The position numbers and the translations under genes were made by a program. Shown in pieces: positions 1 through 42,269 of a stretch of 42,269 nt of DNA. The number at the start of each line of letters is the position of its first letter. The first letter of the stretch is position 1. The stretch lies in assembly GCF_026786305.1 (NCBI RefSeq), contig NZ_JAJAYI010000015.1, positions 1 to 42,269 on the forward strand, written 5' to 3'. The stretch comes from Cryobacterium sp. GTDB lineage: Bacteria > Actinomycetota > Actinomycetes > Actinomycetales > Microbacteriaceae. The notes beneath the pieces were generated by a model. It did no database searches, was not told the origin of the DNA, and saw only the letters and a program-made list of their open reading frames with translations.

Positions 1-303
1 CGTCCACTCCTGCTCCGAGGTCAGACTGCCATTGGGGTGGGCGCAGATCTCTGCCAATGACGCGCCCGTTCCAGCCCGGCCGCCAGCCCTACCGGACTCG
101 CCCGATCCGCCACCAGAGCTCCTGTTATAACCGGCCGATAGGTCGACGCCCGGGCCAATAACATCAGCCCGTGGTGGGCAAACGAAAAGTGCACCTTCCA
201 ATCCGACACACGATTCTGCTTCGATGCCAGCAGTGGCGCTTTGCGTTGGAAAAGGTAGGGCCGCTAAGAGCGCCACGATCAGCAGAAGTTCGAACCGGAC
301 CAT
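1..303 (-). CDS. Secreted hypothetical protein, N-terminal part (runs off left edge)
   Basis: An open frame of 101 codons with no stop reaches the left edge. It starts at ATG 303 and reads MVRFELLLIVALLAALPFPT and onward, a classic Sec signal peptide with likely cleavage after the Ala-Thr-Ala near residue 25. The mature part contains two Cys close together (SCVGLEGALFVCPP), then a Gly/Ser-rich stretch with Arg-Ala-Gly-Gly repeats, then a Cys near ICAHPNG. The start overlaps the end of the upstream lipoprotein gene by 25 bases in another frame, which suggests translational coupling and a shared envelope function. I do not recognise the family, and the C-terminus is outside the window. Confidence 0.6.
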   Translation of the reverse strand, partial: MVRFELLLIVALLAALPFPTQSATAGIEAESCVGLEGALFVCPPRADVIGPGVDLSAGYNRSSGGGSGESGRAGGRAGTGASLAEICAHPNGSLTSEQEWT

Positions 304-875
304 GAGTCTGATTTCTCTACGAGGAGTCGGTCGGAGGTGGAACCGCGGATCAAGGACACTTGAAGTGGGTAGCGATCAGGGCGGCCGGGCGGCACGACTG
401 TCCGACCGGTTCCGTCAACCACATCTGTGTCGGAGACATCCAGACAGACGTAGGCGACAACGGCACCCGATTCCAAGTCTGCGCTTTGGATAGTAAGTGA
501 GTCGAATGCGAGGTCGCCCACGAGGTGGAGCCCACCTGTCGACAACGTTTCGTAGACTCCGAGTTCCGATTCTCGAACTTTCCCTACTGCAAAATCTGAA
601 ATTCGCTGCGGGTCGACGCCCCCTTCATGGGCGATTTTGTTCGACATAGACTGGTATGCCCCGAATGCCGCCGTGGCGGCAGCCAGGGCCTCGTCGTTCG
701 ACGCGAAGACCGGGGGAGCCTGGGTGGGCGCGATGCTCGCCCTCGCGACTGGCGCCGACGTGGTGCTCGGGGCGGGGGTGGCCATGCATCCGCTGAGGGT
801 GCCGATCGCGATGGACAGTCCGAGAGCGCTGAGCACAACGGTGTGCACGGGGCGGCGACGCGACAGGTTTCGCAT
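279..875 (-). CDS. Putative lipoprotein, function unknown
   Basis: 198 residues. The N-terminus has three Arg, a hydrophobic core and a lipobox Leu-Ser-Gly-Cys ending at Cys30, so the protein is expected to be diacylated at Cys30 and anchored on the outer face of the membrane. An Ala/Pro/Thr/Ser linker (about 31-55) follows, then a compact domain with a run of beta-type segments (GLHLVGDLAFDSLTIQSADL) and a C-terminal Cys that may pair with the single Cys in AYVCLDVSD. No enzymatic motif is visible. The ATG at 875 lacks a strong Shine-Dalgarno. The gene lies downstream of the TetR gene on the same strand and overlaps the next secreted-protein gene by 25 bases, so the two envelope genes are probably co-expressed. 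Confidence 0.7.
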   Translation of the reverse strand: MRNLSRRRPVHTVVLSALGLSIAIGTLSGCMATPAPSTTSAPVARASIAPTQAPPVFASNDEALAAATAAFGAYQSMSNKIAHEGGVDPQRISDFAVGKVRESELGVYETLSTGGLHLVGDLAFDSLTIQSADLESGAVVAYVCLDVSDTDVVDGTGRTVVPPGRPDRYPLQVSLIRGSTSDRLLVEKSDSWSGSNFC

Positions 876-961
876 GGGGTCACAGTAGACCGGATTGCTC
901 CAATCCTGTTTAAGTTTTCCACAGGCTGGCGTCGAGGCTCAAATCACGGTAGGAACCCGCC

Positions 962-1597
962 CTATCGCAGCGTGCCAACGAGGATTGCCTCGATCATATG
1001 GGCCTGTACCGTGCTCGTGAAGTAGTCCGGGTCGAGGAGGCCCTCGAGTGCCATGATGTTGGTCGCCGACATGATGAGGGGGGCGAGTACGTCCACGCGA
1101 TGGGCGACCGGGTCGATGCCGAATTGGTCGGCGCGTTCCAGGAACACCGCACCGAGAGCGAGCCGCACGCTCTGCCGGCTCTCCCGATAGAGATCAGCGG
1201 CCTGGGGGTTGCGGGCGGCGTGCACGGCCAACTCCATGAGCAGCAGATGCCAGGGGCCGTCGTCGATCAGGGTCTCGGCCAGGCGGCGGGCGATGCGGGC
1301 GAGTGCGGCGTCGTCGAGTCGCACTTCGTCGCCGAGAATGGTCGCGAGCCGCCCGCTGAGCAGGGTTGCCAGTCGCTCATTCAGAATGGACCCGAATAGG
1401 TCTTGCTTCGACCCGAAGTTGGAGTACACCGCGCCCTTGGTGTACCCGGCCCGGGTTGCCACGTCGTCGAGTTTGGTACCGAGGTAGCCCGATTCGAAGA
1501 ACTGGTCGGTCGCCGCCCGGAGAATGTCAGCTCGCACGTCGGTGCGCAGGGGACGCTTACGGGGGGTGGGCAGCGTGGTGTTGGGCTTCTCAACCAT
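962..1597 (-). CDS. TetR/AcrR family transcriptional regulator
   Basis: 211 residues, normal for the family. Residues about 18-65 form the TetR helix-turn-helix domain: RADILRAATDQFFESGYLGT, then KLDDVATRAGYTKGAVYSNF, which is the recognition-helix signature (G-x-VYSNFGSK). The remaining two thirds is the variable ligand-binding and dimer domain. The ATG at 1597 has a GGAGG six bases upstream. The gene is divergent from the ABC ATPase/YhgE pair, and a short palindrome lies between them, so it most likely represses that pair and itself. The effector cannot be read from the sequence. Confidence 0.9.
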   Translation of the reverse strand: MVEKPNTTLPTPRKRPLRTDVRADILRAATDQFFESGYLGTKLDDVATRAGYTKGAVYSNFGSKQDLFGSILNERLATLLSGRLATILGDEVRLDDAALARIARRLAETLIDDGPWHLLLMELAVHAARNPQAADLYRESRQSVRLALGAVFLERADQFGIDPVAHRVDVLAPLIMSATNIMALEGLLDPDYFTSTVQAHMIEAILVGTLR

Positions 1598-1625
1598 GAG
1601 TGCCTCCGATTGCAGTTGACAAGTG

Positions 1626-1640
1626 AATACTTTGGGTATT
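1626..1640. promoter_or_regulatory. Candidate TetR operator (palindrome) in the divergent promoter region
   Basis: AATAC-N5-GTATT is a perfect inverted repeat, 28 bases upstream of the tetR-type ATG and 72 bases upstream of the ABC ATPase start. Related half-sites (GGATACT, GGTACT, AAATACT) follow down to about 1665 at close spacing. TetR proteins usually bind such sites between divergent genes. This assignment is inferred from position and symmetry only. Confidence 0.4.
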
Positions 1641-1712
1641 GGATACTCTCGGTACTGAAAATACTACGGCGGCATCGTGCCCCGCACAACCCAGCGTTGG
1701 ATGGAAATCTGC

Positions 1713-2555
1713 ATGACCCTCGACTCCGCCTTGGTCCCCACTGTCAACTCGACGCAAGACTCCAGCGACCCCGCCATCCAGACACGCAACTTCAGTATCC
1801 GCAAGGGTCGCCAAACCGTGATTGGTGCCCTGTCCCTCGATATTCCGGTTGGTGCGCTCTTCGTCGTATCGGGTCGGTTCGCCTCGGGCAAGACGGCGCT
1901 CCTCCTCGCGCTGGCCGGGCGCCTGCGTGGCTTCTCCGGAACGGCGACCGTGTTCGGGCATTCGCTTCGCAGTGGGGGCGGGCAGGTGCGGCACGTGTCG
2001 GCTCTCGCCGAAACACCGATCGTGAACCGTCTGGACGACGACCTCACCGTCGAGCGCCAGATCGCGGCCGCCCTCGTGCTGCGCCAGCCGTGGTGGAAAC
2101 CGCTGGTCACCCACAAAGCGGTGGCACTTTGCCTCGTGCGGGTGAATGCGCTGCTTCGCGAGGTCGACGCTCGTGCCGGTGACCTGCTGGGTAAGCGCGC
2201 CGCCGGACTGCCGCGATTGATCGGCACCGATCGCATCGTCTGCCTGCAACCGCTCGATCGGGCGGTGCTCGGGGTGGTCGTGGCCCTGATTGGTCGGCCT
2301 CGCCTGCTGATCGTCGACGACGTAGACACCCTGCGCGACACGGATGACCGCACTCGCGCCTGGGCCGCTCTGCTCACCCTGCGTATAGCCGGCTGGCACG
2401 ATCTCACGATCGCGGCGAGCGGGCAGGATCCGAAGGAGCTGTTCGAGATTCTCGAACGGATCGACGACGTGCAGCCGGCGCCGGCCCGCCCGGTCTGCCT
2501 GCTCGACCTGGATTCTGCCGAACGAACCCTCACCGCTCTCACCCGGAAGGCCTAG
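1713..2555 (+). CDS. ABC transporter ATP-binding-like protein, degenerate, paired with YhgE/Pip protein
   Basis: 280 residues from ATG 1713. A GTG at 1677 and an ATG at 1701 are possible in frame, but only 1713 has a GGA-rich stretch at suitable distance. The Walker A motif is clear (SGRFASGKTALL), and so is a Walker B-like strand (RPRLLIVDDVD). The usual LSGGQ signature is not visible before Walker B, where the sequence reads LPRLIGTDRIVCLQPLDRAV. The residue normally Glu after Walker B is Asp. The protein may therefore bind nucleotide but hydrolyse it poorly. The stop is three bases before the YhgE-type gene, so the two form an operon. Such ATPases are often found beside YhgE-type membrane proteins in Actinobacteria. 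Substrate unknown. Confidence 0.75.
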   Translation: MTLDSALVPTVNSTQDSSDPAIQTRNFSIRKGRQTVIGALSLDIPVGALFVVSGRFASGKTALLLALAGRLRGFSGTATVFGHSLRSGGGQVRHVSALAETPIVNRLDDDLTVERQIAAALVLRQPWWKPLVTHKAVALCLVRVNALLREVDARAGDLLGKRAAGLPRLIGTDRIVCLQPLDRAVLGVVVALIGRPRLLIVDDVDTLRDTDDRTRAWAALLTLRIAGWHDLTIAASGQDPKELFEILERIDDVQPAPARPVCLLDLDSAERTLTALTRKA

Positions 2556-2558
2556 ACC

Positions 2559-4667
2559 GTGGTCCAGAAATTTGCTCGACCCCGTTTGTTCTCGCTGCCC
2601 AGCATCGAGTTGTCCCGGTTTCGGTCGTCCCGATTGGCCATTCTGGCGCTCATCATGATTGCCGCCGTCCCCGCCATCTACGGCGGCGTCTACCTCTCGG
2701 CCAACTGGAACACGAGCGGCAATATCGGCAAACTCCACGCCGTCATCGTCAACAACGACGTGGCCCAGGTCGTGACCGGCACGGACGGCACCGCGCAGAC
2801 CATCGACGCCGGCGCCGCACTCGTCGACTCTCTCGTGGGCAGCGACAGCGCCGGATTCACCTGGAGCAGCGCCACGGACGAAACGGATTCCCGCAGCTCG
2901 CTCGTCGACAACGAGAACTTCGCCGTGCTCGTCGTTCCCGCCGACTTCTCGAGCGCCCTGGCCTCGACGGCCACGAACCCGGACGCCGCCTCCGCGAGCG
3001 CCATCGCAGCATCCGTTTTCGCCCCAAAACAGGCTCGACTGCACGTCTACACCGACGACGCCTCGAATTTCATCGTCGGCCAGGTCACGAAATCGGTTAC
3101 CGCCGCGATTCGCGCCGAGCTCACGACCTCCATCTCCGAGACCTACCTCGACAACGTGTACCTGGGCTTCACGAGCCTGCACGACAATCTCAAGCAGGCC
3201 GCCGACGGCGCGGTAACGCTGAGCGACGGCGCCAGCAGCGCGAGCGACGGGTCGGCAGAACTCGTCATCGGGCTCGGCACCCTCTCCACCGGCGCCGCCA
3301 CTCTTGCGAGCGGGGTTTCCCAAGTGGATGCCGGCAGCCACACTCTCGCCACCGGCGCGAGCACGCTCGCCACCGGTTCGTCGAGTGTCGCGAGCGGTGC
3401 CGCCCGGGTCCAGGCCGGTTCCGCGAGTCTCGCGAGCGGTGCGGCCACCGTCGACGCGAGCGTGACCACCCTGCCGACGGCGACCGCCCAGCTCGCCGAG
3501 GGAACCCGCACCGTCTCCAGTACCCTCACGACGATCGCCGCCCTCATGGTGGCGCACCCCGACTGGACTGTGACGCAGCTGAACATGGCCCTCGCCACCG
3601 GCGGCGAATCGATCGCGGCCCTCGCGGATGGCGCCGCGAGAGTCGCGGCCGGAGCGAACACCCTCAACCAGAGCGCGACGCCGCTCGTCACCGGCATCGG
3701 CGCGCTCGCCGACGGTGCGGCCACCCTCGCCACGGGGGCGTCGAGCGTCTCGTCCGGAGCTCAATCCGTCTCGGCGGGTGCTGCGACGCTCGCGTCCGGC
3801 GCCGCCTCGCTCGCAACCGGGGCCGACAGCGCGGCCGCCGGTGCCACAACCCTGGCGTTCGGCGCCACGACGGCCAGCACCGGCGCGCGCACCCTCGCCG
3901 ATGGTCTCGGCCAACTTGCCACCGGTGCCGAGACGCTGAGCACTTCCCTGCAGTCGGGCGTCACAAAGGTGCCGCGCTACACCGCTGCCCAGGCGAGCGA
4001 CCTCGCCGCGGTCACCGCCGAACCCGTTGCGGCCGAGCACGTACGGGAGCACGCCGTCGGGTTCTACGGGGAGGGCATCGCGGCCTACTTCATTCCGCTC
4101 GCCCTCTGGGTCGGTGGAATCGGCATGTACTTTCTGTTCCGCCCGCTGTCACCGCAGGCTGTCGCATCCACTGCCCGGCCGGTGCGCGTGGCCCTGACCG
4201 GCCTCGCCCCCGGACTGCTGTTCGGCCTGTTGCAGGCCGGGCTGCTGCTCGCGGTGCTGCACTTTCTGGTGGGGCTCGAAGCGGCCAACTTTGCGGCCCT
4301 CGCGGCCTTCACGGTCATCGTCGCGCTCGTCTTCACCGCCATTCACCACAGCCTGATCGCCCTGCTCGGCGGTCGCGGTCGCCTGGTGGCCCTGCTGCTG
4401 CTCATTGTGCAGCTGGCCTCGGCCGGAGGCACCTACCCGGTTCAGACGTCGCCGGGCTTCTTCCAGTGGATCAGCCCGGCCCTGCCGATGACCTACGCGG
4501 TCGATGGCGTACGGCGGCTCGTCGCTGAGGGGTGGACGAGCGCCATCGTGGTTGACGTTCTTGCCCTGCTTGCCTTCGGAATCGGCGCGTTCACGGTCTC
4601 GGTTTTCGCCAGTCGCTCCATGAAAATCTGGTCGATCGCCAAGCTGCACCCATCCCTGAAGATCTGA
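2559..4667 (+). CDS. YhgE/Pip family membrane protein with Ala/Gly-rich repeat stalk
   Basis: 702 residues. One N-terminal membrane helix (about residues 22-47, LAILALIMIAAVPAIYGGVY) leads into the NW motif region typical of YhgE/Pip. The extracytoplasmic part carries a long series of degenerate repeats of the form Leu-Ala-x-Gly-Ala (about 215-465), such as TLATGASTLATGSSSVASGA, expected to form an extended coiled stalk. Five or six membrane helices follow (about 505-690) as an ABC-2-like permease domain. The family includes the phage infection protein Pip of Lactococcus, B. subtilis YhgE and relatives of EsaA. Here it follows the ABC-like ATPase by three bases and is probably controlled by the divergent TetR. 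Role: probably export or an envelope-stress function, substrate unknown. The start is GTG 2559. Confidence 0.85.
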   Translation: MVQKFARPRLFSLPSIELSRFRSSRLAILALIMIAAVPAIYGGVYLSANWNTSGNIGKLHAVIVNNDVAQVVTGTDGTAQTIDAGAALVDSLVGSDSAGFTWSSATDETDSRSSLVDNENFAVLVVPADFSSALASTATNPDAASASAIAASVFAPKQARLHVYTDDASNFIVGQVTKSVTAAIRAELTTSISETYLDNVYLGFTSLHDNLKQAADGAVTLSDGASSASDGSAELVIGLGTLSTGAATLASGVSQVDAGSHTLATGASTLATGSSSVASGAARVQAGSASLASGAATVDASVTTLPTATAQLAEGTRTVSSTLTTIAALMVAHPDWTVTQLNMALATGGESIAALADGAARVAAGANTLNQSATPLVTGIGALADGAATLATGASSVSSGAQSVSAGAATLASGAASLATGADSAAAGATTLAFGATTASTGARTLADGLGQLATGAETLSTSLQSGVTKVPRYTAAQASDLAAVTAEPVAAEHVREHAVGFYGEGIAAYFIPLALWVGGIGMYFLFRPLSPQAVASTARPVRVALTGLAPGLLFGLLQAGLLLAVLHFLVGLEAANFAALAAFTVIVALVFTAIHHSLIALLGGRGRLVALLLLIVQLASAGGTYPVQTSPGFFQWISPALPMTYAVDGVRRLVAEGWTSAIVVDVLALLAFGIGAFTVSVFASRSMKIWSIAKLHPSLKI

Positions 4668-4982
4668 CGCCTATGAGTCGTGCTCCGTCAGTCGTGTCGA
4701 GTTGACCGGCCCGGGCCCGCAGCGCAACGATGTGGTGGCGGTTTCCGACCTCGTCGATGGCGTCGCCGGCTTGAGAAAGATGAATTCCTCTTCAATGCCG
4801 AACATTCACATTCATAACCTCCAGCCCTTAGCGGATAGTACTTAGAAACCGGTATCAAGCCGATACATTTTCGTTACGGTCAGCCGATTACATGAGCGCC
4901 CGCACATGACTAACATGACACTCATTACGAACCGATGTGCAGGCGTGGGCGCTGGCACTGATGGACTCAGTTGGGGGTAAAC
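4668..4982. other. Intergenic region, promoter of the penicillin-binding protein gene
   Basis: About 315 bases without a convincing gene. The middle (4780-4930) is more AT-rich than its surroundings and probably holds the promoter of the downstream gene. A small perfect inverted repeat GTATC-AAGCC-GATAC is at 4852-4866. I cannot assign a -35/-10 pair with confidence, and see no clear intrinsic terminator after the YhgE-type gene. Confidence 0.4.
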
Positions 4983-7343
4983 GTGGTGCAGGTAACCGAG
5001 GTTCCAACCGGCGCGGCCCAATCAGTGCGGCGCACCTTTCACGGCGCTCTCGGCGGGCTGCTCGGTTTTGTCACCATGAGCGCGGTGGCCGGCGTTCTCG
5101 TGACCGTGTCGGTGACCCCGGTTGTGGCGCTCTCGGGCATAGCCACCACCAACACGATCTCGGTGTTCGAGAATCTGCCGGGCTACGTCAATATCGAGCC
5201 TCTGTCGCAGAAGAGCGATATCTTCGCCACTCGCAGTGACGGAACCTTCGAATTGCTCGCCTCGTTCTACGATCAAAACCGCATCGAGGTGGGCTGGGAT
5301 GCGATCAGCCCGTTCGCGAAGGATGCGGCGGTGTCGGGAGAAGATCCGCGGTTCTACGAGCACGGCGGGATCGATTTGCAGGGCACTCTGCGGGCCACGG
5401 CGACGACCGTGGCCGGCGGAAACACCCAGGGTGGGTCATCCATCACACAGCAATACGTGAAGAACGTGCTCGTGCAGAAGTGCGAGCTGCTCACCGACAC
5501 GAGCGCGCACGACGCCTGCTACAACGCGGCGACCGAAACCACGCCCGACCGCAAACTCAAGGAAATGCGGCTCGCCATCGGGGTCGAGAAGAAGTACGGC
5601 AAGCGCGACATTTTGCAGCAATACTTCAATATCACGGGCTTCGGCGGCACCGTCTACGGTATCGAAGCCGCCGCCAACTATTACTTCAACACCACCGCCG
5701 CCAATCTCACCCTGCCGCAGGCGGCGAGCCTCGTCGCGATCGTGAACAACCCGGTCAAGTTTCAGCTCGACAGGCCCGCGAGCGAGACCAACGGGGCCGC
5801 CAACGGCTATGCCGCCAACAAGCAACGCCGCGACTACATTCTGCGCGAAATGCTGCGCTACAAAAAGATCACGCAGGCCGACTACGACGCCGCGGTGGCG
5901 GCACCGGTCGAACCCGTCATCACCGAACCGAGCACCGGCTGCCAGACCGCGATGGCCAACGCGTTCTTCTGCGACTATGTGACCAAGATTCTGCAGACCG
6001 ATGCCACCTTCGGCGCCGACGCCGCCACCCGCATGCTCAACTTTCGTCGCGGCGGCTACGACGTGTACACGACCCTCGACCTCGACGTGCAGAACGCAGC
6101 CGTGACCACCATCAACCAGCAGGTTCCCAAGGTCTACGCCGGCGGCGACGTGGGCGCGGTCATCACGAGCGTGCAGGTCGGCACCGGTCGGGTGCTCGCC
6201 ATGACGCAGAACAAGGACTACAGCCAAGACCCGACGGTGCAGGCAACCGGGGCCAACTACACCGGAATCAACTACGCCACCGACTATGCCGAGGGTGGGT
6301 CGAGTGGGTTTCAACCCGGATCGACCTACAAGGTCTTCACCCTGGCCGAGTGGCTCAAGGAAGGCCACTCGCTCAATGACCGCGTTGACTCCCGGCGCAA
6401 AGCCAACTGGGGCGCCTTTCAGGACAGCTGCCTCGGCCCCCAGAACTACGACAAGCAGAGCTGGAACCCGCGCAACGATGCCAACGAGTCCGGTGCCAAC
6501 TACACCGCGCTGCAATCCACCGTCGGCTCGATCAACACCGGCTTCATCGGAATGGCCAAGCGGCTCGACCTCTGCGGTATTCGCAGAACGGCGGAAGCGT
6601 TCGGCGTGCACCGGGCCAACGGTAACCCGCTCTCGCAGACCGCGGCATCCGTGATCGGAACCAATGAGATCGCGCCGCTCACCATGGCGGTCGCCTTCGC
6701 TGGCATCGCGAACAAGGGGGTAACCTGCTCGCCGATCGCCATCGACCGCATCGTCGGCCCGAGCGGGGTGGAGATTCCGGTGCCGCCGTCAGTCTGCACG
6801 CAGTCGGTCGATTCGACGGTGGCTGCCGGTATGGCTTACGCCATGCGCCGGGTGATGACGAGCGGAACCGGTCGGCAGTCCAACGTGAATACGGTGCCGT
6901 CGGTGCCGATGATCGGCAAAACCGGAACCACGGATGGTGCCAAAGACACCTGGATGAGTGGCGCGAGCACCAAGGTGGCCACGGTGGTCGCTGTGGTGAG
7001 CCTGACCGGAGTGCTCAGCCAGCGGCGGCAGTTCTTTGGGAGGGACCAGATTGCGACGGCACGTCACCGCATGTGGCCGGTTGTGATGTCGGTCGTCAAT
7101 GCCAAGTACGGCGGTGACGCCTTCGATGAACTTGCCCCCAAGTACATTCCGCCGCCGGTGGTCGTCGCCCCGCGGGTGACCCCGCCGGTCGCACCGCCGG
7201 TCGCACCGCCGGTGACTCCACCGGACGCACCGCCGGTGATTCCACCGGACGCACCGCCGGTGACTCCACCGGACGCACCGCCGGTGACTCCACCGGACGC
7301 TCCCGCGCCGCCCGACGCGGAGCCGGCACCGCCGGGCCAGTAG
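4983..7343 (+). CDS. Class A penicillin-binding protein (transglycosylase/transpeptidase)
   Basis: About 786 residues. It polymerises glycan strands and cross-links peptidoglycan outside the membrane. One membrane helix (about 27-55) is followed by a GT51 transglycosylase domain with the catalytic Glu120 in EDPRFYEHGG and the motifs GGSSITQQYVKN and KEMRLAIGVEKKYGKRDIL. The transpeptidase domain has S447-x-x-K450 (GSTYK), S516-I-N518 and K646-T-G-T-T. Around residues 160-175 an insert carries Cys residues that could form a disulfide. The last about 65 residues are a Pro-rich tail built on repeats. I chose GTG 4983 because GGGGG lies five bases upstream; TTG 4971 and GTG 4986 are alternatives. 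The gene is convergent with dnaE2, with seven bases between the stops. Confidence 0.92.
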   Translation: MVQVTEVPTGAAQSVRRTFHGALGGLLGFVTMSAVAGVLVTVSVTPVVALSGIATTNTISVFENLPGYVNIEPLSQKSDIFATRSDGTFELLASFYDQNRIEVGWDAISPFAKDAAVSGEDPRFYEHGGIDLQGTLRATATTVAGGNTQGGSSITQQYVKNVLVQKCELLTDTSAHDACYNAATETTPDRKLKEMRLAIGVEKKYGKRDILQQYFNITGFGGTVYGIEAAANYYFNTTAANLTLPQAASLVAIVNNPVKFQLDRPASETNGAANGYAANKQRRDYILREMLRYKKITQADYDAAVAAPVEPVITEPSTGCQTAMANAFFCDYVTKILQTDATFGADAATRMLNFRRGGYDVYTTLDLDVQNAAVTTINQQVPKVYAGGDVGAVITSVQVGTGRVLAMTQNKDYSQDPTVQATGANYTGINYATDYAEGGSSGFQPGSTYKVFTLAEWLKEGHSLNDRVDSRRKANWGAFQDSCLGPQNYDKQSWNPRNDANESGANYTALQSTVGSINTGFIGMAKRLDLCGIRRTAEAFGVHRANGNPLSQTAASVIGTNEIAPLTMAVAFAGIANKGVTCSPIAIDRIVGPSGVEIPVPPSVCTQSVDSTVAAGMAYAMRRVMTSGTGRQSNVNTVPSVPMIGKTGTTDGAKDTWMSGASTKVATVVAVVSLTGVLSQRRQFFGRDQIATARHRMWPVVMSVVNAKYGGDAFDELAPKYIPPPVVVAPRVTPPVAPPVAPPVTPPDAPPVIPPDAPPVTPPDAPPVTPPDAPAPPDAEPAPPGQ
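7203..7298 (+). repeat. 24-bp tandem repeat encoding a Pro-rich tail
   Basis: Four copies of a 24-bp unit (begins GCACCGCCGGTGA, ends CCACCGGAC) in frame, each encoding eight residues of the type APPVTPPD; the second copy has ATT instead of ACT. A half copy precedes at 7191. The tail probably spans or contacts the cell wall. Copy number is likely to vary between strains by slippage. Confidence 0.9.
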
Positions 7344-7352
7344 TGCCGGCTC
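7320..7352. terminator. Candidate bidirectional terminator hairpin between convergent genes
   Basis: GAGCCGGCAC (7320-7329) and GTGCCGGCTC (7343-7352) form a perfect 10-bp stem with a 13-base loop. The hairpin overlaps the stop codons of both the penicillin-binding protein and dnaE2 genes. No U-tract follows on either strand, so its terminator role is inferred from position and symmetry. Confidence 0.5.
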
Positions 7353-10300
7353 ACGCGCTCTGCGCCGCATTGAGGTGGTGCAGGGCGCCACCGGCGCGCG
7401 ATGATGATCGCTGCACCGACGAATGCGCGGCGAGTTCGGCCGCGTAGGCGGCCGCGCTTTCTGCTTCCTCCGCGGCGGCGCGTTCAACGGCGTGCCGCTC
7501 CTTCACCTGGCGGGCCACATCGAACAGGTTCCACAGGTTCTCCCCGGTCACCGAAACGCCCCGGGCACCCGAGCGCCGGGTGCGACCGCGCACGAGCATG
7601 TAGTTGGTCTGAAACACCTGCCCGCCCACGCGCTCCTGCGCGTCGTGAAAGAACACGACGTTCGCGACCGGGCCGGTGCCGTCGTCGAGGCTGATGAACA
7701 CCACCCGCCGGCCGCCGCGCATCGGCGGCGTGTTCGTGGCCCGTCGCACCCCGGCGAGCAGCACCTCGGTTCCACCGGGCAGGTTGCCGAGCTCGCTCGC
7801 CGGGGTCACCCCCAACTCCTTGAACAGGGCGTGAAAGCGCGTCATCTGGTGGGTCCCGACGGCGAGGTTCAGATCGAGTAATTCCAGATCGGTCTGGGTG
7901 CGGCCGCGTAGCTCGAGTGAGGTGATGGCGCCCGCGCGATCACCGGAATACCGCGGCACCGGAAGCTCCACCTCGAACGCGAGTTGGTCGGCGCGAATCA
8001 CCACGGCCGTGCCGCGCAGCGACTGAATGTGCGCGAGCAGTTCGTGCCGCCGGGTGCGGTCGTAGCCGATGAACGTGTCGAGGGCGCCCACTCGGGCGAG
8101 CGCCTCGAAGGTGCGCCTTCGGGGGTGCACCCGGTCACGAAAGTCCTGCAGCGACCCAAACGGCTGGTGCCGGGCAATGCGCGCCCGCTCCGTCTCCGTG
8201 CTGCCAACCAGTTCGGGCAGCGCCAAACGGATGCCCTGGCTCCCGTCGGCGAGGTCTTCCACCCGATAATCCAGCGCGCTGGACTGCACGTCGAGGGGGA
8301 GTACCGGCACCCCGAGCACCCGGGCTTCGGCGACGATGAGGTCTTTCGGCCACATGCCCGGGTCGTGGGTGAGCAGTCCGGCCAGAAAGGCGGCCGGATG
8401 GTGGGTTTTCAGCCAGGCGGACTGGTAGGTGGGCAGCGCGAAGGCGGCGCCGTGCGCCTTGGCGAAGCCGAAGCTGCCAAAGCCCGCCAACACCGTCCAG
8501 ATCTGGTCGATGACCTTCACGCTGAAGCCGCGGGCGAGCGCCCGTTCGCGCAGGTACTCCTCGATCTGGGGGAGTTGCTCTGGCTTACCCAGGTGCCGGC
8601 GAAAGACATCCGCTTTTCCGAGGCCGCAGCCGGTGAGTTCGTCGAACAGTCGCATGACCTGTTCGTGAAAAATGACGACGCCGTTGGTTTCGCGCAGGAT
8701 CGGTTCGAACCGGGGGTGAATGTAGTCGGGGGCGACCTCGCCGTGCCGAGCCTGCAAATATTTGAGCGGCATGTTGTTTTTCATCGGGCCGGGTCGAAAC
8801 AGTGAGATCTCGACCGTGAGGTCGTTGAAGACCTCCGGTTGCAGCTTGCCGACGAGCTCCATCTGGCCGGGTGATTCGATCTGAAAGATGCCCAGGGTGC
8901 GGGTGGAGCGAATGAGCTCGAACGTTTTCGGGTCATCGAGTGGCACCTGGTCGAGGTCGATGCTCTCGCCGGTGAGCCGGTGGTGCTCTTCAACGGCGTG
9001 GGCCATCGCCGACTGCATGCGCACGCCGAGAATGTCGAGTTTGATGAGTCCCATCGGGTCCATGTCGTGCTTGTCGTACTGCGACATCGGCAGGCCCATG
9101 CCGCTCGCCTGCACCGGCGTGCGGTCGAGCAGGCTCGCGTCGGAGAGAATAACGCCGCAGGGGTGCACCGAGATGTGCCGGGGGAGCCGGTCGAGCCTGG
9201 CGGTGAGGTCGACCAGCAGATCGAGCTGCTGCGACTCGCGCACCTCGGTAGCGAGGGCCTCGAGTTCGGGCTTCTCCTCGAGGGCGCGACGAAAGTCGCG
9301 GGCGTTGAACCGCCACATCTGCTTGGCGATCACGTTGATCTGGGCGTCGGGCAGACCGAGGGCGAGGCCGGCGTCGCGCACGGCACCGCGGCCCCGGTAG
9401 GCGTTGGTCATCGACATGAGCGAGACCCGGTCGCTGCCGAAGGCACGAAAGACCTCGCGGTAGATGTCGTGCCGCCTGGCCGACTCCACGTCGATGTCGA
9501 TATCGGGCAGCGTCTGGCGTTCGGGGGAGAGAAAGCGTTCCCAGAGCAGCCCGTTCGCGATGGGTTCGACCGAGGAGGTGCGCAGCGCATAGTTGAGCAC
9601 CGAGCCGACCCCCGAACCGCGCGCCTGAATGCGAATTCCCATGCCGCGAATAATGTCGGCCACGCGGGACACCGTGAGAAAGTAGCTGGCAAAGCCGAGG
9701 TGTTCGACCGTTTTCATCTCGTGGGCGAGCTGGGCGTGGGCGGCTTCGACCGCGCGCGAGCCGCTCGCGGAGTACAGATCGGCGATGCCGCTGCGAGCGC
9801 GCCGCCACAGTTCGGTGACCGGGTCGCCGGTGACCCCAATGATGCGTGCCTCCGGCATGCGGGGGCGGCCCAGCCCAATATCGAGGATCGGGTCGAGAGC
9901 GCAGCGGTCGGCGAGTTGCTCGGTGTCACGCAGCAGCCGTTCGAGGGCACCCGCGTCGTGCAGGCCGGCGTCGACGACCATGCGGGCCACCTGGCGCATC
10001 GCTCCGGCCGGTTTGAGCCAGGCCTGGCCGTTGGTTTGGGGGGTCTCGATTTCGGCGAGCGGCAGCAGATAGCGTGCAGCGTCGGCGAGGTCGGCCGTGA
10101 CGGCCTCTTCGGGGGTGCCGTACCGTACGGCATTGCTGAGCACTGCGGGCAGCCCGGCGTTTTCGGCGAGGGCGAGCATGCGCGTGGCCGGGGTCACACT
10201 GCCGACGGTGCCGCTTTCGGCGAGGTGACAGACGATTTCGAGTACGACGGCGTCGGCGGGCAGGGCGCGTTGCCAGTGGGTGAGCCGTGCCGCGGCATCC

Positions 10301-10806
10301 GTATTGTCACGCCTGCCGATCGCGAGACCGACGTCGGAGTCAGGGCCGAGCAGCACGGTGAGCGAGGAGAGCCCAGCCAGGTCGGCCAGCCGGGCGCGCG
10401 AAATGCTCGGCCCGGCGCTCGTGCTGTGGCCGGCAGCGGATGCCCTCGCCTCGCGCAGCAGACCGCTGCCACCGTCGTGGGCGGCACTGACCGCGCGGCA
10501 GAGCGCGGCGTAGCCGCGACCGGTGGTGTTGCCGTGGGCGAGCACGACCACCCGGCCGAGCGGACGATGCTCCTGGTCATGCACGGCAAGTTCGGCGCCG
10601 AGCCCGGGGCGGATGCCCGCGGCGGCGCAGGCGCGCACGTGCTTGACGGCGCCGTAGAGTCCGTCACGGTCGGTGACGGCCAGAAAGCTCGCGCCCTGCG
10701 CGGCCGCCTGCTCGGCCAGGGCTTCGGGGAGCGTCACCCCATAGTGGGTCGAGTAGGCGCTCGCGACGTGCAGGTGCGCGAAGTCCATCCCCGGTGCACT
10801 GGTCAT
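7351..10806 (-). CDS. dnaE2: Error-prone DNA polymerase III alpha subunit, DnaE2 type
   Basis: 1151 residues from ATG 10806. DnaE2 polymerases act in damage-tolerant, mutagenic synthesis. The N-terminal PHP domain begins with HLHVASAYSTHYG (His11, His13), followed by FLAVTDRDGLYGAV. The C-family polymerase palm carries LPDIDIDVE at about residue 435, containing the two catalytic Asp, and a third acidic site in IKLDILG. An OB-fold type region follows (about 1000-1090, VLLAGVRRATNTPP), and then a short Ala/Glu-rich tail. There is no C-terminal tau-binding extension of the replicative DnaE1 type, in line with DnaE2. The ATG overlaps the TGA of the upstream DUF6504 gene (ATGA), so translation is coupled. 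The frame stays open upstream of 10806, but that part overlaps the DUF6504 gene. No imuA or imuB is adjacent. Confidence 0.88.
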   Translation of the reverse strand: MTSAPGMDFAHLHVASAYSTHYGVTLPEALAEQAAAQGASFLAVTDRDGLYGAVKHVRACAAAGIRPGLGAELAVHDQEHRPLGRVVVLAHGNTTGRGYAALCRAVSAAHDGGSGLLREARASAAGHSTSAGPSISRARLADLAGLSSLTVLLGPDSDVGLAIGRRDNTDAAARLTHWQRALPADAVVLEIVCHLAESGTVGSVTPATRMLALAENAGLPAVLSNAVRYGTPEEAVTADLADAARYLLPLAEIETPQTNGQAWLKPAGAMRQVARMVVDAGLHDAGALERLLRDTEQLADRCALDPILDIGLGRPRMPEARIIGVTGDPVTELWRRARSGIADLYSASGSRAVEAAHAQLAHEMKTVEHLGFASYFLTVSRVADIIRGMGIRIQARGSGVGSVLNYALRTSSVEPIANGLLWERFLSPERQTLPDIDIDVESARRHDIYREVFRAFGSDRVSLMSMTNAYRGRGAVRDAGLALGLPDAQINVIAKQMWRFNARDFRRALEEKPELEALATEVRESQQLDLLVDLTARLDRLPRHISVHPCGVILSDASLLDRTPVQASGMGLPMSQYDKHDMDPMGLIKLDILGVRMQSAMAHAVEEHHRLTGESIDLDQVPLDDPKTFELIRSTRTLGIFQIESPGQMELVGKLQPEVFNDLTVEISLFRPGPMKNNMPLKYLQARHGEVAPDYIHPRFEPILRETNGVVIFHEQVMRLFDELTGCGLGKADVFRRHLGKPEQLPQIEEYLRERALARGFSVKVIDQIWTVLAGFGSFGFAKAHGAAFALPTYQSAWLKTHHPAAFLAGLLTHDPGMWPKDLIVAEARVLGVPVLPLDVQSSALDYRVEDLADGSQGIRLALPELVGSTETERARIARHQPFGSLQDFRDRVHPRRRTFEALARVGALDTFIGYDRTRRHELLAHIQSLRGTAVVIRADQLAFEVELPVPRYSGDRAGAITSLELRGRTQTDLELLDLNLAVGTHQMTRFHALFKELGVTPASELGNLPGGTEVLLAGVRRATNTPPMRGGRRVVFISLDDGTGPVANVVFFHDAQERVGGQVFQTNYMLVRGRTRRSGARGVSVTGENLWNLFDVARQVKERHAVERAAAEEAESAAAYAAELAAHSSVQRSSSRAGGALHHLNAAQSA

Positions 10807-11075
10807 CCCCAGTCCAGTGCTAACACCCAGGACCCGTCCGCGCCGCGGCGCAGGTCGTAACGGTGCTGTTCTTCGCCGCCGCGGCTGGCGTCGAGTCGCC
10901 ACAGCTCGGTGTCGATGCGGGTGGGGGTTCCCTCGTCTTCCCACCAGCGGGTGCGTTTGAACACGGCCTGCGGTTGCCCGATCACGGTGTGTTCGAACCG
11001 GTTCCAGATGAACGCGCGCGGGTCGCCGTCGGCAGAGAGCTCAACGTCAACCGGTGCGTCAATGATGTGGGGCAA
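10803..11075 (-). CDS. DUF6504 family protein, co-transcribed with dnaE2
   Basis: About 90 residues beginning MPHIIDAPVDVELSADGDP. The preferred start is TTG 11075, because AGGGAG lies about six bases upstream and the family usually starts with a short 'IDEP' segment; a GTG at 11120 would add 15 residues. The core has the aromatic motif FKRTRWWEDEGTP and ends with a beta strand SWVLALDWG. Small proteins of this type are encoded beside translesion polymerase genes (DnaE2, ImuB/Y-family) in Actinobacteria; the biochemical role is unknown. The TGA overlaps the dnaE2 ATG by four bases. Expression probably comes from the damage-type promoter at 11242-11264. Confidence 0.75.
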   Translation of the reverse strand: MPHIIDAPVDVELSADGDPRAFIWNRFEHTVIGQPQAVFKRTRWWEDEGTPTRIDTELWRLDASRGGEEQHRYDLRRGADGSWVLALDWG

Positions 11076-11217
11076 GGCGGGCTCCCTGGTGGCGAGAAGG
11101 GCGGGTCGTGCGGCGAACACGAGTTGGTTGTTGATGATGCTGATGAAAATGCTGATGAACGAAGAAGAAAGAACTCACCTAAAAAGTTCGAACATAATAT
11201 TTTGTAGGTCGAAATTT

Positions 11218-11235
11218 ATAGAATACATCTTCTAT
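11218..11235. repeat. Perfect inverted repeat near the predicted start of dnaE2-operon transcription
   Basis: ATAGAA-TACATC-TTCTAT is a perfect 6-bp inverted repeat with a six-base spacer. It lies just downstream of the predicted -10 (minus strand 11247-11242), where transcription would begin. It does not match the actinobacterial LexA box. It could be an operator or a 5'-UTR hairpin. The surrounding 11130-11250 is conspicuously AT-rich. Confidence 0.35.
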
Positions 11236-11241
11236 ATGAAA

Positions 11242-11264
11242 AGTGTATGTCAAGCCACCGACAT
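11242..11264 (-). promoter_or_regulatory. PafBC/RecA-NDp-type DNA-damage promoter of the DUF6504-dnaE2 operon
   Basis: Read on the minus strand, the sequence is ATGTCGGTG, then eight bases (GCTTGACA), then TACACT. The published motif for LexA-independent, damage-inducible mycobacterial promoters is TTGTCRGTG-N8-TAnnnT. The match is complete except for the first base, with exact spacing. It faces the DUF6504-dnaE2 operon, whose first start codon is about 160 bases downstream. The promoter class was originally described for recA and other repair genes and is activated by PafBC. I infer that the operon is induced by DNA damage through that route. Confidence 0.65.
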
Positions 11265-11320
11265 ACGCCATGGGTGAATGCCCCAGACCCGGCTGGAGGC
11301 CTGCGACCTACGATGGACAA

Positions 11321-11413
11321 ATGAGTGCACGCACCGATACAGCACTGCCCGATACAGCACTGCCCGATACAGCACTGCCAGCACCGCGCAGATCACCCGG
11401 CCGGGCGCAATGA
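11321..11413 (+). CDS. Possible 30-codon leader ORF overlapping glxK
   Basis: ATG 11321 opens a frame of 30 codons whose TGA overlaps the glycerate kinase ATG as ATGA. The product would contain three perfect copies of Asp-Thr-Ala-Leu-Pro (residues about 6-20) and a basic end (RRSPGRAQ). The overlap suggests translational coupling, but the sequence is mostly a tandem repeat and there is no strong Shine-Dalgarno. It may be a leader peptide or a chance frame. Confidence 0.3.
   Translation: MSARTDTALPDTALPDTALPAPRRSPGRAQ
11335..11379 (+). repeat. Three perfect copies of a 15-bp tandem repeat upstream of glxK
   Basis: The unit CGATACAGCACTGCC occurs at 11335-11349, 11350-11364 and 11365-11379. 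The unit length is a multiple of three, so both overlapping frames are preserved. The array lies 31 bases upstream of the glycerate kinase start and may vary in copy number. Confidence 0.95.
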
Positions 11414-12582
11414 ACGCACAAACGGCGCTGAAGCCGCTGACAATAGTCATCGCGCCGGATTCGTTCAAGGGAAGCCTCAGCGCCGCTGAAGCTACCGCCG
11501 CCATGGCTCATGGAGCCCGCGACGCCAGCCTCGCGCTCGGCCGGCCCGACGCCCACCTCACGCTGTGCCCAATGGCCGACGGCGGGGAGGGAACGCTTGC
11601 TGCCATCGCCGCCGTCTGGGGCGTCGAACCCCGCACCATGCTCACCGTCGACGCGCTCGGGCGCAGCCGCCAGGCTCGCTACGCCAGCTCTGCCGACGGT
11701 CGCACCGGGCTCATCGAAGCGGCCGAATCCAACGGACTTCCCCTCGTCGCCGATGTTCCGCCCCAGCCCCAGCGTGCCGACAGCTTTGGGGTCGGCCTAC
11801 TGGCCCGGGAGCTGCTTGACCAGCACGTCGACGAAATTTTGCTCTGTGTCGGTGGCTCCGCCAGCACCGACGGCGGAACCGGCCTGCTCGCCGGGCTCGG
11901 CGTGCGTTTTCTTGACTCTGCCGGGGTGAAGATTGCTCCCGGCGGGGCCGGCCTGGCCCACCTCGCGTCCATCGACCTGACGGGGCTGCACCCGCGCGCC
12001 CGCGCGGTACGCTGGCGGGTCGCGGTCGACGTGAACAACCCGCTCTGCGGGCCCACCGGTGCCGCAGCCGTGTTCGGACCGCAAAAGGGCGCGCAGCCGA
12101 CCGATGTCGCCCAGCTCGACGCCGGCCTGGCCCACCTGGCCGCGATCGTGCTCGGTGAAACCGGCGAGAACATGCGCGACCGACCCGGTGCCGGAGCGGC
12201 CGGCGGTATGCCGGCCACTCTTGTGCCGTTGCTGCACGCCGAGCTGGTTCCCGGCTCCACCCTGGTAGCGGATGCCGTGGGCCTCGCCCACAGAATGGCC
12301 TCCGCTGCTCTCGTGCTCACCGGTGAAGGCAGCTTCGACTCCCAATCCCTCGGCGGCAAGGTGGTCGTGGCCGTCGCACGTCTGGCCCCGGCAGGATGCC
12401 CGGTCGTCGTTATCGCCGGGCGTGTGGCCTTGTCGCCGGCCGACACCGCGGCATCCGGTGTCACCGCCGCCTTCTCAATCGCCGGGGGTCCGGCGACCCT
12501 CGACGACCTGCAGAAACACGCCGCCGAACGCGTGCGTGAGACCACCGCGCACGCCGTCGCCCTCTTTCTCCGCTCCCGCTAG
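11410..12582 (+). CDS. glxK: Glycerate kinase, GarK/GlxK family
   Basis: 390 residues from ATG 11410, the normal length for the family. It phosphorylates D-glycerate with ATP in the cytosol, feeding glyoxylate or glycerate into glycolysis. The family signature IAPDSFKGSLSA is near residue 14, followed by PMADGGEGTL and the GGSASTDGGTG loop; the C-terminal part has LVLTGEGSFDSQSLGGK. The frame continues upstream to 11278, but that extension is the Tyr-Ser-Thr-Ala-Arg reading of the 15-bp repeats and is not part of the family, so I start at 11410. The gene stands alone between the dnaE2 operon (divergent) and phoX. No glyoxylate carboligase or reductase gene is in the window, so the pathway is inferred from the family. 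Confidence 0.9.
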   Translation: MNAQTALKPLTIVIAPDSFKGSLSAAEATAAMAHGARDASLALGRPDAHLTLCPMADGGEGTLAAIAAVWGVEPRTMLTVDALGRSRQARYASSADGRTGLIEAAESNGLPLVADVPPQPQRADSFGVGLLARELLDQHVDEILLCVGGSASTDGGTGLLAGLGVRFLDSAGVKIAPGGAGLAHLASIDLTGLHPRARAVRWRVAVDVNNPLCGPTGAAAVFGPQKGAQPTDVAQLDAGLAHLAAIVLGETGENMRDRPGAGAAGGMPATLVPLLHAELVPGSTLVADAVGLAHRMASAALVLTGEGSFDSQSLGGKVVVAVARLAPAGCPVVVIAGRVALSPADTAASGVTAAFSIAGGPATLDDLQKHAAERVRETTAHAVALFLRSR

Positions 12583-12606
12583 GTTGCTCGCCCGGCCGCA
12601 CCGAGC

Positions 12607-12628
12607 GTTCATGTTCGGTTCACCCACG
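12607..12628 (+). promoter_or_regulatory. PHO box (PhoP-binding direct repeat) upstream of phoX
   Basis: Two adjacent 11-bp units, GTTCATGTTCG (12607-12617) and GTTCACCCACG (12618-12628). The second fits the Streptomyces PHO box unit G(G/T)TCAYYYR(G/C)G fully; the first keeps the GTTCA core and the CG end. The box lies 92 bases upstream of the phoX start. This predicts induction of phoX under phosphate starvation by a PhoR-PhoP system. Confidence 0.65.
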
Positions 12629-12720
12629 AGACACCGGGTGGACTTGAACCGGAGAGAAAACGGCGGGAGGGTGGGTCCATCCCCAGTTCGGGGCACACAT
12701 CGACCACGAGGAGCGCTCGC

Positions 12721-14826
12721 ATGCTGCGCAACGAATACACCGGCCCCCGCCAGCACGCCCCCACTCAGGGCCGGCCGTTACTGCCGTTGCTGCCCATGGA
12801 GGGACACACCCTCGGCAAGCGCAGCGCCGTCACCTGCCACCTCAAATGTGCGGATGCCTGCTTTCACCCGGTGCCCAACGAGAGTGCGAACGACTACTTT
12901 CGTGACATCGTCGGCGCGGCGCTGAGCCGCCGCTCCCTGCTCATGGGGGTGGGCGTTGGCGCTGCAGCAATCGTTCTCGGGTCCGGCCAGAGCGCTCCCG
13001 CGCTGGCCGCACCGAATGGCCCGGCCGGCGGCCTCGCTTTCACACCGATCGCCCCGGTTCCGGCCGCCGGCGACGAGTTGGTGGTGCCGACCGGATACTC
13101 GTGGAATCCCATCATCCGCTGGGGTGACCCGCTATTCGCCGCAACCGACACGTTCGATCCCGAGCACCAGACGGCCGCGTCGCAGGCCCTTCAGTTCGGC
13201 TACAACAACGACTACCTCGACATTCTCGAGGGCTCGGGCCGCAAGGGTCGCGAGGGCATCCTCGTCAGCAACCACGAGTACACCAACGAGGGCATCATGT
13301 TTGCGCCGGCCACGACACCGGCCGAAGCGGATGAGCAGCGTCGCGTCGCCATGATGGCCCACGGCATGTCCGTGGTTGCCCTCGAACGGACCGGCGCCGG
13401 CCAACCCTGGACCTACCGGGTGGGCGACCGGCTCAACCGCCGCATCACCGCGAGCACCCCGTTCACCGTCACCGGACCGGCCGCCGGTAGCGCCCTGCTG
13501 AAGACCAAGGCCGACCCTACCGGCCGGACCGTGCTCGGTACCCTCGGCAACTGCGCCGGCGGCACCACTCCCTGGGGCACGGTGCTCTCCGGTGAGGAGA
13601 ACTTCAACGGGTACTTCCGCACGACAGGCACCAGCGCAGCGGATGCCCGCTACGGCCTCGCCAACCGCCCGACCGGCCGCCTCTGGGAGCAGGTCGACGA
13701 CCGGTTCGACGCCACCGTGGCCGGTAATGAGAACGAGCCGAACCGGTTCGGCTGGATCGTGGAGATCGACCCGGAGACACCGAACGAGCCGCCGGTCAAG
13801 CACACAGCCCTCGGCCGGTTCAAACACGAGGGCGCCAACGTGATCGTCGGCAAGACCGGCCATGTGGCCGCCTACATGGGCGACGACGAGCGCTTCGACT
13901 ACCTCTACAAGTTCGTCTCCTATGACCGTTTCAACACGAAGAAGGGCTCGAAGGCTCGCAGCCACAACAAGACCCTGCTCACCCGGGGCTCGCTCTACGT
14001 GGCCCGCTTCACCGGCAACTCGCCGGCCGGCGAGATCACCGGCACCGGCCAGCTACCCGCCGACGGTCTCTTCGACGGCACCGGCCAGTGGGTGGCGCTC
14101 GTCATCGACGGTGTCTGCCAAGTGCCCGGCTTCAGCACCGATGATGCGCTCGTGAACACCCGACTGGTAGCGGATGCTGTCGGCGCCACCAAGATGGATC
14201 GCTGCGAAGACGTCCAGCCGAGTTCGGTGACCGGCAAGATCTATGTCGCCTGCACCAACAACACCGATCGTGGCCTGCCCGGCAAGCAGGGTGCCACCGA
14301 GCCCAACCCCCGGGTGGCCAACCGCGACGGCCACATCGTGGAGATCACCGAAACCGGCTCCGATGCGACCGCAGTGACGTTCGACTGGAACCTGCTGCTG
14401 GTCTGTGGTGACCCCAAGACGAATACGTCCACCTATTTTGCCGGCTTTCCGAGCGAGAAGGTGTCGCCCATCTCCTGCCCCGACAACCTGGCCTTCGACG
14501 CCGAGGGAAACCTGTGGATCTCCACCGACGGCGCACCGAGCACGATCGGCTTCTGCGACGGACTGTTCAAGGTTCCGCTCACCGGCCCCGAGCGCGGGCG
14601 GGTTCAGCAGTTCCTCTCCGTGCCGCGGCAGGCGGAGACCTGCGGGCCGGTCATCCGCTCCGAGCAATCGATGGTCTACGTTGCCGTGCAGCACCCGGGG
14701 GAGAACGGGAGCTGGTCGGCCCAGGCGAGCCGGTTCCCGGACTATGTTCCGCTGGGCGTCGCCGCCCCGGCTGGCGCGTGGGCCGGACCGCGGCCATCCG
14801 TCGTGCAGGTCTGGAAAATCCAGTAA
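12721..14826 (+). CDS. phoX: PhoX family (DUF839) secreted alkaline phosphatase
   Basis: 701 residues. PhoX enzymes are Ca/Fe-dependent phosphatases exported folded by the Tat system. A twin-arginine motif SRRSLLMG (Arg70-Arg71) precedes a hydrophobic stretch and an Ala-x-Ala type cleavage region (PALAAPNG near 100). The unusually long N-region before the signal (residues 1-68) holds three Cys (CHLKCADACFHP), as is common in actinobacterial members. The mature part shows DUF839 hallmarks such as GILVSNHEYTNEG, FKHEGANV and LSGEENFNGYF. The ATG has GAGGAG seven to eight bases upstream. The PHO box at 12607-12628 supports phosphate control. Confidence 0.9.
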   Translation: MLRNEYTGPRQHAPTQGRPLLPLLPMEGHTLGKRSAVTCHLKCADACFHPVPNESANDYFRDIVGAALSRRSLLMGVGVGAAAIVLGSGQSAPALAAPNGPAGGLAFTPIAPVPAAGDELVVPTGYSWNPIIRWGDPLFAATDTFDPEHQTAASQALQFGYNNDYLDILEGSGRKGREGILVSNHEYTNEGIMFAPATTPAEADEQRRVAMMAHGMSVVALERTGAGQPWTYRVGDRLNRRITASTPFTVTGPAAGSALLKTKADPTGRTVLGTLGNCAGGTTPWGTVLSGEENFNGYFRTTGTSAADARYGLANRPTGRLWEQVDDRFDATVAGNENEPNRFGWIVEIDPETPNEPPVKHTALGRFKHEGANVIVGKTGHVAAYMGDDERFDYLYKFVSYDRFNTKKGSKARSHNKTLLTRGSLYVARFTGNSPAGEITGTGQLPADGLFDGTGQWVALVIDGVCQVPGFSTDDALVNTRLVADAVGATKMDRCEDVQPSSVTGKIYVACTNNTDRGLPGKQGATEPNPRVANRDGHIVEITETGSDATAVTFDWNLLLVCGDPKTNTSTYFAGFPSEKVSPISCPDNLAFDAEGNLWISTDGAPSTIGFCDGLFKVPLTGPERGRVQQFLSVPRQAETCGPVIRSEQSMVYVAVQHPGENGSWSAQASRFPDYVPLGVAAPAGAWAGPRPSVVQVWKIQ

Positions 14827-14981
14827 CGGGCTGAATCGTATTGATGGCTGGGAATTGACTGATTGTAATTTCTGGGATCCGTGGTGGAGTGAAAGGGCTG
14901 CAGTCGTACTACGCAGCGTTCATCCACTGCGGGTCAGGTCGGTTTCGATCGTGCCCGCGAAGAAAATGAGGAGGGTAGTTC

Positions 14982-16199
14982 ATGACGGGGAACAGAGCAG
15001 TTGCCTACAAGAGCCCGGGTGTCGTTGAGGTCATCGATATCGATTACCCGGGCTTTGAACTGAAAGACGGACCGGGCGTCAACCCGGCCAACGTCGGCCG
15101 CAAGGTGCCTCACGGCGTCATTCTCAAGACCGTGACCACCAACATCTGCGGCTCGGACCAGCACATGGTGCGTGGTCGCACGACCGCCCCGAGCAACCTG
15201 GTGCTGGGTCACGAAATCACCGGCGAAGTGGTCGAAGCTGGCCCCGACGTCGAATTCATCAAGGTCGGCGACATCGTGTCGGTGCCGTTCAACATCAGTT
15301 GCGGTCGCTGTCGCAACTGTAAGGAACGCAAGACCGGCATTTGCCTCAACGTCAACCCGGACCGTCCGGGTAGCGCCTACGGCTACGTCGATATGGGCGG
15401 TTGGGTCGGCGGACAGGCTGAGTACGTGCTCGTTCCCTACGCCGACTGGAACCTGCTGAAGTTCCCCGACCGGGACCAGGCACTGGAGAAGATCATGGAC
15501 CTCACCATGCTCTCCGACATCTTTCCGACCGGTTTCCACGGGGCCTACATGGCCGGTGCCGGCGTCGGATCGACCGTGTATGTGGCCGGAGCCGGCCCGG
15601 TCGGCCTCGCGGCCGCTGTCTCGGCGCAGCTGCTCGGTGCCGCCGTCGTCATCGTCGGCGACATGAACGCGGAGCGTCTCGCGCAGGCCCGCAGCTTCGG
15701 CTGCGAGACCATCGACCTCAGCAAGGGCGAGCCGGGGGAGCAGATCGAGCAGATCCTGGGCGTTCCCGAGGTCGACGCCGGTGTCGACGCCGTCGGGTTT
15801 GAAGCGCGCGGCCACGGTAAGGACGCCGATCACGAGGCTCCGGCCACCGTGCTGAACTCGCTGATGACCGTGACCGCAGCCGGTGGTGCCCTGGGCATCC
15901 CCGGCCTGTACGTCACGGGCGACCCGGGCGCCAAGGAAAAGTCCGCGCAGGTCGGTTCGCTGTCGATCCGGCTCGGCCTCGGCTGGGCGAAGTCGCTGTC
16001 CTTCACGACCGGGCAGACCCCGGTGATGAAGTACAATCGCCAGCTGATGATGGCTATCCTGCACGACAGGGTACAGATCGCCAAGGCCGTCAACGCCAAG
16101 GCCATCAGCCTCGAGGACGCCCCACGCGGCTACGCCGAATTCGACGCCGGTGCGGCAACGAAGTACGTGCTCAACCCGAACGGCTACGTCAAGGCGTAG
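14982..16199 (+). CDS. fdhA: Glutathione-independent formaldehyde dehydrogenase, Zn/NAD-dependent
   Basis: 405 residues, close to the about 400 of the Pseudomonas putida enzyme. It oxidises formaldehyde to formate in the cytosol with NAD. The catalytic zinc site is at Cys56 (NICGSDQH) and the His77-Glu pair (GHEITGE). The structural zinc site is formed by Cys107, Cys110, Cys113 and Cys121. The Rossmann motif VAGAGPVGLAAA follows at about residue 205. The long N-terminus (VEVIDIDYPGFELKDGPGVN) and the segment LTMLSDIFPTGFHGA are specific to this group within the medium-chain dehydrogenases. The ATG has AGGAGG seven bases upstream. Genes for formate oxidation lie directly downstream. A strong hairpin terminator follows, so the gene is probably its own transcription unit. 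Confidence 0.92.
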   Translation: MTGNRAVAYKSPGVVEVIDIDYPGFELKDGPGVNPANVGRKVPHGVILKTVTTNICGSDQHMVRGRTTAPSNLVLGHEITGEVVEAGPDVEFIKVGDIVSVPFNISCGRCRNCKERKTGICLNVNPDRPGSAYGYVDMGGWVGGQAEYVLVPYADWNLLKFPDRDQALEKIMDLTMLSDIFPTGFHGAYMAGAGVGSTVYVAGAGPVGLAAAVSAQLLGAAVVIVGDMNAERLAQARSFGCETIDLSKGEPGEQIEQILGVPEVDAGVDAVGFEARGHGKDADHEAPATVLNSLMTVTAAGGALGIPGLYVTGDPGAKEKSAQVGSLSIRLGLGWAKSLSFTTGQTPVMKYNRQLMMAILHDRVQIAKAVNAKAISLEDAPRGYAEFDAGAATKYVLNPNGYVKA

Positions 16200-16214
16200 G
16201 CGTAGGGGTCGGTT

Positions 16215-16271
16215 GACGGATGCCCGGGGTCGGTGAAAACTGGCCCCGGGCATCCGTCTGCTGAATTTTTT
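16215..16271 (+). terminator. Intrinsic terminator after fdhA
   Basis: Perfect 15-bp stem: GACGGATGCCCGGGG (16215-16229) with CCCCGGGCATCCGTC (16244-16258), a 14-base loop, and a run of six T at 16266-16271. Strong stem plus T-run on the plus strand. Confidence 0.85.
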
Positions 16272-16280
16272 CGCGCCGGG

Positions 16281-16297
16281 GCCGGTATGGTACCGGC
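16281..16297. repeat. Palindrome upstream of moaA
   Basis: GCCGGTA-TGG-TACCGGC is a perfect 7-bp inverted repeat with a three-base centre, 29 bases upstream of the moaA ATG and just after the fdhA terminator. It could be an operator or an RNA hairpin in the moaA leader; no known binding protein can be named. Confidence 0.5.
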
Positions 16298-16325
16298 GAA
16301 AGCAAGCGAGGTTTAGGCTGGAACG

Positions 16326-17444
16326 ATGACCGGCGGCAATAATATCGAACCAGCCCAGCGGTTCTTCCGCGCGCTGGCAGACATTCCTACCGAAACAGAG
16401 CAACCCACTGGCTCGGTGACCGATCATCGTAACCGGCCCCTGCAGGATCTGCGCATCTCGGTGACAGACCGGTGCAATTTCCGCTGCGTGTACTGCATGC
16501 CGAAGGAGATCTTCGGCAAGGACTTTGCGTTCATGGAACGCGACGAGATGATGACCTTCGAGGAAATCACCCGCTTGGCGCGCATCTGCGTCGCCCACGG
16601 CGTGGAGAAGATTCGCCTTACCGGCGGCGAGCCGCTGCTGCGCAAGGGCCTCGAGGAGCTCATCGCAATGCTCGCCGCGCTGCGCACCCCGGACGGGCGC
16701 GAAATCGACATCGCCCTGACCACCAACGGCTCCGTACTGGCGCTCAAGGCGCAGGCCCTCAAGGATGCCGGCCTGAAGCGGGTCACGGTGTCGCTCGACT
16801 CGCTCGACGACGCCACCTTCCAGGAGATGAACGATGTGAAGTTCCCGGTCTCGAAGGTGCTGCACGCCATCGACGTGGCCCACGCGGTGGGCCTGGGACC
16901 GGTGAAGATCAACATGGTCATGCAGCGGGGTAAGAACGATCAGGACATCGTAGCCATGGCGCGTCATTTCAAGGGAACCCCGCACATTCTGAGGTTCATC
17001 GAGTTCATGGACGTAGGCTCCAGCAATGGCTGGGAGATGGGCGCCGTGATCCCCTCGGCCGAGGTGGTACGCCGCATCAACGAGGAACTTCCGCTCGAGG
17101 AGGTCGCTCCCAATTACAGCGGCGAGACCAGCCGCCGCTGGCGCTACCGGGACGGCGAGGGCGAGATCGGCGTGATCTCCAGTGTCACCCAGTCGTTCTG
17201 CCACTCCTGTTCCCGGGCCCGGGTGTCCACCGACGGCAAACTGTTCACCTGCCTGTTCGCGACCGATGGCCACGACCTGCGGGCGCTCATGCGCGGCGGG
17301 TGTACCGACGAGCAGCTCTCCACCGTGATGGCACACATCTGGCGTGAGCGCACGGACCGCTACTCGGAGCTGCGCAGCTCCAAGACCCGCGAACTGCGGG
17401 CATCCGGCCGGAAGAAAATCGAGATGTCCTACATTGGTGGGTGA
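16326..17444 (+). CDS. moaA: GTP 3',8-cyclase MoaA (molybdenum cofactor synthesis)
   Basis: 372 residues. A radical-SAM enzyme that rearranges GTP in the first step of molybdopterin synthesis. The N-terminal cluster motif is Cys50-x3-Cys54-x2-Cys57 (RCNFRCVYC), followed by [15 protein letters not shown]. The C-terminal second cluster is [11 protein letters not shown] with a third Cys in LFTCLF. The protein ends in Gly-Gly, as needed for the MoaA reaction. It has about 30 extra N-terminal residues. The TGA overlaps the fdhD GTG (GTGA), so the two are coupled. The location beside formate dehydrogenase maturation genes suggests that this copy serves the nearby molybdoenzymes. moaC and the other cofactor genes are not in the window. 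Confidence 0.92.
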
Positions 17445-18295
17445 GTGCTATGAGCAGAATCGCAGCGCGACGTAAGGTCGTGCGTCTGACCGTGGGTGAA
17501 CGCCCGATCACACGTGAGGACATGCTCGCGGTGGAGGAACCCCTCGAGATTCGAGTGAACGGGCGGTCCCTCGCCGTGACGATGCGCACCCCGGGGCACG
17601 ACTTCGACCTCGCGGCCGGCTTTCTGGTCTCGGAGGGCATCATCGCCGAGGGCGCACATTTCAGCGCTGCGCGCTACTGTGCCGGAGCCACTGTCGACGG
17701 CGCGAACACCTACAACGTGCTCGACGTCACCCTGGCGCAGGGCGTCGCGGCGCCTGACCCGAGCCTGGAACGCAACTTCCTCACCACGAGCTCCTGCGGG
17801 CTGTGCGGCAAGGCGAGCATCGATGCGGTGCGCACCAAGAGCCGGTTCAACGTCGCGGCCGACGAACTGCGGGTCGACGCCGAACTGCTGGCCAGTCTGC
17901 CCGACCGGCTGCGTGAGCACCAGGCGGTGTTCGAGAAGACCGGCGGCCTGCACGCCGCTGCCCTGTTCGACGGCGCCACCGGTGAGCTGCTCGTGGCCCG
18001 GGAAGACGTGGGCCGCCACAACGCGGTCGACAAGGTCATTGGTTGGGCCGTGAAGGAGAACCTTCTGCCGTTATCCGGCACCGTTCTGATGGTCTCCAGC
18101 CGGGGCAGCTTCGAACTGGCGCAGAAGGCGATGATGGCCGGCATCCCGGTGCTGGCCGCGGTGTCCGCCCCGTCATCCCTCGCCGCCGAATTTGCGTCCG
18201 AGGTCGGCATGACCCTGATCGGCTTCCTGCGCGGACGCTCCATGGTGATCTACTCCGGCGCAGAGCGTATAGTCAACACCCTGGTCAGCGTCTGA
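17441..18295 (+). CDS. fdhD: Formate dehydrogenase sulfurtransferase FdhD
   Basis: 284 residues from GTG 17441 (ATG 17450 is possible). FdhD transfers sulfur from a cysteine desulfurase to the molybdenum cofactor of formate dehydrogenase, which is essential for its activity. The conserved Cys119-x2-Cys122 loop (SSCGLCGK) is present, as are the [16 protein letters not shown] and [16 protein letters not shown] motifs. It overlaps moaA by four bases and is convergent with the FdhF-type enzyme gene, its likely client. Confidence 0.93.
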
Positions 18296-18304
18296 GTCCA
18301 GTCT

Positions 18305-18322
18305 CGGGGGCGGGCACCCCCG
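18305..18322. terminator. Hairpin between convergent fdhD and fdhF-type genes
   Basis: CGGGGG (18305-18310) and CCCCCG (18317-18322) form a 6-bp GC stem with a six-base loop. No U-tract follows. It sits in the 73-base gap between convergent genes and may act in both directions. Confidence 0.35.
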
Positions 18323-18368
18323 GGGAAGTGGAGCGTCTCCCACGCAGCCGACGGGCGGCCGCCAGCTG

Positions 18369-20696
18369 CTACACCAGGGCGGCCTCCTCGACGTGGGCGA
18401 CCTCCTCGACGTGGGCGACAAAGCGCACCGTCATGGCCTTGTAACCGGGGGTGTTCGACTCCCGCGCCACGAGCTCGCGGTGCATGAGCGCGTTTGCCTC
18501 GGGGAAGTATGCGGCCGCGCAGCCCTTGGGCGTGGGGTATATCACGAGCCGGAAAGTGTTCGCCCGCTTCTCGACACCCTGGAAGGTGCTGATGACGTCG
18601 ACCATGTCTTGGTCCTGGAAGCCGAGTTCCACGACGTCTTCTTCGTTGATCAGGATCACGCGTCGGCCGCCGGAGATGCCGCGATAGCGGTCATCGAGCC
18701 CGTAGAACGTGGTGTTGTACTGGTCGTGGCTGCGCATCGTCTGCAGAATCAGATGACCCTCCGGTGCCTCCAGGTACTCGAGCGGGCTGACGGAGAACCT
18801 GGCCAAGCCAATGTCGGTGGCAAAGGTGCGGGTATCACGCGGCGGGTTGGGCAGCACGAAACCGTTCTTGGTCTTGAGCCGGGCATTGAAATCGTCGAAG
18901 CCGGGGATGACGCGGGAGATGCGGTCTCGGATGACGTCGTAGTCCTCGGCCATCGCCTTCCAGTCAATTGCATGGTCGGCGCCGAGCGTGGCACGGGCCA
19001 TGCGGGCAATGATCACGGGCTCCGCGAGCAGATGCTCGCTCACGGGTTCCAGGCGGCCCTGCGTGGTGCGCACCACCGACATGGAGTCCTCGACCGAGAG
19101 CACCTGGCGGCCGCCGGGATGCTTGTCGTCGGTGTCGGTACGGCCAAGCGTGGGCAGGATCAGCGAGGTCTGCCCGTGCATGATGTGCGAACGGTTGGGC
19201 TTGGTCGACACGTGTACCGTGAGGCCGACACGTTGCATTGCACTCTCGAGCAGGGTGGTGTCCGAGCAGGCGAGGGCGAAGTTGCCGCCCATCGACACGA
19301 ACACGTCGACGCGATCGTGCACGAAGGCATCCACGGTGTCAACGGAGTCGAGGCCGTGCTCACGCGGCGACACGATGGAGAACTCGGCGTCGAGGGCGGC
19401 CAGCATGGCCTCCTTCGGCTTCTCCCAGACGCCCATCGTGCGGTCGCCCTGCACGTTGGAATGTCCGCGCACCGGGCACGCGCCGGCACCGGGCTTGCCG
19501 AAGTTGCCCTGGAGCAGCAGCAGGTTGATGATCTCCTTGAGCGTGTTCACCGAGTGCGGCTGCTGGGTCAGTCCGAGCGCCCAGCAGATGATGGTGGCCT
19601 TGCTCTTCACCAGCATCTGCGCGACCGTCTCGATGCCGGCCCGGTCGAGGCCGGTGGCCCGCCTCGTCTCATCCCAGTCGATCTCGCTGCGGGCGGCACG
19701 GTAGGCATCGATGCCGTGCGTGTTCGCAGCCACGAACTCCTGGTCGACGACGGAACCGGGAACGCGTGCCTCCTCGGCGAGCAGCAGGTGGCCGAGCGCC
19801 TGGAACAGGGCGAGGTCGCCACCGACCTTGATCTGCAGGTACTCGTCGGCCAGGTTCACCCCGTGGCCAATCAGCCCGGTGGGGGTCTGCGGGTCCTTGA
19901 AGTTGAACAGTCCGGCCTCGGGCAGGGGATTGACGGCGACGATCTTGCCGCCGTTGGACTTACAGTCGGCCAGGGCCGACAGCATCCGCGGATGGTTCGT
20001 GCCGGGGTTCTGGCCGACGACCAGGATGAGCTCCGCCTGGTGGATGTCCTCCAGGGAGACCGTGCCCTTGCCAATACCGATGGTGGGGTTCAGCGCGGAG
20101 CCGGAGGACTCGTGGCACATATTGGAGCAGTCCGGCAGGTTGTTGGTGCCGATGGAACGGGCGAACAGCTGGTAGAGAAAGGCGGACTCGTTGGCGGTGC
20201 GGCCCGAGGTGTAGAACACGGTGCGGTCCGCGACGGTGGCGCGGATCTGCTCACCGATCAGCTCGAAAGCGTCGTCCCAGCTGATCTGCGAGTAGTGAGT
20301 GTCCCCGGGGCGAATGACGACCGGATGCGTAATGCGCCCCTGGTTGCCAAGCCAGTACTCGGTCTTGGTGGCCAATTCTGCAATCGAATGTTCAGCCCAG
20401 AACTCCGGCGTCACCGTGCGCAGGGTGCTCTCCTCGGCGACGGCCTTGGCGCCGTTCTCACAGAACTCGGCAGTCTTGCGGTGACCCTGCGACTCGGGCC
20501 ACGCGCAGCCGGGGCAGTCAGTCCCGTCGCGCTGGTTCAGTCGCAGCAGCGAACGCACCGTGCGGGAGAGGCCGGCCTGAGCGATGCCCCGGTCCAGTGC
20601 GACGACGACGGCGGTCAGTCCGGCGGCATGCGTCTTGGGCTTTTTGACGACCAGATCGTCTTCGTTGATGTCTTCGACCGGTGCTCCACGTTTCAT
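18369..20696 (-). CDS. FdhF/YdeP family molybdopterin oxidoreductase, probable formate dehydrogenase
   Basis: 775 residues from ATG 20696, which has AGGA seven bases upstream; a GTG at 20702 would add two. The N-terminal Fe-S region has CPGCAWPE near residue 61-68 and a third Cys in EFCENGAKA. The molybdopterin-binding domains follow (WDDAFELIGEQI, FYTSGRTANESAF). The metal ligand position is Cys in NMCHESSG, near residue 194, with the His of the catalytic CHxxS motif. The C-terminal domain (about 640-760) is the molydopterin dinucleotide-binding barrel. The family includes E. coli YdeP and cytosolic FdhF-like enzymes, whose substrates are not all proven. The adjoining formaldehyde dehydrogenase, fdhD and OFA carrier favour formate as substrate. 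The last residues contain a duplicated VAHVEE. Confidence 0.85.
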   Translation of the reverse strand: MKRGAPVEDINEDDLVVKKPKTHAAGLTAVVVALDRGIAQAGLSRTVRSLLRLNQRDGTDCPGCAWPESQGHRKTAEFCENGAKAVAEESTLRTVTPEFWAEHSIAELATKTEYWLGNQGRITHPVVIRPGDTHYSQISWDDAFELIGEQIRATVADRTVFYTSGRTANESAFLYQLFARSIGTNNLPDCSNMCHESSGSALNPTIGIGKGTVSLEDIHQAELILVVGQNPGTNHPRMLSALADCKSNGGKIVAVNPLPEAGLFNFKDPQTPTGLIGHGVNLADEYLQIKVGGDLALFQALGHLLLAEEARVPGSVVDQEFVAANTHGIDAYRAARSEIDWDETRRATGLDRAGIETVAQMLVKSKATIICWALGLTQQPHSVNTLKEIINLLLLQGNFGKPGAGACPVRGHSNVQGDRTMGVWEKPKEAMLAALDAEFSIVSPREHGLDSVDTVDAFVHDRVDVFVSMGGNFALACSDTTLLESAMQRVGLTVHVSTKPNRSHIMHGQTSLILPTLGRTDTDDKHPGGRQVLSVEDSMSVVRTTQGRLEPVSEHLLAEPVIIARMARATLGADHAIDWKAMAEDYDVIRDRISRVIPGFDDFNARLKTKNGFVLPNPPRDTRTFATDIGLARFSVSPLEYLEAPEGHLILQTMRSHDQYNTTFYGLDDRYRGISGGRRVILINEEDVVELGFQDQDMVDVISTFQGVEKRANTFRLVIYPTPKGCAAAYFPEANALMHRELVARESNTPGYKAMTVRFVAHVEEVAHVEEAALV
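18383..18418 (-). repeat. Perfect 18-bp tandem duplication at the 3' end of the fdhF-type gene
   Basis: CCTCCTCGACGTGGGCGA occurs at 18383-18400 and again at 18401-18418. In frame it duplicates six residues (VAHVEE) six to eight residues before the C-terminus. It looks like a recent slippage event in a tolerant tail. Confidence 0.95.
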
Positions 20697-20858
20697 ACTC
20701 ACATCCTGTCATGATTAAAAACGAGGATTTGCCCCGCCCAGCCAGAGAAGAAAAATCCCAGTGGATACGTTCATATAGTCTTGAAAGACACGGTCTCGTC
20801 ATCTCGAACCGGCAGCAATGTGGCTACGGCGCCGTTCAGGCAGCAAGGAAACATACCT

Positions 20859-22253
20859 ATGAGTTGGCTCGATCGAGACCGCACCATCGCCCCACCGGGA
20901 TTCAATCGCTGGCTTATCCCGCCGGCCGCACTCGCCGTGCACCTCTGTATCGGCCAGGCCTATGCCACGAGCGTGTACAAGACGGCGCTCGTGGCGCACT
21001 TCGACGCCAGCCTGGTTCAGATCGGGGTGATCTTCTCGATTGCCATCGTGATGCTCGGCCTGTCTGCGGCCATCATGGGCACCTGGGTCGATACCAGCGG
21101 GCCGCGCAAGGCCATGTTCGTCGCGGCCCTGTTCTGGACCGGGGGATTCCTCATCGGTTCACTTGGAATCTTCAGCAATCAGCTCTGGCTGGTCTATGTC
21201 GGGTACGGCTTCATCGGCGGGATCGGGCTGGGGATCGGCTACATTTCCCCGGTCTCCACACTCATCAAATGGTTCCCGGACCGCCCGGGCCTCGCAACCG
21301 GCATGGCGATCATGGGCTTTGGCGGGGGCGCGCTCATCGCCAGCCCGGTATCGACGGCGTTGCTCGGCCTCTACGACCCGAACTCCGGCGCAGCGAACTG
21401 GGTCGCCAGCGGCGATTCCGTCGGCAAACTCTTTCTCACCCTGGCCGTGATCTATTTCGCCTACATGATGTTCGGCGCCTTCACGATCAAGGTTCCGGCC
21501 CCCGGGTGGGTGCCGGCCGGATACGATCCGTCCCGGGTACGGGCCCAGGCCCTCGTCTCGAGCAACCACGTCTCGGCCAGAAATGCCATCCGAACCCGCC
21601 AGTTCTGGCTCCTCTGGATTGTGCTGTTCTGCAACGTCACGGCCGGTATCGGCATTCTCGAGCAGGCAGCACCGATGATTCAGGACTTTTTTCGGCAGAA
21701 CGACGGTAACTCACTGGTCTCGGCCGCTGTGGCCGGCGGCTTTGTCGGCCTATTGTCGCTCGCGAACATGGGCGGACGTTTCATCTGGTCGGCCACTTCG
21801 GACAAGACTGGGCGCAAAAACATCTACATGGTGTACCTCGGCGTCGGCACGGTGTTGTACCTGCTGCTGGCGCTCGTCGGCTCGAGTACGACGGCACTCT
21901 ACGTCGTTCTGGCCTTCATCATCATCTCGTTCTACGGCGGCGGTTTCGCCACGGTACCGGCCTACCTGCGCGACCTGTTCGGAACCTTCCAGGTCGGCGC
22001 CATCCACGGTCGGCTCCTGACCGCCTGGTCGGCTGCCGGCATCGCGGGGCCGCTCATCGTGAACTCGTTCCTGGACGCCCAGGGCGCTCCGGGTGAGTTG
22101 ACCGCTGCTGCCTATCAGCCGGCCCTGCTCACCATGGTCGGGCTGCTCATCGTCGGCTTCGTGGCGAACCTGTTCGTGCGACCGGTTCACTCCGATTACC
22201 ACGAACCAGAGAAACCGCTCGTCGGATCAACAGCGGGGGAGGTGCGCGCATGA
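20859..22253 (+). CDS. OFA family MFS transporter (oxalate/formate antiporter type)
   Basis: 464 residues from ATG 20859, chosen because AAGGA lies about ten bases upstream; an in-frame TTG at 20781 is less likely. Twelve membrane helices are readable, starting with PPAALAVHLCIGQAYATSVY. The loop between helices 2 and 3 reads GTWVDTSGPRKAMF, the MFS G-x3-D-x2-G-x-R/K motif. The motif GIGLGIGYISPVSTLIKWFP is characteristic of the oxalate/formate antiporter family. It is divergent from the FdhF-type gene across about 160 bases and overlaps the following 33-residue gene (ATGA). The likely cargo is formate, oxalate or a related monocarboxylate; the direction is not shown by sequence. Confidence 0.88.
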   Translation: MSWLDRDRTIAPPGFNRWLIPPAALAVHLCIGQAYATSVYKTALVAHFDASLVQIGVIFSIAIVMLGLSAAIMGTWVDTSGPRKAMFVAALFWTGGFLIGSLGIFSNQLWLVYVGYGFIGGIGLGIGYISPVSTLIKWFPDRPGLATGMAIMGFGGGALIASPVSTALLGLYDPNSGAANWVASGDSVGKLFLTLAVIYFAYMMFGAFTIKVPAPGWVPAGYDPSRVRAQALVSSNHVSARNAIRTRQFWLLWIVLFCNVTAGIGILEQAAPMIQDFFRQNDGNSLVSAAVAGGFVGLLSLANMGGRFIWSATSDKTGRKNIYMVYLGVGTVLYLLLALVGSSTTALYVVLAFIIISFYGGGFATVPAYLRDLFGTFQVGAIHGRLLTAWSAAGIAGPLIVNSFLDAQGAPGELTAAAYQPALLTMVGLLIVGFVANLFVRPVHSDYHEPEKPLVGSTAGEVRA

Positions 22254-22351
22254 AGGCTTTACAACTCAGTGTTGGTTGGGCGCTGGTGGGGATTCCGCTC
22301 TTGTTTGGCATCTATCAAACGCTTACGAAAGTGACGGCCCTGTTCAGTTAG
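22250..22351 (+). CDS. MFS transporter small subunit-like membrane peptide
   Basis: A 33-codon gene, MKALQLSVGWALVGIPLLFG and onward, ending in KVTALFS. It starts inside the stop of the OFA carrier (ATGA overlap), with GGGGAGG 9-10 bases upstream. It is one membrane helix with a short polar end. Peptides of this kind are annotated as 'MFS transporter small subunit' next to OFA-type carriers in Actinobacteria and Proteobacteria. Its function is unproven; it may stabilise or modulate the carrier. The strong terminator immediately after ends the unit. Confidence 0.8.
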   Translation: MKALQLSVGWALVGIPLLFGIYQTLTKVTALFS

Positions 22352-22371
22352 GCCCACAGGGCAGCTGCAAA

Positions 22372-22420
22372 ACAAATATAGAGTCACACCCCAGTCACTG
22401 GGGTGTGACTCTATTTGTCT
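22372..22420 (+). terminator. Strong intrinsic terminator after the OFA carrier unit
   Basis: A perfect 16-bp stem (22379-22394 with 22398-22413, arms beginning TAGAGTCACACC) has a three-base loop TCA. A further ACAAATA/TTTGT pairing extends it past a two-base bulge. A T-rich run TTTGTCTAT follows. By symmetry it could work on both strands. Confidence 0.9.
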
Positions 22421-22656
22421 ATCGGGCCGGTGGCAGCAATAGCGGAGGTCTCCCAGCCTGACCTCTATTATTCGTGCAATGATGACGACTGGGGAAGTGG
22501 CTAGCTCAGCTAGCTAAGTTCGATCCAGACACACCCGTGTTCGGTGCCTCGCACACTCTCTCGGCGTAGACCGGCCGATATCAACCTAGATTCACCCGCG
22601 TCGAGCCCAAATCGCTGCGGTCGATCCGCGGAGACTTTCGCGGGGAGGAGACGCCC
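22421..22656. other. Intergenic region upstream of the HEAT-glycosyltransferase gene
   Basis: No gene seen. It contains a small inverted repeat GAGGTC-N9-GACCTC (22445-22465) followed by TATTATT, which may be a second weak terminator. A self-complementary stretch GCTAGCTCAGCTAGCT lies near 22500-22517. A strong Shine-Dalgarno GGGGAGGAG ends nine bases before the GTG at 22657. I cannot assign promoter boxes. Confidence 0.45.
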
Positions 22657-24942
22657 GTGGCCACCCACACCGCCCTGGACGCGCAGCGCGCTTCCGCCAC
22701 CATTCTGGGCGGCATTCACCGGGCCGATGACCTCACGGTCGCGGCCGCCCGCGACGGGGGCGTCCGGGCGGTGCGGCTACTGGCCCAAGCGGCGACGGAC
22801 CCGAGTGACCAACTCACCGCCATCGCGGCGGTGCACGCGCTCGCCCAGGTCTTCGACGATTCCGCCGATGAGGTCCTCGTTGCCCTGCTGCACCACGACT
22901 CGGCGTTCCTGCGCGAGCATGCGGCGTGGGCGCTCGGCACCCGGCTGCCTCGCCACGACGCGATAGCGGGGCTGGTCACGCTCGTGCGGGAGGGCGGTTT
23001 CACCGGCATGCTCGCCCAACGCACCCTGCAGCAGTGGGGCTCCTCGGCTGCCGATCCGGTGGGCCTGTTCCTCGAAGGCTCCCTGTTGGGCATCAGCGAA
23101 GCGGATGCCCGCGCCCGTCTCGTCGAGACCATCGGCCTCATTCCCGGCCGCGTTCCCGAGCGCCTGCTGCGCCGCGTGGCCACCGACCGCGCCGAGAATC
23201 TGCACGCTCGCGTCGCCGCGATCGCGGCATTGGGCGACCGTGCCCCGAGCACGGCCGTGATCGCGCTCCTGAGCGTTCTCTCCCAAGCTGACGCCGTCGG
23301 GCCGAGCGACTCCGCCGGTGACGTTTCCAGCGACGACACCCGTGAACTCGCTGCGGTCGCCCGACTGGCCCTGTTCGACCTCACGGCGACGACCGCCCCC
23401 CGCGCGCCGTGGCAGCAGGGCCCTCAGCAGGGCACCACGATCGCCCAGTTGTTTTTGCACGCCGACATCGATGGCGAGCTCTCCCAGGTGGGCGCCGGAG
23501 ACAACGGCGGCATCGCCACCCTGCTCGTGCGCCTCGGCGACGCCCTCGTGGCCGGCCCGGCTGGACAAGCCGGGATAAACCGTGTCGTCACAATCTCGCG
23601 TGGCACCCACGAGTGCGCCCTCGATGCCCTCGCCGATCTCGGATCCACCCTGCCGGGGCACTCATTCGCAGCCGTGCCTTTCGTCGGCGGTTCGGTGCCG
23701 TCGATCGACGCCTGGCCGCGTCGGGTCGCCGCGCAGCGCGGTATCCGACGCATTCTGCGCTCGGCTGGCGTGGTTGACGCAATTCACCTGCGCATGGCCG
23801 ACGTCGGTAGCCTCGCCACGGCGACCGTCGCCCGCGACCTCGACATTCCGGTGGTGTTCACCGTGGCGCCCGACCCGCACGGCGTCATCGACTCGCTCGA
23901 ATCGAGCGGCGCCCTCACACGGGCGAACTTCGGCACCGTGGATGCGGTCGAACACTTTTGGTTTCGAGCCCGTCTCGTGCAGCGGCTCGCCGCCGATGCC
24001 GCCCACACCGTTCTGTTTCCGCGCCCGCAACTGCAGCAGGACATCGAACGGCTGATCGGCATCGACATCGACGCGCACCCGGAACGGCACTCCGTCATTC
24101 CCGAGGGCATTGACCTCGCGGTGATCGAACGCTCCCGCACCGATGCGCTCGCATCGCTCGGCCTGACCGGCGGGAGCCTGCTGGTCCCCACAGGCGCCCA
24201 CGCCCGGGCAGCGACCGAACCCGCCGCTCTGGCGTTCGACCAGCTCGACGCCCTGCTCGGAACGCTTCCGCCCGAGCGGCGCGGCCTGCCGCTTCTGATC
24301 AGCGTTGGCCGTCTGCACCGCGTCAAGGGTATGGCGGCCCTGGTCGAGGCGTGGAACAACAACACGACCCTGCGGGCTCGTTGTAATCTGCTCATTGTGG
24401 GCGGTGACCTGAAGCATCCGTCAGGTGATGAGGGCCGTGAGCTGCAGCGTATTGCCGGGGCCCTCGCCGGCGGTAACCTGGGCGACGCTGCGGCCCAGGG
24501 CCTGTTGCTGGCCGGTCATCGTGCCAACGACACCGTTGCCCGCTGGCTGGCCGCTGCCCACTACGGCCGGCCGGGCCTCGCGGCACCGTTCGGTGTGTAT
24601 GTGTGCGCGAGCATGAAGGAGGAGTTCGGCATCGCGCTGCTCGAGGCGATGGCCTCCGGGCTCACCGTCGTCGCCCCGAACGGCGGCGGACCGGCCACCT
24701 ATGTCGAGCACGGTGTGACCGGTTTTCTCGTCGATACGGGTGACGGTGCCGCGCTGACTCGCTCCATCGCCGACGCCCTCGCGTTGGCGGCCGGAGTGCG
24801 GGGAGGGGCCAACGCGGCGCGGGCCCGCAGCATGGTCGCGGACAAGTTCACGATTGAGGCCATGGCGACCACCCTTGCCGAGGTGTACCGCGACGTCGCC
24901 GTAGCGATCGATCCGGTCGCCTGGGAATTGAGCGTCTCGTGA
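22657..24942 (+). CDS. HEAT-repeat / GT4 glycosyltransferase fusion
   Basis: 761 residues. Residues about 10-240 are helical repeats of HEAT/PBS-lyase type, e.g. ALAQVFDDSADEVLVALLHH, FLREHAAWALGTRLP and RVAAIAALGDRAP. From about 265 a GT-B glycosyltransferase begins (QLFLHADIDGELSQVGAGDN, with a Gly-Gly-Ile loop, then RVVTISRG). The C-terminal half holds the GT4 features: LISVGRLHRVKGM, and the EX7E motif with Glu655 and Glu663 (KEEFGIALLEAMASG), then NGGGPATYVEHGVTGFLVD. So it transfers a sugar from an activated donor in the cytosol; acceptor unknown. The HEAT part probably binds a partner or acceptor. The TGA overlaps the next glycosyltransferase start (GTGA), so both are made together. 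Confidence 0.85.
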   Translation: MATHTALDAQRASATILGGIHRADDLTVAAARDGGVRAVRLLAQAATDPSDQLTAIAAVHALAQVFDDSADEVLVALLHHDSAFLREHAAWALGTRLPRHDAIAGLVTLVREGGFTGMLAQRTLQQWGSSAADPVGLFLEGSLLGISEADARARLVETIGLIPGRVPERLLRRVATDRAENLHARVAAIAALGDRAPSTAVIALLSVLSQADAVGPSDSAGDVSSDDTRELAAVARLALFDLTATTAPRAPWQQGPQQGTTIAQLFLHADIDGELSQVGAGDNGGIATLLVRLGDALVAGPAGQAGINRVVTISRGTHECALDALADLGSTLPGHSFAAVPFVGGSVPSIDAWPRRVAAQRGIRRILRSAGVVDAIHLRMADVGSLATATVARDLDIPVVFTVAPDPHGVIDSLESSGALTRANFGTVDAVEHFWFRARLVQRLAADAAHTVLFPRPQLQQDIERLIGIDIDAHPERHSVIPEGIDLAVIERSRTDALASLGLTGGSLLVPTGAHARAATEPAALAFDQLDALLGTLPPERRGLPLLISVGRLHRVKGMAALVEAWNNNTTLRARCNLLIVGGDLKHPSGDEGRELQRIAGALAGGNLGDAAAQGLLLAGHRANDTVARWLAAAHYGRPGLAAPFGVYVCASMKEEFGIALLEAMASGLTVVAPNGGGPATYVEHGVTGFLVDTGDGAALTRSIADALALAAGVRGGANAARARSMVADKFTIEAMATTLAEVYRDVAVAIDPVAWELSVS

Positions 24943-26252
24943 CCCTGCTGATCATCAGCCCGGACTACGCCTCGCACCTCTACCCGCTGGCAACTCTCGG
25001 CACCGCCTGGGCGCAGGCCGGCGAACGCGTCGTGGTGGCGAGCGGACCGGCAACGGCCGACATCGTGGCCGCCTTCGGCTTCGAACGGGAGAATCTGCAA
25101 CTGGGTCGCGGCTCCAATCCGGGCACCATCCGAGTCGACCAACAGCCCGCGGGTGAGGACGACGCCCTCCGCGGCTTCTTCGACGCCACCCGCCGTGGTA
25201 TGGTCCCGACCCTGCGCTTTCAAGCCCAGGCGCGCAGCAGCGACCTGCTCTACAACCCCGTGTCGATCGCCCACGAGGTGCAACGGATTGTCGCCCGGGT
25301 ACGACCAGACCACGTGATCGTCGACCACCTCGCCTTCAGCGCCCGGCTCGGACTGCTCAGCGCGGGCGTCGCGCACGCCGATATTGTGCTCGGACACCCG
25401 TCGGCGCTGCCCGTGGGCGCGGAGGTCTACGGCTACCCGCCCGACTGGCCGGCCGTGTTCTCGCCGGAACCCAACGAATTAGCCCTGCTCGAACTGCAGT
25501 GCAAGGCCGTGCGCGATGCGTTCACCGACCAGTGGAACGACGCCCTGCGGGAGCTCGACCCGGCCTTGGAGCCGAGCCGGGACGCCTTCCAGGAGTGCGG
25601 CGACGTGCTGCTGCTGAACTACCCGGAGGAACTGCACGCCCCGGCACGCACGAGTGCGCTGCCGCCGCACGTGTTTCTCGGCTCGGCCGTGCGCTCCGAG
25701 GCCGTCGATCCCGGGGTCGAAGCCTGGTTGGCGCGAAGTTCACTTCCCGTGGTCTACGTCAGTTTCGGAAGCTTTCTCTCGGTGCGCGGTGACGTGCTCA
25801 CGCGCGTCGCCGCGGCCCTGAGGGGCCTGCCGGTGCGGGTCGCCATCGCTGTCGGGACGACCGACCCCACGGCGCTCGGGCCCATACCGGACTCCTGGCT
25901 GGTGCGCGGATTCCTCCCCCAGGTGCGCCTGCTGCGAGATGCCGCCCTCGCCGTGACCCACGGTGGCAACAATTCGGTCACCGAGGCGATGACCGCGGGC
26001 GTGCCGCTCGTCGTGCTGCCGTTCTCGACCGACCAGTTCGCCGGCGCGGCCGCACTCGACGCGGCGGGCTTCGGCACCTCATTGCCGCCCAACACTGCCA
26101 CCATTCTTGACCTGCGGGGCGCTTGCGAGCGGATGCTGCGCCTGGCCGGTGACCCGCGCGCCCGCCTCGACGCGCTCGCGCTGTCGCTGACCCTGCAGTC
26201 AGGAGCGTCGCGCGCCCATGAGGCGCTCACCCGGGTGCCGGCGCGGGGGTAG
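24939..26252 (+). CDS. GT1-family glycosyltransferase (UGT/MGT-like)
   Basis: 437 residues, typical length. The N-terminal domain begins LLIISPDYASHLYPLATLGTA, the acceptor-side fold of UGT/macrolide-type transferases, including a His at the usual catalytic position. The C-terminal donor domain has VYVSFGSFLS and the nucleotide-sugar signature THGGNNSVTEAMTAGVPLVV, then FSTDQFAGAA near residues 340-370. Members add hexoses to lipids or small molecules such as polyketides. It is coupled to the HEAT-GT4 gene by a four-base overlap, suggesting sequential transfer of two sugars onto one acceptor. No biosynthetic partner for an acceptor is in the window, so the product is unknown. Confidence 0.88.
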   Translation: MTLLIISPDYASHLYPLATLGTAWAQAGERVVVASGPATADIVAAFGFERENLQLGRGSNPGTIRVDQQPAGEDDALRGFFDATRRGMVPTLRFQAQARSSDLLYNPVSIAHEVQRIVARVRPDHVIVDHLAFSARLGLLSAGVAHADIVLGHPSALPVGAEVYGYPPDWPAVFSPEPNELALLELQCKAVRDAFTDQWNDALRELDPALEPSRDAFQECGDVLLLNYPEELHAPARTSALPPHVFLGSAVRSEAVDPGVEAWLARSSLPVVYVSFGSFLSVRGDVLTRVAAALRGLPVRVAIAVGTTDPTALGPIPDSWLVRGFLPQVRLLRDAALAVTHGGNNSVTEAMTAGVPLVVLPFSTDQFAGAAALDAAGFGTSLPPNTATILDLRGACERMLRLAGDPRARLDALALSLTLQSGASRAHEALTRVPARG

Positions 26253-26257
26253 TGTGC

Positions 26258-26309
26258 CCAGCCAGCTTGTCCAGCCAGCTTGCCCAGTTCGTTTGCCCAG
26301 CCAGTGGGG
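26258..26309. repeat. 13-bp tandem repeat between convergent genes
   Basis: About four units of 13 bp starting at 26258: two near-perfect copies of CCAGCCAGCTTG(T/C), a third keeping only both ends (CCAG...TTGC), and a fourth beginning CCAGCCAG. It fills most of the 67-base gap between the glycosyltransferase stop and the stop of the MobA-like gene. Confidence 0.85.
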
Positions 26310-26319
26310 CCGGTGGGAG

Positions 26320-26949
26320 TCAGTTGGGCCGGTCGATGTCGATACCCGTGCCCAGATCGCCGCATTCGATCGCCTCGACCTCGTGCGCGCGCAGGTACGG
26401 ACCGGCACCGGTGTCACCGGCCGCAGTGGCGATCAGGGGCGTCCAGTGCGCGCGGCCGATCACGACGGGATGGCCCGGTTGGCCGGCAAACCGGGCCTGG
26501 CGCAGTGTGCCGTCACTGTCGTTGTTCGCACCGCTTATTCTCGTGCCGCTTATTCTCGTGCCGATGACCCGCGCGACCGTTTCCGCGTTCAGATCGGGCA
26601 CGTCCACCGGAATGACCGCGACGGCCGTAACCGCGGGAAGGGCGGCAGCGCAGCGCAGTCCGGCACGCAGGGAGGCCGAGAGCCCGTCGGCCCAGTCGGC
26701 AGCCTCCACGACGAGAACGGATGCCGTCGGTTCGAGCAGGGCCGCGGCCTCGGCCCCGCGGGCGCCGAGCACCACGATCACGGGGGAGCACCCGCCGGCT
26801 GTCAGTACCTCGACGGCGTGCTGCAGCCAGGAGTGCCCGGCAGCGTCGTACACGAGCGCTTTCGGCCGGCCGTAGCGCGAACCGGCCCCGGCGGCGAGCA
26901 CGAGCCCGGCGGTACGGCTGGGTGGCGGCGGCATCTGCATGCCTGCCAT
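26320..26949 (-). CDS. MobA/MocA-like molybdenum cofactor nucleotidyltransferase
   Basis: About 209 residues from ATG 26949 (ATG 26940 also possible). The nucleotide-binding signature LVLAAGAGSRYGRPKALV is at residues 14-31. Further matches are VIVVLGARGAEA, SLRAGLRCAAA and the metal-binding IPVDVPDL; near the end GQPGHPVVIGRAHW is typical of MocA-type cytidylyltransferases. These attach CMP or GMP to molybdopterin to give the dinucleotide cofactor. With xanthine dehydrogenase, which uses the cytosine form, upstream on the same strand, MocA activity (CTP) is the best guess. A 15-bp in-frame duplication adds five residues (GTRIS) in the variable region. The start is only three bases from a divergent small ORF. 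Confidence 0.8.
   Translation of the reverse strand: MAGMQMPPPPSRTAGLVLAAGAGSRYGRPKALVYDAAGHSWLQHAVEVLTAGGCSPVIVVLGARGAEAAALLEPTASVLVVEAADWADGLSASLRAGLRCAAALPAVTAVAVIPVDVPDLNAETVARVIGTRISGTRISGANNDSDGTLRQARFAGQPGHPVVIGRAHWTPLIATAAGDTGAGPYLRAHEVEAIECGDLGTGIDIDRPN
26531..26560 (-). repeat. Perfect 15-bp tandem duplication inside the MobA-like gene
   Basis: CCGCTTATTCTCGTG at 26531-26545 is repeated at 26546-26560, duplicating five residues (GTRIS) in frame. The surrounding codons are less GC-rich than the rest of the gene. It probably lies in a surface loop. Confidence 0.95.
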
Positions 26950-26952
26950 CGT

Positions 26953-27144
26953 ATGGTTTTCGAGCTGTACCCGCTCGCGCGGCGGGGGATTCCGCTCGCG
27001 CGGATCGCCGACTCCTCGGCCCGAAGGCACGCCGACGGTGCGGCCGTCTGGCTGGAATGCCCGATCGACAGCGCCTCCGCCTTTGACGGCTATGCCATCA
27101 GGAGCGTGTATGAAGATCTCGAGGAACTCGAGGCTCCCTGGTGA
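26953..27144 (+). CDS. Small hypothetical protein, 63 residues
   Basis: ATG 26953 opens 63 codons beginning MVFELYPLARRGIPLARIAD and ending with an acidic tail (VYEDLEELEAPW). About 80 percent of its third codon positions are G or C, as in real genes here. It is divergent from the MobA-like gene with only three bases between the starts, and no Shine-Dalgarno is obvious since the upstream DNA is the other gene. I do not recognise the family. It could equally be the remnant of a longer gene; the frame is open upstream through antisense DNA. Confidence 0.4.
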   Translation: MVFELYPLARRGIPLARIADSSARRHADGAAVWLECPIDSASAFDGYAIRSVYEDLEELEAPW

Positions 27145-27174
27145 CTGCCGACCAGAATTCGGCACCCGTCGGCC

Positions 27175-27270
27175 GTGCTGCCCGCCGGCCGTGCTGACCA
27201 CCGACTGTGCTGACCACCGACTGTGCTGACCACCGACTGTGCCGGGCACCGACTGTGCCGAGCACCACGA
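27175..27270. repeat. 16-bp tandem repeat array
   Basis: Six units of 16 bp between 27175 and 27270. Units 2-4 are perfect copies of GTGCTGACCACCGACT (27191-27206, 27207-27222, 27223-27238). Unit 1 and units 5-6 are degenerate (GTGCCGGGCACCGACT, GTGCCGAGCACCACGA). The array lies in the 180-base non-coding gap downstream of the guanine deaminase gene. Confidence 0.9.
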
Positions 27271-27324
27271 CGTGCCGCTGCCGCTCGCCCCGTTCGCCTA
27301 CTCCACCTCACGCGGCAGCTGAGC

Positions 27325-28737
27325 CTATTCCACCCTGACTCGACGGCCGCGCACGTAGACGCCGGTGATCGCGGGCTCCCGCAGGGCGAGCAGCAGCGCG
27401 AAGAGGGTCTGTTCGGCGGCCAGCGCGGCGTCGTCGGCATGCACGGCGTTCTCCAACACGAGTGCGAGCGGCTCCCAGCGGTCGGGGTCGATGAGCAGAA
27501 AATCCGCGTCCTTGCCGAGGTCAAAGTTTCCGAATCGGTCCTCCATATCGAGGGCGCGGGCTCCGGCGAGCGTTCCGGTGAACAGCAGAGCGGCCGGATC
27601 GAGTGCCACGCCGGCGTCGCCGGGTTCCGACAGGTGCCCCTTGTAGCAGTCGTTGAGCACCCGTGCGACGAGCCATTCGTCGCCGCCGCCGATATCCGTT
27701 CCGATCGCGACGTTCACGCCGAACGCGGTCGTGCGCCGCCACGGCATGGTACCCGAGCCGAGAAACGCCTGCGACGTCGGGCAGTGCGCGATCGACGTGC
27801 CGGTGTCGGCGAGGCGGGCCAGCTCGCTGTCCTGGCAGTGCACGGCGTGGGCGAGGATGCTGCGGGGGCCGAGCAGGCTCGAGCCACCTTGAACCGAGCC
27901 AGGCAGAAAGCATCCATCATAGGTATCAAGGTAGGTCTTGGTACCGAATACCGAACGCACCACGTCGATCTCGCCGGTTCCCGGCCGGTCATTCTCGTTG
28001 AGGTGGCTGTGAAAGTACACGCCGCGGTCGCGCACCGCGTCGTAGAGCTCGCCGAGCCCGGCCAGGGTCGTCGGCGTCACCGAGAGGCTGAACCGCGGCA
28101 CGATAGCGACCTGCAGCAGCGCGGTCCGGGCGTCGCCGGTGTCGACGGCGTGCCAGCGGTCGATCTCGGCGGCCGTGAGCTCGATCGCCGCCTGCTCGCT
28201 CGTGAGCAGTGCCCGGGCTGAGTCGGTGCCGACGGTCTGAATGCCGCGTCCGCTCACCAACCGCAGGCCGGACGCTTGCGTTTCTTCGAACAGGGCGTCC
28301 TGCGCGGGCGCAAACGCCGACCCGAACACGATCGCGCTGGTCGTGCCGACGGATGCCCGTCTTCGGGTGAAATCACGCGCGATCTGCCGTGCAAACCCCG
28401 GGTCCACCAGCCTGGACTCAGCCGGAAAGACACACTCGTCGAGCCATTCGAGTAGCTGGCCGCCGCCGTAGGCATCCGTCGTGTAGGTCTGGGGAAAATG
28501 CAGGTGGGTGTCGACAAACCCCGGCACGATGAACCCGGTTCGGGTCACCGGCAGCCCCGCGAACGCCGCCGGGAGGTCGGCGAACGGGCCGACCCAGACA
28601 ATCGTGCCGTCGGCGGCGGTGACGAGGGCGCCGTCGGGCACCGACACGAGGTGTTCGCGGGCCGCGGCGACAGTCGGAGCGCCGGCAACGTGAAAAATAT
28701 GGCCGCGAAAGACTTCGTGAAAAACGGTCCTGTTCAC
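27325..28737 (-). CDS. guaD: Guanine deaminase
   Basis: 470 residues. Converts guanine to xanthine with a zinc-bound water in the cytosol. The amidohydrolase signature is His78-x-His80 in VDTHLHFPQ, with the guanine deaminase-type LEWLDECVFPAE after it. Further metal or catalytic residues are in FHSHLNEN, LAHAVHC (His), CPTSQAFLGSG and GTDIGGG (Asp). The start is GTG 28737. It lies downstream of the xanthine dehydrogenase genes on the same strand, 120 bases apart, which fits guanine to xanthine to urate. Confidence 0.9.
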   Translation of the reverse strand: MNRTVFHEVFRGHIFHVAGAPTVAAAREHLVSVPDGALVTAADGTIVWVGPFADLPAAFAGLPVTRTGFIVPGFVDTHLHFPQTYTTDAYGGGQLLEWLDECVFPAESRLVDPGFARQIARDFTRRRASVGTTSAIVFGSAFAPAQDALFEETQASGLRLVSGRGIQTVGTDSARALLTSEQAAIELTAAEIDRWHAVDTGDARTALLQVAIVPRFSLSVTPTTLAGLGELYDAVRDRGVYFHSHLNENDRPGTGEIDVVRSVFGTKTYLDTYDGCFLPGSVQGGSSLLGPRSILAHAVHCQDSELARLADTGTSIAHCPTSQAFLGSGTMPWRRTTAFGVNVAIGTDIGGGDEWLVARVLNDCYKGHLSEPGDAGVALDPAALLFTGTLAGARALDMEDRFGNFDLGKDADFLLIDPDRWEPLALVLENAVHADDAALAAEQTLFALLLALREPAITGVYVRGRRVRVE

Positions 28738-28857
28738 ATCAACGCAGATTACCGGCTCCTCGCCTCACACTCGGCATTGCGGCTCCGTCTGGCCGAGAAT
28801 CTGCGCAGCTGGGTACCGAACGGCCACCAGACCTGCGCCGGGGGTTCGCACACCCGC

Positions 28858-31722
28858 TCAACCGTGCAGCAGACGCCAGATTCGGTCGCGCGACATCGGC
28901 AACTCCGTCGGACGGATACCGATCGCGTCGCGCACCGCATTGGCCAGCGCCGGTGCGACCGGGTTGTAGGTCGACTCACTCATCGACTTTGCGCCGTAGG
29001 GCCCGAGCACGTCGTGGCTCCGTGCAAAATAGACCTCGGTGACCGGCAGATCCACGAGCTGGGGCACGTGGTAGTTACGCAGCACCCGCGTCGTCACGGC
29101 CCCGGCGCCGTCGAGCACGACCTCCTCGAACAGGGCGGTGCCGAGCGCCTGCGCGACGCCGCCCTCGATCTGTCCGCGGCACTGTTCGGGATTCATGACG
29201 AAGCCGGCATCCGCAGCCTGAATGGACTGCAAAATGCGCACCTCACCGGTGGCGGTGTTCACGGCGACCCGAAACGCGTGCACGTTGAAGGCGAGTGAGC
29301 GGAGCGCCCCGTCTTCTTTGCGCGTAGCGGTCAGATCGACGTCATTGGCTGCGGCCCAGCGCGCCAGGGAGGCGAGCGATACGACCATTCCTGCCGTGCG
29401 CAGCCCGTCGCGCTCCAACTGCCAGGTCGCGTCGGCGTCGGCAGCCGACCCGCTGCACGACACCGCCGCTTCGACGAGGGTCTCGGCCAGCGCGGTCGCC
29501 GCGGCGAGTACCGCCTTGCCCGCCACAACGACACCGGACGAGCCGAACGCGCCGGAATCGTAACCGGCCGCGTCCGTGTCGGAGTGCACCAGATCGATGC
29601 GGTCCACGGTCGTCTGCAGCGCCGTCGCGGCGATCTGCGCGTGCACGGTCGTGGTGCCGTTGCCGAACTCGGTCGTGCCCACCCGCACCAGATACCGGCC
29701 GCCCGTCGTGAGCGCAACGGATGCCTCCGAGCGGTGCCCGCGCGGCGGCGTGGTCGCGATCATCGACGATGCCATGCCGGTGCCGACCCGCCACTCGGCC
29801 CCGGTCGGAACGACGGACCGATTGCCCCGTTTCAGCGCCGCCTCGGCGAGGTCGAGGCACTGGTCGAGGCCGTAGCTGCCGAACACGAGGTCGGGGCCCT
29901 CCTCGTGCGTGACGACGAGCGGGTCGCCGGGCTGCACCGAGTTCAGCCGGCGCAGTTCAAACGGATCCACGCCGAGTTCGCGGGCCAGCTCGTCGAGCGC
30001 GCACTCAATCGCGAAGATGATCTGGCCGAGGCCGTAACCGCGAAAAGCGCCCGACGGAGGATTATTGGTGTAAACGCTCTGGGCATCCACTCTCTTGTTG
30101 GGCACGTTGTAAAGCGCGACGGATTCACTCGTGCCATGGAACATCACGCCGGGAGCGTGGTTGCCGTAGGCGCCGGTGTCGGCGAGCACGCCGAGTTTCA
30201 GCGCGGTGAGGCGGCCGTCGCCGTGCGCGCCGAGGGTGACGTCGATCGTCATCGGGTGACGTACCGGGGCGATGGTGAGCTCGTCGGTGCGGGTGAATTC
30301 GTACTGCACCGGGCGCCCGGTTTCGAGCACGGCGAGGGTGACGAGGTCTTCGGTGAGCAGCTCCTGCTTGCCGCCGAAACCGCCGCCGACGCGTTTGGTG
30401 AAGACCCGCACGTCGGCCGGGTCGAGGTCGAACAGACGGCAGATCTCTTTCTGCACCAAGAATGGAACCTGCGAGCTCGTGCGGAGCACCAGCCGGTCTT
30501 TGTCACGCCAGCCGATCGTGGCGTGGGTTTCGATGTGGGTATGGGAGATACGCTGGGTCTGCCAGCGACCGGAAACGATGGTGGTCGCCTGCGCGAGGCC
30601 GGCCTCGACGGAGCCGAATTCGCCGTGCAGCTCGGCGACGAGGTTGCGCCCAGGGTCGGCCAGGCGCGAGACGACCGGGTCCTTATCGCCGTGCACGAGT
30701 GGAGCGCCGGGCTGCCCCGACAGCTGCGGGTCGAACACGGCGTCGAGCAGGTCGTACTCGACATGGATGAGTCGGCAGGCCGCCTCGGCGATCGCCACGG
30801 AGTCGGCCACGACCGCCGCGACGCGCTGCCCGCGAAAGCGCAGGGTCTCGTCGAAGACCAGGGTGTCGTCGGGGTCGTCGAACCGGCTCTCGTGCCGCGC
30901 CGTCGAAAACAGGGTCGTGGGGGAATCGGCGTGGGTGAGCACGCGGTGCACGCCGGGCAACGCGGCCGCTCGTGCCGCATTGAGAGAGCGGATGCGTGCG
31001 TGCGCGTGCGGACTCCCCAGCACGGCGAGGTGCAGCAACCCGGGGATGGTCACGTCGAGGGTGTAGGGTTCCATCCCGCTCACGACCCGTTCGCCCGCGA
31101 TGGCGCCGGGGGAGGTGCCGACCGGCCCGGCGGGGGGCCCGGTCACAGGCCGACCGGTCGCCCGCACCGGTCCGAGACGCGATGCTGTTGAGCGTTCGAG
31201 CTCCGGCGCGCTGTGGCAGGAGCCTTCCGGCGGAGTGTGCTGGCCGTGAATCGCGTCGCTGATCGAGCGGTAGCCGGTACAGCGGCACAGGTTTCCCGTG
31301 AGCAGTCGCGGTAAATCATCGAGATTGGTGGCGGCATCCGACGCACTGTCAGCTGAGGTAATCGCTGCGGCGGTGACGACCATTCCGGGTGTGCAGAAAC
31401 CGCACTGAAAGCCTGCGGCGTCGACGAAGCGCTGCTGCACCGGGGCGAGGTTGCCCGGCTGACCGAGGCCGGCCGCCGTTGTGATCTGCTTTCCGGCGGC
31501 GCGAAACGCCGGATAGATGCAGGAGTGCACGGGCGTGCCATCGACCTGCACCGTGCAGGCGCCGCAATCGCCGGTATCGCAGCCCTTTTTGACGTCGAAG
31601 TGCTCGTGCTCACGCAGCAGGGTGCGCAGGCACTGGCCGGGTGCCGGCGTCGCCTCGACCGGGCATCCGTTGATGTCGAAGTTCATGGTTTCCGTGGTCA
31701 CCCGCATCTGCTCGATCGTCAC
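28858..31722 (-). CDS. Xanthine dehydrogenase, fused [2Fe-2S] and molybdopterin subunits
   Basis: 954 residues. It oxidises hypoxanthine or xanthine to urate. The N-terminal about 160 residues bind two [2Fe-2S] clusters: Cys48, Cys53, Cys56 and Cys68 in the ferredoxin fold, then Cys107, Cys110 (GFCTPG), Cys146 and Cys148 (LCRCTGY). A Pro-rich linker (about 165-210) leads to the a/b hammerhead domain ([20 protein letters not shown]). Cofactor-binding domains follow, with [13 protein letters not shown] and the catalytic Glu region [17 protein letters not shown] near the C-terminus. In many bacteria the Fe-S part is separate or joined to the FAD part; here it is joined to the Mo part. GTG 31722 overlaps the FAD subunit stop (GTGA). 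A related purine or aldehyde substrate is possible. Confidence 0.88.
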
Positions 31723-32552
31723 GAGTGCCTTCCGGCCTCGGTCGCGGTGCCGGCGAGTTCGGCGCGAATCTCTTCGCCCAGGAGCAGGCCCATTGCGCGT
31801 CGCCAGTCGGCCGCGCCATGGGCATCCGTGAACCAGCAGTCGATCGCGCTGATATCGCGGGCGAGAACCTCGGCGGCGGGTAGTGCCGGGTAGCGCAACT
31901 GCACCGGGTGCAGCGTCGCCGCCGTCACCGTGAGCACGAAGGTGCCATCGATCAAAAGCAGCCCGGCGAGTACCGCGCCCGAGCGCCCGAGCGGCGACAG
32001 GGCAATCTTGCGATACGCCGTGCGCGCCTGCAGCGAGGCCAGCGGCACGTGGATGGAGCGCAGCACATCATTCGGCGCGAGCACGTTGGTCATGTCTCCC
32101 GTGACGAACTCGCGGGCCGGTACGACCTCGTCGCTGCCGTCGCCGCGCCAGACCAGCAGCTCGGCGTCGAGTGCGACGGCGAGGGTGATCATGGGACCGG
32201 CCGGCAGCGAGGTGGCGAGGTTGCCACCGACGGTCGCGACGTTCCACACCTTGAACGAGCCAAACAGGGCCGTGCAGCAGTGATAGAACAGCGGATGCGC
32301 CGCCCAGCCCGCCCGCATCGGCAGCCGGGATAGTTCAGCGATGGTGCAGGTCGCGGCAATTGAGAGGCCGTCCCCGGTTACGGTCAGGGCGGGCCAGCCA
32401 AAGCTGTGCAGATCGACAAGACCGGTGAGGTGGGCCCGCGGGTACGCGAACAGCTCGGATCCTCCGGCCAGCGGTACCACGGTCGGCCCGAGCGCGGCGA
32501 GGTCGCTCCGCTGTCGAGCGGCGGTGACGTGTGTCACAGTGCTGAGGTCCAT
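31719..32552 (-). CDS. Xanthine dehydrogenase FAD-binding subunit
   Basis: 277 residues from ATG 32552, which has GGAG four to five bases upstream. The CO dehydrogenase/XDH flavoprotein fold is shown by [14 protein letters not shown] near residue 25 and [17 protein letters not shown] near residue 105, the FAD pyrophosphate loops. It passes electrons from the Fe-S clusters to NAD or another acceptor. It is first in the operon, overlaps the catalytic gene by four bases, and is divergent from the disulfide oxidoreductase gene across 275 bases, which must hold its promoter. Confidence 0.87.
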
Positions 32553-32827
32553 GGGTCTCCATCGCGGGCCAAGTCGAGCCGTGCGTGCGACCTTGAGCAC
32601 ACGGTGGTTGTGGTTCCACAGAGTAGGGTACCGCACACGCTGCCCACCAAACTGACAGCACGATGATGAGAAGTTTTCGCACCGGTGACGGCGAGAGTTC
32701 GCGTAGAAACGGAGTGTCGTCATCTCTGGCCTGAGGCCAACGGGGAGATCTGCAGCCACTCGGGCACCGGCATATTCACAGCCGACGCTGTCAGGATCTG
32801 GGTACCTGTCGACGGTGGGAGACCGAG

Positions 32828-34321
32828 ATGACCACTGCCCCAATCGTCGCGCACGCGATGCCAGCCGCCAATTCGGCACACGATTCGAGCGGTCTCGTTC
32901 GCGACCATTTCGACGTGGTCGTGATCGGTGCCGGCCCGGCTGGAGCCGCTGCAGCCCTGCGCGCCGCCGAACTCGGCGCATCCGTCGCCGTCTGCGAGGC
33001 TGATCGCCTTGGCGGCACGTGCGTGAACACCGGATGCGTGCCCACCCGCGTGCTGGCCAAAACAGCGAGACTCATGCGAGAGATTCGAACGGCCGACACG
33101 TATGGCATCTCGGTGACGGAGCGCCCCATCGACTGGCCTGCCACTGTTGCCCGGGTTCGGGAGACCGTGGACCGGGTGCGTTCCATGAAAAACGAGGCCA
33201 CCCGATTTGCCGATGCCGGCGTTCACCTCATCCTTGAGGGGCGCGCCCGCTTTGTGGATGCCTTCACACTCATGCTCGAGACGGGGCGCACGATTTCGGC
33301 CGGCGCAATCCTGGTCTGCGTGGGCGGTCATTCCCGCCGCCTGCCGGTGCCGGGAGCTGAGCTGGCGGTGGTGCCCGAACACGTGCTCGACCTGCCTCGG
33401 GTTCCCGGGCGGCTGGCTGTTATCGGCGGCGGGAACACCGGCGCGCAACTGGTCACCGTGTTCAATTCTTTCGGTTCAGCCGTGACCCTGCTCGACGTGG
33501 CCGACCGGGTGCTCGCCACATCCGATGAGTCCGTCTCGCACGCCGTCGCCGAGGCCTTCGTCGAACAGGGCGTCGCCCTCCGCCTCGGTATTCAGGGTGT
33601 CGCCGGACTAGACCGTGCCACCGACGGCTCGATCACCCTGACCTGGCGCGAGGACGGGCAGGACGTGTCAGGCAGCTTCGACGCCGTGATCATGGCAACC
33701 GGCTGGCCAGCGGACGTCGACGACCTCGGTCTCGACTCAGCCGGCGTGGTCACGAGTCGTTCCTCTATTCCTGTCGATGCGTATTTTCGCAGTTCGGTGC
33801 CGCACATCTTCGCCGTCGGTGATGCCAACGGCCGGGACATGCTGGTGCAAGCGGCACAGTTCGAGGGAGAGGCCGCAGCCGAGAACGCCGTTCTGGATGC
33901 CAACCGGCGAACCCCGCACCACTTGCTTCCGGCGGGTGGCTTCACGGATCCCGACTACGCCGGCGTTGGCCTGACCGAGGTTGAGGCCCGGCGTCGCGAC
34001 GAGCTCTGCGTGGTGGAGGTGGTGCCGTTCTCGCGGCTGGATCGTGCGGTGATCGACGATCGCCAACGAGGATTTTTCAAACTCATCACCGATCGCCGGC
34101 GTGAGCTCATTCTCGGAGCCCACGCGGTCGGTGAGAACGCCGTGGAGGTCATTCAGTCGGTCACTACGGCGATGGCCGCCGGCATCGACGTGGCCACGCT
34201 GGCCAACGTGCGCTTCGCCTACCCCACCTACAGCGCCGTGATCGGTGTTGCTGCCCGAGGTCTGCTGGCCGAGTACGCCGATGGGTCAGCTCGTCGCCGC
34301 GGTCACACGTCGATCGTGTAG
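32828..34321 (+). CDS. FAD/NAD(P) disulfide oxidoreductase-like protein, atypical C-terminus
   Basis: 497 residues. FAD-binding begins VVVIGAGPAGAAAALRAAEL (about 30), and the redox disulfide is Cys65-x4-Cys70 (GGTCVNTGCVPTR). The NAD(P) loop is VIGGGNTGAQLV near 200, and the second FAD motif is FAVGDANGRDMLVQAA near 335. The dimer domain follows from about 375. In glutathione or lipoamide reductases the other subunit supplies His-Pro-Thr-x-x-Glu; here the matching segment is AYPTYSAVIG (about 466-475), so the His and Glu are absent. It may be a mercuric reductase-like or quinone/metal reductase, or act on another thiol. GGGAG six bases upstream supports the ATG. Its stop overlaps that of the convergent DUF2017 gene by 19 bases. 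Confidence 0.8.
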   Translation: MTTAPIVAHAMPAANSAHDSSGLVRDHFDVVVIGAGPAGAAAALRAAELGASVAVCEADRLGGTCVNTGCVPTRVLAKTARLMREIRTADTYGISVTERPIDWPATVARVRETVDRVRSMKNEATRFADAGVHLILEGRARFVDAFTLMLETGRTISAGAILVCVGGHSRRLPVPGAELAVVPEHVLDLPRVPGRLAVIGGGNTGAQLVTVFNSFGSAVTLLDVADRVLATSDESVSHAVAEAFVEQGVALRLGIQGVAGLDRATDGSITLTWREDGQDVSGSFDAVIMATGWPADVDDLGLDSAGVVTSRSSIPVDAYFRSSVPHIFAVGDANGRDMLVQAAQFEGEAAAENAVLDANRRTPHHLLPAGGFTDPDYAGVGLTEVEARRRDELCVVEVVPFSRLDRAVIDDRQRGFFKLITDRRRELILGAHAVGENAVEVIQSVTTAMAAGIDVATLANVRFAYPTYSAVIGVAARGLLAEYADGSARRRGHTSIV

Positions 34322-34866
34322 ACGAGTTCCTCCTGCAGCATGCCGAGCCAGTCGTAGAGTTCGCCCAGAAAACGCGCGTCGTCACCGACGAGGTGCACGA
34401 CTCCGTCGGGAGAGATCTGCAACCGGTCGGCGAGCGTCAGCCGCAGGTCGGTGAGGCTGCGCAGCCAGGCTTGCACGGCGTCGGCGTCGAGACTGATGGT
34501 GACCGGCTGGCGATCCTCGGTGTCGAGGCCGGCCGTATCCCCCTCGCTGGCTGCGTCTGCTGCGCTGGCAGGGTCCGTTCCCAGAGAGCCCAGCACGATC
34601 TGGGCGTTCTGCGCCTTGCGTTTGAGCAGGTCGGTCGCCGTGAAGCGACGAAAATCCGCCGCCGCGGCGGCGTCGTCAGGGTAGGCGACGGGCAGCAGGC
34701 GGCCGAAGACGCCGTCGCTCGCGGCGAGCTGCGGGTCGGCGGCGCCGGCGTCGAGCATGTCCACGAGCTGGCTGGTGGCCAGGCGCAGTAGGTCAACCTC
34801 GATCGGTTCGAACCGGCCGAGCAGGGCACCGGACTCGTGCAGCGTGAACCGTCGCAGGCCGCTCAC
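34303..34866 (-). CDS. DUF2017 family protein
   Basis: 187 residues, beginning [20 protein letters not shown]. The C-terminal part [15 protein letters not shown] is the conserved end of the family. This uncharacterised family sits after clpS in most Actinobacteria and may act with ClpS or ClpC in proteolysis, though no mechanism is established. The ATG overlaps the clpS TGA by four bases. Its last 19 bases overlap the convergent oxidoreductase gene. Confidence 0.85.
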
Positions 34867-35147
34867 TCGTCGGCCTTGGCGAGGGTTGCCCAGAGACCGT
34901 AGCCGTGCATGGCTTCGACGTGGCGTTCCATCGATTCGCGATTACCGGTGGCCACGACGGCCCGGCCGTTGTTGTGCACCTGCAGCATCAGCCGTTCGGC
35001 TTGCTTCGGGGTGACCCCGAAGTAGCTGCGAAAAACGTAGGCGACGTAGGACATGAGATTGACCGGGTCGTCCCAGACCAGCGTCACCCACGGTCGGTCG
35101 AGTGACACCTCCTCGCGGAGCTCGGTGTGTTCGGCAGTCTTGGTCAC
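34863..35147 (-). CDS. clpS: ATP-dependent Clp protease adaptor ClpS
   Basis: 94 residues. ClpS delivers N-degron substrates to ClpC/ClpA-ClpP. The conserved parts are [18 protein letters not shown], with the Asn-Asp pocket region, and [15 protein letters not shown], with the His-Asn-Asn. The N-terminal extension is about 20 residues, flexible and charged. It is first of a two-gene unit with DUF2017 and is divergent from sufS. Confidence 0.93.
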
Positions 35148-35256
35148 CCCTCAAGCCTCACACGCTGCCGCCGGGTTTTCCACCGCCCTCTCAGACTTCC
35201 CCGCGCAGACTTCCCCGTTCGGTGCTCGCGTTCGGGGGGAGGGAATATCCTTGAGT

Positions 35257-36609
35257 ATGACGTCTTTTGCATCATCGTCCGCCGTTACCCCATCTCGAAC
35301 CATCGCACGCGGTTCCCAGCGCACTGAGTCGGCCCCGCTGACCAACATCGACGTTGAACGCATTCGCAACGACTTTCCTGTGCTGCACCAGCTGGTGAAC
35401 GGGCATCCGCTCACCTATCTCGACTCGGGCGCGACCTCGCAGAACCCGATCAGCGTGATGGAAGCCGAGCAGGAATACTACGAGCAGCGCAACGCTGCCG
35501 TGCACCGCGGCGCACACACGCTCGCCGTCGAAGCGACCGAGGTGTTCGAAGCCGCCCGCGAGAAAGTCGCAGCGTTCGTCGGCGCCCAGACCGACGAGAT
35601 CGTCTGGACCTCCAACGCCACCGAGGCCATCAACCTTCTCGCCTACAGCTTCTCCAACGCCTCGCTCGGCCTCGGCGGCCCGGCCGCACGCCGGTTCAGC
35701 CTCGGCACCGGCGACGAGATCGTGGTCACCGAGATGGAACACCACGCCAACCTCATTCCGTGGCAGCAGCTCGCGCTGCGCACCGGCGCCACCCTGCGCT
35801 TCATTCCCGTACTCGATGACGGCACCCTCGACCTCGACGCGGCAGCGGATGTTGTCGGCCAGCACACGAGACTGCTCGCCTTCACGCACGGTTCGAACGT
35901 CACCGGAACCATTGCTCCGGTCGCCGAACTCGTGGCCCTCGCTCGCAGAGTCGATGCCCTCACAGTGCTGGACGCGTGCCAGACCGTGCCGCACCTGCCG
36001 GTCGACGTCGCGGCGCTCGATGTGGACTTTGCCGTCTTCTCCGGCCACAAGATGCTCGGCCCGACGGGTATCGGCGCGCTCTACGGCCGGGCCGAACTGC
36101 TCGCCGACATGCCGCCATTTCTCACCGGTGGGTCGATGATTACGACCGTTGACATGGAGAAAGCTGAGTTCTTGGCGCCGCCGCAGCGCTTCGAAGCCGG
36201 CACCCAACGCATCTCGCAGGCCATCGCGCTGGCCGCAGCCGTCGACTACCTGCGCGAAACCGGCATGGATCGGGTAGCAGCCTGGGAGGCCCAGCTCGGC
36301 CAGCGTCTGGTCGCGGGGCTCGCCGAAATTCCCGGCGTGCGGCTCCTCGGCCCCGGCCTCGGGGTGGAACGGCTCGGCCTCGCCGCCGTTGATGTCGCTG
36401 GTGTGCACGCGCACGACGTTGGCCAGTTTCTCGACGACGCCGGCATCGCCGTGCGGGTGGGACATCACTGTGCCCAGCCGCTGCACCGCCGGCTCGGCGT
36501 GACCGCCTCCACTCGGGCGAGCACCTACCTCTACAACACCACCGACGAGGTCGACCTGTTTCTGGCCACCCTGGCCGAGATCGCCCCCTTCTTCGGAGTG
36601 CGTCGATGA
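35257..36609 (+). CDS. sufS: Cysteine desulfurase, SufS type
   Basis: 450 residues from ATG 35257. A TTG at 35251 lies at a better distance (seven bases) from the strong GGGAGGG and could be the true start, adding two residues. The enzyme takes sulfur from cysteine for Fe-S cluster assembly. The PLP lysine is Lys265 in SGHKMLGPTG, and the persulfide Cys405 is in RVGHHCAQPLHRR. The first about 30 residues are an extension of low complexity. The gene overlaps sufU by four bases, which matches the SufS-SufU sulfur relay. sufBCD are not in the window. Confidence 0.9.
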   Translation: MTSFASSSAVTPSRTIARGSQRTESAPLTNIDVERIRNDFPVLHQLVNGHPLTYLDSGATSQNPISVMEAEQEYYEQRNAAVHRGAHTLAVEATEVFEAAREKVAAFVGAQTDEIVWTSNATEAINLLAYSFSNASLGLGGPAARRFSLGTGDEIVVTEMEHHANLIPWQQLALRTGATLRFIPVLDDGTLDLDAAADVVGQHTRLLAFTHGSNVTGTIAPVAELVALARRVDALTVLDACQTVPHLPVDVAALDVDFAVFSGHKMLGPTGIGALYGRAELLADMPPFLTGGSMITTVDMEKAEFLAPPQRFEAGTQRISQAIALAAAVDYLRETGMDRVAAWEAQLGQRLVAGLAEIPGVRLLGPGLGVERLGLAAVDVAGVHAHDVGQFLDDAGIAVRVGHHCAQPLHRRLGVTASTRASTYLYNTTDEVDLFLATLAEIAPFFGVRR

Positions 36610-37100
36610 GCGACCTGCAGAGCCTGTACCAGACGATCATTCTGGAGCACTCGAAAGCCCGGCACGGAGCAGTCGCCCTCACCCCGCTGGCCGAGGCCGC
36701 AACGCTTGGCGCCGCGAGCGGTCTGCGGGTGGCTGAATCGCATCAGATCAACACCACCTGCGGCGACGAGGTCACCCTGCGCGTCTCGCTCAGCGCCCGT
36801 GAAAGAGCGGATGCCGCCGTGACCGACCTGGTCTGGACCGGCGTGGGCTGCTCGATCTCGCAGGCATCCGCTTCGATTCTCACCGACACCCTGCGCGGCC
36901 TCAGCACGACCGAGGCACGCGCCCTGCTCGACAACTTTCGCGAGATGCTGCGTTCCCGCGGAAGAATTGAACCCGACGAAGAGATTCTTGGCGACGCCGC
37001 CGCCTTCGGGGGGGTCTCGCGCTACCCCGCTCGGGTCAAGTGCGCCATGCTGTCCTGGGTCGCCTTCGAGGTAGCCCTGATCGAGGCCGAATCGCACTAG
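36606..37100 (+). CDS. sufU: SufU-like zinc-dependent sulfurtransferase / Fe-S assembly protein
   Basis: 164 residues. SufU accepts the persulfide from SufS through a zinc-bound Cys. The three conserved Cys are Cys52 (NTTCGDE), Cys82 (VGCSISQAS) and Cys146 (RVKCAMLSW), with the metal-binding Asp54. The usual N-terminal 'HxxNPRNxG' is replaced by LEHSKARHGAVAL, so the Asn-Pro-Arg-Asn is lost. It overlaps sufS by four bases and ends 36 bases from fliW (convergent). Confidence 0.9.
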   Translation: MSDLQSLYQTIILEHSKARHGAVALTPLAEAATLGAASGLRVAESHQINTTCGDEVTLRVSLSARERADAAVTDLVWTGVGCSISQASASILTDTLRGLSTTEARALLDNFREMLRSRGRIEPDEEILGDAAAFGGVSRYPARVKCAMLSWVAFEVALIEAESH

Positions 37101-37123
37101 TTGCCCGCAGCCTCTGAACCCCA

Positions 37124-37147
37124 GCGGCGGAGGGAACTATCTGCCGC
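37124..37147. terminator. Weak hairpin between sufU and fliW
   Basis: GCGGCGGA (37124-37131) pairs with TCTGCCGC (37140-37147) with one G-T wobble and an eight-base loop. No U-tract. It covers the fliW stop codon and may act as a two-way terminator between convergent units. Confidence 0.3.
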
Positions 37148-37532
37148 CGGTGCCGAGTTCGGCGTGCAGCGGCCAGTCCTGGTCGTCCAGAATGAACTGA
37201 GCGCAGGCGCCCGTGCCGGCGTTGACCACGATGGGAGCCATGAGGTTGACCGTCGTCGTGGTTTCGCCGGGGTTGACGACCACGAGAACGAGGGCGTCGA
37301 CGGGCGTGGTGATCTCGATCGCGGCGGATTGGTCATTCGAGAGGACCGGCTTATAGTCGGGCAGGTGAACCCCGGCGTCGAGTACGAACAGGCGGGTTTT
37401 CGACGTCTCGTCGGCCTGAAGCGAGTACAGCCCGTCGGCTCCGTCGATCGTGTTGAGCGTGAAAACCGTCAGCGGCGCCAACCCGGGTGGGGGAGTGACA
37501 AAGGTCAGAGTCGGGCTGGACAACGGGCTCAT
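37137..37532 (-). CDS. fliW: Flagellar assembly factor FliW
   Basis: 131 residues. FliW binds flagellin and, where CsrA is present, inhibits that regulator so that flagellin translation follows secretion. Family features visible are TLTFVTPPPGLAPLTVFTLN, ETSKTRLFVLDAG and ALVLVVVNPGETTTTVNLMA followed by PIVVN. The ATG overlaps the flgL TGA (ATGA). No csrA follows, as sufU is convergent directly after; csrA may be elsewhere or absent. Confidence 0.9.
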   Translation of the reverse strand: MSPLSSPTLTFVTPPPGLAPLTVFTLNTIDGADGLYSLQADETSKTRLFVLDAGVHLPDYKPVLSNDQSAAIEITTPVDALVLVVVNPGETTTTVNLMAPIVVNAGTGACAQFILDDQDWPLHAELGTGGR

Positions 37533-38440
37533 CTAAGGAAATCCATCAGTGTGGGCTGTAACACCTTGGCGGTTACGGCGAGGGCGGACTGGTACGAGAT
37601 CTCCTGCAGCTTGAGCTGCAGAACGACCTCGGTGAGGTTGAGATCTTCGAGTCCGGCGCGCTGGTTCTCGAGCGCCCCGGTCTTGGAGAGCAGATTGTCT
37701 TGGGCACGTTCGACCTGCACCTGGCGCGAACCGATCGTCGCCCACTGGTTCGTCATGGCGTTCATCCTCGTATCAATCGCGCTGAGGTGAGAAGAAACCG
37801 CGGGCGCCGTTCCGCTGGTGTCGCGCAGGCTCGCGATGAGGCCGTCGAGCTCCGCGAAGACGGTCTGCGGTTTCGCAGTGCTACCACCGAACACGGCGGC
37901 CCCGTCGGCATCAACCCGAACCGTCGCATCCGCGCTGATCCGCCGCTCAACCGAGCCCGCGCTGGCGTTGTAAACATAGGCGCCTGAACCATCCATCGTG
38001 TACGCAGCCGCCGCATCAGAGTTACCCGCGAACACACTGCGGCCGAGATACTTCGTGTTGGCCTGGCCGAGCAGTTCGGCCTTGAGCCCCTCGAGCTCGA
38101 CGGCGATGGCTTCTTTGGCGGTCGGGCTGACCGTGCCGTTGGAGCCCTGCACGGTGAGGTAGCGCACCCGGTTCATGATGTCACTCGTGGCCGACATCGC
38201 CGAATCCAGTGTGGTCAGCCAATTGTTACCGTCGTCGGCATTGCGGGCGTACTGCGCGGTGGCGGCCTGCTCGGCCCGCACCGACATGGCGGCGGTAGTG
38301 GCGGTCGGGTCGTCCGACGGACGGTTGAGCCCCTTGAGCGTGCTCGCCTGCTCCTGCAGCTTCGACAGCTGCGCCATATTCTCTTGAAGGTTGCGCTGGG
38401 CCGTGCGCATCTGGGTCTGGCCGGTCACTCGGGAGATCAT
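37529..38440 (-). CDS. flgL: Flagellar hook-associated protein 3, FlgL
   Basis: 303 residues. FlgL is the second hook-filament junction protein and is related to flagellin. The N-terminal MISRVTGQTQMRTAQRNLQENMAQL and on (first part at residues 1-25) is the D0/D1 helix, followed by LKGLNRPSDDPTATTAAMS. The C-terminal helix (NLTEVVLQLKLQEISYQSAL) closes the D0 domain. GGAAGG lies about seven bases upstream of the ATG. Three bases after flgK and four-base overlap with fliW, so one operon. Confidence 0.9.
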   Translation of the reverse strand: MISRVTGQTQMRTAQRNLQENMAQLSKLQEQASTLKGLNRPSDDPTATTAAMSVRAEQAATAQYARNADDGNNWLTTLDSAMSATSDIMNRVRYLTVQGSNGTVSPTAKEAIAVELEGLKAELLGQANTKYLGRSVFAGNSDAAAAYTMDGSGAYVYNASAGSVERRISADATVRVDADGAAVFGGSTAKPQTVFAELDGLIASLRDTSGTAPAVSSHLSAIDTRMNAMTNQWATIGSRQVQVERAQDNLLSKTGALENQRAGLEDLNLTEVVLQLKLQEISYQSALAVTAKVLQPTLMDFLR

Positions 38441-38443
38441 GAC

Positions 38444-39871
38444 TTACCTTCCTACCAGGCCGGTGCGGTTGATGAGGGTGTCGAGCATCTCATCGACGGC
38501 CGTCATCACGCGAGCCGCGCCCTGATACGCGGTTTGAAACATGAGCAGGTTGACGTTCTCTTCATCCAGGTCGACGGATGCGTTCGCCAGCTGCTGGCTC
38601 ACCGCAAACGTGGCCGTCGAGCTGGCCAGGTTCGCCTGCTGCAGGTGTGACTGCGTAGCCACGGCAATGGTCGAAACGAAGTCCGACCAAACGGTGTTGG
38701 GGGTTGCGATCGCGCCGGCCGTATTCGTTGCCTTGCCGGCACCGAGCTGGGCGAGGCGATCGGCGATCGAGCCGTCGAACGCGCCCAATCCACTGTTGCC
38801 GGCAACAACGTCGGAGCCTGCTGTCGGCACCACTCCGAGTGTCTGCGCGGCGTTTCCAAGAACAAACGAGAAGAACGGCCCGGATTGGCCACCGACCACA
38901 TTCGTGCCCGTCGCATAGATCGCGTTGACCTTGTCGGCGAGATCTATCGCAAAGGAGTCGTATGCCTTGGCCGCTTTGTTGAGTTCGCCGTCGCTACCCA
39001 GCAGCGACAACGCCCCCGCCATCTCGCCGCCCTCAATCGAGACAGCGGACTTCGTGGTATCCGTCCACTTCAGGGTCACCGTCGCGCCGACTGCTGCACC
39101 GCCCGCCGCACCGACCGAAACCGCCATTGCGTTCGCGGTCCCACCCGTTACCAGCGCATTGCCGCTGACCAACACGTCAACCGTGCCGTCACTCTTCGCC
39201 ACAACGGATGCCCCGGTCAACGCCGAAATCGTCGTCGTCAAAACACTGCGCTGGTCGAGAAGTTCGTTGGCGTTACCGCCACCGGCCACGGTCTGGCGAA
39301 TCTGCACGTTGAGATCGGCGACCTGCTGGGCGGCGCCATTGAGCTCGGTGACCATGTGTCCGAGGTCGCTGCGCACCGACGCCCATTCATCGGTAACGGC
39401 CTGATAGCCCTGGGCGATCTGCGTCACGAGCTCGCCGGCGGTGGAGAGCACGAGGGCGGCGGGAGTTGTCGTGTCTGAACTGTTGGCGAGGCCCTGCCAG
39501 CTGGCCCAAAAGGCATCCAGTTTGGCTGAAATGCCGTCTTCGCCCGGCTCGTGTAGCGACGTCTCTATAGAGCTGAGTGAATTGGCGCGAACGGCGGTGT
39601 AGCCGGCGGCGGCGGCAGCCCCGCGAACCTGAGCGTCGAGCTGGGCGCTGCCGAGGCGTGCGATGCCGTCCACCGAGACGCCCTGGCCGATGCGCTGACC
39701 GTTCGAGAGAATGCCGGTCGAGGCGACACCGCCGATGGCTGACGTCGTGACGCGCTGCCGGGTGTAGCCGACCGTGTTGGCGTTGGCGATGTTCTGCCCG
39801 ACCACGTCGAGGCCTTGGCGGGCCGCGACCAGACCGGTATACGCGGTGTTCAATCCGCTGAAGGTGCTCAC
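38444..39871 (-). CDS. flgK: Flagellar hook-associated protein 1, FlgK
   Basis: 475 residues from GTG 39871. FlgK joins hook to filament. The start MSTFSGLNTAYTGLVAARQG and the rod/hook signature VVGQNIANANTVGYTRQRV are typical, and the C-terminal LDEENVNLLMFQTAYQGAAR is the conserved D0 end. The open frame extends upstream to 40150, but that part overlaps flgN and is not family sequence. GTG 39871 is two bases after the flgN stop, as expected of a packed operon. Confidence 0.92.
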   Translation of the reverse strand: MSTFSGLNTAYTGLVAARQGLDVVGQNIANANTVGYTRQRVTTSAIGGVASTGILSNGQRIGQGVSVDGIARLGSAQLDAQVRGAAAAAGYTAVRANSLSSIETSLHEPGEDGISAKLDAFWASWQGLANSSDTTTPAALVLSTAGELVTQIAQGYQAVTDEWASVRSDLGHMVTELNGAAQQVADLNVQIRQTVAGGGNANELLDQRSVLTTTISALTGASVVAKSDGTVDVLVSGNALVTGGTANAMAVSVGAAGGAAVGATVTLKWTDTTKSAVSIEGGEMAGALSLLGSDGELNKAAKAYDSFAIDLADKVNAIYATGTNVVGGQSGPFFSFVLGNAAQTLGVVPTAGSDVVAGNSGLGAFDGSIADRLAQLGAGKATNTAGAIATPNTVWSDFVSTIAVATQSHLQQANLASSTATFAVSQQLANASVDLDEENVNLLMFQTAYQGAARVMTAVDEMLDTLINRTGLVGR

Positions 39872-39873
39872 GG

Positions 39874-40359
39874 CTACAGGTTCCGGTCGAAGATCCGGGC
39901 GTCGGCGATCGTGGCGCCGGTGAATCCGCTGGCATCGTAGGTCTTCGGGTGGGAGGTGGCCATGGCCATGGTTTCCTGCAGGGAGCGAGCCGCAGCGCGA
40001 ATGAATCGCTCGTTGGTGTCGCGCAGCTCTTTGATCTGCGCGGTCAGGTCGCCCATCGCCGTGAGGTGAGCAGAGAAGATCTCGCTCCACGGGCCCTCCG
40101 GGGCGTTGGCAACGAGCTCGCGCAGCGTGGCATCCTCCGCGGTGCCCCACTGGGTGGCCAGGGCCGCAACCTCGACCGAGCGGCCGAGTCCGGCTTCACG
40201 CACGAGGTTGAGCACCTGTTCGACCTCGCGGGTGGCGTGCTGCAACCAGCGTGATTTGCCGCCCTGCAGTAACAGCTGTTCTTCTTCGAGCTTGAAGACG
40301 AGTAGCTCAAGAAGCTCACGTTCGCGCCAGAGCAGAGCAGAAAGTTCATTGGCGCCCAT
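39874..40359 (-). CDS. flgN: FlgN-type flagellar chaperone
   Basis: 161 residues from ATG 40359, with GGAGGA five bases upstream. FlgN keeps FlgK and FlgL unfolded for export. It is almost wholly helical: NELSALLWRERELLELLVFK, then EEEQLLLQGG (the start of the FlgN domain), then long amphipathic helices, with a flexible C-terminus. First gene of the flgN-flgK-flgL-fliW unit, divergent from the sigma factor gene. Confidence 0.85.
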   Translation of the reverse strand: MGANELSALLWRERELLELLVFKLEEEQLLLQGGKSRWLQHATREVEQVLNLVREAGLGRSVEVAALATQWGTAEDATLRELVANAPEGPWSEIFSAHLTAMGDLTAQIKELRDTNERFIRAAARSLQETMAMATSHPKTYDASGFTGATIADARIFDRNL

Positions 40360-40720
40360 GAGTCCTCCAATCACTTTTTCGTATCGTGGAGCACAGGCCG
40401 TCGCGTGTGCAGTGTCTCGTTATCAGTCACTATCGGTCCGAATGCGAGCAAGGTAAGTGGCCCCGACTGAATATCTGTTCAATTTATTGGAGGCCTGGCC
40501 CATAAGAGAAGCCCGAGAAGGCCCCAAAACGGGTGCCTCGCAGCACGATAAGCCCCATAAAGGGGGGTTCCCATTCTCTAATATAGACACAAACGCTCTA
40601 CCCACTTACCCCTGAGTGCGGTACTTTTTAAAAAAAACAGGCATTGAGGGCTCCTACGGGGGCGTAAGGGTCCTCCTGTTTCACGAACAATCGTGATTTA
40701 TTTCTCTTGGGGGACGGCTT
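40360..40720. other. Divergent intergenic region between flgN and the sigma factor gene
   Basis: 361 bases with no gene seen. It is richer in A/T and in runs than its surroundings: CCCCATAAAGGGGGG near 40550, TTTTTAAAAAAAAC near 40625-40640, and a possible hairpin around TACG-GGGG-CGTA near 40660. It must hold the promoters of both flagellar units. A sequence resembling the sigma-28 -10 (GACCGATAG, minus strand near 40430) occurs, but no matching -35 is at the right distance, so I do not call a promoter. Confidence 0.45.
40681..40696. repeat. Perfect inverted repeat in the leader of the flagellar sigma gene
   Basis: TCACGA-ACAA-TCGTGA, followed by TTTATTTCT and 24 bases before the GTG of the sigma factor gene. 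It may be an operator or a small attenuator-like hairpin. Confidence 0.5.
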
Positions 40721-41542
40721 GTGAATCGCAGTGACCGCAATGCCCTCGTGGTTGAAAATCTCCCACTCGTCGGCTACCTCGTCTCCGAGGTCTGGGCCAA
40801 GGCCCGCCACCTCTCGCGTGATGATCTGGCCTCAGCCGGCGCCGTGGCTCTGATTACTTCAGCGGATGCCTTCAAACCCGACCTCGGCGTTCCCTTCGGC
40901 GCCTTCGCCCGTCGTCGAATAATCGGTGCCTTCGCCGATGAAATGCGCTCCAACGACTGGGCAACGCGCACCGCACGCCGTCGTATCAAAGAGACCATGG
41001 CCGTGCAGGAGACGTTGTCGGCGGCACTGGGGCGCACCCCCAACGTCGACGAGATCGCGGCGGCGCTCGGTGTTGACCGCGAGAGCGCATCCGCTGGCAT
41101 GTCAGACGCCCAACGCACGCTGTCGACGCTCGATGACACCACGGCTGAGTTTCTCATCGCTGACACCGCAATGCCCGAAGAGTCGCTACTCTCGGCCGAG
41201 CGTCTCACCTACCTGCACGCCGCAATTGCGGCGCTGCCCGAGAAGATGCGCGAGATCGTCGAACAGATCTACTTCGACGATCGCCCGGTCAAAGAGATCG
41301 CGGCCGACCTCGGCATTACGCACTCGGCCGTGTCGCAGACCCGGGCAGAAGCCATCCGCTTGTTGCGTGACGGGCTCAGCACTCACTACTCCGATGACGC
41401 CGAGGCCGCACACGAGCCGGAGTCGCGCATTGCGCCGGCCCGCCGCAGCGCCTACCTCGCCCGCCTGGCCGACCTCGCAACCGTGGGCATGTCTCACGCT
41501 GCGCGGGTTCCGCTCCTCGCAGAAGAACTCGTCGCCTCCTGA
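40721..41542 (+). CDS. FliA/WhiG-like sigma factor, probable flagellar sigma
   Basis: 273 residues from GTG 40721, with GGGGGA about eight bases upstream. Region 2 reads LPLVGYLVSEVWAKARHLSR and continues with a core-binding and -10-reading helix (FGAFARRRIIGAFADEMRSN). Region 3 follows (ALGRTPNVDEIAAALGVD), then region 4 (VKEIAADLGITHSAVSQTRA) as the -35 helix-turn-helix. About 45 residues after region 4 are an unusual extension (ARRSAYLARLADLATVGMSH). The overall plan is that of the FliA/WhiG/SigD group. The divergent flagellar operon and the flagellin-like gene after it indicate that it controls late flagellar genes. Symbol left open as family membership is by pattern only. Confidence 0.85.
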   Translation: MNRSDRNALVVENLPLVGYLVSEVWAKARHLSRDDLASAGAVALITSADAFKPDLGVPFGAFARRRIIGAFADEMRSNDWATRTARRRIKETMAVQETLSAALGRTPNVDEIAAALGVDRESASAGMSDAQRTLSTLDDTTAEFLIADTAMPEESLLSAERLTYLHAAIAALPEKMREIVEQIYFDDRPVKEIAADLGITHSAVSQTRAEAIRLLRDGLSTHYSDDAEAAHEPESRIAPARRSAYLARLADLATVGMSHAARVPLLAEELVAS

Positions 41543-41663
41543 CGCCTCTGAGGGAGTCTCTCAATCGTTCCCGGTCTTCTCACTGCAACGGCGCCACAAT
41601 CAGTCACATCTTCGGCCCAGGGAAGGACCAGGGCACCCGCACCACCTCATGGAAGAAACCATA

Positions 41664-42020
41664 ATGGGCATGCAAATCAATACCTCCAGCACCGGAGCCT
41701 CCGACGCGCTGCGCAAGCTGGCCGCAGTTCAAGGCGGCCCGGCTCAGCCGACGGTTGCACGCTCCAGCGGCACTCGCAGCAGTACACCGGAGCCGACCGC
41801 CCTGCTCGACACGGTCGAGTCCAACGGTAGGGCTGCAGCCGTCGCCACCGAGAACCGCGTTGCGGCCGCCTCGACGCTGCGCGACAGCGACCTGGCCGCC
41901 AAGATGGTCGAGCAGACCAGCACCAAGATTCTGGCCGAGCCCGGCATCGCCGTGTCGGCTCAGGCGAACCAGGCCAACTCCAACGTGGCCCAGCTGCTCG
42001 AGCCCGCGCGCGCCGAGTAG
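41664..42020 (+). CDS. Mini-flagellin: flagellin N- and C-terminal segments only
   Basis: 118 residues from ATG 41664; ATG 41649 in frame would add five. The N-terminus MGMQINTSSTGASDALRKL matches the start of flagellins (usually MGxQINTNxxALNAxRxL). Residues about 62-112 match the flagellin C-terminal helix: ATENRVAAASTLRDSDLAAK, then MVEQTSTKILAEPGIAVSAQ, then ANQANSNVAQLL. Between them lie only about 40 Pro/Ser/Thr-rich residues, so nearly all of D1, and D2/D3, are missing. Normal flagellins have over 250 residues. It follows the sigma factor gene by 121 bases, on the same strand. It could be exported with the filament, interact with FliW, or be a decayed flagellin. GGAAGAA six bases upstream supports the start. 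Confidence 0.75.
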   Translation: MGMQINTSSTGASDALRKLAAVQGGPAQPTVARSSGTRSSTPEPTALLDTVESNGRAAAVATENRVAAASTLRDSDLAAKMVEQTSTKILAEPGIAVSAQANQANSNVAQLLEPARAE

Positions 42021-42095
42021 TTTCTTTTCAGCTCTCCCAGCCAAGCGGATTTTCATTCGCTCGGCCGAGCCAGCTGGTCACCACGGCATCAAGGT

Positions 42096-42269
42096 CTAGG
42101 TGCGCCAGTGGGGTTTTGGGCTGGGCGTATTCGCGCGGTGGCTGTGGGCGGGGCGCCAGGTTTGGGTGGGGTCCCAGAGGAGGGGGCCGAGGAGTTGGGG
42201 TCGGCCGTTGGTTATGCGGATTTTCCAGCCGTTGCTGTTGATGGTGTGGTGGTGGTACCAGCAGAGCAG
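42096..42269 (-). CDS. HNH endonuclease, DUF222 type, C-terminal fragment
   Basis: 57 codons plus TAG, running off the right edge. The fragment begins LLCWYHHHTINSNGWKIRIT and continues with GRPQLLGPLLWDPTQTWRP. This is the C-terminal end of the DUF222-HNH endonucleases found in many copies in Microbacteriaceae and Mycobacteriaceae, where LCxxHHxxI carries the last His of the HNH motif. It is convergent with the mini-flagellin gene. The N-terminal DUF222 part would lie outside the window, so it is unknown whether the gene is intact. Such genes are often linked to mobile or variable regions. Confidence 0.75.
   Translation of the reverse strand: MLCWYHHHTINSNGWKIRITNGRPQLLGPLLWDPTQTWRPAHSHRANTPSPKPHWRT

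What the first reader, a model, noticed from the sequence alone, without database searches (positions are those of the whole stretch)
41664..42020. A 118-residue mini-flagellin next to the flagellar sigma factor
The predicted protein has a recognisable flagellin start (MGMQINT...ALRKL) and a recognisable flagellin C-terminal helix (RDSDLAAKMVEQTSTKILA, then SAQANQANSNVAQLL), joined by about 40 Pro/Ser/Thr-rich residues. The flagellin core is absent. The two preserved ends form the D0 domain, which carries export and polymerisation. FliW binds flagellin near its C-terminus, and fliW is in the same locus. A small D0-only protein could cap, space or terminate filaments, titrate FliW or FliS, or act as a feedback signal. 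It could also be a decayed gene, but the intact frame, plausible ribosome site and placement argue against simple decay.
Basis: partly seen in the sequence, partly recalled or inferred. Interest (0 to 1): 0.8.

Follow-up and report, generated by a model that had tools for sequence, protein, structure and literature searches.

The report
D0-only mini-flagellin conserved in Cryobacterium
Some cold-loving Cryobacterium carry, between their flagellar sigma factor and flagellin genes, a tiny flagellin relative made only of the two flagellin ends; it is conserved by selection and may check or time filament assembly rather than build it.

Summary
The 118-aa ORF has a significant flagellin C-terminus (Pfam Flagellin_C, 32.1 bits). 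With its orthologs it also has a significant flagellin N-terminus; the core is missing. Intact orthologs occur in 16 of 57 searched Cryobacterium genomes including this one. In the 15 others the gene sits between fliA and fliC; here the contig ends behind it. In the 30 closest pairs dN/dS is 0.06-0.18, and the copies stand apart from 42 full-length flagellins: one old paralog under selection, not decay. No such short full-length match was seen in family (398) and phylum (396) samples outside the genus. It lacks the sigma28-type motif found before 36 of 42 fliC and probably rides on the fliA transcript. It shares the fliC leader: an ANGGAN-loop hairpin plus a GGA at the ribosome site, the layout of CsrA-repressed mRNAs. 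Eight positions are fixed differently from flagellin, including a proline in each D0 half. Best reading: a regulatory, exported flagellin paralog in the CsrA-FliW-FliS circuit, like Caulobacter FljJ. The function is inferred; a structural role remains possible.

The parts
40721..41542 (+). fliA-type sigma factor; the mini-flagellin start codon lies 121 nt after its stop codon
   Evidence: Pfam Sigma70_r2/r3/r4; spacing
41594..41666 (+). leader shared with fliC genes (RNA model R1 matches 41593-41666 at 47.4 bits; this copy was in the model's training set)
41614..41629 (+). hairpin GGCCCA-GGGA-AGGACC with A-N-GGA-N loop; degenerate stem here (4 of 6 pairs), 5 or 6 of 6 in the other 15 mini leaders; putative CsrA site 1
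41648..41656 (+). CATGGAAGA: ribosome-binding site containing a second GGA; putative CsrA site 2
   Evidence: sequence
41664..42020 (+). mini-flagellin, 118 aa plus stop
41664..41780 (+). D0-N part, residues 1-39, with invariant Q28-P29-T30-V31 where the genus's flagellins have K-S-L-E
41781..41825 (+). linker, about residues 40-54, variable in length and sequence among orthologs
41826..42002 (+). D0-C part with the adjoining stretch, residues 55-113; invariant E63-N64, P93 (flagellin Ala), S98 (flagellin Leu)
37137..37532 (-). fliW (CsrA antagonist and flagellin-binding protein)
   Evidence: Pfam FliW 73.6 bits
37529..38440 (-). flgL
   Evidence: Pfam Flagellin_N/_C; position within the flgN-flgK-flgL-fliW block
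38444..39871 (-). flgK (listed ORF runs to 40150; an in-frame start just behind flgN is used here)
   Evidence: Pfam FlgK_D1; start read from the translation
39874..40374 (-). flgN
   Evidence: Pfam FlgN 70.7 bits
42096..42269 (-). 3' end of a gene cut by the contig end; no Pfam match itself, 48% identical to the end of a DUF222-HNH protein in L081

Best explanation
It is a regulatory, non-bulk flagellin paralog. Origin (inferred from sequence): a tandem fliC duplicate next to fliA lost its D1-D3 core and its sigma28-type promoter but kept the fliC leader, then diverged under selection. How I think it works: the gene is transcribed with fliA, so it can be made before sigma28-driven flagellin. 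Its translation is gated by CsrA through the flagellin-type leader. The small D0-only protein occupies FliS (through its D0-C part) and possibly FliW (through its N-terminal residues and the E63-N64 region), which leaves CsrA free to hold down flagellin translation. When the hook is finished and the export gate accepts filament substrates, the mini-flagellin is exported first; FliW and FliS are freed and flagellin synthesis starts. Shown: homology of both ends, conservation, selection, synteny, separate grouping, absence of a fliC-type promoter motif, shared leader, presence of CsrA, FliW and FliS genes. Inferred: co-transcription, CsrA binding, FliS/FliW binding, export, and the order of events.
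For: Full-length orthologs in 16 of 57 congeners including this genome. In the 15 fetched relatives fliA - mini - fliC; in 19 fetched congeners without it, 17 have fliC next after fliA and 2 another gene between, of DUF222 type in the one scanned, L091. dN/dS 0.06-0.18 in the 30 closest of 120 pairs. Minis separate from 42 flagellins, and carriers fall in one clade of the fliA-flgN-flgL-fliW tree (support 0.998, 35 genomes). The sigma28-type motif stands before 36 of 42 fliC and 0 of 16 minis; none was seen in the 700 bp before fliA (258 bp in L085). The ANGGAN hairpin is in 16 of 16 mini and 42 of 42 fliC leaders with at least 4 of 5 stem pairs (53 of 29000 shuffled leaders); some stem changes are compensatory. 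CsrA and FliS are encoded; FlgM was not found. Eight columns are fixed differently in mini and fliC. Precedents, all read as passages: FljJ checkpoint (PMC7591256), FliS and FliW on flagellin (PMC6070490; PMC7248283), CsrA layout (PMC7652899).
Against: No expression, binding or export data were available. Flagellin regions 50-72 and the first part of 240-260, protected by FliW in B. subtilis, are missing, so FliW binding may be lost. L98S and G107D lie in the FliS-binding segment and could weaken FliS binding. Of the 21 genomes in its clade of the tree 5 lack the gene, so it is dispensable. The promoter argument is not exclusive: 6 of 42 fliC, all extra copies in multi-fliC genomes, also lack the motif, and an unusual promoter before the mini cannot be excluded. 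If CsrA represses the mini as well, it is part of the loop rather than a free trigger. AlphaFold gives no confident fold (pLDDT 53), uninformative for a D0 domain alone.
Confidence: 0.42

Rival explanations
1. A minor structural subunit: the D0-only helix-linker-helix protein is exported early and forms a short layer, adaptor or plug at the hook-filament junction, packed by D0 alone as in T3SS needle or rod proteins.
For: Both polymerising ends are kept; transcription with fliA would allow early export (inferred); needle subunits are helix-loop-helix proteins of similar size (recalled).
Against: Invariant prolines stand in both D0 halves where the 42 genus flagellins have none. An AlphaFold model of a genus flagellin has unbroken helices through both positions, 2-101 and 278-370, while the low-confidence mini model breaks near both. 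The D1 domain is missing. 41 of 57 congeners show no full-length match.
Confidence: 0.22
2. A secreted non-structural flagellin-like protein acting outside the cell, comparable to Campylobacter FlaC.
For: Retained export-type ends; fast-changing linker and tail (pooled pN/pS 0.69 and 0.86 against 0.33 and 0.41 in the D0 parts). FlaC precedent: start of abstract seen in the listing, PMC5466977.
Against: The conserved residues are those of D0, not of a surface; co-location with fliA and the flagellin leader point to assembly control.
Confidence: 0.13
3. The leader RNA is the functional part (a CsrA sponge on the fliA transcript) and the protein is incidental.
For: The leader is present in 16 of 16 copies.
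Against: dN/dS 0.06-0.18 in close pairs and 27 invariant residues over 16 orthologs point to selection on the protein.
Confidence: 0.06
4. A decayed flagellin gene.
For: It descends from a flagellin whose core was lost; one relative lacking the gene keeps a leader-like scrap (G344); genuinely dead ORFs behind flagellin leaders exist in the same region before fliD.
Against: 16 of 16 copies have an intact frame, with dS up to 0.6 already within the 30 closest pairs; purifying selection; separate grouping with its own fixed residues.
Confidence: 0.03

Closest known systems
Caulobacter crescentus FljJ, regulatory flagellin (PMC7591256, passages read)
   Same: A divergent flagellin paralog, expressed with early genes, cannot form a filament alone, and controls translation of the structural flagellins until it is exported; here the expression and fate are inferred.
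   Different: FljJ is a recognisable flagellin (49% identical to the others) working with FlbT and FlaF; this protein lacks the flagellin core, and its genome has CsrA, FliW and FliS.
Bacillus subtilis Hag-FliW-CsrA-FliS circuit (PMC6070490, PMC6529632, PMC7652899, passages read)
   Same: CsrA, FliW and FliS are all encoded here; the fliC and mini leaders have a GGA hairpin plus a GGA at the ribosome site.
   Different: In B. subtilis the full-length flagellin itself is the FliW ligand; no separate small flagellin is part of the loop as described in the passages read.
Full-length flagellin (FliC) of Cryobacterium
   Same: D0-N and D0-C sequences, leader, locus; D0 identity to one fliC of the same genome 33-56% in 15 genomes.
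   Different: No D1-D3, no sigma28-type motif, eight switched positions; D0 identity among minis of 15 genomes averages 0.69 against 0.98 for one fliC each.
EspA of enteropathogenic E. coli, described as a 'half-flagellin' (PMC1084347, passages read)
   Same: A natural flagellin relative reduced to part of the fold.
   Different: EspA is the complement: proposed to keep D1-like parts and lack D0; it forms a filament of another secretion system.
B. subtilis YvzB (recalled; none of the 3 papers listed names it)
   Same: A short flagellin paralog (recalled).
   Different: Recalled as keeping mainly the C-terminal part; not compared here.

Membership tests
Flagellin (FliC) family | C-terminal D0 helix region (Flagellin_C) | tested here: met
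   32.1 bits over a cut-off of 23; hhalign E 2e-19
Flagellin (FliC) family | N-terminal helical region (Flagellin_N, 139 positions) | tested here: not met
   No Pfam Flagellin_N hit; only about 37 residues of D0-N align, found with the ortholog profile
Flagellin (FliC) family | D1 core domain | tested here: not met
   118 aa, aligned ends joined by about 15 residues
Flagellin (FliC) family | Forms a filament | not testable with these tools
   needs biochemistry
Regulatory flagellin (FljJ-like) | Paralog distinct from the structural flagellins and kept by selection | tested here: met
   separate grouping, dN/dS 0.06-0.18 in close pairs, fixed switches
Regulatory flagellin (FljJ-like) | Expressed ahead of the structural flagellins | tested here: inconclusive
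   no sigma28-type motif before the gene in 16 of 16, 67-123 nt behind fliA; no transcript data
Regulatory flagellin (FljJ-like) | Controls translation of structural flagellins and is exported | not testable with these tools
   needs genetics
CsrA-repressed leader (glgC/hag type) | ANGGAN hairpin loop upstream plus GGA at the ribosome site | tested here: met
   16 of 16 mini and 42 of 42 fliC leaders with at least 4 of 5 stem pairs; GGA-containing ribosome site in 58 of 58; layout from PMC7652899 (passages)
CsrA-repressed leader (glgC/hag type) | CsrA and its antagonist FliW encoded in the genome | tested here: met
   CsrA 82.9 bits; FliW 73.6 bits
CsrA-repressed leader (glgC/hag type) | Binding by CsrA | not testable with these tools
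   needs gel shift or footprint
FlgM anti-sigma factor | FlgM profile match | tested here: not met
   the only Pfam family matching P0001 at E up to 1 was Flagellin_C; no FlgM match at E up to 5 in the whole genome

The most novel reading that the evidence does not exclude
A dedicated 'pilot' flagellin: a core-less flagellin that the cell makes with FliA and sends through the export gate first, so that its removal from the cytoplasm, sensed by FliW-CsrA and FliS, licenses translation of the real flagellin in bacteria where no FlgM was detected.
Probability: 0.3. Interest if true: 0.8.

Novelty: new variant of a known kind. Interest (0 to 1): 0.6.

Why it matters
How a cell knows that its hook is finished before it commits to making very large numbers of flagellins is a classic question. 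A natural protein that keeps the export, chaperone and polymerisation ends of flagellin and discards the rest would separate those functions cleanly. It could be tested by one deletion and a few pull-downs, and it would give CsrA-FliW bacteria a counterpart to Caulobacter FljJ. The leader found on the way also suggests that many flagellated Microbacteriaceae control flagellin through a CsrA-type switch.

Tried and rejected
Decay or chance ORF: rejected by intact orthologs, dN/dS, separate grouping and fixed residue switches. Recent independent truncations of each genome's own fliC: rejected, since minis group apart from all 42 flagellins. FlgM-like anti-sigma factor: no profile support. Terminator between fliA and the gene: none found on the + strand, and the hairpin lacks a T run. 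A known RNA family in the leader: none at E up to 1. Structure prediction of the mini was too poor for a fold search, so none was made; a genus flagellin served as control.

Results against or limiting the reading: over all 120 pairs the median pN/pS is 0.51 (range 0.09-0.75), which I put down to saturation in distant pairs. Three of 16 orthologs do not show the N-terminal match on their own. Six of 42 fliC also lack the promoter motif. Two of the five covariation measures were reached by 181 and 133 of 500 shuffles. In one search a few short-frame partial matches outside the genus (G391 46 aa, G209 53 aa, G155 136 aa with a stop, G147 89 aa with stops) were not inspected. In one search two short frames (G652 184 aa, G573 38 aa) lie near contig ends. 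In one search my FlgK query was cut out of frame, so its FlgK rows are disregarded; flgK was in no tree. One search's five-gene tree, which includes fliD, places this genome away from the other carriers; fliD of this genome groups with G405/G423, so the locus is mosaic, and the tree without fliD is the one I rely on. The 57-residue window end had no Pfam match of its own. That Hag N255 contacts FliW is recalled: the paper is not held and none of the 10 papers listed in a search for it holds the term. Alignment with 6GOW places N64 at Hag 255 (58-112 to 249-303, equal lengths).

Full report
WHAT IS THERE. The ORF 41664-42020 (+) encodes 118 residues starting MGMQINT. The window is the whole of contig C15 of a 3.06 Mb, 109-contig genome, so it ends 249 bp behind the gene. 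Relatives named show that the genus is Cryobacterium. The only Pfam match is Flagellin_C (32.1 bits, cut-off 23), and the top PDB sequence matches are flagellins over residues 57-112. The gene lies 121 nt behind the stop codon of a fliA-type sigma gene; flgN, flgK, flgL and fliW lie divergently. A flagellin C-terminus followed by fliD is on contig C67, which ends inside fliC. The last 174 nt of the window encode, on the other strand, a 57-residue end that is 48% identical to the end of a DUF222-HNH protein of a relative, a plausible cause of the assembly break.

ORTHOLOGS. In 57 genomes of the genus, 16 including this one have a full-length match; the 15 relatives are 50-61% identical in that listing and all have intact frames of 110-123 aa. 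In a draw of 398 genomes of the family and 396 of the phylum short ORFs matching over the full length occurred only in this genus; other matches were mostly flagellin C-terminal parts in long frames, with a few short partial frames not inspected. A pattern scan of one genome for each of 84,980 species returned 15 Cryobacterium loci and 4 partial matches in other bacteria. In the 15 fetched loci the order is fliA - mini - fliC (1 to 4 copies), then fliD in 14; the stretch from G428 ends before it. Of 19 fetched congeners without the gene, 17 have fliC next after fliA and 2 have another gene between, of DUF222 type in the one scanned. Another 22 congeners without a full-length match were not fetched.

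SELECTION AND AGE. In the 30 closest of 120 pairs dN/dS is 0.06-0.18; over all pairs the median pN/pS is 0.51, where I take synonymous sites to be saturated. The D0 parts are more constrained (pooled pN/pS 0.33 and 0.41) than the linker (0.69) and the tail (0.86). On a tree of D0 residues the 16 minis separate from 42 flagellins. On a tree of fliA, flgN, flgL and fliW for 35 genomes all 16 carriers fall in one clade of 21 (support 0.998) with 5 non-carriers (G344, G426, G437, G418, G425). G344 keeps a leader-like scrap, GGCCCATGGA, between fliA and fliC. One old origin with some loss is the simplest reading.

HOMOLOGY OF BOTH ENDS. A profile of the genus's flagellin N-termini scores 13 of 16 minis at 24-38.5 bits; the window copy (9.4) and two others (2.3, 2.7) are not significant alone (best shuffle 9.2 among 2987 reported of 3200). 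A C-terminal profile scores 16 of 16 at 37-68 bits (best shuffle 12.4 among 3177 reported of 3200). Profile-profile E-values are 2.5e-9 (37 columns) and 2e-19 (59 columns).

WHAT CHANGED. Eight columns are at least 90% fixed in both sets but differ (flagellin to mini): 11 A-S, 28 K-Q, 29 S-P, 30 L-T, 31 E-V, 93 A-P, 98 L-S, 107 G-D. Many flagellin residues are kept, among them Q4, N6, S34, G36, E63, N64, A99-A101, Q103, V108 and L112. A modelled genus flagellin has unbroken helices through both proline positions. The mini model breaks near them but is of low confidence (pLDDT 53). On FliS, D0-C is three or four short helices; in the filament it is one helix (PMC7248283, passages). A proline in D0-C would fit the former better; this is inference.

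PROMOTER AND LEADER. A motif (C/T)TAA(C/G)-N14-20-CGAT(A/G)(A/G), which I take for a sigma28-type promoter from recall, stands before 36 of 42 fliC and before 0 of 16 minis; the 6 fliC without it are extra copies in genomes with several. At least one fliC has it in 34 of 34 fetched relatives, and it was not seen in the 700 bp before fliA (only 258 bp available in L085). In 14 of 19 mini-less loci its CTAAC contains the fliA stop codon. In the 15 fetched carriers the same place reads CTAAC in 2 (G429, G402) and CTGAC in 8, and the CGATAG part is absent. I infer that the mini stands at the original fliC site, that fliC was duplicated behind it, and that the mini is now read with fliA. The leader is shared: a hairpin with loop A-N-GGA-N and at least 4 of 5 stem pairs is in 16 of 16 mini and 42 of 42 fliC leaders against 53 of 29000 shuffles. 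It lies 40-44 nt before the start codon in 57 of 58 as located (the script picked another hairpin in fliC_G416), and CA(C/T)GGA(A/G)GA is at the ribosome site in 58 of 58. Four of 8 stem pairs show changes on both sides; 19 cells do, reached by 0 of 500 shuffles, although two count measures were reached by 181 and 133 of 500. ANGGAN hairpin loops plus a site at the Shine-Dalgarno are the described CsrA layout (PMC7652899, passages). CsrA, FliW and FliS are encoded.

BEYOND THE GENUS. The leader model matches 45 of 150 family genomes at E <= 1e-4, 42 of them outside Cryobacterium. For 39 of those 42 I compared the place with the flagellin match: 39 of 39 lie 0.6-2 kb upstream on the same strand. 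The other 3 (G066, G097, G114) had no flagellin match listed and were left out. Rfam has no match at E up to 1. The leader is therefore probably an old flagellin element that the mini inherited.

MECHANISM. Best reading (confidence 0.42): a regulatory flagellin paralog in the CsrA-FliW-FliS circuit, made with FliA and exported before flagellin, like Caulobacter FljJ, whose export relieves translational repression (PMC7591256, passages). Against it: part of the FliW surface is absent (PMC6070490, passages), two switches may weaken FliS binding, and some congeners do without the gene. A structural minor subunit is the main rival (0.22).

NOVELTY. Searches for mini or D0-only flagellins, short or truncated flagellins, flagellin-like proteins and Cryobacterium flagellins in the held library (listings read, capped at 20 rows) showed no report of this protein. 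'Mini-flagellin' in PMC11339370 means engineered constructs (passages). Most subscription papers are not held.

Noticed in passing
window 41593-41666; fliC leaders in L064-L097; 42 further family genomes: A conserved flagellin leader (ANGGAN hairpin plus GGA at the ribosome site) occurs in many Microbacteriaceae beyond the genus and has no Rfam match; probably a CsrA switch.
   Followed up: partly
L065 from 12221, L072 from 9712, L066 from 9184, L067 from 11808 (read with fliA on the + strand): A sigma28-type motif plus flagellin leader stands before fliD with a short ORF behind it that is broken or lacks a start codon, a dead remnant close to the intact mini-flagellin gene. A further leader hit in G428 (C104:54590) was not inspected.
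   Followed up: partly
G000 contig C67 (L098 14052-15377): fliD of this genome groups with G405/G423 (87-89% identical), not with the other mini carriers, while fliA, flgN, flgL and fliW group with the carriers: recombination at the flagellin end of the locus, or a mixed assembly.
   Followed up: partly
L064, L065, L069, L072, L073: Two to four fliC genes in tandem occur in some mini-carrying species; the 19 fetched congeners without the mini show one each.
   Followed up: no
window 42096-42269; L064 6539-8131, L091 5681-7228: Genes of DUF222 type (with an HNH domain in L064) sit on the opposite strand between the mini or fliA and fliC in some Cryobacterium; a relative of such genes is cut by the contig end here.
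   Followed up: partly
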